From: Nanobdellati archaeon
GTDB taxonomy: Archaea > EX4484-52 > GLR71
Reading direction: 5' to 3'
DNA length: 64,000 nt
NCBI GenBank assembly: GCA_019429005.1
Contig: JAHYJR010000005.1
Coordinates: forward strand, 1-64,000
Shown here: piece after piece, positions 1-64,000 of the stretch
How positions within the stretch are numbered: the first letter of the stretch is position 1
How the letters are laid out: each line of letters starts with the position of its first letter
The notes under the pieces: generated by a model
The model's database searches: none
What the model was told of the DNA's origin: nothing
The model's input: only the letters and a program-made list of their open reading frames with translations
Made by a program: the position numbers and the translations under genes

Positions 1-362
1 AAAAATATTCATATTCTAACCAATCCTTATTTGCATCTAAGTATTCTTTAGCATCGTTAGATGTATGAAAACTTGCTTTATCAATTATTAAAAATACTTT
101 GTGGTTTATATCTTTTTTGAATTTTTTTAACGAGTCTATAAATGAAATCGTGTTTTGTTTTTCTCCTAAATCATAATGATAAAACGTATTATTTTCAGTA
201 TAAAAACCTCCTATATTAATCTTTGTTTGAGTCCGTGATATGTATTTTATTGGTTTTGAACCTATTTGTGCCCAAACTCTGGATTTATCTATTTCTAATT
301 TTATTGAACATTCATCATGACAAACTAGTTTGTATTCTTCACCCAATAAATTTCTTTTTTTT
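1..362 (-). CDS. IS630-type transposase, DDE catalytic part (frame 2, truncated by window)
   Basis: In the -1 frame after the A9 run, the translation continues without stops to the window edge. It contains VCHDECSI (first catalytic Asp), a conserved RVWAQIGSKP segment and FLIIDKASFHTS (second catalytic Asp followed by the conserved His), the order seen in IS630 DDE domains. The third acidic residue would lie beyond base 1. It has no independent start codon with a ribosome-binding site, so it is most likely made as a fusion by frameshifting in the A9G run. The alternative is a pseudogene with a one-base indel. Confidence 0.7.
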
Positions 363-753
363 TAACAGTTGTTAGAAATTCTTGAGTTAACGCCTCATTT
401 CTACGCTTACTTCGTGGCCTGCATACGATTTTTTTAAATCCCATTATATTAAGAAGTTCTTGTATTCGTCTTAAAGAATATTTTATTCCATATTTTGTTA
501 AGATGTGTTTGTACACATCTTTGGTTTGCCAACCACGATTATAACCATCATCAGTTTTTATTGGAATTTCTATATCTGATTTTAATTCAATCAACTGATC
601 TTTAGTTAATAATGATTTTAGACCTCTACCTTTCTTGATTTTTAAATTTTTAAGACCTTCAGAATTAATTTGACTAATCCAATTATAAACAGTAGCTAAA
701 CTTACTGAAAGTTTATTTGCAACCGTTATTGGTGCATTATTTTCTTTAATCAA
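325..753 (-). CDS. IS630-type transposase, N-terminal part (frame 1)
   Basis: This frame encodes the DNA-binding part of the transposase: a helix-turn-helix with the pattern ITVANKLSVSLATVYNWI near residues 9-26, then a winged-helix segment containing YSLRRIQELLNIMGF. It would bind the IS ends. The annotated start is a TTG. The frame stays open back to 846 without any ATG and that extension still looks like IS630 sequence, so the true N-terminus is uncertain and may use a rare start. The frame stops at 325, about 13 codons after a run of nine A at 355-363 followed by G. A -1 slip there joins it to the DDE frame. It may be a programmed frameshift or a disabled copy. Confidence 0.7.
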   Translation of the reverse strand: MIKENNAPITVANKLSVSLATVYNWISQINSEGLKNLKIKKGRGLKSLLTKDQLIELKSDIEIPIKTDDGYNRGWQTKDVYKHILTKYGIKYSLRRIQELLNIMGFKKIVCRPRSKRRNEALTQEFLTTVKKKEIYWVKNTN

Positions 754-907
754 TAAACCTGCTTGAAGCTTCTTTTTTGCAAATTTATCAGTTTCATTAT
801 TGATTGCATCAATAATATTTTCAGAGGTAAAAGGTATAATTTCATACTATCTATTTAGTTTTTGATGTAAATATGTTTTCTAAGTATTTATCGCACAGAC
901 TACACAA

Positions 908-922
908 CGATATTTATATATA
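908..922 (+). promoter_or_regulatory. TATA box, leaderless promoter of first exported protein
   Basis: An ATTTATATATA stretch lies 25-30 bp before the ATG at 944, the archaeal TATA-to-start distance. Transcription would begin at or within a few bases of the start codon, and no ribosome-binding site is visible. Confidence 0.6.
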
Positions 923-943
923 CTGATATAGCAATATATAGTT

Positions 944-1828
944 ATGGTTAATAAATTTGATATTGGCATTTTAACAATTTTGATTTTTGTTATGTTTCTG
1001 AATCCTTCAGTTTTTGCGGCAACAATAACGAGTAATGTTACCGTTGATATTAATATTAGTGCAATAGGGGTTCTAGTGGTTACTCCAACCACACTTTCTT
1101 GGTCCGATATGAGTCCTGGTAGTGATGGTTCTGTGGAAAATATTAGGATTAAGAATACTGGTTCTATTAATGTGAGTAATATATATCTTGATACAAGCAC
1201 TATTGTTGATGAAGACAAAAATCCACTTTTAACCGCATCTGCAATTAATTATTCTGCGGCTGGTTTTATCCTTGTGCAAAACTCAACAGATACTGAGTAT
1301 TATCATGCAGGTCGTCTTGAATGGAATCTTTCAACTGTTTTAACTGATGAGGTATTAGATTTGGGAGGATCAACTGAAGTTTTCGGCCACGGTTGGTATC
1401 GTAATGCAACTGGCAATGAATATCTTTGGAAAGTTGAGAATGGAACAAATGGTTTATGTAATAATACAGGTACAACATTTAATATCAAAAACGCACCTGA
1501 AAACATAACAGATGTTAATCGTGATCTTTCAACAGGGTTATCTACTTGTGGTTCTGTTACAGCTGGTACAAATTGGGGTACTTTTGCTTGTACTGATGGC
1601 CCTCTTAGCGGACAGTGTGTTGCTACATCAACAGCTTGTGATAAAATACATATATACAAATATAATATGGCATCTAGCTTTCCTGCTTGTGCAAACGCGG
1701 TGTATCTGATGGAAGATAATCTTATACCTGGAGCAGAAACTTTTATTGATGTGTTTGCATCAATACCAATGGGTATGCCTTCTGGTGATACTGCTCAAGG
1801 TACGCTTACAATTACTGCAACATATTAA
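944..1828 (+). CDS. Exported surface protein, copy A of a tandem pair
   Basis: I do not recognise a named family. The 294-residue protein starts with a Sec signal peptide (hydrophobic residues about 8-25, then A-A) and has no C-terminal membrane segment, so it is probably released or bound to the cell surface. The mature part is Ser/Thr/Asn rich with many N-x-S/T sequons (NVS, NYS, NST, NLS, NAT, NGT, NNT, NIT), suggesting a glycosylated beta-rich protein. It has seven or more Cys in the second half. It begins like a beta-sandwich: paired strands TVDINI and GVLVVTP, then a PGSDGSVENIRIKN motif. It ends in a strand-like TLTITATY. Copy B at 2045 is nearly identical in the middle. Confidence 0.75.
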   Translation: MVNKFDIGILTILIFVMFLNPSVFAATITSNVTVDINISAIGVLVVTPTTLSWSDMSPGSDGSVENIRIKNTGSINVSNIYLDTSTIVDEDKNPLLTASAINYSAAGFILVQNSTDTEYYHAGRLEWNLSTVLTDEVLDLGGSTEVFGHGWYRNATGNEYLWKVENGTNGLCNNTGTTFNIKNAPENITDVNRDLSTGLSTCGSVTAGTNWGTFACTDGPLSGQCVATSTACDKIHIYKYNMASSFPACANAVYLMEDNLIPGAETFIDVFASIPMGMPSGDTAQGTLTITATY

Positions 1829-1975
1829 TTGTTATTTTAATTTGAACAGGGTAAAACTTGTTCTTCTTTATTTTAAGATTAATCTGTTTTAGTGAAAGTA
1901 TATAAACTGGATTATCTATTATTATAGTATTGTTGTTATTGTTTAATCTAAATTATTTTTGTTGTGTATAACCGA

Positions 1976-1988
1976 AATGTATATAAAG
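1976..1988 (+). promoter_or_regulatory. TATA box of second exported protein
   Basis: The sequence AATGTATATAAAGACG is a good archaeal TATA element with purines before it. Predicted initiation is near 2008-2012, leaving a leader of about 35 nt before the ATG at 2045. This promoter differs from that of copy A, so the two copies could be expressed independently. Confidence 0.55.
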
Positions 1989-2044
1989 ACGGATTAACAA
2001 TTACATTATTATAACCTAAATTTATAATTATTAGGCGTCTATTT

Positions 2045-2929
2045 ATGGATATTAAATATACTATTGGTTTATTTACTATTCTTATTTTTATTCTTTTTAA
2101 TAATACATTTGCGTTAGCAGCAGAGACTTCAGATACAATTACAGTAAATGTTAACATTAGTTCAGTTGGACTTATTGTAGTTACACCAACTGCACTTTCA
2201 TGGCTTGCTTTAAATCCTGGTAGTGATGGTTCTGTGGAAAATATTCGGATTAAGAATATTGGTTCTATTAATGTGAGTAATATATATCTTGATACGAGCA
2301 CTATTGTTGATGAAGACACAAATCCACTTTTAACTGCATCTGCAATTTATTATTCTGCAGCGGGTTTTATTTTTGTACAAAATACAACAGATACTGAGTA
2401 TTATCATGCAGGTCGTCTTGAATGGAATCTTTCAACTGTTTTAACTGATGAGGTATTAGATTTAGGAGGATCAACTGAAGTTTTCGGCCACGGTTGGTAT
2501 CGTAATGCAACTGGCAATGAATATCTTTGGAAAGTTGAGAATGGAACAAATGGTTTATGTAATAATACAGGTACAACATTTAATATCAAAAACGCACCTG
2601 AAAACATAACAGATGTTAATCGTGATCTTTCAACAGGGTTATCTACTTGTGGTTCTGTTACAGCTGGTACAAATTGGGGTACTTTTGCTTGTACTGATGG
2701 CCCTCTTAGCGGACAGTGTGTTGCTACATCAACAGCTTGTGATAAAATACATATATACAAATATAATATAGCATCTAGCTTTCCTGCTTGTGCAAACGCG
2801 GTGTATCTGATGGAAGATAATCTTATACCTGGAGCAGAAACTTTTATTTATGTATTCGCTTCAATACCTCTTGGTATGCCTTCCGGTGATGCGATTCAAG
2901 GTACTCTTACAATTACAGCGACATATTGA
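2045..2929 (+). CDS. Exported surface protein, copy B of a tandem pair
   Basis: The same length (294 aa) and design as copy A: signal peptide (residues about 8-28 ending in ALAAE), an N-terminal strand segment that differs from copy A at many positions, then PGSDGSVENIR and a long region almost identical to copy A down to the C-terminus. From about 2390 to 2850 I find only single-base differences from the region 1101 bp upstream, including TTG to TTA and ATGG to ATAG, while the signal peptide and the first 60 residues diverge clearly. It is probably a surface-exposed glycoprotein. Function unknown. Confidence 0.75.
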   Translation: MDIKYTIGLFTILIFILFNNTFALAAETSDTITVNVNISSVGLIVVTPTALSWLALNPGSDGSVENIRIKNIGSINVSNIYLDTSTIVDEDTNPLLTASAIYYSAAGFIFVQNTTDTEYYHAGRLEWNLSTVLTDEVLDLGGSTEVFGHGWYRNATGNEYLWKVENGTNGLCNNTGTTFNIKNAPENITDVNRDLSTGLSTCGSVTAGTNWGTFACTDGPLSGQCVATSTACDKIHIYKYNIASSFPACANAVYLMEDNLIPGAETFIYVFASIPLGMPSGDAIQGTLTITATY

Positions 2930-3487
2930 TATTATATATTGATATCCTAATTAATTGAATCATAAGGCTGATTTATTTTAATCTTTTTTTTGGTTTTTTA
3001 TGTATGTCTTTAGCTATGTTGTGCGTTATGTTTTACAAACAATTTAACTGTGATATTCAAGTTAATGTTACGTTCTTAGATTCTACTCTAATTGCGTATG
3101 TGTTACCTAATAAAATATATTTTAGATATATAGATATATAGACTTTTACAAACAACCTAGAAAGTAACCAAAAACAAGCATTTATCTAATTAGCCCTTTT
3201 TCTTATTATTGAATTAAATGTATTCTATTTAGTCAATAGTGTGTTTTATTGCTTTGTGTATTGTATCTAAACAAAGGAGATAATTACGTTTGCAGTAAAT
3301 CTATATCTTCTTGCGTGTATGTGCAAAGTATTTAATGCAATAATCTTAGTTTTGAATTGAAATGGGTTTAAATCTTAGAAAGGATGTTATTTAGAACTAA
3401 GTTATATTGAGTCTTTGTTTAAAAACTTCATAGATTGAAGTATCTTGAAGCGTTAATTTTTAAGAATTATGAGGTTTTATCTAGTCT
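2930..3487. other. Gene-free interval of 558 bp
   Basis: I see no convincing gene, tRNA or repeat array here. The stretch is AT-rich, with a run of TAGATATA repeats at 3124-3141 and an inverted repeat (CTTAGTT at about 3345 and AACTAAG at about 3396) whose role is unclear. It separates the exported protein pair from a convergent nucleotidyltransferase-like gene. Confidence 0.5.
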
Positions 3488-4408
3488 TTATTCTATATAC
3501 TTCGTTTGTTTTAATGTGGTTTCAATTTGTTCAATTGCAGTAAATGTGTCTGCTGGTGAATAGATTAAATCTGTTGCAGTTCCATTTACAACGCAAGTTT
3601 TAAGGTAATTTATTCTTCTATTTATGTCAGATGTGTCACTAATACGTTCTGCAAGATAGTTTATATCAAGTTCATCCGCATATAATGCAATCATATTTGC
3701 GACGTCAGAGATATCATTATCTCGTGGAAGGTAATTCAAATCTTTAACTCTTAGTTTTGTTGCAATTATATCTTCTTTTGCAACGACTGGACAGGAAATA
3801 CCACTAACATCTATATATTCTATTCTATCTTGTTGATCTTCTGTCATTATAAGTCCAGAAGTTCCAATATAATTATCTTTTTTGAATGCATCTATGTGTG
3901 TACCATTGTATTTTATAGTATATTTATTGCCCCTATCTTGTTTATTGTAACCATCAAGTGTTTTTTTAAGTGTGGCTTCATTAAAATATACAAAATCCAT
4001 GTCATGTGTATCTCTTATACGTTTTCTAGCATCTTCAAAAGTGAGATTGTGTTTTTCCATTATACCTGAAAGAAGATAAAGTCTTGATGCACTACCGCCA
4101 ATTAACGCTAAATCTGCATTACTTGTATCTGTTTTATTATATGTATATACAAGCTTGAGTGTATCTAGCTCTTCTTGCTGTAAGTATGGTATGATATCAT
4201 ACGCAGGGGTAGTAGCAAGTGACGTATTTGTATTGTAAGAGTTTGTATTGTTATAATCGCTCACTGGTGTATAGAATCCATTGCTTGTATCTGTGTATTG
4301 TGCTGTAATAGGGTTTTGAAATATCGGATTATCTAGTTCTGTTGTCCAAAACTGAACGTGTCCTATGTCTGAAATTTGATCTAATATATCAAAATCTATA
4401 TTTTGCAT
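3488..4408 (-). CDS. Nucleotidyltransferase-fold protein (AbiEii-like)
   Basis: The 306-residue protein has the layout of a minimal nucleotidyltransferase. GGSASRLYL near residues 103-112 forms the phosphate-binding G-G-S turn, and DTHDMDFVYF about 25 residues later supplies the D-x-D metal ligands. The segment CPVVAKEDIIATKL followed by RDNDISDVANMIAL matches the helical part after the catalytic core in AbiEii/AbiGii-type and related NTases. The first 75 residues are Asn/Thr/Tyr rich and look disordered. AbiEii-type enzymes act as toxins that modify tRNA, but no AbiEi-like antitoxin lies beside this gene, so a house-keeping or orphan role is equally possible. It is transcribed alone. Confidence 0.55.
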   Translation of the reverse strand: MQNIDFDILDQISDIGHVQFWTTELDNPIFQNPITAQYTDTSNGFYTPVSDYNNTNSYNTNTSLATTPAYDIIPYLQQEELDTLKLVYTYNKTDTSNADLALIGGSASRLYLLSGIMEKHNLTFEDARKRIRDTHDMDFVYFNEATLKKTLDGYNKQDRGNKYTIKYNGTHIDAFKKDNYIGTSGLIMTEDQQDRIEYIDVSGISCPVVAKEDIIATKLRVKDLNYLPRDNDISDVANMIALYADELDINYLAERISDTSDINRRINYLKTCVVNGTATDLIYSPADTFTAIEQIETTLKQTKYIE

Positions 4409-4518
4409 ATTTACACCAATTTATTTATGTAAATTTAACTTTTTAAATCTATTTTATGAGTATTTTTATAGAAAAGAACTAGTTTAAACGTTTTAAATGT
4501 ATTATTAAATTAAATAAT

Positions 4519-4642
4519 GCAGGGGAAGGGATTCGAACCCTCGAAGAACCTACGTTCACAGGATCTTAAGTCCTGCGCCTTTTGTCGAAAACAATCTAAA
4601 AAAGCTCAGAATGTCTCTTTAACCAGGCTAGGCGACCCCTGC
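4519..4642 (-). tRNA. tRNA-Leu (UAA) with a 38-nt insert in the D-loop
   Basis: The ends form a perfect 7-bp acceptor stem (GCAGGGG with CCCCTGC). The anticodon stem CAGGA/TCCTG closes the loop CTTAAGA, giving anticodon UAA. The variable arm is long (GAAC-GTAG-GTTC) and the T-loop is TTCGAAT, so the molecule is a class II tRNA-Leu. The CCA end is not encoded; the discriminator base is A. Removal of 38 bases after GGTTAAAG restores a normal D-arm (GCC...GGC). The gene lies 32 bp after rpoD, so it may be co-transcribed with the ribosomal operon. Confidence 0.93.
4579..4616 (-). other. Putative non-canonical intron in tRNA-Leu D-loop
   Basis: The insert begins after AAAG and itself ends in AAAG, so the exact ends can slide by up to four bases with the same mature product. 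It separates the D-loop from the 3' half of the D-stem. I tested the five possible registers for a bulge-helix-bulge (a 4-bp helix between 3-nt bulges) and none pairs properly. The TTGT...ACAA pairing inside it would form a small hairpin. If it is an intron, it is in a non-standard place with a relaxed splice motif. Confidence 0.6.
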
Positions 4643-4674
4643 AAGTATTATAATTAATACTTTGTACGGATTAT

Positions 4675-5439
4675 TTATTTAATTTGCGCCTTTAATTCAG
4701 AAAGATTCTTTTTTGTGATATCGATTGCAGATAGTACTAGTTCTTCTGTATTAAGGCCAGATATAGACTCTATTATAAAGATTATGTGTGTTTGATCACT
4801 TTCTAAACTTAATGCATTATTTGGACATGCGTTTACACAAGTCTTGTCGAGATCACATTTATAAGGATTTAGTTTAAAATCTTCACCTATTGCACCTTTA
4901 GGACATGCTTTTACACAAGCACCACATTTTTTGCAGTCTTTGTTTCGCGTTAATGTAGGGAAATATTTATATCCGACAATTCCACCAGTCCATTTGCTGT
5001 GTTCATTTCCAGAACCAAGGATTGCTCTCATTTCAATATAGATTTCTTGATTTTCAAGAAGTTTAACAATAATTATATCTCCATCTGTTGAAAAAACATT
5101 AGGGTCTGTTGATTTTAGGTCTTTAGCATAAACATTGCAAGGTCCTGTCTTTTTCAAAATAAAAGTTACTTGACATTTTTCACAACCATTTTCACATTTA
5201 CAATCCTTTTTATTAACATAATCGTTAGTGTTAAAGTTAAGTGGTATAAGACCTAATTTGTGTGCAAGTATCTCATCATATAGTGCAGATGTATTGTATA
5301 CGACATCTACATCTTCAATGGTTAATGTTTGTACTTTACTAATAATATTTCTTCTAATCATATTCGCAAAAGCAGGACTTATGTCCGTTACTTCAAATTT
5401 CAGAATATTGTCTTGTTTTTCAATGATTTTTATATCCAT
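4675..5439 (-). CDS. rpoD: DNA-directed RNA polymerase subunit D (Rpo3) with ferredoxin-like domain
   Basis: Subunit D pairs with subunit L to nucleate archaeal RNA polymerase assembly. The N-terminal dimerisation part (TDISPAFANMIRR, residues 18-30) and the helix KLGLIPLNF are typical. An insert with Cys80, 82, 86 and 89 could bind a metal. A ferredoxin-like domain follows, with C169-x2-C172-x2-C175-x3-C179-P (a full 4Fe-4S motif) and a second motif with Cys195, 201 and 205, in which the expected second Cys is Asp198. The second cluster may therefore be 3Fe-4S, Asp-ligated or absent. At 254 residues the length is normal. It follows S11 by 18 bp, as in other archaea. Confidence 0.95.
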   Translation of the reverse strand: MDIKIIEKQDNILKFEVTDISPAFANMIRRNIISKVQTLTIEDVDVVYNTSALYDEILAHKLGLIPLNFNTNDYVNKKDCKCENGCEKCQVTFILKKTGPCNVYAKDLKSTDPNVFSTDGDIIIVKLLENQEIYIEMRAILGSGNEHSKWTGGIVGYKYFPTLTRNKDCKKCGACVKACPKGAIGEDFKLNPYKCDLDKTCVNACPNNALSLESDQTHIIFIIESISGLNTEELVLSAIDITKKNLSELKAQIK

Positions 5440-5457
5440 TGTAGAACTACCTTATTT

Positions 5458-5931
5458 TTATACTCTTCTACCACGTCTTCCACCTTTTTTACGGGTTTTA
5501 TCGTGTGGTATTGGTGTGACGTCGTCAATTTTTCCAATTTTTAAACCTGCTCTGATTAATGCTCTTATTGCAGGTTGTGCACCTTGACCTGGTGTTTTTG
5601 ATTTATTGCCTCCTGGTGCTCTAACTCTTATATGGACATTTGTTATGCCTTTTTCAATTGCATCTTCACCAGCACGGCTTGCAGCTTGCATTGCAGGATA
5701 AGGTTTGCCTTGTTGGCTTCCTTTATCTGTAATAGTACCACTACTACATTTTGCGATTGTTTCTGCACCTGTTATATCTGTTATATTGATAATTGTATTA
5801 TTTGAACTACTGTAAATGTGTGTAACACCCCATCTAACAGGGATTACTTTTTTTTGAGGAGCTTGTGGGATTACAGTTTCAGTCTTTTCAATTTCCGGTT
5901 TTATCTCAGAACTTATATCTTTATCACTCAT
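5458..5931 (-). CDS. rps11: 30S ribosomal protein S11
   Basis: S11 is part of the 30S platform near the mRNA exit channel. The core is recognisable from [17 protein letters not shown] (near residue 38) to the basic C-terminus [14 protein letters not shown]. The protein is about 157 residues. The first 35 are a Glu/Lys/Pro-rich extension before the conserved core. The start codon overlaps the end of S4 by 8 bp, indicating translational coupling in the S13-S4-S11-rpoD block. Confidence 0.96.
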
Positions 5932-6523
5932 TTATCTCACTCTCAATACTCAATATTTCTTTTTTATCTTCAGGTTTAGCAACAACATAATCTTTTTTAA
6001 CTGGTTTTTCTGTTACTGTCTTTTTTTCAATTTTAACAAAAGATTTATTTAATTTTGATTTTATTTTAAATTTAATTTTACTTTCTTCTCCTTTTTTGAT
6101 TATGTAACTTGGGGATGTTACTTTAATATCATCAACATATATATGACCATGTACTATGAATTGTCGTGCTTGTTTAACTGTATTTGCAAAACCCATTTTA
6201 ACGACTTGTGTCTGTATACGTCTTTCAAGAATTGCATTTGTAGGTAAAACTAATACGGCATTTAATGTTATTTTTTCCCCATTTAACAAATCTATTTTAG
6301 CAACTTTATCTAATATTGATTGTTCCATATCTTTATTTTTAGATGCTATAACATCTCTTGAAAGTCTTTTTAATTTACTGATTTTTGCTTCAGATTTCCA
6401 TAATTCTTTTTTATTCTTAAGTCCGTATTTGCTTACAATCTTTTTTTCAGCCATAATTCTATCTTTATCATAAGGTTTTTGTGGTCTTTTGTATGTTTTT
6501 GTTGGTTTCTTTGGATCTCCCAT
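5924..6523 (-). CDS. rps4: 30S ribosomal protein S4
   Basis: S4 is a primary 16S rRNA binder that starts assembly of the 30S body. The order is the archaeal one: a basic N-terminus beginning [13 protein letters not shown], then an S4 RNA-binding domain containing [20 protein letters not shown] and the conserved [10 protein letters not shown] Lys/Glu/Val-rich tail of about 45 residues extends beyond the S4 domain. I chose the ATG at 6523, because the longer frame begins with the GTG of the GTGATA ribosome-binding site. It is followed by S11 with an overlap. Confidence 0.95.
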
Positions 6524-6540
6524 AAATATCACTCATTTAA

Positions 6541-6993
6541 TTATTTTTTCTTTCTAGATGCTGTTGCACCTTTAGATCTAAAGGACGATTTAGTTCTTTG
6601 TCCTCTCATTGTAAGACCAAGTTCGTGTCTGATACCTCTATATGAACGGATTTTTTTAAGTGTATTGACATCTTCTCTTAAGAATAATTTTATGTCTGTT
6701 TCAGTTATGTGTATATTATCTCCTGTAAGTGGATCATTCCGTCTATTATATAACCATGATGGTATTTTATATTTCTCAGGATCATCAATTATATTTTCTA
6801 ATAATTGAATTTGTTTTTCATCAATGTCTTTAAGCTTATTGCTTTCATCAATTTTAGATACACTAACAACAGCTTTTGCAAAATTGTAACCTACACCTTT
6901 AATTTTTGTTAATGCTATTGCTATGCTTTTATTACCTTTAAGATCAGCACCTTTAACTCTTACAATATCTGCATAATTTTTTGTTACTGCCAT
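6541..6993 (-). CDS. rps13: 30S ribosomal protein S13
   Basis: S13 sits in the 30S head and contacts the 50S subunit and the P-site tRNA. Conserved pieces are the helix-two-turn-helix (ALTKIKGVGYNFAKAV, residues 27-42), SYRGIRHELGLTMRGQRTKS near residue 115 and a basic C-terminus ending in KKK. The ATG at 6993 is preceded by GGTTGA, so the upstream TTG of the longer frame is unlikely to be used. It is the first gene of the S13-S4-S11-rpoD unit and has its own TATA box. Confidence 0.95.
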   Translation of the reverse strand: MAVTKNYADIVRVKGADLKGNKSIAIALTKIKGVGYNFAKAVVSVSKIDESNKLKDIDEKQIQLLENIIDDPEKYKIPSWLYNRRNDPLTGDNIHITETDIKLFLREDVNTLKKIRSYRGIRHELGLTMRGQRTKSSFRSKGATASRKKK

Positions 6994-7040
6994 TTGTTTC
7001 AACCTTTAGTGTTTTTATGTTATTTTTTTAAGTTTACTCA

Positions 7041-7060
7041 GTAATCTTTTTAAATATATT
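7041..7060 (-). promoter_or_regulatory. TATA box before S13 operon
   Basis: On the minus strand, AATATATTTAAAAAGAT lies about 50-65 bp before the S13 start and downstream of tRNA-Ser. It would start a transcript for S13-S4-S11-rpoD independent of the main ribosomal operon. Confidence 0.45.
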
Positions 7061-7093
7061 GATATTTGCTTTTTTATTGTTTTATCGCGATTT

Positions 7094-7204
7094 TGGCGCT
7101 GGGAGAGTGATTCGAACACTCGCGGGCCAAAGGCCCACAGGATTTCATGAAATATACTAAATATCTCTCAAGTCCTGCGCTCTACCAGGCTAAGCCACCC
7201 CAGC
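7094..7204 (-). tRNA. tRNA-Ser (UGA) with canonical intron and encoded CCA
   Basis: The acceptor stem is GCTGGGG with TCCCAGC (one G-U pair), followed by discriminator G and an encoded CCA at 7094-7096. The anticodon stem CAGGA/TCCTG holds C-T-TGA-G plus an intron, giving anticodon UGA. The long variable arm (GGGCC-TTT-GGCCC) and TTCGAAT T-loop fit class II tRNA-Ser. It sits between Trm112 and S13 inside the ribosomal block. CCA is encoded here but not in the tRNA-Leu or tRNA-Ile of this window. Confidence 0.93.
7144..7166 (-). other. Intron of tRNA-Ser at position 37/38
   Basis: This 23-nt intron lies after G37. The 5' exon segment CTTG can pair with CATG near the intron end with one U-U mismatch, leaving 3-nt bulges AGA and AAA. 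This is a slightly relaxed bulge-helix-bulge at the canonical position. The same single-mismatch helix is seen in the tRNA-Ile of this window. Confidence 0.75.
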
Positions 7205-7214
7205 ATTTATCTAA

Positions 7215-7421
7215 TTAAATTTTAATTTCATGTTTAAATTTAGTTTTTTCAGCATCTTTTAATATCCATGCATCATCTATTAGCATATTTGGTATATCAT
7301 TATCAAGTATTGGATATGCAAGTTTACATTTTTTGCATATTATAAACATATCCTTTTCTTCTATATCACTTTTACATTTTGGACAAGCCATTATTTTTAT
7401 AAGATCTTTAGGTACTGGCAT
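7215..7421 (-). CDS. Trm112-family zinc protein
   Basis: This 68-residue protein has a small zinc-binding fold with CPKC (residues 13-16) and CKKC (27-30), followed by LAYPILDNDIPNML, the hallmark of Trm112. In eukaryotes and haloarchaea Trm112 is the activator and stabiliser of several methyltransferases that act on tRNA, rRNA and release factor. No partner methyltransferase lies beside it here. It follows cbf5 by 18 bp and precedes tRNA-Ser by 10 bp, placing it among RNA-modification genes. Confidence 0.85.
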   Translation of the reverse strand: MPVPKDLIKIMACPKCKSDIEEKDMFIICKKCKLAYPILDNDIPNMLIDDAWILKDAEKTKFKHEIKI

Positions 7422-7439
7422 ATTATAACCCTTTAATTA

Positions 7440-8414
7440 TTACGCTGTTTTCCACATTTTTGGATATGTGTCTTGTTTGATTATGATTCTAGTTGTTTTT
7501 GAAACAACACCTTTTCGTTTAAATTCCATATCTTTTGAAGTCATTTGCGCACTTCCAAGTGCAACAAGTTCTCCTTTAAGGCTCATTATTGCGATGATTT
7601 CATCTGTTGATATGTTTTTATTGAATTTTACAAGTCCTACAATATGTAATGGTGCACCATGTGCAATTGCTGACACCGCACTATCTTTTATTATAACTTT
7701 TTTTAGGTGTTGAACACCAAATTCAATAGGTTTTATGATTTCTCTTAAATATTTTTCTTCGCCCGATTCTTTCCAAAACATGTATGCATCTTTTAAATCA
7801 TGAAGTATAATTGTTTTATCTTCTTTAAATGGTCCTGCTCGTGTACGCCTTAATTCATGCATGTGTGCATTAACACCTAGTTTTTTCCCAATATCAACAC
7901 AAAGTGTTCGAATATACGTGCCTGCTTCAACAGATGTTCTAAAAAGAACATCTTGACCGTCTATTTCTAAAATATTAAGACTGTATATGTGCCTATCACG
8001 AAGTTCGCGTTTTACTGCACTTTTTACAGGTGGCATTTGTGTTATTATTCCAACAAAATCGTTCATTACAGTTCTTATTTGATTTTCATCAACTTCTTTA
8101 TGTAAACGCATTATTGCAACATACTCTTTGCCTGAGTTTAATAATACGGGGATTATCTTAGTTGCATTATCAATTGTTGTTGGAAGTACCCCTGTAACAT
8201 GTGGATCTAATGTGCCTGAATGACCTACCTTTTTCGCACCAAGGATTTCTTTTACCCATGCTGCAACCTGATGTGAAGTTGGACCAGATGGTTTATCTAA
8301 TATAATTATACCATTTTTGATATGTTCTTCAATAGGTCGCTCATGTGGGTAATGACCATATTTCTCATTTGTTTCCTCGTCCTTTTTGACTACCCAAAGT
8401 GTTCTGTCTTCCAT
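7440..8414 (-). CDS. cbf5: tRNA/rRNA pseudouridine synthase Cbf5 (TruB family)
   Basis: Cbf5 is the catalytic subunit of H/ACA guide RNPs and makes pseudouridine in rRNA. The sequence shows the TruB motif GIIILDKPSGPTSHQVA (about residues 34-50), the catalytic Asp in GHSGTLDPHVTGVL, the nucleotide-flipping region TYIRTLCVDIG and a C-terminal PUA domain (VSAIAHGAPLHIVG). At 324 residues it has the archaeal length. It follows L14e, the usual archaeal neighbour. Nop10, Gar1 and L7Ae are not in this window. Confidence 0.95.
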   Translation of the reverse strand: MEDRTLWVVKKDEETNEKYGHYPHERPIEEHIKNGIIILDKPSGPTSHQVAAWVKEILGAKKVGHSGTLDPHVTGVLPTTIDNATKIIPVLLNSGKEYVAIMRLHKEVDENQIRTVMNDFVGIITQMPPVKSAVKRELRDRHIYSLNILEIDGQDVLFRTSVEAGTYIRTLCVDIGKKLGVNAHMHELRRTRAGPFKEDKTIILHDLKDAYMFWKESGEEKYLREIIKPIEFGVQHLKKVIIKDSAVSAIAHGAPLHIVGLVKFNKNISTDEIIAIMSLKGELVALGSAQMTSKDMEFKRKGVVSKTTRIIIKQDTYPKMWKTA

Positions 8415-8419
8415 TATTA

Positions 8420-8698
8420 TCAGTTAAATTTTATTCTTTCTTTCATTATTTCTGATAACTTTGAATCTTCAATAGTCTTAATAACTATGTCATCATCAGA
8501 TTTTTCTTTAATATCTAGGATTTTATTTGTTGGTTCCAAGTGTGCAATATTACATTTTTTTCGTTTTATTTTATTTAATGATTTTGGACCTGTTATTTCA
8601 ACAAAATTATCGTCAATCATTTCTGTGATCACACAGTATTTTCCTGCGTCTTTTCCTGCAGTTTTTATACAGATTCTTCCTACTGTGATTGCTGTCAT
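8420..8698 (-). CDS. rpl14e: 50S ribosomal protein L14e
   Basis: L14e is an archaeal/eukaryotic large-subunit protein with a KOW-like barrel. The order AITVGRICIKTAGKDAGKYCVI and then CNIAHLEPTNK is typical. The ATG at 8698 gives a protein starting MTAITVG, the family N-terminus; GATGAT lies just before it. The gene is 15 bp downstream of L34e. In many archaea a cytidylate kinase gene lies between them, but not here. Confidence 0.92.
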   Translation of the reverse strand: MTAITVGRICIKTAGKDAGKYCVITEMIDDNFVEITGPKSLNKIKRKKCNIAHLEPTNKILDIKEKSDDDIVIKTIEDSKLSEIMKERIKFN

Positions 8699-8722
8699 AT
8701 ATATCATCTCTATTTTTTTAAT

Positions 8723-8995
8723 CTATAATGTTATTGATCTTACCCTTTCTTTAATTTCCTGTTTTGTACAACTTGCACAAAGTTTACCACCGAAAACTCT
8801 TTCAGGACGTTTTTCAGTTTTTGCCATATTTTTAATTTTATTTGGCAAGTCTCTTGGTACACCATGAAGTTTATCTTTACATTTTGAACAATGTGCTATT
8901 TTTGGTTTTCGTGCAACAAAATGCATTTTATTTTCTCCACTAGGTGTTTTCAATTTAACTCTTCTTAATGAATGTGATCTATGTCGTGGTTTCAT
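8723..8995 (-). CDS. rpl34e: 50S ribosomal protein L34e
   Basis: The 90-residue protein has the L34e pattern: a basic start MKPRHRSHSLRRVKLKTP, zinc-binding CSKCKD (about residues 36-41) with a second pair in KLCASCTK (about 71-78), and PRDLPNKIKN between them. It is a peripheral large-subunit protein. It lies between the EMC3-like gene and L14e, the archaeal order without the intervening kinase gene. Confidence 0.94.
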   Translation of the reverse strand: MKPRHRSHSLRRVKLKTPSGENKMHFVARKPKIAHCSKCKDKLHGVPRDLPNKIKNMAKTEKRPERVFGGKLCASCTKQEIKERVRSITL

Positions 8996-9029
8996 TTAAA
9001 TCCCTCTTTTTTTTAAATTATTATATTTA

Positions 9030-9458
9030 TTATTCAACGCCTAATACTTTTCTTAATACAATTGTTGTTGGAATTGAAATCATTATGTAAAATCCAAGCC
9101 ATCCTACAGTACCGCTTGAAGCAAGTAATGGTATGCTAAATGGTAATGTTACAATGAGACTTGAAAATGTTTTTGCAATCCATGGGAATGCGAGTAATAC
9201 AACAACCATTGATACCGCCATTGGTTTCATACTCATAGACATTTGCTTTTGACTCATACTTAAGCTTTTTTGTACAAGGGCATCTATCTCTTTTTGATTC
9301 TTTTCTTCTTGTGCTTTTTTAAGTTTTCCTCTTATTTTTAATGTTTCGCTTTTAAGATGTTTCATTTTTGTCTGATCGACAAGTTTTTTTTGTGCAATTG
9401 TAAATATTGATGCTATAATAATTGTTATTATTGTAAGTTGAATTATTGGTGTAACCAT
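9030..9458 (-). CDS. EMC3/TMCO1-family (DUF106) membrane insertase
   Basis: This 142-residue protein belongs to the Oxa1/YidC superfamily in its short archaeal form. It has an N-terminal membrane helix (residues 4-23), a charged coiled-coil hairpin (about 33-75, QTKMKHLKSE onward with a Met/Ser-rich SQKQMSMSMKPM) and two more membrane segments. Such proteins form a hydrophilic groove for inserting membrane proteins, with the coiled coil reaching toward the ribosome. Its position right after secY fits a role at the translocon. The adenylate kinase gene often found between these two is missing. Confidence 0.85.
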   Translation of the reverse strand: MVTPIIQLTIITIIIASIFTIAQKKLVDQTKMKHLKSETLKIRGKLKKAQEEKNQKEIDALVQKSLSMSQKQMSMSMKPMAVSMVVVLLAFPWIAKTFSSLIVTLPFSIPLLASSGTVGWLGFYIMISIPTTIVLRKVLGVE

Positions 9459-9489
9459 ATTATCACATTTAAGCTTTTAATTTATTTGC

Positions 9490-10869
9490 TTATGACTTTA
9501 TAAACTTTTTCAATGATGGATGTAAATCTTCTATATGTTGTGTTGCAATCTGTTCATATAATTGATAAATAATCATAACTGTAAGCAAAAGACCAGTTCC
9601 GCTTGTTAGAGCTCCTGCAAAATCAGAGAATGCTGCAAGGAATCCTACAAAAGCACCACCCATTATAGCTAAATTAGGTATGTATCTTTCAAGTATTGTT
9701 TCCATTACACGGATATCTCGTCTAAATCCAGGTATTTGCATACCACTTTGCTGTATTTGTTGTGCAACTTTATTTGAACCCATACCTGCACTTTCAACCC
9801 AGAATATTGAAAACACAACAGAGCCCAAGACCATAAAAATTGTATAAGTTATAACTCTTAATACCTCGTCACCGATTATATTGAAATTAAGTAAATTCCA
9901 TATAAAATTTGTTGGAGGTGAAAGGTAATGTACAAAACCGCTTATAGGTTGTCCTGTTTGACTGAATGTACCAAATATGGTTATACCTCTGTCATAAAGC
10001 AATTTTGACCATACTTTAATGTTAATAAGTAGTGCTGCTGTAAGTATAACAGGAAGTACATTTGTATAAATGAATTTTAATGGCCATTTTCTTCCAAAAC
10101 CACGAACAGATCCATATGCAAGAGGTATTTCAACTCTCATAGCTTGTGCATATACTACAATAACAAAAATAACTATAGTCATAAAAACAGGAAGTAATAG
10201 ACCAATATCGGGTGCTCCCGAACTGATACTTTTTATAAAATTTGGTAATAATCCAACAGCACTTTCTCCAGCAAGAGGCATAGTTCCAGATGATGTCATT
10301 GGACTGATTAATTTTAATATTATGTCTTTACTGATTCCAGCTGCAATAAATAGGCTGATACCACTACCGAAACCCCATTTACTAACGATTTCATCCAAGA
10401 ATAATATAATCCAACCACCTAATGCGATTTGAAAAATAATTAAAACTAAGGTCGTTGTTGCAAAATTGATAGGTTGCACTGCACCCATAAGTGTATACAC
10501 TACAGCTTCAACAACACAAAGAATAATAGATAATATCTTTTGAGTACCCTGAAACATGATTTTTCCATGATGTGTAGATGTATCCCATCCTAGAAGTCCT
10601 GTACCCATTAACATTTGTAATATAATACTAGATGTAACTATTGGTCCAATACCTAATGTGATTATAGTTCCTATACTTGCACCAAACAATGTTGACATTT
10701 CTTGAAGATAATGTATATTTGATGGACTTATACCCCAAATATAAATTTGAGACATGATAAAATATAGAAGTAGAGCTAATAATGTCCATTTAATTTTTTC
10801 TTTAAAAGAAAGTCTTTTTGTAGGAGGCATTACACCTGGTAGACTTTGTATTAATGTTTCATAATTCAC
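9490..10869 (-). CDS. secY: Protein translocase subunit SecY
   Basis: SecY is the pore-forming subunit of the Sec translocon. The protein has 459 residues and ten hydrophobic segments. The N-terminus MNYETLIQSLPGVMPPTKRLSFKEK is the archaeal Sec61-alpha type, with the plug region after TM1 (IWGISPSNIHYLQE). The cytosolic loop RVEIPLAYGSVRGFGRKWPLKF, which touches the ribosome, is present. It closes the large ribosomal protein block and is followed by the EMC3-like insertase, so secretion genes are grouped. Confidence 0.97.
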   Translation of the reverse strand: MNYETLIQSLPGVMPPTKRLSFKEKIKWTLLALLLYFIMSQIYIWGISPSNIHYLQEMSTLFGASIGTIITLGIGPIVTSSIILQMLMGTGLLGWDTSTHHGKIMFQGTQKILSIILCVVEAVVYTLMGAVQPINFATTTLVLIIFQIALGGWIILFLDEIVSKWGFGSGISLFIAAGISKDIILKLISPMTSSGTMPLAGESAVGLLPNFIKSISSGAPDIGLLLPVFMTIVIFVIVVYAQAMRVEIPLAYGSVRGFGRKWPLKFIYTNVLPVILTAALLINIKVWSKLLYDRGITIFGTFSQTGQPISGFVHYLSPPTNFIWNLLNFNIIGDEVLRVITYTIFMVLGSVVFSIFWVESAGMGSNKVAQQIQQSGMQIPGFRRDIRVMETILERYIPNLAIMGGAFVGFLAAFSDFAGALTSGTGLLLTVMIIYQLYEQIATQHIEDLHPSLKKFIKS

Positions 10870-10907
10870 TTAAACACCATTCTTCTGGCTATTTATATTA
10901 TATTGTT

Positions 10908-11393
10908 TTATATTGCAGAAGATTCAGTTGCATCTTCTGTAATATTAAGATTTACTGCTTTTCCACCAGCAGCTTCTATCTTTTCAATAGCTTTTGCAGA
11001 AAAACCGTTTGCGATTATGTTCATTTTTGTTGTTATTTGTCCATATCCCAATACTTTTGTATAGCCTAGTGCAGATACATCTATTTCAAATGTATCTTTC
11101 ACTTTTTTTGCTAAATTATAATGTATATATGTCTCAAGTCTTAATTCAATATCATTTAGGTTGATTATACTATATTGTTGAACGACATTTGTAACTCTTT
11201 TAAATCCTTTTTCAGGACCTAATGTTATACCTTTAGAGCGAAGTTGAGCAACATTCTGCTGACCTTTCTTTCCAGCACCTGCATTACCACGACCACCTCG
11301 GCTTCCAGCACCTCGATGTTTTTTAGGACTACCCCAACCGTGAGTTCTACTTCTTCTTTGTCTTCGTACTTTTGTAATTTTGTTGACAACCAT
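10908..11393 (-). CDS. rpl15: 50S ribosomal protein L15
   Basis: The gene encodes 161 residues of archaeal L15. It starts with the Gly/Arg/His-rich RNA-binding extension (RRSRTHGWGSPKKHRGAGSR) and continues into the L18e/L15 fold with VLGYGQITTKMNIIANGFSAKA. The protein binds 23S rRNA near the 5S complex. It lies between L30 and SecY as in most archaea. Confidence 0.95.
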   Translation of the reverse strand: MVVNKITKVRRQRRSRTHGWGSPKKHRGAGSRGGRGNAGAGKKGQQNVAQLRSKGITLGPEKGFKRVTNVVQQYSIINLNDIELRLETYIHYNLAKKVKDTFEIDVSALGYTKVLGYGQITTKMNIIANGFSAKAIEKIEAAGGKAVNLNITEDATESSAI

Positions 11394-11413
11394 TATAATT
11401 CACTTATTATTAA

Positions 11414-11845
11414 TTATATCATTCTCTCGATAAGATCATTTATATCTTCGTTTCTATTACCGAGACCGCCTCTTAGATTGTATGTCTTTTTAACACCATT
11501 TGGACCAAAACCTTTTCTTGGTGGAGTTAACATAAAGACTGGTTTTATTTCAGCGTCGTTTATTTTCCCTTCAAGTATCATTTTTGTAATCTGATCAACG
11601 TTCTTTGCATCAACTTTTTTAGTTTTGCTTAATTTACCTCTTTTTTCTACAAGAGATTTTAATGTTTTTTCTGAAATATTACCCCACGTGAGAACATCTT
11701 TTGCATGTTTAATCATACCTTTAAATACATCATTATCAGATACTATAACACAATGATTAGGTTTAGTAAGCCTAAGCAATTGTAATGTTTTCTTAACATT
11801 ATAGTTTACGTTCACCGTACCCCGTACTCTAATTATCGCTATCAT
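11414..11845 (-). CDS. rpl30: 50S ribosomal protein L30
   Basis: The archaeal long form of L30 (143 residues). It has the N-terminal strand MIAIIRVRGTVNV, the helix LQLLRLTKPNHCVIV and a C-terminal extension containing TPPRKGFGPNGVKKTYNLRG found in archaeal/eukaryotic L30/L7. It overlaps the S5 stop by 17 bp, implying coupled translation. Confidence 0.94.
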   Translation of the reverse strand: MIAIIRVRGTVNVNYNVKKTLQLLRLTKPNHCVIVSDNDVFKGMIKHAKDVLTWGNISEKTLKSLVEKRGKLSKTKKVDAKNVDQITKMILEGKINDAEIKPVFMLTPPRKGFGPNGVKKTYNLRGGLGNRNEDINDLIERMI

Positions 11846-12545
11846 GTATAATACCTTCCTTTATTCCATTGTTTTTGATAATATTTTCACTTAATTTCAT
11901 TTTATTTGCGTTTTTAAGCGCATTGAAAACAGCACGTATAAAATTGATTCTTGTTTGTGTAATTCCTCGTGATATTATCCATACATCTTTGACTCCAGCA
12001 AGTCTCAATATTTTTTTAATTTCATCAGATACAACAAGATTGATACCTTTTGGAGCAGGTAGTAAATTTACTTCTACAGAACCTACTTTTGCACTTGTTT
12101 TAAATGGTATTGAATGAGTGCCTTGACAATTACATTCCCATGAACCACATCCTCTTTTTATAGATATCAAATTAATTTTTGCTTTTCTTGTTGCTTTTTC
12201 AATAGCAGATCGTGTATTTTCACCAGTTGAATATCCAAGACCTATAAGTCCGTCTTTATTTCCTACAACAACCATTGTATGGATAGATCTTTTACGTCCA
12301 GATTTATGCATTCGAGTTGTTGCTTTTACAACAGACCTTTTGATACCACCACCTTTACCAGAGTGACCACCAATAAGCATGACTTCTTCACTTATATCAG
12401 GAACAAGATAATCGACTATTTCAGGTTCTCTTATTATATATCCATTTCTAAGTATAGTTTGTATGTCTGAGAGTTCTCCATTCATTACCTTCCGTCCTAA
12501 TTCGGTCTGAGGTATCCATTCTTCTTTAGCTTTTTCGTGTCTCAT
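11829..12545 (-). CDS. rps5: 30S ribosomal protein S5
   Basis: S5 lies at the mRNA entry channel and helps decoding accuracy. The 238-residue protein has the S5 double-stranded RNA-binding part (TRMHKSGRKRSIHTMVVVGNKDGLIGLGYS, positions about 83-112) and the C-terminal domain with GTHSIPFKTSAKVGSV and the conserved LLPAPKGINLVVSDEIKKIL. The archaeal N-terminal arm starting with WIPQTELGRKV is present. The order L18-S5-L30-L15 is standard. Confidence 0.96.
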   Translation of the reverse strand: MRHEKAKEEWIPQTELGRKVMNGELSDIQTILRNGYIIREPEIVDYLVPDISEEVMLIGGHSGKGGGIKRSVVKATTRMHKSGRKRSIHTMVVVGNKDGLIGLGYSTGENTRSAIEKATRKAKINLISIKRGCGSWECNCQGTHSIPFKTSAKVGSVEVNLLPAPKGINLVVSDEIKKILRLAGVKDVWIISRGITQTRINFIRAVFNALKNANKMKLSENIIKNNGIKEGIIHDSDN

Positions 12546-12567
12546 AATATCAACATTAACTATTATT

Positions 12568-13083
12568 TTATTTAAAAGACATTTTTAATATTTTGTCTTT
12601 TGTTGTTTCAAACTCTTTTGAAATGTTTGTTTTTTTATAGGTATCTATATGTTTTCCTGAGATTCTATCCTCTGTTGGAAGGTTGTTTTCAGAGTGAGGT
12701 ATATCCATACCACCATCAACAAGACCCTTTAATGCTGCGAAAACTCTTGAACCTTTAGTTGGTGTGTGAAGTCCAATATCAAGAACAACTTTTTTAATAT
12801 TTTTATCCTTAGCTTTTTTTGCAAGTATAAGTCCTGTAAGGTATGCACTTGGTATGTTTTTGATATTAGCACCAAATCCAATCGTTTTTAATTCTTTTGA
12901 ATTTGCACTTGTAATTACAATATCACCAATTTCATTATAATCAATAATTTGTGCAATGATAGCAGTGTTTGTAACTCTGATTACAGCTCTTTTTTCTCTT
13001 GAAAGCAGTAAATTAAGACGTTTCTTATAGTTAGTTTGACCTGTTCTTCGTCTTTTGAAACGTAATAGATAATTAGTTTTCAT
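12568..13083 (-). CDS. rpl18: 50S ribosomal protein L18
   Basis: L18 binds 5S rRNA and helps dock it in the central protuberance. The 171-residue protein starts with a basic RNA-binding tail (LLRFKRRRTGQTNYKKRLNL) followed by the fold containing VRVTNTAIIAQI, then LTGLILAKKAKDKNIKKVVLDIG and the archaeal GSRVFAALKGLVDGGMDIPHSE segment. It follows L19e by 4 bp. Confidence 0.95.
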   Translation of the reverse strand: MKTNYLLRFKRRRTGQTNYKKRLNLLLSREKRAVIRVTNTAIIAQIIDYNEIGDIVITSANSKELKTIGFGANIKNIPSAYLTGLILAKKAKDKNIKKVVLDIGLHTPTKGSRVFAALKGLVDGGMDIPHSENNLPTEDRISGKHIDTYKKTNISKEFETTKDKILKMSFK

Positions 13084-13087
13084 GTTT

Positions 13088-13648
13088 TCACCTTATACTT
13101 GTTTGTTTTTCAGTTTCAACTTTTCCATCTTGCGGTATAGTTGTATCTGCTGATTTAATTGTTTCTGTTTTGTTAATAGGTGTAGTTTTTTTAATAACTA
13201 CATCTTCAGGAATTTGCATTTTTTTTGCATATAATCTTAAGTGATTTTTATTTCTTAAGACATTACCTTTTGCAAGTCTGTATAATTTTGTATATTGTTT
13301 ACCTGTAATTATGTTTTTTTCCTTAAGTATTGATAATTCAGATCTTAATGATCTTATTTTAATCATCCATTTCTGTTTATCTCCAAGTCTTGATTTGCTT
13401 GTACCTTTCCTTTTACCCTGACCTTTTTGACGACCTTTTTTCTTTTGTTCGTTTCGGATTCTTATTTTAAATCGGCTTACACATTTTTTAGGTTTTATTT
13501 TTATAGCACCATCTTTAACAAGATTTGCAATATCTAGTCTAGTTATCGCTTTATTTATGTCTTCAATTTGTTCTGGATTAAACCAAACTCTATCTTTACC
13601 GACATTCAAATATCTTGCTGTTAATTCATGTTGCTGTCTTAGATTCAT
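13088..13648 (-). CDS. rpl19e: 50S ribosomal protein L19e
   Basis: L19e forms an inter-subunit bridge in archaeal and eukaryotic ribosomes. The start MNLRQQHELTARYLNVGKDRVWFNPE and the middle KGRQKGQGKRKGTSKSRLG are diagnostic. The long basic helix continues to about residue 145. A tail of about 40 Lys/Thr/Glu-rich residues extends past the conserved part. The ATG at 13648 is used, because the longer frame starts inside its GTGATT ribosome-binding site. Confidence 0.95.
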   Translation of the reverse strand: MNLRQQHELTARYLNVGKDRVWFNPEQIEDINKAITRLDIANLVKDGAIKIKPKKCVSRFKIRIRNEQKKKGRQKGQGKRKGTSKSRLGDKQKWMIKIRSLRSELSILKEKNIITGKQYTKLYRLAKGNVLRNKNHLRLYAKKMQIPEDVVIKKTTPINKTETIKSADTTIPQDGKVETEKQTSIR

Positions 13649-13663
13649 CTTAATCACTAATAT

Positions 13664-13843
13664 TTAATTATTTAAAAGGTCCATCTCGTCGCCATCACTG
13701 AGTATCATCTCATTTGTGAATTCGGTATTACACCTTGGACATTCAAAAAAGGATAATGTTCCTTCTTTCTTTTTGTTTCCAATAACACCACATTTTGGAC
13801 ATTTTTTCTTACCAATATGTAAAAATGTTATGTAACTAGTCAT
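13664..13843 (-). CDS. Small zinc-ribbon protein inside the ribosomal operon
   Basis: A protein of about 59 residues with two Cys pairs, CPKC (near residue 15) and CPRC (near 36), separated by about 18 residues: a zinc ribbon. A short acidic tail (SDGDEMDLLNN) follows. I do not recognise it as L37e, L40e, S27e or another known zinc-ribbon ribosomal protein. It is placed between L32e and L19e, which are normally adjacent in archaea. The GTGATG binding site overlaps the L32e stop, so it is translationally coupled. It may be a lineage-specific ribosome-associated factor; this rests only on location. Confidence 0.7.
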   Translation of the reverse strand: MTSYITFLHIGKKKCPKCGVIGNKKKEGTLSFFECPRCNTEFTNEMILSDGDEMDLLNN

Positions 13844-13848
13844 TTTCA

Positions 13849-14397
13849 TCACTTTTTAGTATCTTTTGTTTTTGTCTCTTTTTTAACAGGTTCTTTTGCT
13901 TTTTCAGTTTTAATTTCTTTTTTAACAGTATCTGTTTTTTTAACAGTTTCTTTTGCTTTTTCAACTGTTGTATCTTTTTTAGTTTCTTTTTCTTTAAGTT
14001 CTTTTAGTTTTTGTAATGTTTTGATACCCGGATTAAGTATTCGAATTTCCATTTTTTTTGCTTCATTCATAATATCGATTCTTTTTTTAGTTCCAACCGT
14101 TCCTGCTATTCTTGCAACTTCTGTTTTAATATCAATATTCAGTAATTCTTTAACATTGTTTATAAGGATATCTTTATATCCAGATGCATGAAGACCTCTA
14201 ACCATTCTTGGTGAACTGTAAGATGGATGTGGCATTGAACCTCTTATTCGTTTTCTAATCTTATTATGTCTACCTGTTGGTTTTCTCCATGAACTACCAA
14301 TTTTTTTTCTTTGAATATCACTTCTTCTAAAAACAGGCTTTCTTTTATTAATTTCTTTTCTTTTTTCTAAAAAAGATTTGATTATTTCGCTTATCAT
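13849..14397 (-). CDS. rpl32e: 50S ribosomal protein L32e with low-complexity tail
   Basis: The core is classical L32e: KPVFRRSDIQRKKIGSSWRKP near residues 20-40, then RIRGSMPHPSYSSPRMVRGLHASGY and the C-terminal IARIAGTVGTKKRIDIMNEA part. After about residue 130 the protein runs into a tail of around 50 residues made of Lys, Thr, Glu and Val (VKKTD, VKKEIK, VKKETK). Similar tails occur on S3, S4, L24 and L19e in this window. The start at 14397 follows a GTGATA site. Confidence 0.93.
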   Translation of the reverse strand: MISEIIKSFLEKRKEINKRKPVFRRSDIQRKKIGSSWRKPTGRHNKIRKRIRGSMPHPSYSSPRMVRGLHASGYKDILINNVKELLNIDIKTEVARIAGTVGTKKRIDIMNEAKKMEIRILNPGIKTLQKLKELKEKETKKDTTVEKAKETVKKTDTVKKEIKTEKAKEPVKKETKTKDTKK

Positions 14398-14410
14398 AAA
14401 TATCACAGAC

Positions 14411-14938
14411 TCATGCTTTTTTTGTTATATATATACCATCTTTGAATACACGTCGATCTTTATTTCGTATTTTACAGCCTTGTTCTATATTTGCAGCAGT
14501 CTGTCCAACAGCGTATTTATCTGTTCCTGTTAATACTATATCTTCTTTTTTCACAACAATTTTTGTATTTCCTACAATTTTTGCATATCTGTTACCTTTT
14601 TCACCAAAAAGATTTTTTATTTCAAAAATATCATCTTTTAGGTTAGTTGTGATTGGAAAGTGTGAATAAACAACTTTCATTTCATATGTAAACTCGTCTT
14701 TAACACCAGTCATCATATTTTTGATTATTGTAGATAATGTACTAATTATACTATTTTGTTTCTTTCTATCAAGATCCGTACTTATTTTTATTTTATTATT
14801 TTTAAGATCTATATTGATATGAGGATTTGTAAAATTATAACTTGCATTACCTTTAGGACCTGTGGCTGTTAACATAGTACCTTCTTTTTTGAAAGTTACG
14901 CCTTCCTGTATTTCTATTTCGTTTTCAATACCAGCCAT
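14411..14938 (-). CDS. rpl6: 50S ribosomal protein L6
   Basis: L6 has two similar alpha/beta domains near the sarcin-ricin loop and the factor-binding site. At 175 residues, with GVTFKKEGTMLTATGPKGNASYNF at the N-terminal half and the C-terminal motif DIVLTGTDKYAVGQTAANIEQGC followed by NKDRRVFKDGIYI, it is a clear archaeal L6. The ATG at 14938 is preceded by CGTGATT. It sits between S8 and L32e. Confidence 0.95.
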   Translation of the reverse strand: MAGIENEIEIQEGVTFKKEGTMLTATGPKGNASYNFTNPHINIDLKNNKIKISTDLDRKKQNSIISTLSTIIKNMMTGVKDEFTYEMKVVYSHFPITTNLKDDIFEIKNLFGEKGNRYAKIVGNTKIVVKKEDIVLTGTDKYAVGQTAANIEQGCKIRNKDRRVFKDGIYITKKA

Positions 14939-14965
14939 TTAAATCACGTTTATTTATATTTATTA

Positions 14966-15355
14966 TTAATAGATGTACCCTAAAAGTACACCACCAATTT
15001 TATTTTTAACATCGTTATGTTTTTGTATACCATTAGATGTTGATATTATTAGTATACCAAAATCCATAGATGGTAGATATCGTTTCTCAAATTTTACAAA
15101 ATCATTTTTTTGTACCGAATGTCTTGGTTTGATTGCTCTACAATCATTTATATTTCCAAGTAAGTTTACTTTGAAATAACCACCTTTACCATCATCAATA
15201 CTTTCAAATTCACCGATATAACCAGATTTCTGTATAATTTTCAGTATTTCTGTTATTACTTTTGAGTTTGCTGGTTTGACTATACATTCGGATTTACCAA
15301 CCGCTTCTGCATTTTTTATTGTTGAAAATACATTTGAAAGATTATCAAAGTTCAT
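14966..15355 (-). CDS. rps8: 30S ribosomal protein S8
   Basis: S8 binds the central domain of 16S rRNA and in many organisms represses its own operon. The 129-residue protein shows the two S8 domains: LSNVFSTIKNAEAVGKSECIV at the start and RYLPSMDFGILIISTSNGIQKHNDV at the C-terminal part. The archaeal ending GGVLLGYIY is present. It is spaced 11 bp after S14. Confidence 0.95.
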   Translation of the reverse strand: MNFDNLSNVFSTIKNAEAVGKSECIVKPANSKVITEILKIIQKSGYIGEFESIDDGKGGYFKVNLLGNINDCRAIKPRHSVQKNDFVKFEKRYLPSMDFGILIISTSNGIQKHNDVKNKIGGVLLGYIY

Positions 15356-15366
15356 GTTTTCACCAT

Positions 15367-15594
15367 TTAATTATATTTTGAAAAGCCTAGAGTTTTTGCA
15401 ATTTCTTTGAAACATTGTCTACAATATTTTAAACCATATTTGTTTATAATACCACGACCTTTTCTATCACATTGTCTACATACTGATTGTGCTTTTCCGT
15501 AATCTCTTTTTATTGGTTTGTTATGTTTTTTGAATTTATTTATTTTATTTTTTTTCCCTTTCAATTGTTTCATAACACTTTTGTAATTTCCCAT
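15367..15594 (-). CDS. rps14: 30S ribosomal protein S14 (zinc-binding type)
   Basis: The 75-residue protein carries the zinc motif CRQC (near residue 38) with a second CRQC about 17 residues on and ends in FKEIAKTLGFSKYN, typical of archaeal S14/eukaryotic S29 type. I placed the start at 15594, because GTGATAGTT directly precedes this ATG. The longer reading frame would overlap L5 and start inside its end. Confidence 0.92.
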   Translation of the reverse strand: MGNYKSVMKQLKGKKNKINKFKKHNKPIKRDYGKAQSVCRQCDRKGRGIINKYGLKYCRQCFKEIAKTLGFSKYN

Positions 15595-15613
15595 AACTAT
15601 CACATAATTTATT

Positions 15614-16147
15614 TTATAATATTTGGATACCAAGAGTATCTTTTATGAAGTTTTTTGCTTCCTCTTTACCGATCCTATGTTTTTTTGGTATTCTCTGTTT
15701 TTGAATTTTACGTCTTTTTATTCTATATCCAGCTCTTTCAAGTTTAACATTTATATTAAAACCTAATATACCTATAGCAGAATCATATTTTTCACCTGGT
15801 ATGTCTAAATATTCTTTCATACCGAAACTGAAATTACCCTCATCATCAAAATTAGATTGTTTTATTCTATTTTCTTTTGCAATAAGTACTTTTTTCAAGA
15901 ATTCAATCTTGTCAGCACCTCTTAATGTTACTTTTACACCAAGAATTCTGCCTTTACTAACTTTGAATGTTTTTGCTTTTCTTGTAGCTACTGTTTTTAT
16001 GGGTTTTTTACCTGTGAGTCTTTCTGCAAGTGTATATGCTTTATCTATATCTTGAATATTATTACCCATACCTATATTTAATACTACTTTACTTATCTTT
16101 ATATCCCTCATAGGATTTTCTTGAGTAGTTTTATTTTTTTCTGCCAT
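15614..16147 (-). CDS. rpl5: 50S ribosomal protein L5
   Basis: L5 binds 5S rRNA and the P-site tRNA elbow. Conserved pieces are NPMRDIKISKVVLNIGMG at the start, TGKKPIKTVATRKAKTFKV, and the C-terminal GILGFNINVKLERAGYRI. The length, 177 residues, is archaeal. The ATG at 16147 is preceded by GTGATAATT. The order S4e-L5-S14-S8 is standard for archaea. Confidence 0.95.
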   Translation of the reverse strand: MAEKNKTTQENPMRDIKISKVVLNIGMGNNIQDIDKAYTLAERLTGKKPIKTVATRKAKTFKVSKGRILGVKVTLRGADKIEFLKKVLIAKENRIKQSNFDDEGNFSFGMKEYLDIPGEKYDSAIGILGFNINVKLERAGYRIKRRKIQKQRIPKKHRIGKEEAKNFIKDTLGIQIL

Positions 16148-16168
16148 AATTATCACTTAATTCTTGAC

Positions 16169-16882
16169 TCAGAGTTGTTCAGGTATTTTTATTATTGCTT
16201 TGTCTTTACCTATAACAAATAAATAGTTTAACCTTGTTACAATCTTCTCCTTATTATTCAATTCAATTGTTGCTGTATTTGGGTTTGTACTGTTTGTTGT
16301 TTTAATTTCAATAACTTTACCAATTATACCTGTATGTTTTCCTTGTGTAATCACAACAGAGACATTTTGTTCAAGTATTAAGGTTTCGATAATTTTTTGT
16401 TCTGGGACTTTTATTACAACAGTATCTCCAGTTTTATATTTTTTAACATCATCTTTATTAACATTTAGATTTCGACCATCATGCAGATTTAATTGTAATA
16501 AATCTCCTTTTATGTATTTTTTATCATTTATTTTACATAATTTCAAATCTGATTCTTTTTCAGTAATATCTAAAAGATCTAGTTTACCATTAATTGGGAA
16601 TACTCTATATTGTTTTTTTGCATTTGGTATTGAAATTACATCCATAAGACCGCAAGGATATGCATAATCTTTTCGTATTTTTCCATCTACAAGAACTTTT
16701 CCATCATTTAAAATAGTTTTACTTTCTTTTGCAGTTTTTGCAAAATTTAATTTATCTCTAAGTATAATTTGTAAAGGTATACATTCATTTTTTTGATGAG
16801 GTCCACTTCTAGGTTGAACAGTATATTTGTATTCCTTTCGTTTAATAGGGTAATTTTTTGATGCGGATAGTCTTTTCAACAT
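16169..16882 (-). CDS. rps4e: 30S ribosomal protein S4e
   Basis: This archaeal/eukaryotic small-subunit protein has an S4 domain followed by a KOW domain. The N-terminus MLKRLSASKNYPIKRKEYKYTVQPRSGPH is characteristic. The S4 RNA-binding helix AKTAKESKTILNDGKVLVDGK spans about residues 48-70, and a KOW region contains VITQGKHTGIIGKVIEI near 185. At 237 residues it has normal length. The ATG at 16882 follows GTGATCC. Confidence 0.95.
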   Translation of the reverse strand: MLKRLSASKNYPIKRKEYKYTVQPRSGPHQKNECIPLQIILRDKLNFAKTAKESKTILNDGKVLVDGKIRKDYAYPCGLMDVISIPNAKKQYRVFPINGKLDLLDITEKESDLKLCKINDKKYIKGDLLQLNLHDGRNLNVNKDDVKKYKTGDTVVIKVPEQKIIETLILEQNVSVVITQGKHTGIIGKVIEIKTTNSTNPNTATIELNNKEKIVTRLNYLFVIGKDKAIIKIPEQL

Positions 16883-16899
16883 TTGGATCACTCATATTT

Positions 16900-17394
16900 T
16901 TATTTTGTTATTTCTACCTTTTTTTCAGATTTTGGTTTTGTTTCAGACACATTTTCTTCTCTAAACTTACTTGTTTTTTTAATATCTTTTGTATCCTTTG
17001 TTGTTTCTTTAGTCTTTTTATTTTTTTTGTTTAAGGATGCAACACGGAGCTTATCATTTAAGTTTAATTTTGTTATTACTAAATTGGATGCTTTTGTTGG
17101 AACATGATATTCTGTACCATTTACTTTATTTTTAACAATTCCTTTGATTGTAACTGTAGATTTTTTTACGTTTGTTGTTAGTACTTCACCCATTTGACCT
17201 TTAAAGTCGCCTCTTTTGATTATGACATCATCGCCACATTTTATACCGAAAGTTCTTCTTGTTGTGTCTTTTTGGATTTCTTTACTAAGATTAGCCTTAA
17301 GCATATTTCTTTTTATATGTAATGGAGCATTTGCTACATAATTTCTTTGTTTTGTCGGATTTTTGGAGGATTTCCATTTATTTGACCATTTCAT
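16900..17394 (-). CDS. rpl24: 50S ribosomal protein L24 with Lys-rich tail
   Basis: L24 is an assembly initiator of the large subunit. The archaeal N-terminus (WKSSKNPTKQRNYVANAPLHIKRNML) and the KOW motif VIIKRGDFKGQMGEVLTTN are clear. After about residue 115 the protein continues with a highly charged Lys/Thr/Asp/Glu tail of about 45 residues not typical of the family core. Start at 17394. Neighbours are L14 and S4e, as expected. Confidence 0.93.
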   Translation of the reverse strand: MKWSNKWKSSKNPTKQRNYVANAPLHIKRNMLKANLSKEIQKDTTRRTFGIKCGDDVIIKRGDFKGQMGEVLTTNVKKSTVTIKGIVKNKVNGTEYHVPTKASNLVITKLNLNDKLRVASLNKKNKKTKETTKDTKDIKKTSKFREENVSETKPKSEKKVEITK

Positions 17395-17412
17395 AAAATT
17401 CATCTTCTATAA

Positions 17413-17811
17413 TTATATTATGATTCTTGCAATTTTACCAACAGCAGGGAATCTTTCAACAACTTCTTTAGCAACAATACCTTTGATTTCTTTACCCCTT
17501 GGTTCAAGTGTATCTTGTAATAATATAGCTGTATTTTCTGCAAATTTTATCCTGATTCCATTAGATCTTCGATATTCTGCTCTTTGAGTAACTATAACAG
17601 CTTTAACAACTTCATGTGCAATTTTTTGGTTTCCTTTTTTTACAGCACAGACTACAACATCACCAACACCTGCTTTAGGTTGTCTTCCACGTACGCCTCT
17701 ATAACCTCTAACAGATATGATTTCAAGCATTTTTGCACCTGTATTATCTATACATTTAAGTGCAGAACCTACTTTCAAACCTTTTACAGTTTTTGTGCTT
17801 ATTCCTTTCAT
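17413..17811 (-). CDS. rpl14: 50S ribosomal protein L14
   Basis: L14 is one of the most conserved large-subunit proteins and sits at the subunit interface. The segments GSALKCIDNTGAKMLEIISV, PKAGVGDVVVCAVKKG and RSNGIRIKFAENTAILL are unmistakable. The protein is 132 residues, starting at 17811. Confidence 0.96.
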   Translation of the reverse strand: MKGISTKTVKGLKVGSALKCIDNTGAKMLEIISVRGYRGVRGRQPKAGVGDVVVCAVKKGNQKIAHEVVKAVIVTQRAEYRRSNGIRIKFAENTAILLQDTLEPRGKEIKGIVAKEVVERFPAVGKIARIII

Positions 17812-17842
17812 TAATATCAACTTATAATTATTTAATTTTTAT

Positions 17843-18184
17843 TTATAATTTGTCTATAATAACAAATGATTTTGTTTTACTTAATCGTCTACATTCGCCA
17901 AGTACAACCTTATCGCCTTCAACAACATTCATACAAGGTGGATTGTGTGCAACAACAAGAGTTTTATGTTTTTCATATCGTTCATATTTTGTTAAATATA
18001 TTACATAATTCCATTCAACAGTTACAGTATTTTGTGCTTTTGATGATTTTACAACACCTTCGTGTATTCGACCTCTAATCTTTACAGATCCATGAAATGG
18101 ACAGTTTGGATCATTACATGTCGTTTTTGGTGGATTTTTGATAGGTATTCCTATGTTTTTTACGGTATTATCATCTTTTTTCAT
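17843..18184 (-). CDS. rps17: 30S ribosomal protein S17
   Basis: The archaeal S17 (113 residues) has an N-terminal segment with CNDPNCPFHG near residue 25, as in the archaeal/eukaryotic S17/S11 family, then the OB-fold core (VTVEWNYVIYLTKYERYEKHKT) and the conserved GDKVVLGECRRLSKTKSFVI. The ATG at 18184 is preceded by GGTGACAG, which itself overlaps the stop of the RNase P gene. Confidence 0.94.
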   Translation of the reverse strand: MKKDDNTVKNIGIPIKNPPKTTCNDPNCPFHGSVKIRGRIHEGVVKSSKAQNTVTVEWNYVIYLTKYERYEKHKTLVVAHNPPCMNVVEGDKVVLGECRRLSKTKSFVIIDKL

Positions 18185-18189
18185 ATCTG

Positions 18190-18480
18190 TCACCATGCAT
18201 TATCCCATTTTTTTGGCATTTTTTTTTTAATTCTTTCTTCAGGTCTTCCATAAAGGAGTTTCCCATTAATTTCAATTTTGTTATTATCTCTTGTTATTAT
18301 TTCAAAAACACAATTTTCTTTAATTATTATTATTCTTTGGGTATCTGTTTGTATTGTTATTGTTTTTTTTGTTTCATCAATAATTTTTCCTTTTATATTT
18401 AAAATCATGTTATTTGTTGATTTTATTATTTTTATTTCAAGACCTATTAACTCTGAACGTGGAAAATCTATGATTTTCAT
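18190..18480 (-). CDS. rnp1: RNase P protein component 1 (Rpp29/Pop4)
   Basis: This 96-residue Sm-like barrel protein helps RNase P RNA cut 5' leaders from pre-tRNA. The N-terminal ELIGLEIKIIKSTNNMILNIKGKIIDETKKTI segment and the late NGKLLYGRPEERIKKK are typical. It sits between SUI1 and S17, the standard archaeal spot for rnp1. Its stop TGA overlaps the S17 ribosome-binding site. Confidence 0.9.
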   Translation of the reverse strand: MKIIDFPRSELIGLEIKIIKSTNNMILNIKGKIIDETKKTITIQTDTQRIIIIKENCVFEIITRDNNKIEINGKLLYGRPEERIKKKMPKKWDNAW

Positions 18481-18499
18481 ATGATATTCCTTTTATTTT

Positions 18500-18805
18500 T
18501 TATGAGATGATACTTTCCTCACGGAAACCCAATTCAATAAGTACTTTTTTAACTTCTTCAATATGTTCTCCTTGAAGACCAATTATACCTTTTTTTGATG
18601 TTCCGCCACACGCAAGTTTACTTTTAAGTTTTTTAGTAAGTTCTTTTAAATTAATATCTTTTTCATCAATCCCTTGGATTATTGTCATATGTTTACGGAA
18701 TCTTTTTTTCTCTAAATATATTTTTATTTTTTGGCTTTCTTTTGTAATTACCTCACATACACAAAGGTCTGAAGGTAAACCACATTTATTGCATATATCT
18801 TGCAT
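18500..18805 (-). CDS. Translation initiation factor aIF1 (SUI1)
   Basis: The 101-residue protein starts with a small zinc-ribbon-like segment (CNKCGLPSDLCVC, residues 4-16), then a SUI1 fold with KRFRKHMTIIQGIDEKDINL, LACGGTSKKGIIGLQGEH and KKVLIELGF. aIF1 controls start-codon selection on the 30S subunit. The location between L29 and rnp1 is the usual archaeal one. The ATG is two bases after the L29 stop. Confidence 0.94.
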   Translation of the reverse strand: MQDICNKCGLPSDLCVCEVITKESQKIKIYLEKKRFRKHMTIIQGIDEKDINLKELTKKLKSKLACGGTSKKGIIGLQGEHIEEVKKVLIELGFREESIIS

Positions 18806-18807
18806 TA

Positions 18808-19020
18808 TTATTTTGCCCCATTTGTTTGTTTTTCATTGTTGATTGTTAATATTCTTGCGATAGTTCTTTTAAGTTCTTTGATTCTTCCAGGATTATCAGC
18901 AACACCACCAACATCAATTTTACCCTTTTCTTTGAATAATTCAAGTTCAAATTCTTTGATTTTTGCATCAAGATCTTTATCGGACATGGATCTTATTTCT
19001 TTTGGTCGTAGTATTGCCAT
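18808..19020 (-). CDS. rpl29: 50S ribosomal protein L29
   Basis: L29 is a short helical hairpin near the polypeptide exit that contacts SRP and chaperones. The 70-residue sequence has the family pattern MAILRPKEIRSMSDKDLDAKIKE with a second helix containing NPGRIKELKRTIARILTI. It follows S3 by 15 bp and is closely coupled to SUI1. Confidence 0.94.
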   Translation of the reverse strand: MAILRPKEIRSMSDKDLDAKIKEFELELFKEKGKIDVGGVADNPGRIKELKRTIARILTINNEKQTNGAK

Positions 19021-19035
19021 TTTAATAACCTATAT

Positions 19036-19977
19036 TTATTTTTTTATTTTCTCTGTTTCAGTTATTTTAGTAATATCATCTTTATTAGTAGTTGTTTTCT
19101 TTATTTCTTCAACAACTTCTTTTTTATCTTTAACAGCTTCAGTTTTTGTAACTACTTCTTCTTTTACAGTATCTTTTTTATCGACTTTAGTATCTTTAAC
19201 AGTTTCAGTTTTTGTAACTACTTCTTCTTTTGTAGTATCCTTTTTATCTTCAACTGTTTCTTTTTTAGTAGATACTTTTTCTTCTTTTGTTATATCTTCT
19301 TTATCTGCTTTTTTATCATCAACAATTTCTTTTTTCATTGTTTTTTTATCAGCATCTTTATCTTCAACATTAATTTTAAATTTACCTTGCTTTATGTTTT
19401 TTTCAAGCATAATTGATGCAGGTAAGGTTTTCATAATTTTAACTTTTACACCAAGAACACCTGGTTTAAGTTTTGCAATACAAAAACTTTTATCAACATA
19501 ATTTATAGCGATATCACCACATTTCTTGATATAGCCTCTTAAAAATTTATTTGATCTAGATCGTGCACCTGAGATTTTACCACTTATTGTTATTTCTGCA
19601 CCAACTGCACCACTTGCAATAATCTTATCAAGGTACATATTTACAACACCCATTGATTTTGGTTTTCTTTCAAATGCTGCGGCAAGTCTTTTTGCAATTA
19701 CTGCTGCATCTATATTTGGATCAACAATGTTCTTAATATCTATTTGAGGATTTTTAAGTCTGAATCTATTTTTAAGTTCATTTGTAAGTATTTGTATGTT
19801 TTTCCCAGCACGACCTATTGCGATACCAGGTCTTCCAACATATATAGACAATCTTGTACTAACAGGTGTTATTTTCAAATCAGTATGACTATATTCAGCA
19901 GCACTAAGTAAGTCATTTAGGTATTTTTCAACTTCCTGAGTCTTGATTCCATCTTCAATAAATTTTCTCTCAATCAT
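19036..19977 (-). CDS. rps3: 30S ribosomal protein S3 with long repetitive tail
   Basis: S3 forms part of the mRNA entry site. The KH-2 domain (STRLSIYVGRPGIAIGRAGKNI, residues 40-61) and the C-terminal domain (GAEITISGKISGARSRSNKF and CIAKLKPGVLGVKVKIM) are complete by about residue 195. The rest, about 115 residues, is a Lys/Glu/Thr/Val/Asp-rich tail with an obvious internal repeat of 22 residues (KKDTTKEEVVTKTETVKD and KKDTVKEEVVTKTEAVKD). Archaeal S3 is usually close to the core length, so this tail is a notable extension. Confidence 0.94.
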   Translation of the reverse strand: MIERKFIEDGIKTQEVEKYLNDLLSAAEYSHTDLKITPVSTRLSIYVGRPGIAIGRAGKNIQILTNELKNRFRLKNPQIDIKNIVDPNIDAAVIAKRLAAAFERKPKSMGVVNMYLDKIIASGAVGAEITISGKISGARSRSNKFLRGYIKKCGDIAINYVDKSFCIAKLKPGVLGVKVKIMKTLPASIMLEKNIKQGKFKINVEDKDADKKTMKKEIVDDKKADKEDITKEEKVSTKKETVEDKKDTTKEEVVTKTETVKDTKVDKKDTVKEEVVTKTEAVKDKKEVVEEIKKTTTNKDDITKITETEKIKK

Positions 19978-19988
19978 AATAAATAACC

Positions 19989-20435
19989 CTATTTTAACGA
20001 TTCTTCTACGACTATATGTACAGTAGCACTTTTTGACTGTCGTCTTCCAAAAGATCTTCGACCTCGACTAAAATGTCGACCACTATTTGCCTGTGCATTT
20101 TTAATTCTTAATTTATCTTTATTTAATCCTTTATTTTCTGCATTATTTTTTGCATTTTTAAGTAATTTAACAATTTCAATTGATGCATTAACAGGATATC
20201 GACCAGTTCGCATATTACCTTTTCTATGAGCTTGATGTGTTACAAATTTTACAAAAGGTAATGCTTTATTTATTTGGATGACATCTTCAAGATATTTAAT
20301 TGCAAAATCTATTTTTTTACCAGTTATGAAATTACATATCTCAATTGAACTTTTATGTGATATTCGTATATTTTCTCCTGCAGCATTTGCTGTTTTTTTT
20401 GGATCTGCTTTTAAAGGATAGTTGATTTTTGTCAT
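19989..20435 (-). CDS. rpl22: 50S ribosomal protein L22
   Basis: L22 lines the peptide exit tunnel with a long beta-hairpin. The 148-residue sequence shows GENIRISHKSSIEICNFITGKK, then PFVKFVTHQAHRKGNMRTGRYPVNAS, and NAQANSGRHFSRGRRSFGRRQSKSATVHIVVEE, the archaeal hairpin with basic tip. It lies between S19 and S3 as usual. Confidence 0.95.
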   Translation of the reverse strand: MTKINYPLKADPKKTANAAGENIRISHKSSIEICNFITGKKIDFAIKYLEDVIQINKALPFVKFVTHQAHRKGNMRTGRYPVNASIEIVKLLKNAKNNAENKGLNKDKLRIKNAQANSGRHFSRGRRSFGRRQSKSATVHIVVEESLK

Positions 20436-20453
20436 TTATATCACATATATTAA

Positions 20454-20873
20454 TTATTTTAGCGGAACGAATTTACTGGATTTTGTTGCACCTTGACCTA
20501 CACCACTGTGTTTTGTTGATTTTCGTGTCATTGCAAATTCACCAAGTCTGTGTCCTAACATATCTTCTACAATGTCTACAGACACAAATTCTTTTCCATT
20601 ATATATACCCATTTTTTTACCTACCATAGCTGGTATGACTATCATATCTCTTGCATGTGTCTTTATAAAACTTTTTGTTTCATCTTTTACAGTTTTAATA
20701 AGTTTCTTTTCAATTTCAGTAAAACCTCTAGTACTTTTTCTTCTCTCTCTACTAGGTACTAATTTAGCGAACTCTTCAAGACTTAATTCTTTAAGAGTTT
20801 CTATTGTTTTACCTCTATAAGTGAATATTCTTTTTCCAAATTCATTTTTCAATTCAGTCCTTTTTGAAACCAT
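20454..20873 (-). CDS. rps19: 30S ribosomal protein S19
   Basis: S19 is in the 30S head. Conserved sequence: [30 protein letters not shown] (archaeal N-terminal extension), [24 protein letters not shown] at the end and [31 protein letters not shown] in the core. The length, 139 residues, matches archaeal S19/S15. Confidence 0.95.
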
Positions 20874-20887
20874 AAGTAATCACATTT

Positions 20888-21595
20888 TTATCTTTTCTTA
20901 CCTGTTCTTCTTGCAGCAATAGAACCGATCTTTGCACCAGGAGGTGCATGTCTACTTGATGTTTTAGGAACACCCATGTTACATCCACCGAATTTATGGT
21001 CTACAGCATTCATTGCTTTTGCACTTGTTCTTGGCCAGAGTTTACCTCTTGCCTTCATAGCATAAAATTTTGTTCCAGCCTGTCCAAATGGTTTTGTTTT
21101 TCTTTCACCACCAGCTACAACACCAATTGTTGCTTTACATTTAGGATTGACTGTTTTTAGTTTTTTTGATGACATTTTTATTATTGTTTTATCTTCATCA
21201 TGTGAAATTATTAAAGCGTAACCACCAGAACTTCTTATGATACGACCACCATCTCCTGGTTTATTTTCAATATTAAATATTGGTGTACCTTCTGGAATAT
21301 TTCCAATTGGTAAGATATTACCAACATCCAATTCAGCTTCAGTCCCAATTTCAATTTTCTTACCAGTATAACATCCTTCTGATAATAATATATAATCTTT
21401 TGTATTATCTGAATATAATATTGTTCCAAGTGGTGCATTTCTACTTGAATCATGTACTATGTCTGTTATGATTCCGCTCATAATAATACCTGGTGTAACT
21501 TTCTTATAACTTAATTCTGTTACATAATTATGACTAGGGCATCTATATGTTGGAGATCCCCTACCCCTTCTTTGTGCTATAATCCTTTTACCCAT
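20888..21595 (-). CDS. rpl2: 50S ribosomal protein L2
   Basis: L2 contacts the peptidyl-transferase region and supports subunit joining. The 235-residue protein begins GKRIIAQRRGRGSPTYR, contains GTPIFNIENKPGDGGRIIRSSG and the C-terminal KMSSKKLKTVNPKCKATIGVVAGG and DHKFGGCNMGVPKTSSRHAPPGAKIG, including the functionally important His in GGCN context. It is complete. Confidence 0.96.
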   Translation of the reverse strand: MGKRIIAQRRGRGSPTYRCPSHNYVTELSYKKVTPGIIMSGIITDIVHDSSRNAPLGTILYSDNTKDYILLSEGCYTGKKIEIGTEAELDVGNILPIGNIPEGTPIFNIENKPGDGGRIIRSSGGYALIISHDEDKTIIKMSSKKLKTVNPKCKATIGVVAGGERKTKPFGQAGTKFYAMKARGKLWPRTSAKAMNAVDHKFGGCNMGVPKTSSRHAPPGAKIGSIAARRTGKKR

Positions 21596-21616
21596 TTTTA
21601 TTAACCTTTATTTTAT

Positions 21617-21868
21617 TTAGATTATACCTAATTTTGTTGCAATATCCATTGCACGAAATTCTGGTTTAAGTTTTATAAATGCTTTTTTTCGACCTTTTTG
21701 ATCTATATTTACATTAATTTTTGCAACTTTTATTTTAAACATTTCTTCAACAGCATTTTTTATATCTTCTTTTGTTGCTTTTAAATCTGCAATGAATACA
21801 AGTTCATTTTTTAATTCTATATTACCGATTGCTTTTTCAGTCATATGTGTATGTTTTATTATTTTCAT
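21617..21868 (-). CDS. rpl23: 50S ribosomal protein L23
   Basis: L23 forms the exit-tunnel docking site for SRP and chaperones. The 83-residue archaeal form has THMTEKAIGNIELKNELVFIADLKATKEDIKNAVEEMFKIKVAKINV, the normal alpha/beta fold, with a shortened loop and C-terminal IKLKPEFRAMDIATKLG. It lies between L4 and L2. Confidence 0.95.
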   Translation of the reverse strand: MKIIKHTHMTEKAIGNIELKNELVFIADLKATKEDIKNAVEEMFKIKVAKINVNIDQKGRKKAFIKLKPEFRAMDIATKLGII

Positions 21869-21885
21869 ATTTATTACCCATTTTT

Positions 21886-22692
21886 TTAATAGAATAGGTT
21901 TTCTTTATCAAGTAAATCTATTGCGGATTTTGACCATAAAGTTAATCTACCTGGTGTTTTACCCGGAGCCAATAACTTTGTATTAATATCTTTAACTTTA
22001 CAAATGTCAATACCTAATATATTTTCTGCTGCATTTTTAACATTTTTATCATCAGCAACAACTATTAGTACGCCTTTTTTTGTTTTATATTTCCTACCAC
22101 GCATAGTACCTTTACCAGCACGTACACTTCTTTCAGATGTTCTTTTAAGGTCTTCTGTAAATCCAAGTTTGTTTAATATTTCAATAATTTCAGTTGTTTT
22201 TTTAATGTCTTCTAAATCATTTTCAACAATTATTGGAAATTCTGTGATTGCTCCAATGTTATGTCCTCGTTTAATTATTAAATCTTTATTTGCTGTAGCT
22301 GCAATAGCACTTCTTATAGCGATTCTGTTCTCTTTTTTATTTATCTCTTTGACCCAAATCTTTTCAGCCATAGGAGGGTGTGCACGTCTACCTTTAACAG
22401 CTTCAGGTGATGTTCTAGCACGGCCAGTCAGATGTCCACTACCTACACGAATTCTACGTATACTTGCATAACCTTTGTTTGCCCAACTACCATATATACT
22501 TCGTCTACTAACATCCTTTGCAGATGTTTTTTGTCCTGCTTCAGGCGATGTTCCATAAGGTTGTCTTAATTTACTTTCAATAGACATTACAGATCGTTTA
22601 ACAAGATCATTTCTGATTGGTTCTGAAAATATAGGTGGTATAGTTATAGTACCTTTTTTTTCACCTTTTATTGAATATAATGTAGTTTTCAT
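21886..22692 (-). CDS. rpl4: 50S ribosomal protein L4
   Basis: The archaeal L4/L1e type of 268 residues. Diagnostic pieces include RQPYGTSPEAGQKTSAKDVSRRS at about residues 43-65, the tunnel loop region (RRIRVGSGHLTGRARTSPEAVKGRRAHPPMAEK) and the C-terminal VVADDKNVKNAAENILGID with LLAPGKTPGRLTLW. The protein lines the exit tunnel. It follows L3 by 20 bp. Confidence 0.95.
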   Translation of the reverse strand: MKTTLYSIKGEKKGTITIPPIFSEPIRNDLVKRSVMSIESKLRQPYGTSPEAGQKTSAKDVSRRSIYGSWANKGYASIRRIRVGSGHLTGRARTSPEAVKGRRAHPPMAEKIWVKEINKKENRIAIRSAIAATANKDLIIKRGHNIGAITEFPIIVENDLEDIKKTTEIIEILNKLGFTEDLKRTSERSVRAGKGTMRGRKYKTKKGVLIVVADDKNVKNAAENILGIDICKVKDINTKLLAPGKTPGRLTLWSKSAIDLLDKENLFY

Positions 22693-22712
22693 AAAAATTC
22701 ACTTATTTATGC

Positions 22713-23684
22713 TTATTGTTTACTTTCAAGAGATACATCCAAGAACGTATATTCATCTTTATCTTTTTTATCTCGAACAGCTGTTCTAATTATAATGAGT
22801 CTTTTTGATGGTCCTTGTACACTTCCTTTAACCAAAATATAATCATTTTTAACATTTCCATAATGTAACCAGCCACCATCTACATTGATGTTTTCTGGTT
22901 CAGAGCCTATTTTAACAATTTTTTTGTTGAGTTCAACTCTATTGAAGTATCCTAATTGACCTGGTTGTGCAATAGTCCAACTTGTTTTATGTGGGTGGAA
23001 TGGTCCTAAATTTCCAGGTTTTCTTCTATGTTTTTGTGATTTTGCTGCAAGTCTTTTCACACCAAATCGTTTTACAGCACCTTGTAGACCTTTTCCTTTA
23101 GTCACACCAAGCGAATCAACATAATCACCATCTTTGAAGATTTCACTGATTTTCATTTCATTGCCAAGTTTTTCTTCTGCAAATTTAAGTTTTTCTTCAT
23201 TATTATTTCCTGAAACTTCAATTTCTAAGATTTCTGATTTCTTTTTACCAATACCTGTTTTATTAGGCATTGTTTGTATTATAAGTCTGATATTAGTGAT
23301 TTTATCAAGATTTTTTTGTATGTCTTTTATATTTGTTTTTTTCTTGATTTTGATTTTACAATTTTTATCTAGTTTATCAGTCCATAAATCAGCAGAAACT
23401 TCAATACCACCAGTTTTTTTGGAATAACTTCGAATACCTATTACTTTAATAGGTGGACATTCGATTACTGTAACTGGTATTGATATATCTTGACCGTGTG
23501 TAGTTGAGCCTTTTCGTAAATTTGTAACATTAGCATGAGTCATACCGACCTTATATCCTGCGAATTCGGTTAGTTTAATTTCATCAGATTCAGCTCTTGA
23601 ATGAATTCTAGGATATATTCTTTTAGCTCTGCATTTCGGTAAATATCCTAATGAACCTCTTCTTGGATGGTGTGCTTTTCCCAT
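22713..23684 (-). CDS. rpl3: 50S ribosomal protein L3, first gene of the operon
   Basis: L3 supports the peptidyl-transferase centre. The archaeal form (323 residues) starts MGKAHHPRRGSLGYLPKCRAKR, has the motif DYVDSLGVTKGKGLQGAVKRFGVKR and the C-terminal KRRKPGNLGPFHPHKTSWTIAQPGQLGY-like stretch. CGTGATAAC precedes the ATG at 23684. It is the first gene of a minus-strand run of more than 25 genes. A leader of up to 150 nt with a hairpin precedes it. Confidence 0.95.
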   Translation of the reverse strand: MGKAHHPRRGSLGYLPKCRAKRIYPRIHSRAESDEIKLTEFAGYKVGMTHANVTNLRKGSTTHGQDISIPVTVIECPPIKVIGIRSYSKKTGGIEVSADLWTDKLDKNCKIKIKKKTNIKDIQKNLDKITNIRLIIQTMPNKTGIGKKKSEILEIEVSGNNNEEKLKFAEEKLGNEMKISEIFKDGDYVDSLGVTKGKGLQGAVKRFGVKRLAAKSQKHRRKPGNLGPFHPHKTSWTIAQPGQLGYFNRVELNKKIVKIGSEPENINVDGGWLHYGNVKNDYILVKGSVQGPSKRLIIIRTAVRDKKDKDEYTFLDVSLESKQ

Positions 23685-23811
23685 GTTATCACGTATTTAT
23701 TATATAATATAATTTATTTTGTTATAATTATTATTTTTTGTATTGTTTATGGTCCTTTTATCAAGAACATCGTTTGTTATTCAAAAAATTTTACATACAT
23801 CTTTTTAAATC

Positions 23812-23834
23812 TTGGCATAAGGTTCTTATACCAA
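23812..23834 (-). promoter_or_regulatory. Hairpin in leader of the ribosomal protein operon
   Basis: The 23-nt sequence forms a 10-bp stem (TTGGTATAAG with CTTATGCCAA, one G-U) around a 3-nt loop on the minus strand. It starts about 8 nt after the transcription start predicted from the TATA box at 23863-23876 and about 130 nt before L3. It could be a binding site for a ribosomal protein that controls the operon. It has no poly-T tail, so it is not a terminator. Confidence 0.4.
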
Positions 23835-23862
23835 CAATAGAATATTATTTTTGTATCTTATA

Positions 23863-23876
23863 CTTTTATAAAGGTT
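23863..23876 (-). promoter_or_regulatory. TATA box for the main ribosomal operon
   Basis: On the minus strand AAACCTTTATAAAAG combines a purine-rich BRE-like upstream part and a strong TATA. It is about 180 bp before the L3 start and would give a long leader. A second AT-rich element (TTATATTATATAAT at 23699-23712) lies closer to the ATG and might be an alternative. Confidence 0.45.
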
Positions 23877-23943
23877 TTGATTTTAGTAATCTTTTGAAGT
23901 ATTTTTATTGTTTACTTTTGTTTTTTTTAAAATATGATTTTAT

Positions 23944-24468
23944 TTAAATCTTATCGGTACCAATGTTTCCGCCAAGATAGTTGCCTTTGTATAGTTTAGC
24001 ATCTCCATCTATATTATAGAACATAATATTTACAATTCTTGTTCCAAGTTCTATTGTGAATAATTTAGGACCTAAGTTTATAAGTCCATATGTACATTGT
24101 CCTGAATATCCAGGATCTCCAACACCACATAGTATTTGGATACCACTTCTATAAAGTGTGGAACGGGGTATCATAACAAATGCAAGGTCCTTAGGACAAT
24201 TTATTGTTTCTATAGTTTTTATAACATAATATTTTCCAGGTTCTAAGATAATTTGTGTTATTTTATTTTCATCAAATTTCCCAATCAGTTTTGTATCGGG
24301 TGTTTTTCTTTCATTTAAACCCATGTGGCCTGAACCTATAAGCTCATAAATCTCACCAATTCTAAGGTCAAAAGCAATACCACCCTCTTTTTCAAATTCG
24401 CTTTCTGGAAGATTTTCAACTATATTTTTTTCTTTTACAAGTTCTTTTAATTTATTGAAACCAAGCAT
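23944..24468 (-). CDS. dUTPase of the dCTP deaminase/dUTPase family
   Basis: The 174-residue protein belongs to the trimeric dUTPase/Dcd fold. It has GGIAFDLRIG (residues 29-38), PRSTLYRSG (101-109) and GVGDPGYSG (115-123), the substrate-binding motifs. In dCTP deaminases a catalytic Glu follows a few residues after GYSG; here the equivalent region reads QCTYGLIN without a Glu. This favours dUTP diphosphatase activity (dUTP to dUMP) over deamination. It keeps uracil out of DNA and supplies dUMP. It is transcribed alone, convergent with nothing and upstream of the ribosomal operon. Confidence 0.75.
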   Translation of the reverse strand: MLGFNKLKELVKEKNIVENLPESEFEKEGGIAFDLRIGEIYELIGSGHMGLNERKTPDTKLIGKFDENKITQIILEPGKYYVIKTIETINCPKDLAFVMIPRSTLYRSGIQILCGVGDPGYSGQCTYGLINLGPKLFTIELGTRIVNIMFYNIDGDAKLYKGNYLGGNIGTDKI

Positions 24469-24527
24469 AATAGAAAATAGTTATAAACTTTTTTATGACT
24501 TTTGTTTAAGTTGATTTTTTGGTTATT

Positions 24528-24571
24528 TTATTAGTGTATCTTATTAGTGTATCTTATTAGTGTATCTTATT
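24528..24571. repeat. 13-bp tandem repeat, three copies
   Basis: TTATTAGTGTATC is repeated three times exactly (24528-24566) and followed by a partial fourth copy. It lies between the dUTPase start and the end of the Cas4-like gene, upstream of dUTPase. It could affect dUTPase transcription or be simple slippage. Confidence 0.85.
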
Positions 24572-24622
24572 ATACTAAAAGACAATATACTATAATATAT
24601 TAATTAAATTTATTATACAAAA

Positions 24623-25543
24623 TTATACATAATCCATACAACAAGTTCCATCAATATCAACATCTTTGTAACTACACTTTTCGCAGATATATGTTTTTTG
24701 ACGTGTGAGAGAAGAAATATCTGATTCTTTAATTATTTCAAGGCACCTTTTTCCTACAATTTCAGCTTTTAACATAGCACTTTCGATATTGATCTCTTTT
24801 TTACGTCCATTGTAATTTAACATATGTGGATGTTTATCATCAAAATAAGTATTTATGCCTGCGATTTTATTGAAATATTTAAGATTTGACCAATCATTGA
24901 CAAGTATTGCCTCTGCTCCAAGTTGCACAATATCTGAATTATGCGCATAATAAGGTATTTTCGTTGAATCTAGCTTGAATTTAATCTCTTCTGTAATTAC
25001 ATTATTCATCTGTATGTGCACAAGGTCTGGAATACCTCTCAATAGGACCTTTGTGGAATCAAGTTCAATTATCTTTTGAAATGGTTCAATTCTCATTATT
25101 GTATAATGAGGTATACGTTCGTTTGCACAGTCTTCTATGGTTTGTTTTATGATATAATCAGAATAATCTTCTATTGAATCCAGTAAATCCGATTTTATAT
25201 CATTTATATTGAGTGTGTTGTCTGATACATCTTTAATCGCTTTTAATGCAGTTTCATTTAATTTGAATTTATCTTCAAAAAGGGTATCTATCATATTTTT
25301 AAGATATGTTTCACTATCAAGATTATTATCTATAAAAAATTCAACCATTTGTTTGCTTTGTTCAATTTTTGAGACAATGTCATGTCCGATAGTTCCTAAG
25401 ATTATTTTGACTTGATTTATATCTGAAAAGGCACTTTCTTTTTTTAAGATGTTCCATAAATAACTTCTTTCACAAAAATAACATTGTCGAATGGCTGTAG
25501 GTGTAAGATGCTCTATTTTATTAGTATCATAAGGAGGTGTCAT
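24623..25543 (-). CDS. Cas4-like Fe-S PD-(D/E)XK exonuclease
   Basis: The 306-residue protein has the full motif set of Cas4/Dna2-type nucleases: C21-x2-C24 with a following Arg, H54 in GTIGHDIV, D173 in RGIPDLV, E186-x-K188 (EIKF), Q207 in the QLGAEA helix, and C-terminal C287-x2-C290 with C301-C302. The Cys residues would hold a 4Fe-4S cluster that staples the nuclease domain. Substrate would be a DNA end. An unusually long insertion (residues 60-155) separates H54 from the rest and looks helical. No cas1, cas2 or CRISPR array is visible. It overlaps the upstream unknown gene by 17 bp, so both work in one transcript. Confidence 0.75.
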   Translation of the reverse strand: MTPPYDTNKIEHLTPTAIRQCYFCERSYLWNILKKESAFSDINQVKIILGTIGHDIVSKIEQSKQMVEFFIDNNLDSETYLKNMIDTLFEDKFKLNETALKAIKDVSDNTLNINDIKSDLLDSIEDYSDYIIKQTIEDCANERIPHYTIMRIEPFQKIIELDSTKVLLRGIPDLVHIQMNNVITEEIKFKLDSTKIPYYAHNSDIVQLGAEAILVNDWSNLKYFNKIAGINTYFDDKHPHMLNYNGRKKEINIESAMLKAEIVGKRCLEIIKESDISSLTRQKTYICEKCSYKDVDIDGTCCMDYV

Positions 25544-26435
25544 ATGCTAGGACCCCCACATAATCTAAAAATTGTTCCATTTCAATCTTATCTTGTGTAC
25601 CCTCTTTTGCAGTTGGGTTAAGTTTAAGTGTTGATTTTATCTTGTCATAGAATACAGTATGTATTTCGGTCTTTTGTAATTTTTCAATAATGTCATTATA
25701 ACATTCAGGAATATTTTTTCTTTTAAGGTATGACACACACACATTTGCGACTTGATATGTGTCTAGATTCTCATCATCTAATTCATTTTTAAATTTTAAT
25801 GCGATATCTTTAATTACTCCAGAAAGTAAGATTGCTATATCTTTTTTGAGTTCAAGACCTGTTTTTATATCTGTTTTGATTTTCTCAGCATAATTTTTAT
25901 TGTCTGTTGTTGTTAGTGTTTCGATTTTTATTGTTGTATATTTATCACAAATATCATAACTTTTTCGTGTCATGTTACCAGAATTATGATGGACCCATTC
26001 AAAACAATGTTTCTCTCTTTCAAACATCTGTTCTATCATAATATGTGGTAGGTTTTCTTCAGAATATGTTAATTCCACTTGATTGTATGATTTATCATAT
26101 ATGGAAAATCCAAACTCTTCAATTACAGAAAATGGTATTTTTAAAGATGTTTCAATAAGGTCTTCAACGTTTTTTGATCTTTCTATAAGTTCCGTAAGAT
26201 CTTTTGATTCATTTAGGTATCTTGCGACATAATTACCAATTCTTGATTTTTCATCTGATTTGATATCTTCAAAGCATTCTTGATATACTATAGAATTTAA
26301 GGTTCTTATTTGGTTTATGAATTCATCTATATCAAAAACATCTGTTTGTTCTATTATAGGAGCTATAGATTCATTTAACTGTGTTCTTATTTCTCTGTCA
26401 TATAGAGTTTTAAGTTGAGTTTCTAAGTTTGTCAT
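25527..26435 (-). CDS. Unknown partner of the Cas4-like nuclease
   Basis: I do not recognise a family. The protein is about 302 residues, acidic, mostly helical by composition, with no membrane segment and no signal peptide. A central stretch with Cys/His (CFEWVHHNSGNMTRKSYDIC, about residues 143-162) resembles a conserved site but matches no motif I can name. It is the first gene of a two-gene unit whose second gene is the nuclease; the 17-bp overlap suggests coupled translation and a shared complex. ATG 26435 chosen over the upstream TTG. Function may be DNA end processing or defence. Confidence 0.6.
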   Translation of the reverse strand: MTNLETQLKTLYDREIRTQLNESIAPIIEQTDVFDIDEFINQIRTLNSIVYQECFEDIKSDEKSRIGNYVARYLNESKDLTELIERSKNVEDLIETSLKIPFSVIEEFGFSIYDKSYNQVELTYSEENLPHIMIEQMFEREKHCFEWVHHNSGNMTRKSYDICDKYTTIKIETLTTTDNKNYAEKIKTDIKTGLELKKDIAILLSGVIKDIALKFKNELDDENLDTYQVANVCVSYLKRKNIPECYNDIIEKLQKTEIHTVFYDKIKSTLKLNPTAKEGTQDKIEMEQFLDYVGVLAYDTSL

Positions 26436-26621
26436 ACAAATCAATAGTATCTTTATAGTACCATTATGTTACAACATAAGTTTAAATATGTTGATTTTTT
26501 AATTAGATAATTTTAAATTTTAATTAAATAATTTTTAATTAGATTATACTATAATATACAGTGTGATTTTACATAAAGTATAATCTTAAAAGTCTTTTAA
26601 GAATTAATTTTTGTATGTGTT

Positions 26622-27452
26622 TTAGATAGAATCTTTAATTTGATTTAAAAATCCTTTTTCAAATAAATCATTTGCAATCTCTGCAAGTTTTTCTGTATCA
26701 AGATCACGAACTCGCATATCAGCCCATTTTAAATTTTTACTAATCTCTTTTAGTCTTTTTTTATCAATTGCAAATTCACGTTTAGAATGTTCAAATGCTT
26801 TTGACACTTTTTGATTTTTGTGTGTAAAAAGGCCACGCACAAGATTAAAAAATAATTTCACATCATTAATAGTCGGTTTATCTTTTCTAGGTTCAAGAAC
26901 AACAATCGCAGAATTAACTTTTGGTATAGGGTAGAAACATTTTTTACTAACACTAGAACTGATTTTTGGTTTAAAGTGATATTGTGCTAGTATTGATATT
27001 CTAGAATAATTTTTACTTCCAACTTTTGCAACCAATCGTTCAGCAAATTCTTTTTGATATATTAAAATTGATAGTTTTTGTTGTTTTCCAAGAAGTTCTG
27101 TTATTTTGGATGAAATCTGGTAGGGTATATTTGATATGCATTTATCGAATGCAGGTATTTCTGTTTTAAGGATATCACCCTCAATAATTTCAACATTATC
27201 TATATTTTCATATTTTATTTTTGTCTTAAGTATCTTAACAAGATCTTTATCCTTTTCAATCGCAATAACCTTTTTAGCTTTTTTTGCAATTTCAAATGTG
27301 AGTGCACCAAGACCGGGTCCTATCTCAAGTATGGTTTCATTTTCGTTTATGTTTGCAATAGCAATTTCTTTATCTATGATATTTTTGTCTTTCAAGAAAT
27401 TTTGGCTTAATGCTTTTTTAGGAAATACATTATTTGTGATATTATAATCCAT
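26622..27452 (-). CDS. ksgA: 16S rRNA adenine dimethyltransferase (KsgA/Dim1)
   Basis: The enzyme dimethylates two adjacent adenines in the 3' hairpin of 16S rRNA with SAM, a late step in small-subunit assembly. Visible are the N-terminal SQNFLKDKNIIDKEI, SAM-binding motif I EIGPGLGALTFEIA (residues about 43-56), acidic motif II AIEKD, and the catalytic NIPY motif in ISNIPYQISS (about 110-119). The C-terminal helical domain is complete. Length 276 residues, normal. Confidence 0.93.
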   Translation of the reverse strand: MDYNITNNVFPKKALSQNFLKDKNIIDKEIAIANINENETILEIGPGLGALTFEIAKKAKKVIAIEKDKDLVKILKTKIKYENIDNVEIIEGDILKTEIPAFDKCISNIPYQISSKITELLGKQQKLSILIYQKEFAERLVAKVGSKNYSRISILAQYHFKPKISSSVSKKCFYPIPKVNSAIVVLEPRKDKPTINDVKLFFNLVRGLFTHKNQKVSKAFEHSKREFAIDKKRLKEISKNLKWADMRVRDLDTEKLAEIANDLFEKGFLNQIKDSI

Positions 27453-27496
27453 AGGAGAATTAATTTTGTTTTTAATATTATTAATCTTCCTTATTT

Positions 27497-30028
27497 TTAA
27501 GAAGTATCTGTTTCTTCAATTTTAGTCTTTGTATTTTCAAGCTCAACTCCAAGAATTTGTGATGCACCTCTTTGCATTGACACGCCATATATCCTTTCAG
27601 ATCGTTTTACGAGTGTGTCGTTATGCGAAATTACAATGAATTGGTTATTATGTGAATATTCTTTTATAATTTCACCAACAAGTTCGGCATTTTTATCATC
27701 AAGTGCAGCATCAACCTCATCTAATATATAAAATGGTGCTGGTTTATATCTCTGTAATGCGAACATAAATGCGATAGAAGCCATTGTTTTTTCTCCACCA
27801 GATAATGAATCTATAGATAATATTTTTTTACCTGGTGGTTGTGCTTTGATTATAAGACCACTTTCAATATCATTAAGATCATAAAGTTCTAGTTCACCAA
27901 TACCATCTACAAGATCAGCATATATCTGATTGAATGCTTTTGATACTGTATCAAGTGTTTTTTTGAATACACGTTTTCTATTTTCTTCAATTTTTTCAAG
28001 CATCTCCATTATTGATATTTTCTCATCTTCAAGTTTTTCAACTTTTTTAATGGAATTTTCAAAATCCTCACTCATAATTTTATATTCTTCAATAGCTCGT
28101 TGATTTACAGGTCCAAGCTGTCGTATATCCCTTTGTATAGTTCTAAGTTCTTTCTCAAACTCTTCAGGTTCGCCCTTTTTCAAATCATCTCTATTTTTAT
28201 ATTTTTCATAAGGGATACTAAGATTTTCAATTTCAGCTTCAAGTCGTGCTTTACGTATTTTCTGATTTTGGATTTCTTGATTTAATACAAGCATTTTTTC
28301 ATAGACACCTTTTCTACCTTTTTTGATATTGTCTAATTTATTTTGAAGTTCTTCTAGTTTTTTTTCAAGTTTTTCAACATCTTTATTTTCATTTTTAGTT
28401 CCTTTATTTTTTTCTTCAAGGAATCTATTCAAGTCACCAATTTCATCTTTAATAACATTTATCTCCGCACTATATTTCTTTCGTTCACGTTCATATTTTT
28501 GTATATCTGTTACATCGGATATCTGTCTTTGCGATGTTCCAGTTTTTCTGAAAGCACCACCAACAATGGCACCACCCGCATCAAAAAGTTCACCATCAAG
28601 AGTTACAATCCGTAATCCTCTTACTTTTTTTGCTGCTTCAAGAGTCTCAGAAATTAATGTATCTTTAACGATATCACGGAATGCAGGTTCTACGTCTCGG
28701 TTAAATTCAATAAGATTTAAAGCATAATCAATTATGCCTGGCATTTTTACAGCAATTTCAGATTTTGCTGACATAGAATATCTGCGTAATCTATCAAGTG
28801 GGAGAAATCTAACACGTCCTAAATTATTGCTTTTCAGATATCTTACACATTCTAGAGCAACGTTTTCAGATTCAACAATAATATCATTAACGTGCCCACC
28901 GATTGCAACATCAATTGCCGTTTCATATAATCCATTACATGCGAATTGTGTTGATACTGCACCGATAACACCATGTATGTTTGCTGAAAGTATGGATTTT
29001 ACAGAATGATTTTTTATATCTTCACCACCCCTTTGTTTTATTATTGAGAATTTTTCAATAATGTCATCAAGTCTACCTATATCACGTCTATGTGATTCGA
29101 TTTGACCTTGTCGTTTAATTATTTTTTTTGTGATTTCTTCAATATCTTTTCTTGTTTGCGTATTTATTGATTTTTTATATATATCATCTCTTATATCTTG
29201 AATTTCTTGTTCTAGATCATCTATTCCTGTATCTGATAATCCTACATTATTAGAGATGCTTTTATATTCCTGACTTTTTATATCAAGATCTCTTGATACA
29301 TTTTCAAGTGTGCTTTCAACAGCTTTCAATTTTGAATGAGCTACGCATGCTAGAAGATATTCTTGTTTATTTTCAAATTCTATAAGTTTCTCAGCAGATT
29401 CTTTTTCTTTTTTTAGTTTATCGTGATATTCTTTTTTTTGTTCTAGAATTAGTTTTGATTCTTCAAGTTTAATTTCAGCTTTTGCAAGCTCATCAATAGC
29501 TTTGTCTTTTTTATAATTATATTGTTGTATTCCTGAAATTTCATCAATAATTTCACGTCTTTGTTTTGGAGTTTTTTGTATAGTCGCTACAATATCGCCC
29601 TGTTGTATTATATTATAACCGTCAGGATTGATATTTATTTTTCTTAAAAGTTCATCTACTTCTGTTTTTCCAACTAGTTTTCCGTTTATCCTATATGTTG
29701 ATATTCCTTTTCGATTTACTTTTCTTGTAAGATCAAAAGAATCAGAATCAATATCAATTTCACGCGCTTTATTTTCAAAAATTAATGATACATAACCCAT
29801 ATCAGAAGGCGTTCTACCTTGACCTCCATTAAATATTAGGTGATCCATTCGGCCAGCTCTTAATGCTTTGGATCTGCGTCCAAGAACAAAACTAATTGCA
29901 TCAGTGATATTGCTTTTCCCTGAACCATTAGGACCTATAATTGCGTTGAATCCTTTATAGAATGGTAAAACTGTTTTTTTCTGAAATGATTTGAAACCAT
30001 ATATTATCAGTTTTTCAACATTTGTCAA
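27497..30028 (-). CDS. smc: SMC-family chromosome structural maintenance ATPase, short-armed
   Basis: The protein condenses and segregates DNA as part of the Smc-ScpAB complex. The head halves are intact: Walker A GPNGSGKS (residues 32-39), Q-loop QQGDIV (about 142-147), signature LSGGEK (742-747) and Walker B YILDEVDAALD (767-777), followed by the H-loop SHND. The hinge (about 351-500, IHGVIGAV to RFLPLDRL) is also present. The coiled-coil arms are only about 170 residues each (165-335 and 505-690) versus roughly 300 in typical SMC of about 1,150-1,200 residues, so the rod is much shorter. The start is TTG 30028, preceded by GGTGATG. ScpA and ScpB lie about 4.5 kb away on the other strand. 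Confidence 0.9.
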   Translation of the reverse strand: MTNVEKLIIYGFKSFQKKTVLPFYKGFNAIIGPNGSGKSNITDAISFVLGRRSKALRAGRMDHLIFNGGQGRTPSDMGYVSLIFENKAREIDIDSDSFDLTRKVNRKGISTYRINGKLVGKTEVDELLRKININPDGYNIIQQGDIVATIQKTPKQRREIIDEISGIQQYNYKKDKAIDELAKAEIKLEESKLILEQKKEYHDKLKKEKESAEKLIEFENKQEYLLACVAHSKLKAVESTLENVSRDLDIKSQEYKSISNNVGLSDTGIDDLEQEIQDIRDDIYKKSINTQTRKDIEEITKKIIKRQGQIESHRRDIGRLDDIIEKFSIIKQRGGEDIKNHSVKSILSANIHGVIGAVSTQFACNGLYETAIDVAIGGHVNDIIVESENVALECVRYLKSNNLGRVRFLPLDRLRRYSMSAKSEIAVKMPGIIDYALNLIEFNRDVEPAFRDIVKDTLISETLEAAKKVRGLRIVTLDGELFDAGGAIVGGAFRKTGTSQRQISDVTDIQKYERERKKYSAEINVIKDEIGDLNRFLEEKNKGTKNENKDVEKLEKKLEELQNKLDNIKKGRKGVYEKMLVLNQEIQNQKIRKARLEAEIENLSIPYEKYKNRDDLKKGEPEEFEKELRTIQRDIRQLGPVNQRAIEEYKIMSEDFENSIKKVEKLEDEKISIMEMLEKIEENRKRVFKKTLDTVSKAFNQIYADLVDGIGELELYDLNDIESGLIIKAQPPGKKILSIDSLSGGEKTMASIAFMFALQRYKPAPFYILDEVDAALDDKNAELVGEIIKEYSHNNQFIVISHNDTLVKRSERIYGVSMQRGASQILGVELENTKTKIEETDTS

Positions 30029-30152
30029 AACATCACCGCATGAATAAAATCTTATAATAATTATAATATCCCTATCATTATTAATTATAATTTATTCGTA
30101 TTCATTATAGTATTATATACTACTAAATATTTTAGATTCTATTTGATATAAT

Positions 30153-31565
30153 TTAATTAAGAAGTTTATTTATGTGTTGGTATTCCTTATCAATCTTGTT
30201 TTTCCATTTAGGAAACTCTTTTGGTGTTTTTGGATAGTTTTTGTATAATTTGGATATTTTTTTAATTTTTATTGCCATATTAAACAGTTTTAGAAATATT
30301 TTTGGTTTTTTTATAATTGCTATAATTATTTTTATTTTTAATTTAGAACTTATTGAAAATTGTCCTTTTATACTTAGATTTTTGAATATGTCATCATTCA
30401 GATAATTGTTTGATATGTATTCTAATTCTTCTTCGCTAGATGATTGATAAAATTGTTTTACAACATCAAGATTCGCTTGAAGTGTTCCATTATAATATTT
30501 TGTATCATCGCCTTTTTTTTGTGAATATTCATTGAATTTTATAAATTTGAGATTATATTCCCATAATCCTTCTTGTGAAAAATCATTTTTCTTAATTGCT
30601 TTATATGCAACATCTGCTGCAATATAACCTGCAAGTATTGATTGTCCAATACCGCCTCCTGTAATGGGATTTACTTGTGATGCTGTATCTCCAACAACCA
30701 TAAACCCATTTGATACCATTGAATCCAGTGGTCTTCTTAATGGTATGATACCACCACCTGAATCAATAATTTTTGAATTATCAAATATTTTGTTGTCTTT
30801 AATAAATGCTTCAAGAGCGTTATTTAAATTTGGTACTTTACCTTTTATTGGTACACCGATTCCAACATTAACTTTTGTTTTGCTATAGGGGAATATCCAA
30901 ATATAACCACTTTTTGCATATTTTTCAGAAAGTATCAGTTTTGCGTGTGTAAAATCAAGACCTTTTTTTAATGTTCTTATTTGTCTTAAAGATACTGCAA
31001 AATCACTTTTTTTAATCTTGTTTTCAAGGTATGTTCCTTTTATCTTTACTTTTTCTCTTAATGCCGATATAGCACCACTTGAATCTATCACAATTTTGCT
31101 ATATATTTTTGTTTCATTTCCCGAATCATTATCTTTTAGTATAACACCAATCAAAAAATCATTTTTAATTATGGGTGCTATTACTTTTTGATTATCTATA
31201 ATTGTTACACCAAGTTTTTTTGTATGTGCAAGAAAAAATTGTCCAAATGTGTGTCTATTAAGCATATAACCTTTTTCATAAGATAAATATGACTTTTTAT
31301 TTTTGGTATTTATCGTTTCAGTTTGATTAATAATACATTCAATTTTATCTTTTGGATATTTTAATCTCATTTTATTTTCTAGAAATTTTATATGTGCTTG
31401 ACCTATAAGATCTCCACACACTTTTTTACCAATTAATTCTTTTGGTTTTCGATCTATTAGACAGACTGTTAAACCTTTTTTACATGCCTCTATTGCGGCA
31501 GAACATCCACCACTTCCAGCACCTACAATTATAAGGTCATATGATGATTGTTTTATTTTATTCAT
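30153..31565 (-). CDS. Geranylgeranyl reductase family FAD-dependent oxidoreductase
   Basis: The 470-residue protein has the Rossmann FAD motif DLIIVGAGSGGCSAAIEACKKG at its start, the GGR-type KKVCGDLIG (about residues 47-55), and the conserved GFMVVGDTASQVNPITGGGIG segment around residues 285-305. In archaea such enzymes reduce the isoprenoid chains of membrane lipids. The C-terminal 100 residues are helical and basic. It is separated from SMC by about 125 bp and probably transcribed alone. The exact substrate cannot be read from the sequence. Confidence 0.82.
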   Translation of the reverse strand: MNKIKQSSYDLIIVGAGSGGCSAAIEACKKGLTVCLIDRKPKELIGKKVCGDLIGQAHIKFLENKMRLKYPKDKIECIINQTETINTKNKKSYLSYEKGYMLNRHTFGQFFLAHTKKLGVTIIDNQKVIAPIIKNDFLIGVILKDNDSGNETKIYSKIVIDSSGAISALREKVKIKGTYLENKIKKSDFAVSLRQIRTLKKGLDFTHAKLILSEKYAKSGYIWIFPYSKTKVNVGIGVPIKGKVPNLNNALEAFIKDNKIFDNSKIIDSGGGIIPLRRPLDSMVSNGFMVVGDTASQVNPITGGGIGQSILAGYIAADVAYKAIKKNDFSQEGLWEYNLKFIKFNEYSQKKGDDTKYYNGTLQANLDVVKQFYQSSSEEELEYISNNYLNDDIFKNLSIKGQFSISSKLKIKIIIAIIKKPKIFLKLFNMAIKIKKISKLYKNYPKTPKEFPKWKNKIDKEYQHINKLLN

Positions 31566-31642
31566 ACAATTAACCTTAAATAGCCTTTTTTTTGATAATA
31601 CTATATTTGTATCTTTTCAAATTTAAAGGTGTTGTGTACTTT

Positions 31643-32941
31643 TTATGGTGTAATTCTTTTTGTATCTCTTGGGAATAAACATGCTTCTCTTACATTTGAA
31701 ACTCCTGTAAGCATCATAGTTAAACGTTCAAGACCAATTGACCATCCTGCGTGATATGGTGCTCCATATCGAAATGTTTTAATATAATCTTTAAAATTTT
31801 CAGGATTCAGTCCTTTTTTATTTAAAGCATCTATTAGTACTTCAGGTTTATGTATTCTTTGTGCACCTGACAATAATTCAACTCCTTTGTATATTAAATC
31901 AAAAGATTTTGAGATTTTAGGATTTTTAGTATCAGGCATAGTATAGAATGCTCTGACTGCTGTAGGCCATCCTGTTATTATAAATGGTTGTTCCCATCCA
32001 ACAATTTCACAGATTTTTTTCTCACCTGCAGAGGATATATCGTCACCCCATGTCATTTTTTCACAATTTTTATTAAGAAGTTCTACTGTTTCATCATATG
32101 TTATTCTTTTCATTTTTTTCTTTGGCAATTCAAAATCATGTCCAAGTGTTTTAAGTTCTTCTTTACAGTTTTCTTTTATATCTGAGAATATGTTAAGTAT
32201 AACCTCATCTAGAATCTCAAGCACATCATTATCATCTGCAAATGCCATTTCAATATCCATCTGTCTTGATTCCGAAAGATGTTTTGTGGTGTGAGATACT
32301 TCAGCTCTCCATACAGGTGTGATCATGCAGACCTTTTCAAGTCCACCAACTACAGCCATCTGCTTGTATAATTGAGGGCTCTGTGCAAGGAACGCTTCTT
32401 TATCATAATAGGGTATCGGGAATAGTTCAGCACCGCCTTCAGATGTTGATGCGATTATGGATGGTGGCACAATCTCAGTAAATTCTTTATTATAAAGAGT
32501 GTCTCTGAACACTTTCATTATTCTGCTTTGTATCTTGAATATTGCTTGAACTTCAGCTCTTCTAAGGTCTATAAATCTGTTATCAAGTCTTGTATCTATA
32601 TCAGATTGTACTTTATTTGTAATCTCAAGTGGGAGTGGCGTTTCAGTTTCAGACACAATCTCAAGTTTTGTTGGTTTAAGTTCAAAACCTTTTGGTGCTC
32701 GGTTATTTTCAACAGCAACTCCATCAACTAAAATAACAGTCTCCTTAACAAGTTTTTTAATCGTTTTGATTAATTCCTCATCAGTCTCTCCTGTTTTAGC
32801 TGTTATTTGGATAATTCCATCTTTATCTCTTAAAAGAAGAAATATTAAATTTCCAAGATCTCTTTTATCGTGTACCCAACCACCAACTTTGACAGTGTCT
32901 CCTGCTTTCACTTCGCTGGAATATTTTTTGATGAATGTCAT
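31643..32941 (-). CDS. aspS: Aspartyl-tRNA synthetase (archaeal type)
   Basis: A class IIb synthetase of 432 residues. The N-terminal OB-fold anticodon domain (VKVGGWVHDKRDLGNLIFLLLRD) is followed by class II motif 1 (FRDTLYNKEFTEIVPPSI), motif 2 (CMITPVWRAEVSHTTKHLSE) and motif 3 (GWSIGLERLTMMLTG). It attaches Asp to tRNA-Asp, and possibly to tRNA-Asn in a non-discriminating form; that cannot be decided from what I can see. Length and order are normal. Confidence 0.95.
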   Translation of the reverse strand: MTFIKKYSSEVKAGDTVKVGGWVHDKRDLGNLIFLLLRDKDGIIQITAKTGETDEELIKTIKKLVKETVILVDGVAVENNRAPKGFELKPTKLEIVSETETPLPLEITNKVQSDIDTRLDNRFIDLRRAEVQAIFKIQSRIMKVFRDTLYNKEFTEIVPPSIIASTSEGGAELFPIPYYDKEAFLAQSPQLYKQMAVVGGLEKVCMITPVWRAEVSHTTKHLSESRQMDIEMAFADDNDVLEILDEVILNIFSDIKENCKEELKTLGHDFELPKKKMKRITYDETVELLNKNCEKMTWGDDISSAGEKKICEIVGWEQPFIITGWPTAVRAFYTMPDTKNPKISKSFDLIYKGVELLSGAQRIHKPEVLIDALNKKGLNPENFKDYIKTFRYGAPYHAGWSIGLERLTMMLTGVSNVREACLFPRDTKRITP

Positions 32942-32991
32942 TTGAAATCACAATTTATTTTTTAATAAGTTCATTTTAATTAATATTATTT

Positions 32992-33041
32992 TAATATTAT
33001 TATAATATTATTATAATATTATTATAATATTATTATAATTA
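32992..33041. repeat. 11-bp AT-only tandem repeat
   Basis: TATTATTATAA is repeated about four times in the spacer upstream of aspS. Because it consists only of A and T it will melt easily and may form part of the promoter region for aspS, but slippage alone can explain it. Confidence 0.75.
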
Positions 33042-33106
33042 TAAACAATTTGTTTATTTTTCAATTGTTTTGTTTTTAAACAAAAAATCTTAGTCGATTT
33101 TTCTTT

Positions 33107-33367
33107 TTAAATGTTTATGAGAATCGTCCACAAAGCAAACACAATTAGTATGTATGGTAAATATGCATTTGCAAACCACCACGATTTATTCTTTTTCTGA
33201 TATTTTTCATCCTTTTTGATATTTATTTGTTCAATTTTTTGTTTTGATATTATAAGAATTATAAAAACGAGTCCAATAACTTCAAGATTATTCAATTTAC
33301 TTGTCATAAGTCCTGTTAATATGCCAAGTGTACTATATATGTATGAAACAAGTGTCTCTTCATTCAT
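33107..33367 (-). CDS. Small membrane protein, possibly EMC6-like
   Basis: The 86-residue protein has two hydrophobic helices near the N-terminus (residues about 7-20 and 28-43), a Lys-rich cytoplasmic loop, and a third near the C-terminus ending FALWTILINI. The C-terminal pattern (W-W, N, then aromatic residues, W-T, final N) resembles EMC6-like archaeal proteins associated with membrane insertion, but this is a weak match. It is followed by no obvious operon partner. Confidence 0.5.
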   Translation of the reverse strand: MNEETLVSYIYSTLGILTGLMTSKLNNLEVIGLVFIILIISKQKIEQINIKKDEKYQKKNKSWWFANAYLPYILIVFALWTILINI

Positions 33368-33413
33368 AGATAAGATAAGATGTTTTAATCTTTATATCTT
33401 ATTTTATAAAATC

Positions 33414-33806
33414 TTAATTTTTAATTATTTTTATTTTATTTATTTTATCGGTGCTCATTTTAATATTTTGTATCCATCGTAAATCATCCATATGTGAATT
33501 ATGTACTATCGAGATTATTGGTTTTTTTGTTTTCTTGTTTACAACCGCATTTTTTATTACATGCACCATATCAGTTTCAGAGTCTATTGTTTCAATATGA
33601 TGTGTTCTTGCACATTCTGTTTGGAATATTTCCTCTGCGTGATATTTGTCTAAACCAAATTCTTTAAGTGTGGCACCTGTTTGATTGACAGCATGATATA
33701 TTCTGTCTGTTCCAATCTGATTTAAATCTTTTGTCCAAAAATCGACATATTCTTTAAATTCTAGTTTCAAGTACTCTTCTTCTATTTGTTCTGTTAATTC
33801 TTTCAA
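33414..33806 (-). CDS. Hypothetical protein
   Basis: I do not recognise this 130-residue protein. It is charged and soluble, with an acidic N-terminal helix (residues 1-25) and a possible metal-binding cluster ARTHHIETIDSETD near residue 67-80 plus HNSHMDD near 105. It lies with two other small unknown genes on the same strand between aspS and scpA. The three could form a unit, but spacing (48-50 bp) is not tight. Confidence 0.5.
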   Translation of the reverse strand: MKELTEQIEEEYLKLEFKEYVDFWTKDLNQIGTDRIYHAVNQTGATLKEFGLDKYHAEEIFQTECARTHHIETIDSETDMVHVIKNAVVNKKTKKPIISIVHNSHMDDLRWIQNIKMSTDKINKIKIIKN

Positions 33807-33854
33807 TTCATTGATTACAAGGAAATTTAATTGATATATAGGTGTTTCTAAAAG

Positions 33855-34145
33855 TTATTTAGTTTTTTTTGGAATTATTCCCATTTTTATATCTCCTATA
33901 GCAAGATAATGTGCTTTTTTTTGATCTGAGAATGTACTGTATGTTTCTGCAGCTTCTTTAACATACTGTACAATTTTGTTATTTAGATTCTTTATTATAT
34001 TTTGATTAATTCCTAAATCGTTGGGATATATGTACATTCTTTCAAGAAAATCACCTATTGTTGTATGTTTATAATCGTTAACAAGTTCTTGAATATCTGA
34101 ATCTTTAGTTTCGATATTTTCAAGTAATTCATTTATAATAGTCAA
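33855..34145 (-). CDS. Hypothetical protein
   Basis: A 96-residue soluble protein, predicted mostly helical by residue pattern, with no recognised motif. A basic C-terminus (IIPKKTK) is present. It is 48 bp upstream of the next minus-strand hypothetical gene. Confidence 0.5.
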   Translation of the reverse strand: MTIINELLENIETKDSDIQELVNDYKHTTIGDFLERMYIYPNDLGINQNIIKNLNNKIVQYVKEAAETYSTFSDQKKAHYLAIGDIKMGIIPKKTK

Positions 34146-34522
34146 ATCGTTGTTATGTATTCTTATTATGTTTCTAACTTTAAGCTCTTATGCTTGCGAG
34201 TTTTCTATTAATACAACTTAAGGATTGTATTTTTGTATAATTTTTGCTTGTTTTATTCTGTTTTCTTCATCTTTATAATTTATTCCCATTTATAACATCT
34301 GTTTTACCTAACAAAAACATATTTATCACAGGTAGATAGTATCAATAAATCGTTATAAATATTTATATCTCTTTTTTAATATACAAATCATACATAAACA
34401 GACATAAATTTAGAATATTTTATTTTATATTAAATATATATATATAGATAATAACCGAAAACATTTTAAATCACAAACAGCAATTGTTTATATCTAGATT
34501 TATGTTTCTTGAGATGTTAAAT
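34146..34522. other. Divergent intergenic region before scpA
   Basis: This holds the divergent promoters of the small hypothetical gene (minus) and scpA (plus). A long AT run with TATATATATATAG around 34435-34447 is the likely scpA TATA box. I see no RNA gene or repeat array. Confidence 0.4.
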
Positions 34523-35377
34523 ATGGAAAATATAACTCTTCCTTTATTGGATTTACCTAAAGATGATCTCTCTAAAGTTAGTGTTGATAATTTTAATAAT
34601 AATGAAAATCTAATAGAAAATGAGTTTGATGTATCTGAAAATAAAGAAATAACAAAAAATAAAGATATATTAGAATTGATAATGGTTGGTAGTTGGGAAA
34701 GTGTTCTTCTTGAGCTTTCAGACGACATGAATCCGTGGGATATAGATATAGTTGTTTTAAGCAAAAGATTTATGGAATTCATAAAAAAAACAAATAAATA
34801 TGAACTTGATGTGCCTGTTAAAATATTTCTTGCAGCTGCAGTGCTTTATAGGATGAAAGTTGATGCTCTAAAGATTGTTGAAGACGAAGACGTTTTTGAT
34901 TCTTTTGATGATAGTATGATTGAAGAAATTTATTTACCTGAAGATGAAACTGTGTCGTCTACAATGATTAATCTTCCCGGGAATATTATGATACCACCTT
35001 TAATAGTACCAATTAAACGTTATCCTAAACGTAATATAAGTATTGATGAATTGATAAATGCTCTTGATAAAGCTATGACTATAAAAAATAGGAGAGAAGT
35101 TAAGACTATTTTTAATGTTGATTTGAATTCAGAAGATATGTCTGAAACTATTGAAAATATTTTTAATTTAATACTCGAACGAATTGATATTGATAATACA
35201 ACAACATTCTCTTCATTTCTGGATGGTGGCAATGTTGATCATTTAATAAAAACGTTTTCATCAATATTACATCTTTCAAATGAAGAGAGAATTTCATGTT
35301 TACAAAAAGATTTTTTTGGCGAGATATATATCTCTGTTGAAGATTCTAAATTATTGGATGGTAAGCAAAATGCCTAA
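34523..35377 (+). CDS. scpA: Segregation and condensation protein ScpA (kleisin)
   Basis: ScpA is the kleisin that bridges SMC heads. The signature DMNPWDIDIVVLSKRF (about residues 69-84) and the helix VPVKIFLAAAVLYRMK that follows are typical. The C-terminal winged-helix part near ISVEDSKLL contacts the SMC head. The middle is acidic and variable. The starts at 34502, 34514 and 34523 are all possible; GAGATG before 34523 favours the last. The stop overlaps the scpB start by 8 bp. Confidence 0.85.
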   Translation: MENITLPLLDLPKDDLSKVSVDNFNNNENLIENEFDVSENKEITKNKDILELIMVGSWESVLLELSDDMNPWDIDIVVLSKRFMEFIKKTNKYELDVPVKIFLAAAVLYRMKVDALKIVEDEDVFDSFDDSMIEEIYLPEDETVSSTMINLPGNIMIPPLIVPIKRYPKRNISIDELINALDKAMTIKNRREVKTIFNVDLNSEDMSETIENIFNLILERIDIDNTTTFSSFLDGGNVDHLIKTFSSILHLSNEERISCLQKDFFGEIYISVEDSKLLDGKQNA

Positions 35378-36041
35378 TGTTGAAAATATGATTGAAGCTG
35401 TACTTTTTATCTCAGCAAGACCTATGACTTTATCTGAGATTGCTAAAGTTACAGGTATAATGCCTAAATCTAAAATTAAAACAATACTTGATAATATGAA
35501 GGTTGGATATGGCAATCATGGTATTTATATTGCTGAGCAGGACGGTCTTTTCGAATTAAAAGTCAAAAAAGAACATATGAATGTGGTTTCATCACTTGCT
35601 CCTGATCAGGATTTTTCTAGAGCAATATTACAAACATTATCTATTATAGCATATAAGAATCCTATAAAACAAAGTGAAATAATTGATATTAGGGGTAATA
35701 GAGCATATGATCATCTTTTAGAGTTGGAATCACGTGGTTTTGTTGTTCGTGTACCTTCAGGCCATACAAATCTTGTTAAGATAACAGGTAAATTTTTGGA
35801 TTATTTTGGTCTTACTGATAAAGATGAACTTGCAAAACATTTCAAGTCGTCTGAAGTACTAAATAATACTGAAATTCCAATTGAAAATGTTCTTAAGACA
35901 AATAAAAACATAAAGGTCGAATATGATTCTGATGTTGAGAAAAAGAATTTTCATGATAAATTGAAAGAAGATGTTGAAAAAAGGAAAAAAGAACTGTATA
36001 ATAAAAAGGACAAAACGCATGACTCTGAGGCAAATATTTAA
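35370..36041 (+). CDS. scpB: Segregation and condensation protein ScpB
   Basis: ScpB dimers of two winged-helix domains bind ScpA. The N-terminal IEAVLFISARPMTLSEIAKVTG (residues about 7-28) and the second domain ILQTLSIIAYKNPIKQSEIIDIRG (about 90-113) with HTNLVKITGKFLDYFGL match the family. A charged coil extends the last 50 residues. ATG 35370 overlaps the scpA end; ATG 35358 is an alternative. The scpA-scpB pair completes the condensin whose SMC is at 27497. Confidence 0.9.
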   Translation: MPNVENMIEAVLFISARPMTLSEIAKVTGIMPKSKIKTILDNMKVGYGNHGIYIAEQDGLFELKVKKEHMNVVSSLAPDQDFSRAILQTLSIIAYKNPIKQSEIIDIRGNRAYDHLLELESRGFVVRVPSGHTNLVKITGKFLDYFGLTDKDELAKHFKSSEVLNNTEIPIENVLKTNKNIKVEYDSDVEKKNFHDKLKEDVEKRKKELYNKKDKTHDSEANI

Positions 36042-36183
36042 TATAATGCATTTAAACGTTCTTTAGTGGTTGTATTAAACAACTTTTGGTTCTAAGCTAT
36101 ATTCTAATGTCCTTTTAGCGGTCAATAGGTAAAATCGTGTACTGTTAAGTACTTTTTATTGAAACCGGCCTGTTTCTATCAAA

Positions 36184-36197
36184 AACTTTATATAGAT
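36184..36197 (+). promoter_or_regulatory. TATA box for the Asp-repeat protein
   Basis: AAACTTTATATAGATTTT is a strong archaeal TATA about 55 bp before the ATG at 36245. A short leader then carries ATAGGTGAG, a good ribosome-binding site. Strong promoter, binding site and terminator suggest a highly expressed single-gene unit. Confidence 0.65.
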
Positions 36198-36244
36198 TTT
36201 GAACGTTAATTTTATAATCCTTTTTTTTGGATAGGTGAGAAAAT

Positions 36245-36862
36245 ATGAGTGATAATGAAATCGAGGAAATTGAAGAATTAGAAATAGAAGAATTAGAAGG
36301 TTCTACAGATTTAGAAACTAACAATGATGATTGTTGTGATGATGATTGTTGTGATTCTGATGACAAAGAGTGCGATTCTGAAGATTGTGATTGTTGTGGT
36401 AACTCAGATGATGCTGACGATTCCGAAGATATAGATGATGTTGACGACGACGATTCCGACGATGATGCTGATGGCGATTCTGACGACGACGATGATGTTG
36501 ACGACGACGATTCTGACGATGATGCTGATGGCGATTCTGACGAAGACGATGATGTTGACGACGACGATTCTGACGATGATGCTGATGGCGATTCTGACGA
36601 CGACGATGATGTTGACGACGACGATTCCGACGATGATGCTGATGGCGATTCTGACGACGATGATGTTGACGACGATGATGTTGACGACGACGATTCCGAC
36701 GATGATGCTGATGGCGACTCTGACGAAGACGATGATGTTGACGACGACGATTCCGACGATGATGCTGATGGCGACTCTGACGACGACGATGATGTTGACG
36801 ACGACGACGATTCTGACGACGACGATTCTGACGACGACGATTCTGACGACGACGAAAATTAA
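36245..36862 (+). CDS. Highly acidic Asp-repeat protein with Cys cluster
   Basis: I do not recognise this 205-residue protein. It has three parts: an acidic Glu/Leu-rich N-terminus (IEELEIEELEG), a segment with eight Cys among Asp/Ser (residues about 31-60: pairs CC, CC, then C, C, CC), and about 140 residues of repeats built on DVDDDDSDDDADGDSDDD. The repeats share an 18-residue (54-bp) period in at least five near-identical copies. There is no membrane segment or signal peptide, so it is probably cytoplasmic. Such charge and Cys spacing suggest metal or cation binding, but this is inference. The repeat codons are mostly GAC/GAT, richer in G+C than neighbours. Confidence 0.75.
   Translation: MSDNEIEEIEELEIEELEGSTDLETNNDDCCDDDCCDSDDKECDSEDCDCCGNSDDADDSEDIDDVDDDDSDDDADGDSDDDDDVDDDDSDDDADGDSDEDDDVDDDDSDDDADGDSDDDDDVDDDDSDDDADGDSDDDDVDDDDVDDDDSDDDADGDSDEDDDVDDDDSDDDADGDSDDDDDVDDDDDSDDDDSDDDDSDDDEN
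36430..36860 (+). repeat. 54-bp coding tandem repeat
   Basis: Within the Asp-repeat gene a 54-bp unit (GATGATGTTGACGACGACGA...GCTGATGGCGA) recurs five or six times with a few C/T or G/A differences. Unit number would be expected to vary between strains. Confidence 0.85.
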
Positions 36863-36877
36863 TTTAATATTATGAAA

Positions 36878-36908
36878 ACCTCTCATTTAACATGAGGGGT
36901 CCTTTTTT
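36878..36908 (+). terminator. Hairpin terminator of the Asp-repeat gene
   Basis: A 9-bp stem (ACCTCTCAT with ATGAGGGGT, one G-U) with a 5-nt loop is followed by CC and six T. The element begins 16 bp after the stop codon and looks like an intrinsic terminator. Confidence 0.8.
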
Positions 36909-36917
36909 ATTTTTGAA

Positions 36918-36930
36918 AAACTTTATAAAA
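36918..36930 (+). promoter_or_regulatory. TATA box before small hypothetical gene
   Basis: AAACTTTATAAAATTAG resembles the promoter of the preceding gene. It is about 40 bp upstream of the ATG at 36968. Confidence 0.5.
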
Positions 36931-36967
36931 TTAGAGATATATAAAAAAGATACTTGTTGTGTTCTAT

Positions 36968-37147
36968 ATGCAGACTGTATTTACTCATTTAAGTCAAAAG
37001 GAAACTGTCAGTGTGAAAAAAAGTAATAGTGCTCGAAATGATTTTGTAATATCATTTGGTCCGCATTCTAAAGTTTTTGTGACTGCTGAACATATAATTT
37101 TACTTAAAAAAGAAATTGCAAAATATGATTCTGAAAAAGAAATTTAG
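36968..37147 (+). CDS. Small hypothetical protein
   Basis: A 59-residue soluble protein without recognised motif (QTVFTHLSQKETVSVKK at the start, FGPHSKVFVTAEHIILL in the middle). Because the ATG at 36968 has a TATA box and the frame has normal composition, I believe it is a real gene, but the function is unknown. Confidence 0.45.
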   Translation: MQTVFTHLSQKETVSVKKSNSARNDFVISFGPHSKVFVTAEHIILLKKEIAKYDSEKEI

Positions 37148-37198
37148 TTTTAATCCGTTTAAATATAAATATTTAATATTACTCTTTCAAATTAATTT

Positions 37199-39127
37199 AT
37201 GGAACTTTCTAGTCCAGATATAAGAATACTTATTGATGAGCTTCAGTATCTTGTAGGTGGTAAGATTCAGAAGATTTATCACGAGAGAAAAGATATACAT
37301 ATGAATATTTACGTATCTGGTATGGGTACAAAAACGATTGTTTTGGGTCAAGGCAAATTCTTTGTAACTTCATATAGTTTAAAACATCGTGATAGTCCAA
37401 CATCTTTTTGTATGTTTCTTAGAAAACGTTTAAAATCCGTTAGAATTAGTTCTATTGAACAGGTTGGTTTTGAAAGGATTATAATCTTGAAAACTGATAT
37501 ATATAATATTATTTTTGAATTATTTTCAAAAGGAAATGTTATTGTTACTGATAAAGACAACAAAATAATTTCACTTATTGAATCTCGTGATTGGAATTAC
37601 CGTGTGCTTAAACGAAATGAGATTTATGTGGCACCACCTGAAGTGATTGATGTCCTAAATCTTGATAAGGGTGGTTTAGAAGCCCTATTCAAAAAGACTG
37701 ATAAGAAACTAGTACCCTTTATTGCACGGGAGATGGGTTTTGGTGGTAAATATGCTGAAGAACTTGCATTTTTAAGCAATATAAAAAAAGATGAACTGTG
37801 TAAAACTCTTGACAAGAAACAGATAACATCTCTATATAATTCTATAGAATCCCTTTTGGATACAACTAAAAAAACACCTTTTATTGTCCTTGAAGACAAA
37901 AAAAAGATTGATGTGTCTTATGTCAATATCCATAAATATGCTGATTATGATAAGATCAATACAAAAACATTTAATGACGCTGTTGATGATGCATTTGTTT
38001 CTGTTATGGCAATTGAACTTGCAAGTGTTGATACTAAGGTCATAGATAAAAAGATATCTTCTTTACAAAAACGTCTAGATATACAGGAAAAATCTTTTCA
38101 GCATCTTGAAGAACTTATAATTCAGAATCTGAAAAAAGGTGATATGATTTATGAATATTTTCAAGGTATTGATCGTCTCATTAATCTTGTAATGGCTGAA
38201 GTGAATATCTCCGGATGGAATGATATAGAAAAACGAATTAAATTTGAAGATAAAGATATTGTTTTGGGGTCTATAGATACTAAAGATAAAATTGCAAAAA
38301 TTATAATAGCTAAATATAAAATAAATATTTTATTAGAAGAAGCCATATCTAAAAGTGCTGAAGCTTATTATGCTAAATCCAAATCACAAAAATCAAAACT
38401 TCAAGGACTTAGGCTCGCAATAGCGAATACTATGAGGTTGATGCAACAAAAAGATGATGTCGTTATTGTTAAAAAACAGATAATCAAGAAAAAGGATACA
38501 TCATCTCAAAAATGGTTTGAAAAGTTCCGTAATTTTGAAAGCTCTGAAGGCTTCTTATGTGTAGGTGGGCGTGATGCTACATCTAACGAAATAGTTGTTA
38601 AAAAACATGCTGAAAAAGATGATATGATTTTCCATGCAGATATAGCAGGTTCACCTTTTATTGTTGTAAAAACTGAAGGTAAAACGGTTGGTGATGCGAC
38701 AATAGAAGAAGCTGCTCAATTTACTGCTATGTATTCTAAAGCGTGGAAAGCTAATGCAGGTGTAATTGATGTTTATTGGGTTAAACCCGAACAGGTAACA
38801 AAACAAGCACCATCTGGAGAATATATTTCTAAAGGTGGATTTATGATACATGGAAAAAAAAATAATCTTACCTCTGAGCTTAAGGTGGCTGTTTGTATGG
38901 TTGATGGCGAGATAATTTCAGGCCCAATAAATGCTATCAAGAAAAAGACAAATAAGTATATTGTCATAATACCTGGTTATACAAAATCAAAAGATCTTTC
39001 AAAAATCATGAAAACTAAATTGTTTGAAAAATCAAATAAAGGTGAACAAGATTTATTGCGTAAGATACCAATCGATAAGTTTCAAAGATGCATTCCTTCA
39101 GATCGAGGTGAACTTGAACTCAATTAA
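37199..39127 (+). CDS. rqcH: RqcH/NFACT-family protein (Rqc2 homologue)
   Basis: RqcH binds 50S subunits with stalled peptidyl-tRNA and recruits tRNA-Ala to add C-terminal Ala tails for degradation. The NFACT-N domain (MELSSPDIRILIDELQYLVGG to YVAPPEVID), a central coiled coil (about residues 280-410), and the C-terminal NFACT-R domain (KWFEKFRNFESSEGFLCVGGRDATSNE with VVKKHAEKDDMIFHADIAGSPF) are all present. Length 642 residues, normal. A TATA at 37158-37170 places the start almost at the ATG, so it is likely leaderless. Confidence 0.9.
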   Translation: MELSSPDIRILIDELQYLVGGKIQKIYHERKDIHMNIYVSGMGTKTIVLGQGKFFVTSYSLKHRDSPTSFCMFLRKRLKSVRISSIEQVGFERIIILKTDIYNIIFELFSKGNVIVTDKDNKIISLIESRDWNYRVLKRNEIYVAPPEVIDVLNLDKGGLEALFKKTDKKLVPFIAREMGFGGKYAEELAFLSNIKKDELCKTLDKKQITSLYNSIESLLDTTKKTPFIVLEDKKKIDVSYVNIHKYADYDKINTKTFNDAVDDAFVSVMAIELASVDTKVIDKKISSLQKRLDIQEKSFQHLEELIIQNLKKGDMIYEYFQGIDRLINLVMAEVNISGWNDIEKRIKFEDKDIVLGSIDTKDKIAKIIIAKYKINILLEEAISKSAEAYYAKSKSQKSKLQGLRLAIANTMRLMQQKDDVVIVKKQIIKKKDTSSQKWFEKFRNFESSEGFLCVGGRDATSNEIVVKKHAEKDDMIFHADIAGSPFIVVKTEGKTVGDATIEEAAQFTAMYSKAWKANAGVIDVYWVKPEQVTKQAPSGEYISKGGFMIHGKKNNLTSELKVAVCMVDGEIISGPINAIKKKTNKYIVIIPGYTKSKDLSKIMKTKLFEKSNKGEQDLLRKIPIDKFQRCIPSDRGELELN

Positions 39128-39128
39128 T

Positions 39129-40079
39129 TTATTCTAATCTTTCTTTCAAGGCAGCACTGATTAAGGGTAATGCGATTGTTGCATCGCAAGTAATATTTGA
39201 ATACTTAGCTTTGCTTGCAAGTTTTCCCCATGAGATACCTTCATTAAGCTGTGCACCTGAAGAACCTCCTGCATCTGGTCTATCTGTTGTTATCTGTACA
39301 CCATATTCTGCAGAATGTGGTGAGAATTGGATTGATTGTTGTATATAATTCTTAGGTACACCGCCACCGATATAAAAGACTCCAATCTTTTTTGCAGTCC
39401 ATGCTATATCTATGATTTCTTTCATATCTTCAAAGGCTAGAATCTTCAGTTTATTTTCTAATATATATGACCATACTTGTAATCCAATTCCAGAATCACT
39501 TAAAGCTGGACAGAATATAGGTATTCTTTTTTTAGCACATACCTTAAGTATTGAATTTTCGCAATCTACATTATCTCCAAGAAGCCATAAGAATTCTGTG
39601 ATGTTTAGTTCTTTTTTAGGAAATGTATCAAATGTCTTTTTGCAAAATGCTTCAAGACCTGTATAGACATCATTATGCATAAATGTGTCATATATTCTAT
39701 TGATTTTCTTCTTATTTAGTTCTTTGTCATCTACATTTGCATGTCCTTTATAATGATTGTATCCAAGAGCCTCTATTAAGTCATGGGTTAAGTTTGCACC
39801 TGTAGTCACAAAGACATCAATCTGCCCCGCATTGAGCATATCTATGATAATCTGTTTCATACCTCCAGGTACCATGGCACCTGCAAGACCCATAAACAAT
39901 TTACAATCTTTATTTGTTATCATTTCTTCGAGGATATCAACACTTTCAGCGATTTTTCCACCACCCATAACACCCGATTTTGACATTTGTGTTATAAGTT
40001 CATTAACAGTCATGTCTTTTTTTGTTTTTACATGGTTAATTTTTGAAAATCCATGCATACTTTTATTACATTCTTTCAT
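39129..40079 (-). CDS. dys: Deoxyhypusine synthase
   Basis: The enzyme moves the aminobutyl group of spermidine to a Lys of aIF5A, using NAD. The 316-residue protein shows KSGVMGGGKIAESVDIL (residues about 34-50), FMGLAGAMVPGGMKQIIIDML, the NAD-binding ISDSGIGLQVWSY-like segment PALSDSGIGLQ, GVFYIGGGVPKNYIQQ and the catalytic Lys in LNEGISWGKLASKA. It converges with rqcH with a 1-bp gap between stop codons. aIF5A itself is not in the window. Confidence 0.95.
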   Translation of the reverse strand: MKECNKSMHGFSKINHVKTKKDMTVNELITQMSKSGVMGGGKIAESVDILEEMITNKDCKLFMGLAGAMVPGGMKQIIIDMLNAGQIDVFVTTGANLTHDLIEALGYNHYKGHANVDDKELNKKKINRIYDTFMHNDVYTGLEAFCKKTFDTFPKKELNITEFLWLLGDNVDCENSILKVCAKKRIPIFCPALSDSGIGLQVWSYILENKLKILAFEDMKEIIDIAWTAKKIGVFYIGGGVPKNYIQQSIQFSPHSAEYGVQITTDRPDAGGSSGAQLNEGISWGKLASKAKYSNITCDATIALPLISAALKERLE

Positions 40080-40152
40080 ATCTTATATTGTGTATCTAAA
40101 TTATTTAAGATTTATTAACTATCTTAACTAATATTTTTGTGGATGGTATTTT

Positions 40153-40788
40153 ATGGTATTTAATCTTAAACGCATTCAAAAATTATATAAAAGCAAAAAA
40201 CAGATTGTTGCCGAAAAGAAAAAGAAAGATACAAATTATATGCTCTCTATGGGTGATATGAAAGCCAAAGATGCATATGATAATGAAAACCTCAATATAA
40301 AATATTCAATTATATCTACACATGATGCTATTGCTTTTTATAATAAGGCTTTTGAGATGTTTAGATTAAAATCTGATTTGACACAGATTGAAGTTGTTAA
40401 GAAAAAAATTAAAGAACTTGAACTGTTTTTAAAACGTTTTACACAAGATGAATTAGATTCGGCATTAATTTTTTCAGATGCTGATATTTTACGAAATATA
40501 TCTAAAACAAAATATTTAGAAGCAAGATATATTCGAAACATCGATAGGATTGGTTCTATAATGTTATGTTTTGACGCGATTGAAGATTTCAAGAATGCTC
40601 TTGAATTATATTCTAGTTATGAGTCTGATAAGAATAATTTAGGCAACATAAAACATGTTAAATCTCATATTAAAGAAGTTGAGACATTTCTAGAACGTTT
40701 TAGTGCTGAAGAACTTAAAACTGTTAAAGAAAAAATTGACGCTTTAAAACCAGTTATAGAAGATGATACATCAAAGTCTTCTTTGTAA
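40153..40788 (+). CDS. Hypothetical helical protein
   Basis: This 211-residue protein is rich in Lys, Glu and Asp and reads as paired helices, including two related segments (AIAFYNKAFEMFRLKSDLTQIEVVKKKIKELELFLKRF and the later AIEDFKNALELYSSYESDK...VKSHIKEVETFLERF). The duplication suggests two TPR-like helical units; the similarity is by eye. No membrane segment. It overlaps by 18 bp with the convergent gene at 40771. Confidence 0.55.
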   Translation: MVFNLKRIQKLYKSKKQIVAEKKKKDTNYMLSMGDMKAKDAYDNENLNIKYSIISTHDAIAFYNKAFEMFRLKSDLTQIEVVKKKIKELELFLKRFTQDELDSALIFSDADILRNISKTKYLEARYIRNIDRIGSIMLCFDAIEDFKNALELYSSYESDKNNLGNIKHVKSHIKEVETFLERFSAEELKTVKEKIDALKPVIEDDTSKSSL

Positions 40789-41370
40789 TATTTTTTTAAG
40801 GCCTCTTTTATAATGATGTGGTTTTATTATGTTTTTTTCATATAGGTCTTCTATCTGTATTTTATTGTTGATTTCTTGAACGTGTTCTCTTGATTGTTTT
40901 TGGTGTATATGTTCTTCATGTGGCATGATAATCTTGAAATACGCATCTATCATAACAACCCAGTTTTCAGTGTTGATTAGGTTGTGATTTATAAGGTTCG
41001 TATTTGGATTGTTATTAATTATATTGCTGTTGTTTGTATTGTTGATATTGGTATTTAAGTTATTAATATTATGCGTATTAATCGGGTTCATATTATTATA
41101 ATGATCTTTAGTTTGTTGTTGAAGTGTTTGTATGTAGTATGAAAACATGATATTTATTTTATTTTTGTTAAAGAACTGTTTAAGGAATGCTTCTATAGAT
41201 TTGGCTTGAGTCATGCAATTTTGCTTGGTTTCAGCCGGTGTTTTTCCTTCTGATTGTAGATTGACAATGTACTCTGGTGGCTGAAAAGTATCTGGTATTA
41301 TCTTAAAAGCTGTAAGGTTTGTTCCCTCGATTTGTATCGATTCGGGTAGTTCTGCAAAAGAATGAGCCAT
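40771..41370 (-). CDS. Hypothetical protein with Asn-rich linker
   Basis: A 199-residue protein: a compact N-terminal half (residues 1-85) and a C-terminal half (about 135-199) joined by about 40 residues made almost only of Asn, Thr, Ile and Leu with TNINNTNNSNIINNNPN. No family recognised. The Asn-rich stretch follows the AT-rich codon use (AAT/AAC) and is probably disordered. Confidence 0.55.
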   Translation of the reverse strand: MAHSFAELPESIQIEGTNLTAFKIIPDTFQPPEYIVNLQSEGKTPAETKQNCMTQAKSIEAFLKQFFNKNKINIMFSYYIQTLQQQTKDHYNNMNPINTHNINNLNTNINNTNNSNIINNNPNTNLINHNLINTENWVVMIDAYFKIIMPHEEHIHQKQSREHVQEINNKIQIEDLYEKNIIKPHHYKRGLKKILQRRL

Positions 41371-41563
41371 AGATTCTTTTTATTATTTATTGCATAAAAA
41401 GGTTGTGTTTTTTTGTTGGGCGAATAAAGTTTGTTTGTTGATGATTGGTTATTTTATGTTTTTTTAATTCTTAAGTATTTCTTATCACACACAACAACTT
41501 TACCGGACTTCTCGGAAAAACTATGTATCTATCTTTTTTATCTTTAACACCCGAATTAATCCT

Positions 41564-43909
41564 ATGGACCTTGATGATGTTGCAGAGTTATATCCAGTTC
41601 TTAAACCTGTAATTGCTGCAATAAAGACTAAAGATAAAGTTAAGACTCTTTTTCCGCCACAAGAACTTGCGATTAATAGTGGGTATCTTGACGGTAAAAA
41701 TATGCTTCTAGCAATACCAACATCAACCGGGAAAACGTTGATATCCGAACTTGCCATGCTGAAGGTAATCCTAGAACAAAAGAAAAAAGCCTTGTATCTT
41801 GTACCACTTAAAGCTCTTGCTATGGAAAAATACAACAATTTCAAAGATAAATATGAATCATTAGGTCTGAAGGTTGTAGTCAGTGTAGGTAATTTTGATA
41901 ATCAGGATCAGTGGATAAAAGATTATGATATAATAATAACGTCTGTCGAGAAAGCAGATAGTCTGATGCGACATAAAGCCCCCTGGTTTGATGATATCGG
42001 AATCGTTGTAGCAGATGAGATTCATCTTCTTGATGATTCTTCACGAGGTCCGACTCTTGAGGTTGTCCTGACAAAAATAAAATCAACTATTAATGCACAG
42101 ATTATTGGTCTTTCTGCAACTATCGGAAATAAGGAAGAGCTTGCAGGTTGGCTTGATGCAGTCTTAGTAGAATCCGATTTCAGGCCAGTTGTTCTTTTTG
42201 AAGGTGTGCAGTTTGATAATTCCCTAATATACAAATCCCGTACAGATGGAAATAAAATCGGATTGAATGATGAAATCCCTTTAAATAAAGTTCTAGATGG
42301 CGTTCTAAAATCTGCAAAATATGTGCTTGATAATAAGAGTCAAGCAATTGTTTTTGTTTCAAGTAAACGCGGTGCTGAATCCGAATCAGAGAAAATCGCA
42401 TCAATCACAAGAAATACTTTATCCTTTAACGAAAAAACGCTTCTTGAAAAATTAAGTGATAGTATAGAACATGCTTTGCCCAGTCCCACAAAACAATGTA
42501 AGCGTCTTTCGAAAGTTGTGAAAAATGGTGTGGCATTCCATCATAGCGGACTTATGCATAAGCAAAGGCAACTTATCGAAGATGCATTTAAGGATGGTGT
42601 AATAAAGATAATCTCAGCCACAACAACTCTTGCCTATGGTATGAATTTACCTTGCGATTTCTGTATCTTGCGTGACGTTAAACGTTTCTATCCTAGTAAG
42701 GGTTATGCTCCTATACCAATCTTAGAATATAAGCAATGTGCAGGTCGTAGTGGAAGGATTAAATATTCAAAGGAGGGTAAATCTATAATACTTGCTAAAA
42801 ATGAAAATGATGCAAACGAAATCTCCGATTATTTTATACATGGTGAATCTGAAAACATCTATTCAAAACTAGCAATAGAACCTGTATTGCGTATGCATCT
42901 TTTGAGTCTGATTTCTACAGAACATATCAATTCAAAAGAGGCTCTTGAAACGTTTATACAAAATACCTTTTATGCATATCAATTTCAAAATCTTGAAGAA
43001 TTGACATCTAAAATTGATTCCGTTCTTCACAAATTAACAGATTATGGGTTTATAGAATCTGATAATTCAAAGATTTTTGCGACAGAAATTGGTAAACGTG
43101 TATCTCAATTATATATTGATCCTGACACTGCAAATATGTTTATCACGGCAATTAAAAGACCTTTTAGATCTAAAGATTCAGTTGAATCTGTGATATCTAA
43201 TAAATCTGATTTAGATGAATTCAAAACTGGTGCTGAAATACTTGAGGAAACATCTAAAATATTGAATCATGTAAGTCTTATCCATCTCGCATCTTATACG
43301 ATTGAGATGCGTCCACAACTTAGGATTAATAAGGATGAGCAAGAATCTTTTGAGACCTATCTTGAATCTATAACCCGAAATATCCTTGTTGAAGTTCCTT
43401 CAATGTGGGATTTGAAACGAACTGAATTTTTGCAATCTTTAAAGACTGAAATGTTTTTTGAAAGCTGGATAAACGAAGCTACTGATGACACCCTTTTTGA
43501 CAGATATAAAGTATCACCAGGTGAACTTCGTGCACGTCTTGATAAGATAGATTGGCTTTTGTATACTTTGGAAGAATTTTCAAAAATGCTTAAACTAAGC
43601 GAGGTTTATTTTCTAGCTAAAAATGTGCGTTTTAGGATAAAGCATGGAATAAAAGCTGAATTGATACCTCTTGTGAAACTTAAAGGTGTCGGTCGTGTGA
43701 GAGCACGAAAGCTTTTCTCAAAAGGCATAAGAACTAATTTAGATATACAGAAAACAGATATACTCGTATTATCACAGCTTATTGGAAACAGTCTTGCTGC
43801 AAAATTGAAAGGTGTCGAGTTTGATTCTTCAAAGGCCTCTCTGGAACTTCAAATAAATAGCAATGCACAGAAAAGTCTTGAACATTTTGGCAAAAAAAAG
43901 AGTATTTGA
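41564..43909 (+). CDS. hel308: Ski2-type DNA helicase Hel308
   Basis: Hel308 unwinds lagging-strand DNA at stalled forks with 3'-5' polarity. The protein (781 residues) shows motif I PTSTGKT (near residue 50), motif Ia LVPLKALAMEK, motif II DEIH (about 150), motif III LSATIGN, motif IV-VI including STTTLAYGMNLPCDFC-like ISATTTLAYGMN and QCAGRSGR, followed by the winged-helix, ratchet and C-terminal HhH domain (LKGVGRVRARKLF). It is somewhat longer than the usual 700-720. Start ATG 41564. The downstream gene starts 37 bp after its stop. Confidence 0.92.
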   Translation: MDLDDVAELYPVLKPVIAAIKTKDKVKTLFPPQELAINSGYLDGKNMLLAIPTSTGKTLISELAMLKVILEQKKKALYLVPLKALAMEKYNNFKDKYESLGLKVVVSVGNFDNQDQWIKDYDIIITSVEKADSLMRHKAPWFDDIGIVVADEIHLLDDSSRGPTLEVVLTKIKSTINAQIIGLSATIGNKEELAGWLDAVLVESDFRPVVLFEGVQFDNSLIYKSRTDGNKIGLNDEIPLNKVLDGVLKSAKYVLDNKSQAIVFVSSKRGAESESEKIASITRNTLSFNEKTLLEKLSDSIEHALPSPTKQCKRLSKVVKNGVAFHHSGLMHKQRQLIEDAFKDGVIKIISATTTLAYGMNLPCDFCILRDVKRFYPSKGYAPIPILEYKQCAGRSGRIKYSKEGKSIILAKNENDANEISDYFIHGESENIYSKLAIEPVLRMHLLSLISTEHINSKEALETFIQNTFYAYQFQNLEELTSKIDSVLHKLTDYGFIESDNSKIFATEIGKRVSQLYIDPDTANMFITAIKRPFRSKDSVESVISNKSDLDEFKTGAEILEETSKILNHVSLIHLASYTIEMRPQLRINKDEQESFETYLESITRNILVEVPSMWDLKRTEFLQSLKTEMFFESWINEATDDTLFDRYKVSPGELRARLDKIDWLLYTLEEFSKMLKLSEVYFLAKNVRFRIKHGIKAELIPLVKLKGVGRVRARKLFSKGIRTNLDIQKTDILVLSQLIGNSLAAKLKGVEFDSSKASLELQINSNAQKSLEHFGKKKSI

Positions 43910-43946
43910 CTGTAAATATTTATATTCGGCAAGTATAAGTGATATT

Positions 43947-44489
43947 ATGAAGAAACGTCCTATATTCATATTATCTATAGTTTTTTTGATATTGACTTTT
44001 TTACAGGCATCAGCATATGCTTTACCTCCTAGTGTTGAATTGATTTCTACTGATTATTTTACATTAACATCAGGAGAAACAAAACAAGTTGTATTGACTG
44101 TAAGAAATTACGAGGATGTTGTGGATGTTGTAGATATACATCTTTCAAGTAATTCCGAGCTCAATAATTGGATATGGTTCTCAAACCATAGATATGATTC
44201 TAAACGACACGATCTTTCGGTTGTGATGCAACCCTATGACCTGAAACGGATTGTTATCAATATTTTTGGTGGTAATAGTGGTACGTATATAACTGATGGT
44301 GTACAAGCAAATGGTCTTAATATAAATGCTGTTGGTATGTCTGGATTTGGAGCGACAAATATTAGTGTTAGTGTGAAACCTGTACCACAAGGATTATTTA
44401 AAAGACAAGCTCCTGGTATAACTTTTATACATATATTATTTATAGGTTTTATTGGTTCTTTAGTATTCTTAAAACCTATAAAAATATAA
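43947..44489 (+). CDS. Exported membrane-anchored protein, unknown
   Basis: A protein of 180 residues with a signal peptide (MKKRPIFILSIVFLILTFLQASAYA), a beta-rich extracellular part with a Cys-free Ig-like pattern (SGETKQVVLTVRNYEDVVDVVDIHL and so on) and a single C-terminal membrane helix (FIHILFIGFIGSLVF) before a basic end. It is probably displayed on the cell surface. ATG 43947 has GTGATATT in front; the upstream frame overlapping hel308 is not needed. Function unknown. Confidence 0.65.
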   Translation: MKKRPIFILSIVFLILTFLQASAYALPPSVELISTDYFTLTSGETKQVVLTVRNYEDVVDVVDIHLSSNSELNNWIWFSNHRYDSKRHDLSVVMQPYDLKRIVINIFGGNSGTYITDGVQANGLNINAVGMSGFGATNISVSVKPVPQGLFKRQAPGITFIHILFIGFIGSLVFLKPIKI

Positions 44490-44513
44490 TCTTTTTTTTA
44501 AAAATAGTGGACT

Positions 44514-44518
44514 CGATG
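44514..44518 (-). other. tRNA-Ile T-stem (check of boundary)
   Basis: This short stretch lies at the boundary between the acceptor stem and the T-arm of the tRNA. The acceptor 3' strand is at 44509-44515 and T-stem pairs follow at once. It is listed only to fix the end of the gene. Confidence 0.3.
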
Positions 44519-44548
44519 GGATTTGAACCCACGACTTCTGGCTATCTA

Positions 44549-44594
44549 AGACCTGCAGGATATTTCTATCCTTATACGAAACGTGATCATATAA
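44549..44594 (-). other. Intron of tRNA-Ile at position 37/38
   Basis: The approximately 46-nt intron starts after A37 (TATA^TGATC) and ends before A38 (CTTAGAT^A). The exon segment CTTA can pair with TTAG near the 3' splice site (one U-U mismatch), with bulges TAT and ATA, a relaxed bulge-helix-bulge. Inside the intron, GGATA-GAAA-TATCC forms a stable tetraloop hairpin, and CTTATA/TATAAG could form a competing stem. Coordinates are good to a few bases. Confidence 0.6.
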
Positions 44595-44719
44595 GACCAG
44601 CGCTCCAAACCAGCCTGAGCTACGAGTCCATATATATTAAAATATAGGACAACTATTATTTCTCAGTACTATAAGGATTAATACTAATATTTAAAAAGAT
44701 TGTGTTGTGTTGTGTATTT

Positions 44720-45682
44720 ATGGATTCGTTTTTTAACTCAAAAGATCTTCTTATTGATTTATTAGTTGATAGACTTAAATCTGTAGGGTATGAAACTGAA
44801 GTTTTTGGTCGCTATTGTTTAGATATTATCGCAAAAAAGGGTACTGATAAACCAATTTTAATAAAAGTTTTACTTAATGTTGATAGTTTTGATAAACGTC
44901 ATGCTTTTGATCTTAACAAATTATCATATATAATGAATGCATCTCCTATAATTATTAGTTTACGTGGCAGGAATTTTGAGATTTATGAAAATGTAGTACA
45001 TATGCGTTTTGAAATACCTGTAATTCTTCCAGAAACCCTTTTTAATACCTTAGAAGGTGATTGTGTGTTTACTTTATCACGTAAAGGCAAAACGTGTGTT
45101 TTTATAAATACAACAATGCTTAAAGATGCACGATTAGAACAGAATCAATCATTTGAGATGTTATCAAAGGCGTTAAATATATCTAAAAAGACATTATTTC
45201 TTGCAGAAAAACATGGTTATCTTACCGATATTCTTGTAGATAAGCTTGAATCTTTTTTTAATAAAGATTTGAAGGAAACTCAAAATCTTTTTGATATTTT
45301 AGAAAAAACATATAGTCGTAATAATATGACTTATGCTTTATCTGAAGTAAATGCTCATGATGTGTCTTCTGTAATAGATAATACTATTAAGGATTTAATA
45401 GAGCGAATCGGTTTTATAAATTATTTTTTTAGTTTTACACCATCAAATTTGGTAGGTACGCGTAATGGTGATATTATTTTTTGTGAGGTCATAAAAAATA
45501 AGCTTGCTGAAAAACAGATTGATGATCTTAAACGTTTTGGCGATTTTTTTAATTCAAAAATAATGATAATTTCTGAAAATGTAAAATATGATATTCCGGG
45601 TGTAGCTGTATTTAATTTGTCTGAGATACAGCATATTAAATCCCGTAAAGAATTGTTTGATTTGATTTTAAATCGCGAATAA
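44720..45682 (+). CDS. Archaeal HTH transcriptional regulator (COG1395-like)
   Basis: The protein (320 residues) combines an N-terminal nuclease-like fold (CLDIIAKKG and LIKVLLNVDSFDK, residues about 32-60), a central helix-turn-helix (SFEMLSKALNISKKTLFLAEKHG, about 142-164) and a C-terminal domain (NGDIIFCEVIKNK). This layout matches the widespread archaeal family COG1395 of putative DNA-binding regulators, target unknown. I chose ATG 44720, because the upstream frame contains a GTTGTGTTGTG run instead. Its stop abuts the stop of the convergent ArsR-type gene. Confidence 0.7.
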   Translation: MDSFFNSKDLLIDLLVDRLKSVGYETEVFGRYCLDIIAKKGTDKPILIKVLLNVDSFDKRHAFDLNKLSYIMNASPIIISLRGRNFEIYENVVHMRFEIPVILPETLFNTLEGDCVFTLSRKGKTCVFINTTMLKDARLEQNQSFEMLSKALNISKKTLFLAEKHGYLTDILVDKLESFFNKDLKETQNLFDILEKTYSRNNMTYALSEVNAHDVSSVIDNTIKDLIERIGFINYFFSFTPSNLVGTRNGDIIFCEVIKNKLAEKQIDDLKRFGDFFNSKIMIISENVKYDIPGVAVFNLSEIQHIKSRKELFDLILNRE

Positions 45683-46627
45683 TTATTCAAGTATTTTTAT
45701 ATTATCTATTTTACCATCACCATCCATGTCAAGACCTGATACTACACATGTCCAATTATCTTCACCATTATATTTATCAAGTACCTGTTCTGTGTGTCTT
45801 GTGAGTGCAAGAACTGCAGCTTTTGTGCCATTGAAACGATTTCCTGCAATGAGGAGTATGCTTTTATCTTTATCCATTGGGTTTATTATCTTTGCAATAA
45901 TTCCTATTGAATCTTCATCATAATTCTTTTTAGTTTTTTCAGATATAAGTCCTCTATATGGAAATAAGTCTAGTTTGAATTTGACTGGTAAATAATTATT
46001 TATTTCCGAAACAATTATGTTTGTAAGTGGTCCACCTATAAGTATAAGGTTTGATGAATATCCATTTTCAGCTTTTATGTCTATATCAAGTTTTGTTGTG
46101 AATTCTTTTGGCATATTTACAAATTGTCCAAGAAAAATACCTATGTCTATCCCATAATGACCATCTCTTGCACGAACCTGATTCTGACCATGTGGATCTG
46201 GCGAACCTACAACAATATTTCCATTAAGATTTCCAGCATTCACAAAGGGGTATAAGAACATTTTTAGTTTATCAGATTGTGTTTTTAATGAGAAATCTGC
46301 AACTTTAACATCGCCATATGGTAATTCTAATGCAAAGGCACTGTTTGTTATAGTATAATATTTAGCGAGTACACCACCACGTTCTTGTTTAGATTTAATC
46401 TCAATAAGACCATTCAATTCAAGTTGTTTTATGTGGTAATAGACTTTTTGTTCATGAAGCCCTAGCATTTTTGCAATTTCTGCGGGGTATCTTGGTTTTT
46501 CAGCCAGAAGTTTTAGTATATTCCAACGTGATTCATTAAGTAGACCTTTAAGTTTTTCAGGTTCTGATTCTAACTTAACTTTTTTTGTAAAAAATTTACC
46601 ATTTATTTCTTTTATGAGGTGTGCCAT
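45683..46627 (-). CDS. ArsR-type wHTH regulator with large C-terminal domain
   Basis: Residues about 25-95 form a winged helix (LLNESRWNILKLLAEKPRYPAEIAKMLGLHEQKVYYHIKQL). The remaining 210 residues form a domain with VVGSPDPHGQNQVRARDGHYG, LILIGGPLTNIIVSEIN and ILLIAGNRFNGTKAAVLALTRHTE, ending in a Ca-binding-like DMDGDGKIDNI. The latter resembles domains found in S-layer-linked proteins, so the protein may sense an extracellular or surface signal, although it has no membrane segment. It may regulate cell-surface genes. The convergent neighbour is another regulator. Confidence 0.65.
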   Translation of the reverse strand: MAHLIKEINGKFFTKKVKLESEPEKLKGLLNESRWNILKLLAEKPRYPAEIAKMLGLHEQKVYYHIKQLELNGLIEIKSKQERGGVLAKYYTITNSAFALELPYGDVKVADFSLKTQSDKLKMFLYPFVNAGNLNGNIVVGSPDPHGQNQVRARDGHYGIDIGIFLGQFVNMPKEFTTKLDIDIKAENGYSSNLILIGGPLTNIIVSEINNYLPVKFKLDLFPYRGLISEKTKKNYDEDSIGIIAKIINPMDKDKSILLIAGNRFNGTKAAVLALTRHTEQVLDKYNGEDNWTCVVSGLDMDGDGKIDNIKILE

Positions 46628-46830
46628 ATTATCACTTATTAATTTAATCTATATTAATTTTAATCAATTAGTTATGAATTATTTTATAATGGTATTATAA
46701 ATCTGTTAAACATTCTAGTTCTTAACTATTAGTAATGACATAACAATCTTTATATACTCTTATTAATTTTCAATCAAAATATCAAAAAATACTATAATTT
46801 CAGTTATAATATAGACATTCATTTTTGCAA

Positions 46831-46842
46831 AACCTATATAAG
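46831..46842 (+). promoter_or_regulatory. TATA box for ncRNA candidate
   Basis: CAAAACCTATATAAGC is a strong BRE plus TATA. Predicted start at 46862-46868 coincides with the first paired base of the RNA structure described below. Confidence 0.65.
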
Positions 46843-46865
46843 CAGGGAGATGTTTAATATATTTA

Positions 46866-46953
46866 GTGATTAGAGGGTTAAGATGCTTTGGTGCAGAAAC
46901 CTACAAGCTTATTTATAAGTTCTTGTTGATGCTTAAACCCTACCTAATCCAGG
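46866..46953 (+). ncRNA. Candidate structured RNA of unknown class
   Basis: The region folds into a three-way junction by eye. A long closing stem pairs GATTAG (46868-46873) with CTAATC (46944-46949) and GGGTTAAG (46875-46882) with CTTAAACCC (46932-46940, one bulged A). Inside are a short TGC-TTTGGT-GCA hairpin and a second arm, ACAAG-CTTA...TAAG-TT-CTTGT (46903-46926). No open reading frame covers it. The 5' end matches the TATA box, and the next promoter (for glmS) lies 70 bp downstream, so this is probably an independent small RNA. It lacks an evident H/ACA ending or C/D boxes. Class unknown. Confidence 0.5.
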
Positions 46954-47017
46954 GTATTAAAATAGTGATTATGTGCGTTTAGCTTTAGCTTTAAGGTTAT
47001 GATCTTTGTTTTCAAAA

Positions 47018-47030
47018 TCCTTTATAAAAA
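47018..47030 (+). promoter_or_regulatory. TATA box of glmS, leaderless promoter
   Basis: AATCCTTTATAAAAAATAT lies 25-30 bp before the ATG at 47052, so the glmS mRNA should begin at the start codon and cannot include the RNA at 46866 unless there is read-through. Confidence 0.6.
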
Positions 47031-47051
47031 ATATATTAGATTGGTTATTTT

Positions 47052-48824
47052 ATGTGTGGTATTGTAGCGTACAAAGGCGATAAAGATGCATCTAAGGTTA
47101 TAAGGGATGGACTCAAGACTCTGGAATATAGAGGGTATGATTCGTGGGGTATTGCCACAACTGATGATTCTGTTATAGATGTTATAAAAAATATAGGAAA
47201 AGTCAGTGAGACTTATGATTCTAATTTAAAAATCTCAAATAATGGCTCAAATAAGGGTATAGGTCATACTCGGTGGGCAACTCATGGTGGTGTTACTAAA
47301 GAAAATGCTCATCCACATTTATCTCAAAATGGTAAGATTGCTGTTGTACATAACGGTATAATCGAAAATTTTCAAGAACAGAGAACCTTTTTAAAAAAAC
47401 AAAATTTTTCATTTTTATCTGATACAGATACAGAAACAATACCAAATACCATCGAATATCATATGGGTCGTGGTTATGATTTTGTTGAAGCTGCAAAACG
47501 TTCATTTGAGCATATGGATGGACAATATGCTGTAGTTGCTTTAAATCATGACGGTAAAATTGTTGCAATAAGACGTGAAGCACCACTTGTGCTTGGCATC
47601 GGGTTGAATAATGAGATTTTTATCGCGTCGGATGTGACTGCATTTCTTGAACATACTAAAAATGTGATATTTCTTGAAGAGAATGATATGGTAATTGTTG
47701 ATGGTTCTTTTGAGATTTTTAATCTCTATGAAAATTGTGTTGTAGAACGTCCAATCTCAAGAATTGATTGGGATAATGAAGCAGCAAAAAAAGGCGATTT
47801 TGATCATTTTTTTATGAAAGAAATTCTAGAACAAGCAGATGTTATAAATCGTATTGCAAATATTGAACAAAGTATAATAACAGACACTGTTTTTGATATT
47901 AAAGCTGCAAAAGGTGTATATATTGTCGCTTGTGGTACTGCAGCATATGCATGTATGTCGGGTTTATATTTGTTTTCAAAATTAGCAAAGATGCACATTA
48001 ATTTCTGTGTTGCATCTGAGTTTGAGCATTTCAAACATTTTCTAACTGAAGATAGTCTTATTATTGCAATATCGCAAAGTGGGGAGACTGCAGATACACT
48101 TTCAGCAATTCGTGCTGCAAAATCAAAAGGGTCAAAAGTCATATCTATAACAAATATGGTTGGTTCGTCTATTATGAGAGAATCTGATAAATCTATATTG
48201 CAGAAGGCGGGACCTGAGATCTGTGTGCTTTCAACAAAATCGTATACATCGCAGCTTGCAATAATTGCTCTTATAGTGTATGAGATGGATGGTCATTTTG
48301 ATGAAGGTATTGCTAGTTTAAGAGAACTCTCTAGATATATTTATTATCTTACATCAAAAAATTCAAGAGATTTTATTAAATCCTTATCAGAAAAGCTTAA
48401 AGATGTAGAGCATATTTACCTTCTTGGTCGAAATCTTCAGTATCCTACAGCTCTTGAAGCTGCTTTAAAGATTAAAGAAGTGTCATACATACATGCTGAA
48501 GCTTATGCTGGTGGCGAATTAAAGCATGGTAATATTGCACTTATTAGTGAAGGAACGCCTTGTATCATATTTACATCGGATCAGACCGAAAAAGCGATTT
48601 TAAGCAATGCTATGGAAGTCAAAGCTAGAGGCGCTTTTGTGATTGGTTTAGGTCCAAAAGATAATGAAATTTTTGATTTTTTCATAAAAGTACGTGATGC
48701 CGGCGATCTTAATCCCATTGTGCAGATAATTCCTATGCAAATACTTGCGTATCAGCTTGCACTTCTTAGGAATTGTGATCCTGATAAGCCACGAAATCTT
48801 GCAAAGAGCGTTACAGTTAAATAA
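47052..48824 (+). CDS. glmS: Glutamine-fructose-6-phosphate aminotransferase
   Basis: GlmS makes glucosamine-6-phosphate from fructose-6-phosphate and Gln. The N-terminal nucleophile Cys follows Met (MCGIVAYKGD), RTWATHG-type TRWATHGG (about residue 75) and GNGIIEN-like HNGIIENF are the glutaminase parts. The SIS domains carry VACGTAAYACMSG, SQSGETADTLSAIRAAK and the C-terminal end KPRNLAKSVTVK. The length, 590 residues, is normal. It starts the hexosamine cluster. Confidence 0.95.
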   Translation: MCGIVAYKGDKDASKVIRDGLKTLEYRGYDSWGIATTDDSVIDVIKNIGKVSETYDSNLKISNNGSNKGIGHTRWATHGGVTKENAHPHLSQNGKIAVVHNGIIENFQEQRTFLKKQNFSFLSDTDTETIPNTIEYHMGRGYDFVEAAKRSFEHMDGQYAVVALNHDGKIVAIRREAPLVLGIGLNNEIFIASDVTAFLEHTKNVIFLEENDMVIVDGSFEIFNLYENCVVERPISRIDWDNEAAKKGDFDHFFMKEILEQADVINRIANIEQSIITDTVFDIKAAKGVYIVACGTAAYACMSGLYLFSKLAKMHINFCVASEFEHFKHFLTEDSLIIAISQSGETADTLSAIRAAKSKGSKVISITNMVGSSIMRESDKSILQKAGPEICVLSTKSYTSQLAIIALIVYEMDGHFDEGIASLRELSRYIYYLTSKNSRDFIKSLSEKLKDVEHIYLLGRNLQYPTALEAALKIKEVSYIHAEAYAGGELKHGNIALISEGTPCIIFTSDQTEKAILSNAMEVKARGAFVIGLGPKDNEIFDFFIKVRDAGDLNPIVQIIPMQILAYQLALLRNCDPDKPRNLAKSVTVK

Positions 48825-48888
48825 AATTTAAGATACTATTATAATTATTAGATTAATTTGATGAACTTTAAAATCTAAATATGTAAAA

Positions 48889-49037
48889 TTTAAATCATAT
48901 GTTAAATCGTATGTTAAATCGTATGTTAAATCGTATGTTAAATCGTATGTTAAATCGTATGTTAAATCGTATGTTAAATCGTATGTTAAATCGTATGTTA
49001 AATCGTATGTTAAATCGTATGTTAAAATGGTGTTAAA
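48889..49037. repeat. 12-bp minisatellite, ten perfect copies
   Basis: GTTAAATCGTAT is repeated exactly ten times from 48901 to 49020, with a degenerate copy on each side (TTAAATCATAT before and GTTAAAATGGT after). It fills the spacer between glmS and the next gene and ends next to the mutase start codon. As 12 is a multiple of three, each unit read in one frame gives Met-Leu-Asn-Arg. Confidence 0.97.
48899..49036 (+). CDS. Possible leader ORF (MLNR)n before the mutase
   Basis: From ATG 48899 the repeat reads as ten copies of Met-Leu-Asn-Arg followed by Met-Leu-Lys-Trp-Cys and a TAA at 49034-49036, one base before the mutase ATG at 49038. All ten repeat ATGs are in frame. It may be translated as an upstream peptide coupled to the mutase or just be a by-product of the repeat. 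No ribosome-binding site is visible. Confidence 0.35.
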   Translation: MLNRMLNRMLNRMLNRMLNRMLNRMLNRMLNRMLNRMLNRMLKWC

Positions 49038-50396
49038 ATGTCAATATTTAAAGCTTATGATATTAGGGGTATTTATAGTAAAGATCTAGACGATCCTATT
49101 ATGGAACGTATCGGTAAATCTTTAGGCGCTTTTATGGCACACAAAACGCTTGGAAATACTATTTGTCTTGGTTATGATATTCGTGAATCTAGTAAGACTC
49201 TTACAGATGCGTTTCTTAAAGGTGTAACGTCTGTAGGTATTGATGTACTTTTTGTAGGTAGAACTGCTTTAGGTTCTTCACTTTATACTGGTTATACAAA
49301 AAAGACCGCTGTTTCTGCATTTATTACAGCATCTCATTTACCTGCAGAATGGAATGGTATTAAATTTTTTTATAGCGATGGTGTTGGTTTTAAAATTGAT
49401 GAAAATGCCTTGATTGAAAAAATCTTTAATGAAAATATTTTTGAAAAATCTAATAAGATTGGAACTATAACAAAATTAGATCCCTATCCAGATTATTTTG
49501 ATTATATGTCAACGACTTTTGATATAAAGCGAAAGCTTAAAGTTGTTGTTGATTGCGGTGGCGGTAGTATGTGTTTTACAGCACCCAACATATTGAAATC
49601 AAATAATCTTGATGTTATAAAACTTTTTTGTGATGTTGATCCGCATTTTTCAAAAAGACCCAGTGAACCAAAGGAAGAAAATCTTAGTATGTTAACTAAT
49701 AAAGTGTTGAGTGAAAAAGCAGATTTTGGTGTGGCTTTTGATTGTGATGGTGATCGTGCTGTAATTGTTGATAATAAAGGTCATGTTATTGGAGCTGATA
49801 TTATTGCATCAATACTTGCAAAAGCTATGTTAGACCAAGGTCATAAAGGTACTGTAATTCTTAATGTTGAATGTTCTATGCTTATGGAAACTATTCTTAA
49901 GCCTCTTGGTGTCAAAATTTTAAGAATTCCTGTTGGTCATACTTATATGTCTATTGAAGCGAAAAAGATTCCAGATGCCTTAATTTGTGTTGAGTCTTCA
50001 GGTCATTTTGTGTATCCTCGGTACTTTTTATTGGAAGATGGTTTAATGACACCTCTTAAAGTTGCTGAATTATTATCAAACGGAAATCAGAGCCTTTCAG
50101 AACGTATTTCTGAACTGCCAGTGTATCCCAAAAAACGAATTAATTTTGTTTGTGCTGATAATATAAAATTCAAGGTTATAGAAAATCTTAAAACTAAACT
50201 AAAGGCTAAATATGAAAATATTAATACCTTAGATGGCGTTCGTATCGATTTTGATAATGGTTGGATTCTGTTACGTGCATCAAATACAGAACCTCAAATA
50301 AGGATTACATCTGAAGCAAAAGAACTGAAAATACTTAAAAACAATATTGATGTGTTCTCAAAAATTCTTGAAGAAACAATTAAAAGTTGTGATTGA
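49038..50396 (+). CDS. Phosphohexomutase (phosphoglucosamine mutase-like)
   Basis: An alpha-D-phosphohexomutase of 452 residues. The catalytic Ser is in TASHLP (usual TASHNP; Asn is Leu), the metal loop is DCDGDR (about residue 237), the sugar loop reads ESSGH, and the phosphate loop is RASNTEP near the C-terminus. Placed between GlmS and a GlmU-like enzyme it most likely converts glucosamine-6-phosphate to glucosamine-1-phosphate (GlmM role), but phosphomannomutase activity cannot be excluded. One base separates its stop from the next gene. Confidence 0.85.
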   Translation: MSIFKAYDIRGIYSKDLDDPIMERIGKSLGAFMAHKTLGNTICLGYDIRESSKTLTDAFLKGVTSVGIDVLFVGRTALGSSLYTGYTKKTAVSAFITASHLPAEWNGIKFFYSDGVGFKIDENALIEKIFNENIFEKSNKIGTITKLDPYPDYFDYMSTTFDIKRKLKVVVDCGGGSMCFTAPNILKSNNLDVIKLFCDVDPHFSKRPSEPKEENLSMLTNKVLSEKADFGVAFDCDGDRAVIVDNKGHVIGADIIASILAKAMLDQGHKGTVILNVECSMLMETILKPLGVKILRIPVGHTYMSIEAKKIPDALICVESSGHFVYPRYFLLEDGLMTPLKVAELLSNGNQSLSERISELPVYPKKRINFVCADNIKFKVIENLKTKLKAKYENINTLDGVRIDFDNGWILLRASNTEPQIRITSEAKELKILKNNIDVFSKILEETIKSCD

Positions 50397-50397
50397 T

Positions 50398-51729
50398 ATG
50401 CAGGCGGTAATACTTGCAGCTGGTGTGGGCAAACGGATGAGGCCTTTTAGTTATATTAGGCCTAAGCCTATGATGCCTATATTAAATAAACCCATTTTGG
50501 AACATACTTTAGAAGAGTTACAAGGGCTTGTTGATGAAGTTATAATTGTTACAAGTTATTTAGAACATAAAATCCAGGATTATTTCGGAGCGTATTTCAA
50601 AGATATTAGGATTATGTATGTGACACAAAAAAAGTCTTTAGGTACAGCACATGCTTTGCTTTCAGCACATTCTTTAATTAAGAATCGTTTTATTGTATTA
50701 AATGGTGATGATTTATACAGCAATGCGGATTTTAAAAATATGTTGAAATATAAATATTGTGTTCTTGCAAAATCTGTTGATAATCCAGAATCTTTTGGTA
50801 TTCTTACACTTTCAGGAAATAAGATCATCCAAATTATTGAGAAACCTAAAAACCCGCAAACAAATATAGCAAATACTGGTGCGTATGTTCTTGATAAATC
50901 TATATTTAAGATTATTAGTTATCTTGATAAATCTGAGCGCGGCGAATATGAACTTACTGACGCCGTATCAAAATTATTAGATTTAGATGATGTTTATTGT
51001 ATTATGGTAGAAGATTTATGGCTTTCTATAAGATACTTACATGATGTCTTATATGCTAACACCTTTAAGTTAAATAAACTTGCAGGGCTGTACAAACAAT
51101 CTATTATTAGTCCCCTAGCAATCGTTGAAAATCAATCATCTTTAAACGGTTTTGTTAAAATCGGAAAAAACACAATTATTAAAAATGGCACATATATAGA
51201 GGGGCCTGTTATAATTGGTGATAATTGTGTTATTGGTCCAACTGCATTTATACGCTCTGGAACAACTATAGGAAATAATTGTCATATTGGAAGTTTTTGT
51301 GAAGTAAAAAATAGTATTGTTATGAATAACACAAAAATTCCTCATCTTTCATATGTTGGAGATTCTGTAATTGGGGAAAACTGCAATCTTGGTGCTGGAA
51401 CAAAAACAGCTAATTTAAGGCATGATTGTCTGCCTGTTAAGATAACTTATAATGGAGAGACTGTTGTTGCTAGTGATCTTATTAAAGTTGGTACTTTTAT
51501 AGCGGATTACACAAAAACAGCAATTGACACAAAATTGAATCCTGGTGTTGTTATTGGTCCGTTTTCATGGACTTTACCAGGTTCTTATGTCTCTGGTGTA
51601 ATACCTCCATTTCATCTTCATATGCGTGATTCAATAAGCACTATAAAAGAAAAACATATTGATAGTATTGTAAAAGAAGATTGCGATAAATTATTGCTTA
51701 AAAAGCTATATTCTGAAATGATTATTTAA
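50398..51729 (+). CDS. Sugar-1-phosphate nucleotidyltransferase with acyltransferase domain (GlmU-like)
   Basis: The protein (443 residues) has a nucleotidyltransferase domain, starting MQAVILAAGVGKRMRPF with KPMMPILNKP (binding of NTP) and the metal Asp in VLNGDDLYSN, and a left-handed beta-helix with hexapeptide repeats (about residues 245-400: GKNTIIKNGTYIEG, GDNCVIGPT). In archaea such bifunctional enzymes acetylate glucosamine-1-phosphate and make UDP-GlcNAc. With GlmS and the mutase it completes that pathway, which feeds N-glycosylation of the surface proteins. ATG 50398 chosen with GTGATTG ahead. Confidence 0.85.
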   Translation: MQAVILAAGVGKRMRPFSYIRPKPMMPILNKPILEHTLEELQGLVDEVIIVTSYLEHKIQDYFGAYFKDIRIMYVTQKKSLGTAHALLSAHSLIKNRFIVLNGDDLYSNADFKNMLKYKYCVLAKSVDNPESFGILTLSGNKIIQIIEKPKNPQTNIANTGAYVLDKSIFKIISYLDKSERGEYELTDAVSKLLDLDDVYCIMVEDLWLSIRYLHDVLYANTFKLNKLAGLYKQSIISPLAIVENQSSLNGFVKIGKNTIIKNGTYIEGPVIIGDNCVIGPTAFIRSGTTIGNNCHIGSFCEVKNSIVMNNTKIPHLSYVGDSVIGENCNLGAGTKTANLRHDCLPVKITYNGETVVASDLIKVGTFIADYTKTAIDTKLNPGVVIGPFSWTLPGSYVSGVIPPFHLHMRDSISTIKEKHIDSIVKEDCDKLLLKKLYSEMII

Positions 51730-51884
51730 ATTGTATACTCACATGAACATATAAACAAGACATATAAAACTTCGTGTTGAAAATAATTTATTAAATTATA
51801 CAAATATCTTGTAATAGTTTATAAGATTTTTTTTGTATATTATTCTATTTAAAATATAAAATACGGTTAAGAGTGTGAATTGAT

Positions 51885-53534
51885 ATGAACAACGGATATT
51901 TTGGTCAACAGCCAATTATAGTAGTACCAGAAGGTACATTACGTGAGCAAGGTAAAAATGCTCAGAAATCAAACATAGCTGCAGCAATAATTGTTGCTGA
52001 TGCGGTACGAACAACACTTGGTCCAAAAGGTATGGATAAGATGCTTGTAGATGCTATGGGTGATATCGTCATAACAAATGATGGTGTAACAATCTTGGAA
52101 GAGATGGAAATACAGCACCCTGCAGCTAAAATGGTCGTTGAGGTTGCAAAGACACAAGATTCAGAAGTTGGAGATGGTACAACAACAGCTGCAATACTTA
52201 CTGGTGAATTACTAAAAAAAGCAGAAATTCTTCTTGAGCAAAAGATACATCCTACAATAATCACACAGGGTTATAGGATGGCAAAAATAAAAGCTCTCGA
52301 ATTACTTAATTCTATTGCTATGGATGTTACAATAAAAGATAAAGATACTTTGATTAGTATTGCAAAAACATCAATGACTGGTAAATACAGCGAGATTGGT
52401 AAAGAGCATTTAGCAGATATCGCAGTTGATGCTATATTACAGGTCGCATCTAAAGAGAATGGGGAAGTTATAATCGATATGGACCAGATAAAAATAGAGA
52501 AAAAAGTTGGTGGCTCTATTGATGATACAAAATTTATAAGTGGTCTAATTTTAGATAAGGATCGTGTACATAACGCAATGCCTACACAAGTTAAAGATGC
52601 AAAAATTTTACTTCTTAATGCTGCAATCGAAGTTAAAGATACTGAAACTGATGCTCAGATAAGAATTACAGACCCATCTCAGCTTCAAGCATATGTAGAT
52701 CAAGAAGAAACTATGCTTAAGAATATGGTACAGAAAGTGATTGATTCTGGTGCAAATGTATTATTCTGTCAGAAAGGTATTGATGACCTTGCACAATATT
52801 ATCTTTCAAAAGCAGGAATTTTTGCTGCAAGAAGACTTAAGAAAAGTGATATGGATTCACTTTCAAAAGCAACAGACGGTAATGTTTTAACAAGTCTTGA
52901 TGACATAAAATCAAGTGATTTTGGTCATGCTGGTCTTGTTGAAGAGAAAAAAGTCGGTGGCGAAGCTATGATTTTTGTTGAGAAATGTAAAGATCCAAAA
53001 GCTGTATCTATTTTGATTCGTGGTGGAACTGCGCATGTCATTGATGAAATTGAAAGAGCTATGAAAGATGCACTAGGTGGTGTTTCTTCTAGTATTTCTG
53101 TTGGTAAAGTTGTAGCTGGTGGCGGTGCTTCTGAATGTGAAGTTGCAAAAGCTCTTAGAGCTTATGCAGATAAAATTGGTGGTCGTGAACAGCTTGCTAT
53201 AAACGCATTTGCTGATGCTATCGAAGTAATACCAAAAACACTTTCTGAAAATGCTGGTATTGATTCAATAGATGTGCTTGTTGAATTACGGCAAAGGCAC
53301 GATAAAGGTGACATATGGGCTGGTATTGATGTATTCAAAAACAAAGTTATTGATATGCATAAAGAAGGTGTTCTTGAACCTTTGAAAATTAAGACTCAAG
53401 CAATATCTAGTGCAAGTGAAGCAACTGAAATGATTTTAAGAATTGATGATGTAATCTCTGCAAGCCGACTTGGTGGTGGTCATGCTCCTGATATGGGTGG
53501 TATGCCTCCAGGTATGGGTGGTATGGGAATGTAA
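51885..53534 (+). CDS. thsA: Thermosome (group II chaperonin) subunit
   Basis: An ATP-driven double-ring folding machine. The 549-residue protein shows [15 protein letters not shown] (about residues 43-57), the ATP loop [25 protein letters not shown]-like [19 protein letters not shown], and the C-terminal GGM-rich tail [13 protein letters not shown] typical of thermosome subunits. The stop codon sits inside the terminator hairpin. GTGAATTG precedes the ATG. One subunit in this window. Confidence 0.95.
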
Positions 53535-53556
53535 AGGTTAAAACCTTTACTTTTTT
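53531..53556 (+). terminator. Hairpin terminator of thermosome gene
   Basis: GTAAAGGT and ACCTTTAC form a perfect 8-bp stem around TAAA, followed at once by six T. It starts one base before the stop codon TAA (53532-53534), so the stop codon is embedded in the stem. Confidence 0.8.
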
Positions 53557-53642
53557 AATTTTTTTAAATTTATATTGTCTTAATTACTCATTCTTTTTCT
53601 TAACTTTGTTATTTTTTTGATTCTTATTTGTCAGATGGAAAA

Positions 53643-53653
53643 CTATATATACT
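53643..53653 (+). promoter_or_regulatory. TATA box of the pilus locus
   Basis: GAAAACTATATATACTAC lies 80 bp upstream of the ATG at 53733. The leader of about 60 nt ends in AAGAGGGATTAAA, a ribosome-binding site. It may drive the whole locus together with further internal promoters. Confidence 0.55.
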
Positions 53654-53732
53654 ACAAAAAACTAACTAATATTCATAACATGTGACGGTAATTAGTTTTA
53701 TTGCTGTTTTTTAATACTTAAGAGGGATTAAA

Positions 53733-54284
53733 ATGCCAAATGATGATGCAAATATATATGGTTCTGATAATGATGATTATGAAGTAGTTCCTTTGACACC
53801 AATAAGACGTCTTGAGAAAAGATTAACTACCGTTGAATCTACTAGATCTCTTGGAAATCTTGAGCGGCTTATGGATAAAATTATTGATATGGTTGAACTT
53901 AATCAAAGAATTGTAGATGAAATGATAAAAGCAAATACTGGTTTAAGAGATACAGTAGGTATTCTTGTAAATAAGATGGATAGTCTTAATGATAAAATTA
54001 CAAATTTTGTAAATATTGTTGCTGATGCTGGTAAAGAAGAAAGTGAAGAATCTGATTCGATTATAGCTGTGAAAGGAATTATTGAACCACTTATACAAAA
54101 TATTGTTAATACTAATGAAAAGCTTATAAAAAGTAATGAGCTTGTAACAACAAGTTTATCTACAATTGATAAACGTCTTAAGAGGTTACAACCGGGTTCG
54201 GATGTTCAACAATCTATGCCAACAGCACAACCACAAGGTTCATATCCTCAAGGATCACAAGGTAATACAGGATATACTCAATAA
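53733..54284 (+). CDS. Coiled-coil protein at start of pilus locus
   Basis: The 183-residue protein has an acidic start, a predicted coiled coil (about residues 25-155, with LEKRLTTVESTRSLGNLERLMDKIIDMVELNQRIVDEM and further heptads) and a Gln/Pro/Gly-rich C-terminus (PQGSYPQGSQGNTGYTQ). No membrane segment. Similar coiled-coil proteins accompany archaellum and pilus genes, but I cannot assign a named component. It is followed by a small membrane protein 11 bp on. Confidence 0.6.
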   Translation: MPNDDANIYGSDNDDYEVVPLTPIRRLEKRLTTVESTRSLGNLERLMDKIIDMVELNQRIVDEMIKANTGLRDTVGILVNKMDSLNDKITNFVNIVADAGKEESEESDSIIAVKGIIEPLIQNIVNTNEKLIKSNELVTTSLSTIDKRLKRLQPGSDVQQSMPTAQPQGSYPQGSQGNTGYTQ

Positions 54285-54295
54285 AATGTGATATT

Positions 54296-54511
54296 ATGAA
54301 ATTAGGTACAAAAACGCTAGAATATTTTCTTTTAGTATGTCTTGCAATAATTGTTGTTTTAAATTTCATGTTACTTACTGGTGCAATGTTATCTGGTATA
54401 GATAATACTGATTTGTTGAATATGTTTGTATTATTGATATTAGGTACACAGTTTGTGATTACTATCATATTGTTGAGAATTTATGAGCAATTATCAACAA
54501 AAAAACATTAG
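54296..54511 (+). CDS. Small two-helix membrane protein in pilus locus
   Basis: The 71-residue protein has two hydrophobic helices (residues about 10-33 and 43-61) with few other features. It has GTGATATT before the ATG. It could be a pilus membrane-platform part or membrane anchor of the preceding coiled-coil protein. Confidence 0.55.
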   Translation: MKLGTKTLEYFLLVCLAIIVVLNFMLLTGAMLSGIDNTDLLNMFVLLILGTQFVITIILLRIYEQLSTKKH

Positions 54512-54575
54512 TTAACAAAAAAAGTAATTAATAAAAAAACATAATATTTCAAAAAATTATATTTGAGGGATTTAA

Positions 54576-55109
54576 ATGGAAATGAAATTTTTCGCTAAAA
54601 AACGAAAGGGTGTAACACCCATAATTGCGATTGTACTTCTGCTTATGATGACAGTTGCAGCAGGCGGTATGGCTTGGCAGTTCATACAAAGTACAATGGA
54701 ACAGCAGCAACAATCTGCTGAGAAAGAATTGACTAAAATGAGTCAGTCACAGCTTAGTGTTCTTGAAGGTAACGGTACTGTTGGTACAGGTACAATGATT
54801 TCCTTTTTTATAAAGAATCCTGGTGCTGGTTCTAGTTTGACTCTTTCAGATTCTATTGTAAAAATCAATGGTTATCTTGATAAGAGTTTAACTTCAACAG
54901 AAGGTATATTTTCAGGTAGTTGTACTGCAGGTATAATCGCTTCAGGTTCTACATGTTATTTAAATATGGATTTAACTAATGCTGAAAATACAGTAAAGTT
55001 TCCAAATGTTGGTAATACTTTGAATGTTGAAATTATTTCAAATACTGGACAGACTATAATATATTCCTGTACGCCTTCAAGAGTTGTTGGTGGTATTGGT
55101 TACTGTTAA
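54576..55109 (+). CDS. Type IV pilin (class III signal peptide)
   Basis: A pilin of 177 residues. The N-terminus has a basic stretch KKRKG followed by VTPIIAIVLLLMMTVAAGGMAW, which fits cleavage by an archaeal prepilin peptidase after Gly with V at +1, and a hydrophobic core which builds the filament. The rest is beta-rich with three Cys (residues about 114, 122, and the C-terminal pair CTPS/YC). GAGGGATTT precedes the ATG. A terminator follows, suggesting it is abundantly expressed and could be the major pilin. Confidence 0.85.
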   Translation: MEMKFFAKKRKGVTPIIAIVLLLMMTVAAGGMAWQFIQSTMEQQQQSAEKELTKMSQSQLSVLEGNGTVGTGTMISFFIKNPGAGSSLTLSDSIVKINGYLDKSLTSTEGIFSGSCTAGIIASGSTCYLNMDLTNAENTVKFPNVGNTLNVEIISNTGQTIIYSCTPSRVVGGIGYC

Positions 55110-55121
55110 ATTTAATTTAAG

Positions 55122-55165
55122 TTAATGTTTAAACACATTAACTTTTTTATTTTTTATTTTTTTTC
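55122..55165 (+). terminator. Hairpin terminator after first pilin gene
   Basis: GTTAATGT and ACATTAAC form an 8-bp perfect stem with a 6-nt loop, followed by TTTTTTATTTTTTATTTTTTTT. This lets the first pilin be made in excess of the rest of the locus. Confidence 0.8.
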
Positions 55166-55175
55166 TAACAACTAT

Positions 55176-55187
55176 CTATATATACAA
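55176..55187 (+). promoter_or_regulatory. TATA box of second pilin-like gene (leaderless)
   Basis: CTATCTATATATACAAT is 25-30 bp before the ATG at 55206, so transcription likely starts at the start codon. Confidence 0.5.
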
Positions 55188-55205
55188 TAAAAATCAATTA
55201 TTTTT

Positions 55206-55457
55206 ATGTCAAAAGATAATAGCCCAATTGTTTCTATATCAATACTATTATTGTTATCAATGACGATATTCGCATTAAGTGCATCTTTATTATGGGTTGA
55301 AACTATTGGTACTAATCAATCCGATTCTCTCTCAGATCTTATTATTATACAAAAAGAAAAAATAAGTAGTTTAGATCAATCACAAGATTTATCTAATATT
55401 GGTATCACAGATAATAATTTACAAGATTCATTTATATCTGATTATAGTTATAAATAA
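55206..55457 (+). CDS. Small pilin-like protein
   Basis: The 83-residue protein begins NSPIVSISILLLLSMTIFALSASLLW, a hydrophobic N-terminus like that of type IV pilins (SP-I-V), but without the basic KKG/A segment before it, so prepilin processing is doubtful. The remainder is Ser/Asp/Gln-rich. It may be a minor pilin without cleavage or a membrane-anchored accessory factor. Leaderless promoter. Confidence 0.5.
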   Translation: MSKDNSPIVSISILLLLSMTIFALSASLLWVETIGTNQSDSLSDLIIIQKEKISSLDQSQDLSNIGITDNNLQDSFISDYSYK

Positions 55458-55474
55458 TCCCCTTTTTTTATCAA

Positions 55475-55486
55475 AAATATATATGC
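55475..55486 (+). promoter_or_regulatory. TATA box of third pilin-like gene (leaderless)
   Basis: CAAAAATATATATGC is 25-30 bp before the ATG at 55507; no ribosome-binding site is present. Confidence 0.45.
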
Positions 55487-55506
55487 TAATGTGTATAATA
55501 TAATGT

Positions 55507-56433
55507 ATGAGATCTTGTATTAGTCGTAATTCTAGATATCGAAAAGCACAGACTGAAGTTATCACTATAATGATACTTACAACTATTGCTATAGCGATGG
55601 TTAGTGTAAGTTATATCTGGGGAAAACCTCTTATACAGAAAAGCCAGACAAAGACAGATATTGAGCAAGCAAAAAATTTTATGTTTACTTTAGAGGATGC
55701 TATTCGTGATGTATCTATTTATGGAGGGCAAAAAGTTCTTAATATTGATTTAAAAGGTACTCTTAAAGTGGATGGTGCGACACAAATAGCTGATGGTTCT
55801 TATAATAATCTCAATAAGGATAATTGGATAACCTATACCATTAAAACAAAAACAGTGGGTACTAGTATTTCTGATTGGGTTCCTTTAGATGGATTGAGTC
55901 CAATACGTTCAGAACAGTTTTCTGGTACTGCTACGGATTCCGTGGTAATTAATGATACAACTTGTACTGGTGTATCAATTGATTGTATATCAAAAACCGC
56001 AAGTGTATCTGGTTGTGGTATTTATGGTAGTGCAAATGGTCTTGAGGGAACATCTTTTACTTCAAAACCCGAATATAAACTAAGTTATGTGCATTGTGCA
56101 TCAACACCTTATTTTATAACTATATCTGGACCCGAAATACCAGTTCCAGGTATTATCGGTACAAATAAAGCTGGCGTTGTTATGACTAAAGCAAAAGGTA
56201 TTGGTAGTGAATATGAAGTTAATTATAAACTCGCATATAGAGAACTTGACGATTTAACTAGTGGAAATGGTTATCTTATTCAACTTGTTAAAGGTGGGAA
56301 TACCTTTGTTGGTGAAGGGCAACATAAAATATTTATAAAATCTGATAGGGATAAGGTTTTTGATGATATTAATATAGTTTCACAAGTAGGTGGACCTGTT
56401 ACAATAATGCCCGTTGTTATATATATAGAATAA
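55507..56433 (+). CDS. Large pilin-like protein
   Basis: 308 residues. The N-terminus has RYRKA-QTEVITIMILTTIAIAMVSVSYIWG: a basic stretch, a small residue at the cut site and Glu at about +3, followed by the hydrophobic filament helix. This is the class III signal type. The mature domain is beta-rich with two or three Cys pairs (TCTGVSIDC, SGCGIYG). It probably forms part of the pilus tip or a minor pilin. Confidence 0.75.
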   Translation: MRSCISRNSRYRKAQTEVITIMILTTIAIAMVSVSYIWGKPLIQKSQTKTDIEQAKNFMFTLEDAIRDVSIYGGQKVLNIDLKGTLKVDGATQIADGSYNNLNKDNWITYTIKTKTVGTSISDWVPLDGLSPIRSEQFSGTATDSVVINDTTCTGVSIDCISKTASVSGCGIYGSANGLEGTSFTSKPEYKLSYVHCASTPYFITISGPEIPVPGIIGTNKAGVVMTKAKGIGSEYEVNYKLAYRELDDLTSGNGYLIQLVKGGNTFVGEGQHKIFIKSDRDKVFDDINIVSQVGGPVTIMPVVIYIE

Positions 56434-56469
56434 TTGTTAAAATAGTATTATAGGTGTAAAATAATTAAT

Positions 56470-56907
56470 TTGAGACCGCTATTATCTTATCGAAGAAAAG
56501 GTCAGAATATGACCTTGGAAGAGGTAATGCTTATTGCAGTTGGTGTTATGATCCTTATGGGTACCTATTCATCATTTGTGTTTATGAAAACACAAGTATC
56601 TTATAAAATACAAGAAAGTTATGGTGAAGAAGTATTGAACTATGTGATTTCAAACATATATAAGTTGATAGATCTTAACTTGACTGACGGCTATATCATG
56701 ATTGAACTTCCTGATGTCATAGGTGAAGATTATTATATTATTTCAAAAGGTGTCAAAAAAAATGATATTATGTTAAAATTTAATAATGGTCGTATATTGT
56801 CTAAGAATGCAGGTATTAGTGTCTTTGGACAATCAGCAAGTACGGATAAATGGATTATGCTTAATTATTATAATAATTCAATACAATTAAAAGGGGTTAA
56901 TGAGTAA
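56470..56907 (+). CDS. Pilin-like protein
   Basis: 145 residues. YRRKG-QNMTLEEVMLIAVGVMILMG shows a basic stretch, Gly at the predicted cleavage position and a Glu near +6 and +7 before the hydrophobic helix. The TTG at 56470 is the only reasonable start. The gene overlaps the start of the ATPase by 8 bp, indicating coupling with the motor. Confidence 0.7.
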   Translation: MRPLLSYRRKGQNMTLEEVMLIAVGVMILMGTYSSFVFMKTQVSYKIQESYGEEVLNYVISNIYKLIDLNLTDGYIMIELPDVIGEDYYIISKGVKKNDIMLKFNNGRILSKNAGISVFGQSASTDKWIMLNYYNNSIQLKGVNE

Positions 56908-58735
56908 TATGAAAGTTTCAGTTAAAAAATCATTTTCAAAACTTGCAAAGTCTTATAATACGTATAGATTAGCCTCTAATAAAAAAGCACTTTTTATGGA
57001 ACAAAATGATGGTAATTCATCTACAAATAATATTAATAATAATACTAATACTAGTTCTATTACGCACGTAAAAGAAATTGTTAAATATGTTGATTCTAAA
57101 GATAGTTCAAATAGTGATAATAAACAGTATAATGATGGTTCTAGTGAGGATGTTGATTATACTCCGGTAGACATAGGTAATTTGTTTGTCACTAAGAAAA
57201 ATATACTTAAACAACATGAACATGAGTTGGAGGAGGTTGACGTAAAATATCCTGTAACTCCTGTTGCACCAAAAAATGGTGAGAAAATATATGCTTGGGT
57301 AAATATTAAATGGGACAAAACGGATAATTCTTTAGTATATTACATAATTGAACCTTATGTGACTGCAGAAGATCTAAAACGTATAGATCAGATAAAAAAA
57401 GTTATTGAAGAAGAAATAGATATAGATTTTCAATCTTTCAATAAGGAAAGTGCAAAAGATTATCTTACAGATAATTTGAAGGTCATTATTGACCGTTTTG
57501 GTGTTACAATTGGTGCCGAGAAAATGGATGTTTATAAGTATTATGTTTTACGTGATTTTATAGGTTTTGGGGCATTACAACCAATATTAGATGATGAGAA
57601 TATTGAAGATATTAGTTGTGATGGTTCTGATATACCTATATTTGTATACCATAGAGATCCTCGTTTTGGTTCAATTAAAACATCCGTTCTGCTTGATGAT
57701 GCTTATCTTGATGATCTTGTTATGAAAATGGCTCAAAGGTCAGGTAGGAGTATATCTATGGCAGAACCTATTTTACAAGGTGCTCTTCCAGATGGGTCTA
57801 GGGTACAAGCTACTCTTGCAACAGATGTTGCAACACGTGGTTCTAATTTTACAATACGTAAATTTTCAAAAGAACCACATACACCCGTAAATATGCTTAA
57901 ATATAAGACAATGGATTCTAAACTGTTATCATATCTTTGGTTTGCTATAGAAAATAGTAAATCTGTATTTGTTGTTGGTGCAACTGCTGCAGGTAAAACA
58001 TCTCTTCTTAATGCATTATCTCTTTTCATAAAACCAGATTTTAAAATTGTAAGTATTGAAGATACTCCCGAAATACAGTTACCTCATGAGCATTGGGTTG
58101 CAGAAGTTGCTCGAACTGAGACTGAAGAAGGTCCCAAAAAGAAAGGTAGTGTTGATATGTTTGAGCTTCTTAAGGGTTCTTTAAGGCAAAGACCCGATTT
58201 TATCATAGTGGGTGAAATTAGGGGTATTGAAGCTAGTGTACTTTTCCAGCAAATGGCAACAGGGCATCCTGGTATATCAACATTCCATGCAGATTCAATA
58301 GAAAAAGTTATTGATAGGCTTACTACAAGACCAATTAATTTATCTCCAACACTTCTTGAAAATCTTGATATTGTATTATTTGCAAAACGTCTTAGGTATA
58401 AAAATGGTTATATAAGGCGAGTTGTTGAAGTTCGTGAGATCATAAAATATGATACTGAAAAGAAAAAATTGATAACAAATAAAGTATTCTCATGGGATCC
58501 TTTAACAGATACGTTTAAAGTTGCTGCAACTAGTTATCTTCTTGGAAAAATTTCAAAACAAACAGGTATTAGTCAAAATGAAATTAAAGAAGAGATTAAA
58601 AATAGAATGAAAGTTCTTGAATGGATGGGTGATAAGTATATAACTCATTATAAACGGGTTGGTGAAGTGATAAAATCCTATTATAATAATCCCTCGGATA
58701 TATTGGAAATTATAGATGGTGAGAGTAAAAATTGA
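56900..58735 (+). CDS. Type IV pilus/archaellum-type secretion ATPase
   Basis: A VirB11/PilB/FlaI-like hexameric ATPase (611 residues) that drives filament assembly. The first 120 residues are Asn/Ser/Asp-rich and variable. The N-terminal domain leads to the core: Walker A GATAAGKTSLL (about residues 357-367), Asp box IEDTPEIQLP, Walker B region PDFIIVGEIRG, His box GHPGISTFHADS. It fits the archaeal pilus group rather than a strict FlaI, as no FlaH-like gene is nearby. It overlaps the previous pilin-like gene. Confidence 0.9.
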   Translation: MSNMKVSVKKSFSKLAKSYNTYRLASNKKALFMEQNDGNSSTNNINNNTNTSSITHVKEIVKYVDSKDSSNSDNKQYNDGSSEDVDYTPVDIGNLFVTKKNILKQHEHELEEVDVKYPVTPVAPKNGEKIYAWVNIKWDKTDNSLVYYIIEPYVTAEDLKRIDQIKKVIEEEIDIDFQSFNKESAKDYLTDNLKVIIDRFGVTIGAEKMDVYKYYVLRDFIGFGALQPILDDENIEDISCDGSDIPIFVYHRDPRFGSIKTSVLLDDAYLDDLVMKMAQRSGRSISMAEPILQGALPDGSRVQATLATDVATRGSNFTIRKFSKEPHTPVNMLKYKTMDSKLLSYLWFAIENSKSVFVVGATAAGKTSLLNALSLFIKPDFKIVSIEDTPEIQLPHEHWVAEVARTETEEGPKKKGSVDMFELLKGSLRQRPDFIIVGEIRGIEASVLFQQMATGHPGISTFHADSIEKVIDRLTTRPINLSPTLLENLDIVLFAKRLRYKNGYIRRVVEVREIIKYDTEKKKLITNKVFSWDPLTDTFKVAATSYLLGKISKQTGISQNEIKEEIKNRMKVLEWMGDKYITHYKRVGEVIKSYYNNPSDILEIIDGESKN

Positions 58736-58812
58736 TATAGTTTATCCCTATATCTATTTCATATATTAGATTGATACAAGTATATTTTGATATTGTTTAT
58801 TAGGTTGGTTAT

Positions 58813-59721
58813 ATGTCTTCTTCATCTTCAAATAATTCTTTAACAAATGCATTTAAAGCAATATCTGTAAAATTATTTGGAGGTCTTGTACAAAATTATC
58901 TTGCAGACCATTTAGTATTTTTAAGAAAACAAATGAAAAAAGCCGGTTTAAGTACGTCTCTTATTGATTATGTGTCAATGTCAATATTGACAAGTATCAT
59001 AGTTTTTGTTTTAGTGACCTTATCAATAACTGTCGTTGCAACATTAATAGTTTCGAATATTATAATTGGTGCATTTCTTGGATTTTTTTCAGGATTTATA
59101 TCAGGGGTGGGGATTTTATTTTTATTTTATACATATCCAGATATTTACATAGGTGAGCGTAAGAAAAAAATAGAATCTGATATGCCTTTTGTTATGCTTT
59201 ATCTTGCAGCTATGGCAGGTGGCGGTACACCTCCTGTTGCTATGTTTAGAACTTTAGCAAAATTTAAAGAGTATGGTGAAGTTGCAAAAGAAGCTGAGAA
59301 AATTGTTGAAGAAACAGATGTTCTTGGTATTGATGTATTGACTGCATTTAAAAACGCTGCTGAGCGAACACCCTCTGATCAATTAATTGATCTTTTGTGG
59401 GGTATGCGAACTGTTATAAAATCAGGTGGTGACCTTAAAGTATATCTTAGAGAACGAGCAAAAATAACTATGTCTGAATATCGTCGTCGTCTTAAGCAAT
59501 TTACCGAACAGCTCGCTATGATGACTGAGATGTATATTACTTTAGTTATTGTCGGTTCTGTTTTATTTGTAATAATAACTGCAATTATGGGTGCAATGGG
59601 TGGTTCTGGTTTTGGTCCAATTATAGTTGGTTCACAATTAGGTCTTGTATTCCTTTTACTTCCTGTAGCTTGTATAGGATTTATTGTATTTGCAAAGAGT
59701 ATATCACCAAAAGCTGATTAA
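58813..59721 (+). CDS. Pilus assembly membrane protein, TadC/FlaJ-like (first)
   Basis: 302 residues, with a cytoplasmic N-terminus, membrane segments around 55-105 (two helices), a T2SSF-type cytoplasmic domain (about 110-230: DMPFVMLYLAAMAGGGTPPVAMFRTLA and EYRRRLKQFTEQLAMM), and two C-terminal helices. This is the membrane platform on which the ATPase acts. A second such gene follows, starting 9 bp downstream (59731), so the platform may be a heterodimer of two halves, as in some archaeal pili. Confidence 0.85.
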   Translation: MSSSSSNNSLTNAFKAISVKLFGGLVQNYLADHLVFLRKQMKKAGLSTSLIDYVSMSILTSIIVFVLVTLSITVVATLIVSNIIIGAFLGFFSGFISGVGILFLFYTYPDIYIGERKKKIESDMPFVMLYLAAMAGGGTPPVAMFRTLAKFKEYGEVAKEAEKIVEETDVLGIDVLTAFKNAAERTPSDQLIDLLWGMRTVIKSGGDLKVYLRERAKITMSEYRRRLKQFTEQLAMMTEMYITLVIVGSVLFVIITAIMGAMGGSGFGPIIVGSQLGLVFLLLPVACIGFIVFAKSISPKAD

Positions 59722-59730
59722 GTGAAATAT

Positions 59731-60696
59731 ATGGCTAATAATGAGATTAAATCAAAAACAAAGATAAATACAAGTTCTATTTTAAAGTATGGTTCAATAT
59801 TTTTAGGTTTTGTTATAATCTTCGTTGGTGCTACTTTTTTAATGTCTGGTGCATCAAAACAGGTTGGTATGGTACTTTTTATGGTTGGAGCTCTTGTTTC
59901 AATTGTACCTTCATCAATTTTATCTTATCTTCATTTTTCAAAATATCGTAATATGGAACTTGAATTTCCTAGATTTTTAAGAGATTTAGGTGAAGCAAAA
60001 AAGAGTGGTATGACATTTCCACAAGCGTTTGTATCTAGACGAGATACTAAATATGGTCAATTATCAGAGGAAATCAGAAAAGCTAGTAATCAATTATCAT
60101 GGGGTATACCGTTTTCAAAAGTATTGACTATGATAGTAGAACGTTTAAAAGAAAGTGCACTTTTAAGACGAACCTTTACTATAATTATAGAAGCATTTAA
60201 TGCGGGTGGTGATGTTAGTGAAGTTCTTGATGATCTTTCTAATGATGTTCAAACACTTAAGGAAATTGATGCTGAACGTACAAGTGCACTATCTCAACAA
60301 GTTATAATGATGTATTTTATATCTTTTTTATTTTTAGGGATAATATTGATGCTTTTCAATCTTTTGATACCTATGCTTAGTGCAGATGGTCTTGGTAGTA
60401 TTTCAGGTGCTGAGGGTGGTGCTCTTGTATATTGTGAATATGCAGAATTTTTATGTAGTTTATGTGATGGTTTTAATTGGGAAGGTACTGTTGCTGCTAA
60501 ACAAGCTTCATATAATGATCGAGTAACTGCAAGACAACTTTGTTATTTTAAGAGTCTATTTTTTATGATGGCCTTAATTCAAGCGATTGGTAGTGGTCTT
60601 ATCTCTGGTGAAATGAGTGAGGGTTCTGTTAAGGCGGGTGTTAAACATTGTCTTATATTAGGTATTGTGACTGTAAGTATCTTTATGATTGCTTAA
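59731..60696 (+). CDS. Pilus assembly membrane protein, TadC/FlaJ-like (second)
   Basis: 321 residues: two membrane helices near the N-terminus (about residues 25-75), a T2SSF cytoplasmic domain (FPRFLRDLGEAKKSGMTFPQAF and RRTFTIIIEAFNAGGDVSEVLDDLS), then helices to the end. The extra C-terminal segment contains Cys (YCEYAEFLCSLCDG) between membrane helices and may be external. It is a diverged relative of the preceding gene. ATG 59731 preceded by AAGTGAAA. Confidence 0.85.
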   Translation: MANNEIKSKTKINTSSILKYGSIFLGFVIIFVGATFLMSGASKQVGMVLFMVGALVSIVPSSILSYLHFSKYRNMELEFPRFLRDLGEAKKSGMTFPQAFVSRRDTKYGQLSEEIRKASNQLSWGIPFSKVLTMIVERLKESALLRRTFTIIIEAFNAGGDVSEVLDDLSNDVQTLKEIDAERTSALSQQVIMMYFISFLFLGIILMLFNLLIPMLSADGLGSISGAEGGALVYCEYAEFLCSLCDGFNWEGTVAAKQASYNDRVTARQLCYFKSLFFMMALIQAIGSGLISGEMSEGSVKAGVKHCLILGIVTVSIFMIA

Positions 60697-60708
60697 TGGT
60701 GTTTTTTA

Positions 60709-61359
60709 ATGAAATTATATAATCGTTGTGTGTATAAAAAACGTCAAGGTCAAGTCAATATTGATTTTATAGGTGGTTTTCTTCTTTTTATGGTTTCAGT
60801 CATTTATATCTCAACATCAGCTATAAAGATAATACCTTTATATCAAGAAAAGGTTGAATCTGATAATAATAGGCTAGAGCTTTGGACACTTTCTGAGCGT
60901 TTTATAAATTATGTTGAAAGTGAACGTTTTGTATTAGATCCTGAAAAAATGGATGACCTAACAACTATGAATTATGATGCAATCAAAAGATTATTGGGTG
61001 TTGATGAAACGAATAATTTTGTTTTAAGAGTGTATCAATACCCCATAATTACTACTGAAAAAGATATTAATGGTGATTATATTGGTATTGGATCATTTAG
61101 TGGTACAGATGTTATGTTCAATGTAACAGATACAGAGGTTTTAATAAATGGCAAATCTTTTGATTTAGGTGATGCTAAAATATTATCAGAGCGTGTATAT
61201 ACTATTGATGAGATTGATCCTTATCAAAAATATGTCATTTTAAAAACAGTACTTATTGAAAAAGATGATATTTACGAGATTAAGAAAAGTACAAGCCAAT
61301 TAGTACGTTATAGTACCTATGATAATTTTATAACAAGTATAATAATAACGTATTTTTAG
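60709..61359 (+). CDS. Pilin-like protein
   Basis: 216 residues. KKRQG-QVNIDFIGGFLLFMVSVIYIS has the class III pattern: basic, Gly, then Gln with Asp near +5 and a hydrophobic helix. The globular part is mixed charged and has N-x-T sequons. It is a minor pilin candidate of the locus. Confidence 0.7.
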   Translation: MKLYNRCVYKKRQGQVNIDFIGGFLLFMVSVIYISTSAIKIIPLYQEKVESDNNRLELWTLSERFINYVESERFVLDPEKMDDLTTMNYDAIKRLLGVDETNNFVLRVYQYPIITTEKDINGDYIGIGSFSGTDVMFNVTDTEVLINGKSFDLGDAKILSERVYTIDEIDPYQKYVILKTVLIEKDDIYEIKKSTSQLVRYSTYDNFITSIIITYF

Positions 61360-61415
61360 TTGTATCTAATATGTTAAATAATACGGTATGTATGTTAAAT
61401 AATAATGGTGACCTG

Positions 61416-63395
61416 ATGTTTCATAAAAAAAAATCACATTTTAAAAGACGAAAAGGTTATTTTCATTCAATTGAAGGTATTCTTGCAGTGCTTCTTTTAA
61501 TTGGGTATATAGGTGGTGTTTTTTATAGACCTTCAACATTAACAGATTGGGATTCCGCAAATTTACGTCAAGAACTTTCAGATTATTTAGGATCTCTTGA
61601 AAAGACTAATTTGATTGATCTTATACTTGAAAACAAACCTGATGATTTTAAGAGGATAACTGCTAGTTTTTTTGATCCAGAAAAAGATTTTTCGCTTTCA
61701 ACAGAGAATCTTTTGAAGCCAAAGCTTATTGTAGGTGTTCTTACAGGAGATACTACTTTGTTTAATATGTATAAACGAAACATTACAGATAATATTTATG
61801 GTACTGATTATAGGGCAACTGTTAATAATAGACGTGTTGAAATTGTTGTGTTACAGACAAATTTTACTGAAGCACCGTGGGGTGGTTATAATGTTCTTGT
61901 AATCCCTGTGTCTGGAACAGAATCACAGATATCAGCAACACTTGGAACTCAAGGGTATAGTTCGGTTATAAATATGACCTATTTTAAGACCTTTAGTAAT
62001 AATGCTGGTGGTATTGTATTGGTCTCAGATATACCTAATTCAAATATTCTAGATTATACATTCATAAAAACGTTTTTAAATCTGGCATGGTCTCAAAATA
62101 TAACAGATCCTACTGGTTCTTTTTCATATCTTAATGATATTAATCCAAAAGAGATAAGTTATGAAGCACTTAAATATTTTTCATATATCCCTCTTGAGAT
62201 AAATACAGAAACTAGTGGTGAAAGGAATACGTCTATAGAATTTTTTGAAACTAATGTTACAGATGGACCTGGTTTTGTTGATGTGCATCTTGCCGAAACA
62301 GATTATCGTCTGGGAAAAGCATTTTGTACTGTAAACCTTGTTGAACCTTGTGGTGGTGATACAAGAGCGACTCTTGATTATACATATACGCTTTGGTCTA
62401 CAAATAGTATTTATCATTATACTACATTAAATCTTAAGCGAGAAAATTATGGGTTTGTAACGACCCAATCTGGTTCAAATACTATATATGATCGTGTTTT
62501 TATAGATTATGATAATAATGATGATTTGACAACATATTATTTTACAAATGATACAGTACAATATTCATTAGATGAGCTCACAGGCCCTTCAAATGCAACA
62601 CTTTCATTTGATTTTCAACCAACAACTGATGGCCTTGCACAGATTTTAATAACTGTTGAGGCTGTAGGTGAAGAACCTAGTGAAACTGCAATCTATTTTA
62701 ATGGTGTCTTTTTTGGAAATACTAGTGTTATCTCTTCAGATTATAATATTACACAATGTGATAATTCCATATCTTTATGTAATTATACAGTATTAATTAA
62801 TGTTACGGATTTATTAGTAACGGGTTTGAATCATATTGAGTTTTTCAATTATTTGGGCGGTATTCCTTTAGATGAAGTATTATATCATAATATCTCAGCA
62901 ACACTTACAACTGTAAGGGGTTTTTCAGATGGAACTACATTTACTGTTGATAATAATAATTACACAATAATAGAAATTGAACCGAAAGGTTTATATGTTA
63001 AATTATCAATTGATACGCCTCATGAATTTATAACACTTAATACAAACAGTTTTGTATATCCTGCTAATAACTTTTCAAATTCAGCTGAAAATGATTCATA
63101 TTTTGTTATTATGTATGATAATGCCTTAAATGTATTGGGTGGAAATATTCCCGTATCTATTGTAAATTATCTTTTAACTGGAAGCCGTAATGCTTGGGTT
63201 GTCAATAATTTAAAATCTCAAGATGAATGGCATATCTTAAGATCTCTAATATTTTTTGTTTCAGATCATCACGATGATTTTATCTTTACACCGCAAGCAT
63301 TAGGTGATGTTGTGACAACAAGAAATACTATGCTTTCAATTGGCAATATTTATCAACCTTATTGGATTGATTTTAGGGGGTGGTATCGTGTTTAA
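61416..63395 (+). CDS. Large pilin-like surface protein or adhesin
   Basis: The protein (659 residues) starts with a basic stretch HFKRRKG, then YFHSIEGILAVLLLIGYIGGVFY, again a class III-type signal with Glu near +6. The mature part is very rich in N-x-S/T sequons (over twenty by eye) and beta strands, with a domain resembling a galactose-binding/jelly-roll fold near TYYFTNDTVQYSL. It may be the tip adhesin of the pilus. GGTGACCTG precedes the ATG. It ends inside the start of the next gene. Confidence 0.7.
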   Translation: MFHKKKSHFKRRKGYFHSIEGILAVLLLIGYIGGVFYRPSTLTDWDSANLRQELSDYLGSLEKTNLIDLILENKPDDFKRITASFFDPEKDFSLSTENLLKPKLIVGVLTGDTTLFNMYKRNITDNIYGTDYRATVNNRRVEIVVLQTNFTEAPWGGYNVLVIPVSGTESQISATLGTQGYSSVINMTYFKTFSNNAGGIVLVSDIPNSNILDYTFIKTFLNLAWSQNITDPTGSFSYLNDINPKEISYEALKYFSYIPLEINTETSGERNTSIEFFETNVTDGPGFVDVHLAETDYRLGKAFCTVNLVEPCGGDTRATLDYTYTLWSTNSIYHYTTLNLKRENYGFVTTQSGSNTIYDRVFIDYDNNDDLTTYYFTNDTVQYSLDELTGPSNATLSFDFQPTTDGLAQILITVEAVGEEPSETAIYFNGVFFGNTSVISSDYNITQCDNSISLCNYTVLINVTDLLVTGLNHIEFFNYLGGIPLDEVLYHNISATLTTVRGFSDGTTFTVDNNNYTIIEIEPKGLYVKLSIDTPHEFITLNTNSFVYPANNFSNSAENDSYFVIMYDNALNVLGGNIPVSIVNYLLTGSRNAWVVNNLKSQDEWHILRSLIFFVSDHHDDFIFTPQALGDVVTTRNTMLSIGNIYQPYWIDFRGWYRV

Positions 63396-63930
63396 TTTTA
63401 TTTTAAGTAATTTCAATAAAAAACGAAGAAAAGGTCAGTTTATGATTATCGGTGCGGTAATCGTTGCTGTTATGCTTTATAAGGTTGCAGCTATACTTAA
63501 TGAGAATCAACATTTTGATCCATCCTTTGCTCAAAAAGATATTTCAACAAATATCTTTAAAGATATAGAATTAGGTCTTTATAAGACTGCGACAAATAAT
63601 CATATTTTTGATAATGATGTACTTGAACTTGTAAATTTTTATAAACGGTTATATCTGCGTGAAGGTTATTATATAGATATTTATGTAAATGAATCTTATA
63701 ATTATTCTAAGCCAACTTCTATAACATTTAGTTCAAAAATGTTAAATTATCATAAAGATTTAGTGCTTTACGTTGTTGATTCTAAGGATTGCACTCTTTT
63801 TGAAACTGAAGATCGTTGTGATTTTATAGATCCTGTTTTATGCTCTTCAATACAAGGTCAAGGTCTTAGTTGTCCAGAACCTGGTTATTTTATAGATAAT
63901 TGTTGTAAAAGTTATAAAAAATGCTGTTGA
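63388..63930 (+). CDS. Pilin-like protein, Cys-rich C-terminus
   Basis: About 180 residues from GTG 63388 (GGGGGTGG before it), overlapping the previous gene by 8 bp. The N-terminus KKRRKG-QFMIIGAVIVAVMLYKVAAIL is a class III-type pilin signal. The C-terminal region has many Cys (CTLFETEDRC, CSSIQGQGLSC, NCCKSYKKCC). It is the last gene of the pilus locus. Confidence 0.7.
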   Translation: MFNFILSNFNKKRRKGQFMIIGAVIVAVMLYKVAAILNENQHFDPSFAQKDISTNIFKDIELGLYKTATNNHIFDNDVLELVNFYKRLYLREGYYIDIYVNESYNYSKPTSITFSSKMLNYHKDLVLYVVDSKDCTLFETEDRCDFIDPVLCSSIQGQGLSCPEPGYFIDNCCKSYKKCC

Positions 63931-63942
63931 TTATATTCTTAT

Positions 63943-64000
63943 ATGGAAACTGTATATTTGAAATTTGCATATCTTGGGGATAACTTTAGTGGTTTGCAAA
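63943..64000 (+). CDS. truA: tRNA pseudouridine synthase A (start only)
   Basis: The last bases open a reading frame with ATG 63943 encoding METVYLKFAYLGDNFSGLQ, which matches the beginning of TruA-family enzymes (Y-x-G-x-x-F/Y-x-G-x-Q). The window ends after 19 codons, so domains, length and operon cannot be judged. A TATATG-type AT-rich stretch precedes it. Confidence 0.55.
   Translation, partial: METVYLKFAYLGDNFSGLQ

Follow-up and report, generated by a model that had tools for sequence, protein, structure and literature searches.

Does a tRNA gene whose D-loop carries 38 surplus nucleotides still serve the cell and, if so, how is the surplus removed? The question is raised by a tRNA-Leu(UAA) gene in the window, by which we mean the whole stretch of 64,000 nucleotides analysed here, from the genome of a small, symbiont-type DPANN archaeon (1.08 Mb in 15 contigs, 93.55% complete). 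We consider it very likely that this is a functional, single-copy gene with a non-canonical intron in its D-loop, whose slightly relaxed bulge-helix-bulge (BHB) motif is cut by the endonuclease EndA and whose exons are joined by the ligase RtcB.

Results

An interrupted tRNA-Leu(UAA) gene

ARAGORN calls no tRNA in the whole window, nor in the unspliced gene alone, and the Rfam tRNA model gives a weak partial match to the unspliced gene (17.9 bits). The parts of a leucine tRNA can be read directly from the letters: an acceptor stem GCAGGGG/CCCCTGC, a D-stem GCC/GGC, an anticodon stem CAGGA/TCCTG with the loop CTTAAGA, a long variable arm and a T arm, together with a D-loop that is 38 nucleotides too long (Table 1). 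After deletion of these 38 nucleotides ARAGORN calls a tRNA-Leu(TAA) with a full 4-bp D-stem and all arms intact, which confirms the insert reported in a preliminary description of this locus as well as the normal tRNA-Leu that was said to result from its removal. The shortened D-loop has the same length as that of the intronless tRNA-Leu(UAG) of the same genome. That is, an otherwise intact tRNA is interrupted in its D-loop, outside position 37/38.

Because AAAG stands at both flanks of the insert, the cut could fall in any of five registers, all of which yield the identical mature tRNA-Leu(UAA), whose predicted exon junction reads ...CUGGUUAAAGGCG.... The fold described below prefers the register 4618-4581; the one given in the preliminary description, 4616-4579, is another of the five. 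The promoter scan that we used is of the sigma-70 type and is not informative for archaea; we infer that the gene is transcribed.

Table 1. Features of the interrupted tRNA-Leu(UAA) gene, in coordinates of the window.
Feature	Position	Strand	Remarks
tRNA-Leu(UAA) gene including intron	4519-4642	minus	124 nt; anticodon UAA at 4568-4566
5' exon	4619-4642	minus	24 nt by the preferred register; spans the 5' acceptor strand, GCC of the D-stem and the D-loop to GGUUAA; exact cut predicted
Intron	4581-4618	minus	38 nt in the favoured register; equivalents 4620-4583 to 4616-4579
3' exon	4519-4580	minus	GGC of the D-stem, then the anticodon arm, the long variable arm, the T arm and the 3' acceptor strand
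Central helix, 5' strand GUU (exon)	4621-4623	minus	pairs with GAC 4586-4584
Central helix, 3' strand GAC (intron 3' end)	4584-4586	minus	GRC in relatives
5' bulge AAA	4618-4620	minus	invariant in 8/8 aligned genes; putative 5' splice site
AAAA between central helix and D-stem	4580-4583	minus	putative 3' splice site
Intron helix and hairpin cap UCUGAG/UUUAGA	4587-4617	minus	GAGA...UUUC (alignment register) or GAGACA/UGUUUU (MFE)

Introns at the same site in related genomes

We scanned 84,980 species genomes for the interrupted D-arm pattern and obtained seven matching records, all of them MAGs that their depositors labelled archaeal, DPANN, Nanohaloarchaea or Aenigmatarchaeota; the named relatives of our host are MAGs labelled Nanohaloarchaea or Aenigmatarchaeota. 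Full-length matches with the insert at the identical site are found in G002-G007, which belong to the same family, and likewise in G026, from another family. The interrupted gene is tRNA-Leu(CAA) in G002-G004, G006, G007 and G026, and tRNA-Leu(UAG) in G005. Further D-loop introns occur in the tRNA-Leu(CAA) of G023, G027, G029, G033 and G011, and in an isoacceptor of G019 that we read as GAG. In tRNA-Leu(UAA) itself a D-loop intron is present in the more distant G039 and in G011, where it measures about 225 nt and is accompanied by a second intron near 37/38. By exon sequence this G011 gene is the closest of those compared (90.7%). A split tRNA, with the 5' half not nearby, was considered for G011 and rejected in favour of the roughly 225-nt intron within one gene.

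In G002, of the same family, a D-loop intron lies in the CAA gene and a T-loop intron in the UAA gene, so that introns have been lost, gained or moved between isoacceptors. The tRNA-Leu(UAA) genes of G002, G003, G004, G006 and G008 have a T-loop intron and no D-loop intron, while the CAA genes of the genus carry the D-loop intron. A separate observation concerns the tRNA-Leu(CAA) at G027:C101:8880-9145, which has three apparent introns, in the D-loop, the anticodon loop and the T-loop.

Since the same tRNA-Leu site is interrupted in independently assembled relatives, and since the genome yielded no further tRNA-Leu(UAA), the insert is more than an accident of chance or of assembly.

The fold of the precursor and the length of the intron

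According to the preliminary description, no register of the insert gives a clear BHB, and the splice mechanism would be odd. The minimum free energy (MFE) fold of the whole precursor (-44.7 kcal/mol) does not bear this out. It consists, in order, of the exon helix GCCU/AGGC, AAA, GUU/GAC, AAA, a 6-bp intron helix GAGACA/UGUUUU, and an apical hairpin. With the relatives included, the helix consensus becomes GUY/GRC, flanked by AAA bulges, and the intron helix is seen to covary. In the alignment of eight sequences the proposed helices are paired in 98.6% of cells, as against 90.3% when shuffled and 44-61% when slid. In the same alignment the intron helix beside the bulge is 96.9% paired, with two-sided changes at three of its four pairs; its register there, GAGA/UUUC, is one base off that of the MFE fold, and the bulge is kept by both. 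The central helix has three standard pairs, one of them G-U, shows no two-sided change and has its middle pair broken in G004; what speaks for this predicted helix is conservation and wobble pairing.

The comparison of relatives carries the case, for the BHB motif in this one sequence lies within chance: in a shuffle test of the single sequence, about 9% of intron shuffles gave seven of the eight motif pairs in any of the five registers, which is not significant. Likewise, when G005 and G026 are folded singly, their MFE structures fail to show the motif in full, and it is the alignment that supports it. Given the BHB-like MFE fold and the compensatory changes in relatives, the RNA substrate is not odd, and we assign to the junctions a relaxed BHB on the strength of fold and covariation together.

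We propose the following mechanism. The exon bases GUU, from G19 onward, would pair with GAC at the 3' end of the intron, and two AAA bulges would flank this central helix, one towards the D-stem and the other towards the covarying intron hairpin. An EndA-family endonuclease would cut within both AAA bulges and so set 38 nt free, after which RtcB would join the exons into a standard tRNA-Leu(UAA).

The same mechanism could instead release 37 nt and leave one more A in the D-loop, since a strict 2+1 cut of both AAA bulges of the MFE fold has one extra A left over. We regard this shorter intron as unlikely. With 38 nucleotides removed, the D-loop is as long as in the other tRNA-Leu of the genome, and only then does ARAGORN find the full 4-bp D-stem. 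Moreover, an A follows GRC in all eight aligned genes and faces G18. If this invariant G18/A contact is counted as a fourth layer of the central helix, there would be two 3-nt bulges, and 2+1 cutting would give exactly 38 nt.

Other introns in the genome

The tRNA-Ser(GCU) gene of the same genome (G000:C11:68400-68800, reverse strand) has a D-loop intron with a near-strict BHB, whose MFE fold contains a 3-nt 5' bulge, a 4-bp central helix and a 5-bp intron helix, and it has a second intron near 37/38. We read by eye T-loop introns in tRNA-Ala(UGC), tRNA-Gly(UCC) and tRNA-Glu(UUC), the last with another intron in the anticodon loop; tRNAs with introns outside 37/38 were in general recognised by eye from weak tRNA matches. 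ARAGORN reports anticodon-loop introns in several other tRNAs of the genome.

The window also holds, on its minus strand, a tRNA-Ser(UGA) at 7097-7204 and a tRNA-Ile(UAU) at 44508-44629, each with an anticodon-loop intron. On its plus strand, two ORFs of equal length (294 aa; 944-1828 and 2045-2929), with matching nested opposite-strand ORFs at a spacing of 1101 bases, may have arisen by tandem duplication.

The endonuclease and the ligase

The genome encodes an RtcB ligase (4e-176) and one EndA gene, of 187 aa (L039 1474-2037, minus strand; G000:C11). This protein has the fold of an EndA alpha subunit: it matches the profile TIGR00324 at 100.7 bits, and its AlphaFold2 model (pLDDT 84.4, pTM 0.83) has as its best structural match the M. 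jannaschii EndA, 1a79 (Z 22.0, rmsd 2.0, 170 residues). Crenarchaeal catalytic subunits come close behind (Z 20-21), so that the fold alone does not settle the subunit type. Of the Tyr-His-Lys triad, Tyr116 and His133 are kept, as is the preceding Arg, and the position of the Lys (K156 in M. jannaschii, K287 in A. fulgidus, K282 in ARMAN-2) is occupied by Ala164. Every covered sequence of the order has Ala or Ser at this position. In the other archaeal genomes sampled it is mostly Lys; Ala recurs in G050 and G059, two small archaeal genomes with a similar Tyr-His loop. That loop is enlarged and rich in Lys (NPYKxGxK), with K124 and K128 invariant in the alignment. An insertion of about four residues lies near the crenarchaea-specific loop (CSL) engineered into 3p1y, and is much shorter than a CSL.

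In six genomes of the order that are at least 92% complete we found only one convincing EndA gene each, and no second subunit or fused unit; in several other genomes the same search returned two EndA-like matches. The typing of the endonuclease that the preliminary description called for thus yields a single M. jannaschii-like EndA in which the triad Lys is replaced. The expectation of an odd splice mechanism, which fails for the RNA, may therefore hold for the enzyme, as the one EndA that the genome yielded is without this Lys.

It is important to ask, then, whether this protein can do the work. Replacement of the triad Lys by Ala abolished cleavage in the ARMAN-2 and A. fulgidus enzymes (PMC12397907), and the M. 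jannaschii-type alpha4 enzyme has a narrow specificity (PMC6379350). The cuts might consequently be made by an unrecognised subunit or some other nuclease, with the Lys-less protein either inactive or only one component of the enzyme; the gene would still be spliced, though not by this EndA acting alone. We hold this to be quite improbable. Two of the three triad residues, Tyr and His, have been kept, along with the preceding Arg and the entire fold; many EndA-type introns persist in genomes of the order; the invariant loop residues K124 and K128 could substitute for the missing Lys; and each of the six genomes has its one convincing EndA, although the search is able to find two matches elsewhere. 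Cleavage by this EndA, followed by ligation, is thus the reading that we retain. It is possible, and we propose it tentatively, that the order has a new kind of endonuclease, in which a single Lys-less M. jannaschii-like subunit removes relaxed D-loop, T-loop and anticodon-loop introns with K124 or K128 in place of the Lys.

Single copy and function

Searches of the genome for tRNAs recovered leucine genes for UAG, GAG and CAA, the last with an intron at 37/38, besides the interrupted UAA gene. A second, intact tRNA-Leu(UAA), which according to the preliminary description would indicate a pseudogene here, was not found in the 93.55%-complete assembly. TTA is frequent in the 42 long ORFs of the window, where it accounts for 33% of Leu codons and 2.8% of codons overall, and the cell very probably needs the gene.

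Might the gene nevertheless be a pseudogene or a decaying copy? The insert does disrupt the D-arm, and in an assembly of this completeness another copy could be missing. But the gene shows neither of the marks of a tRNA pseudogene, which are degenerate arms and an intact second copy, the latter having been sought in the 93.55% of the genome that is covered; and the site and the ends of the insert are conserved across families. Because this is the only UAA gene found while TTA supplies one third of the Leu codons, we judge decay to be highly improbable. More improbable still is that the insert, which folds by itself as a hairpin, remains part of the mature tRNA and enlarges its D-arm: a long hairpin would then sit beside G18 and G19, the bases in contact with the T-loop, several of the related isoacceptors do without the insert, and it is the junctions rather than the loop that are conserved.

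Discussion

Non-canonical tRNA introns with BHB or relaxed BHB motifs (hBH, HBh') have been described in Thermoproteales and other Crenarchaeota, in Thaumarchaeota, in Nanoarchaeota and in ARMAN (PMC4090602, PMC6379350, PMC8450103), and tRNAscan-SE 2.0 carries crenarchaeal, euryarchaeal and thaumarchaeal intron models (PMC8450103). Introns of the D-loop in particular, with relaxed BHB, are established in Crenarchaeota, Nanoarchaeota and ARMAN (PMC4090602, PMC6379350, PMC4033280). The preliminary description named Thermoproteales as the main group with introns at this site; the host studied here is a DPANN archaeon. The kind of intron is already known; its occurrence in this DPANN lineage is new. 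We found no account of D-loop introns or of a Lys-less EndA in this lineage, in a literature search confined largely to papers outside subscription journals, whose silence is weak evidence on the point.

Like the known non-canonical archaeal introns, the one described here is short, lies in the D-arm of the mature domain, has its junctions in a helix with bulges, and belongs to a lineage with multi-intron tRNA genes. It differs from them in its host order and in a central helix of three standard pairs with an invariant G/A contact.

The unusual part is the enzyme. In the literature, relaxed introns accompany (alpha-beta)2, epsilon2 or korarchaeal EndA with a specific loop (PMC6379350, PMC4033280), and the EndA found here matches none of these types, which are regarded as able to cut relaxed motifs. 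In its length of 187 aa, its best match to 1a79 and its triad Tyr and His it resembles the M. jannaschii (alpha4) type, from which it differs by Ala or Ser at the triad Lys, by a longer Tyr-His loop with invariant Lys, and by the short insertion near the CSL site. With the ARMAN-2 epsilon2 and crenarchaeal (alpha-beta)2 enzymes it has in common a genome rich in relaxed introns and some additional residues close to the CSL site, and with ARMAN-2 also an insertion between Tyr and His. Those enzymes keep the catalytic Lys, which is lost here; the insertion at the CSL site amounts to about four residues, and no second or fused unit was found in the genomes searched. Broad-specificity EndA of the CSL/ASL type is defined by a loop of 11-18 residues with a conserved Lys, plus a beta or fused unit, and any role of the short insertion as such a loop would be hypothetical.

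These results add an order of DPANN archaea to the hosts of D-loop tRNA introns and, more generally, of densely occurring non-canonical tRNA introns. Such genes escape the tRNA finders used here, so that genomes of this kind seem to be without essential tRNAs. The order combines common relaxed introns with only an M. jannaschii-like EndA that is without a residue held to be indispensable, and it thereby offers a natural test case for the idea that the diversity of introns goes with the type of EndA.
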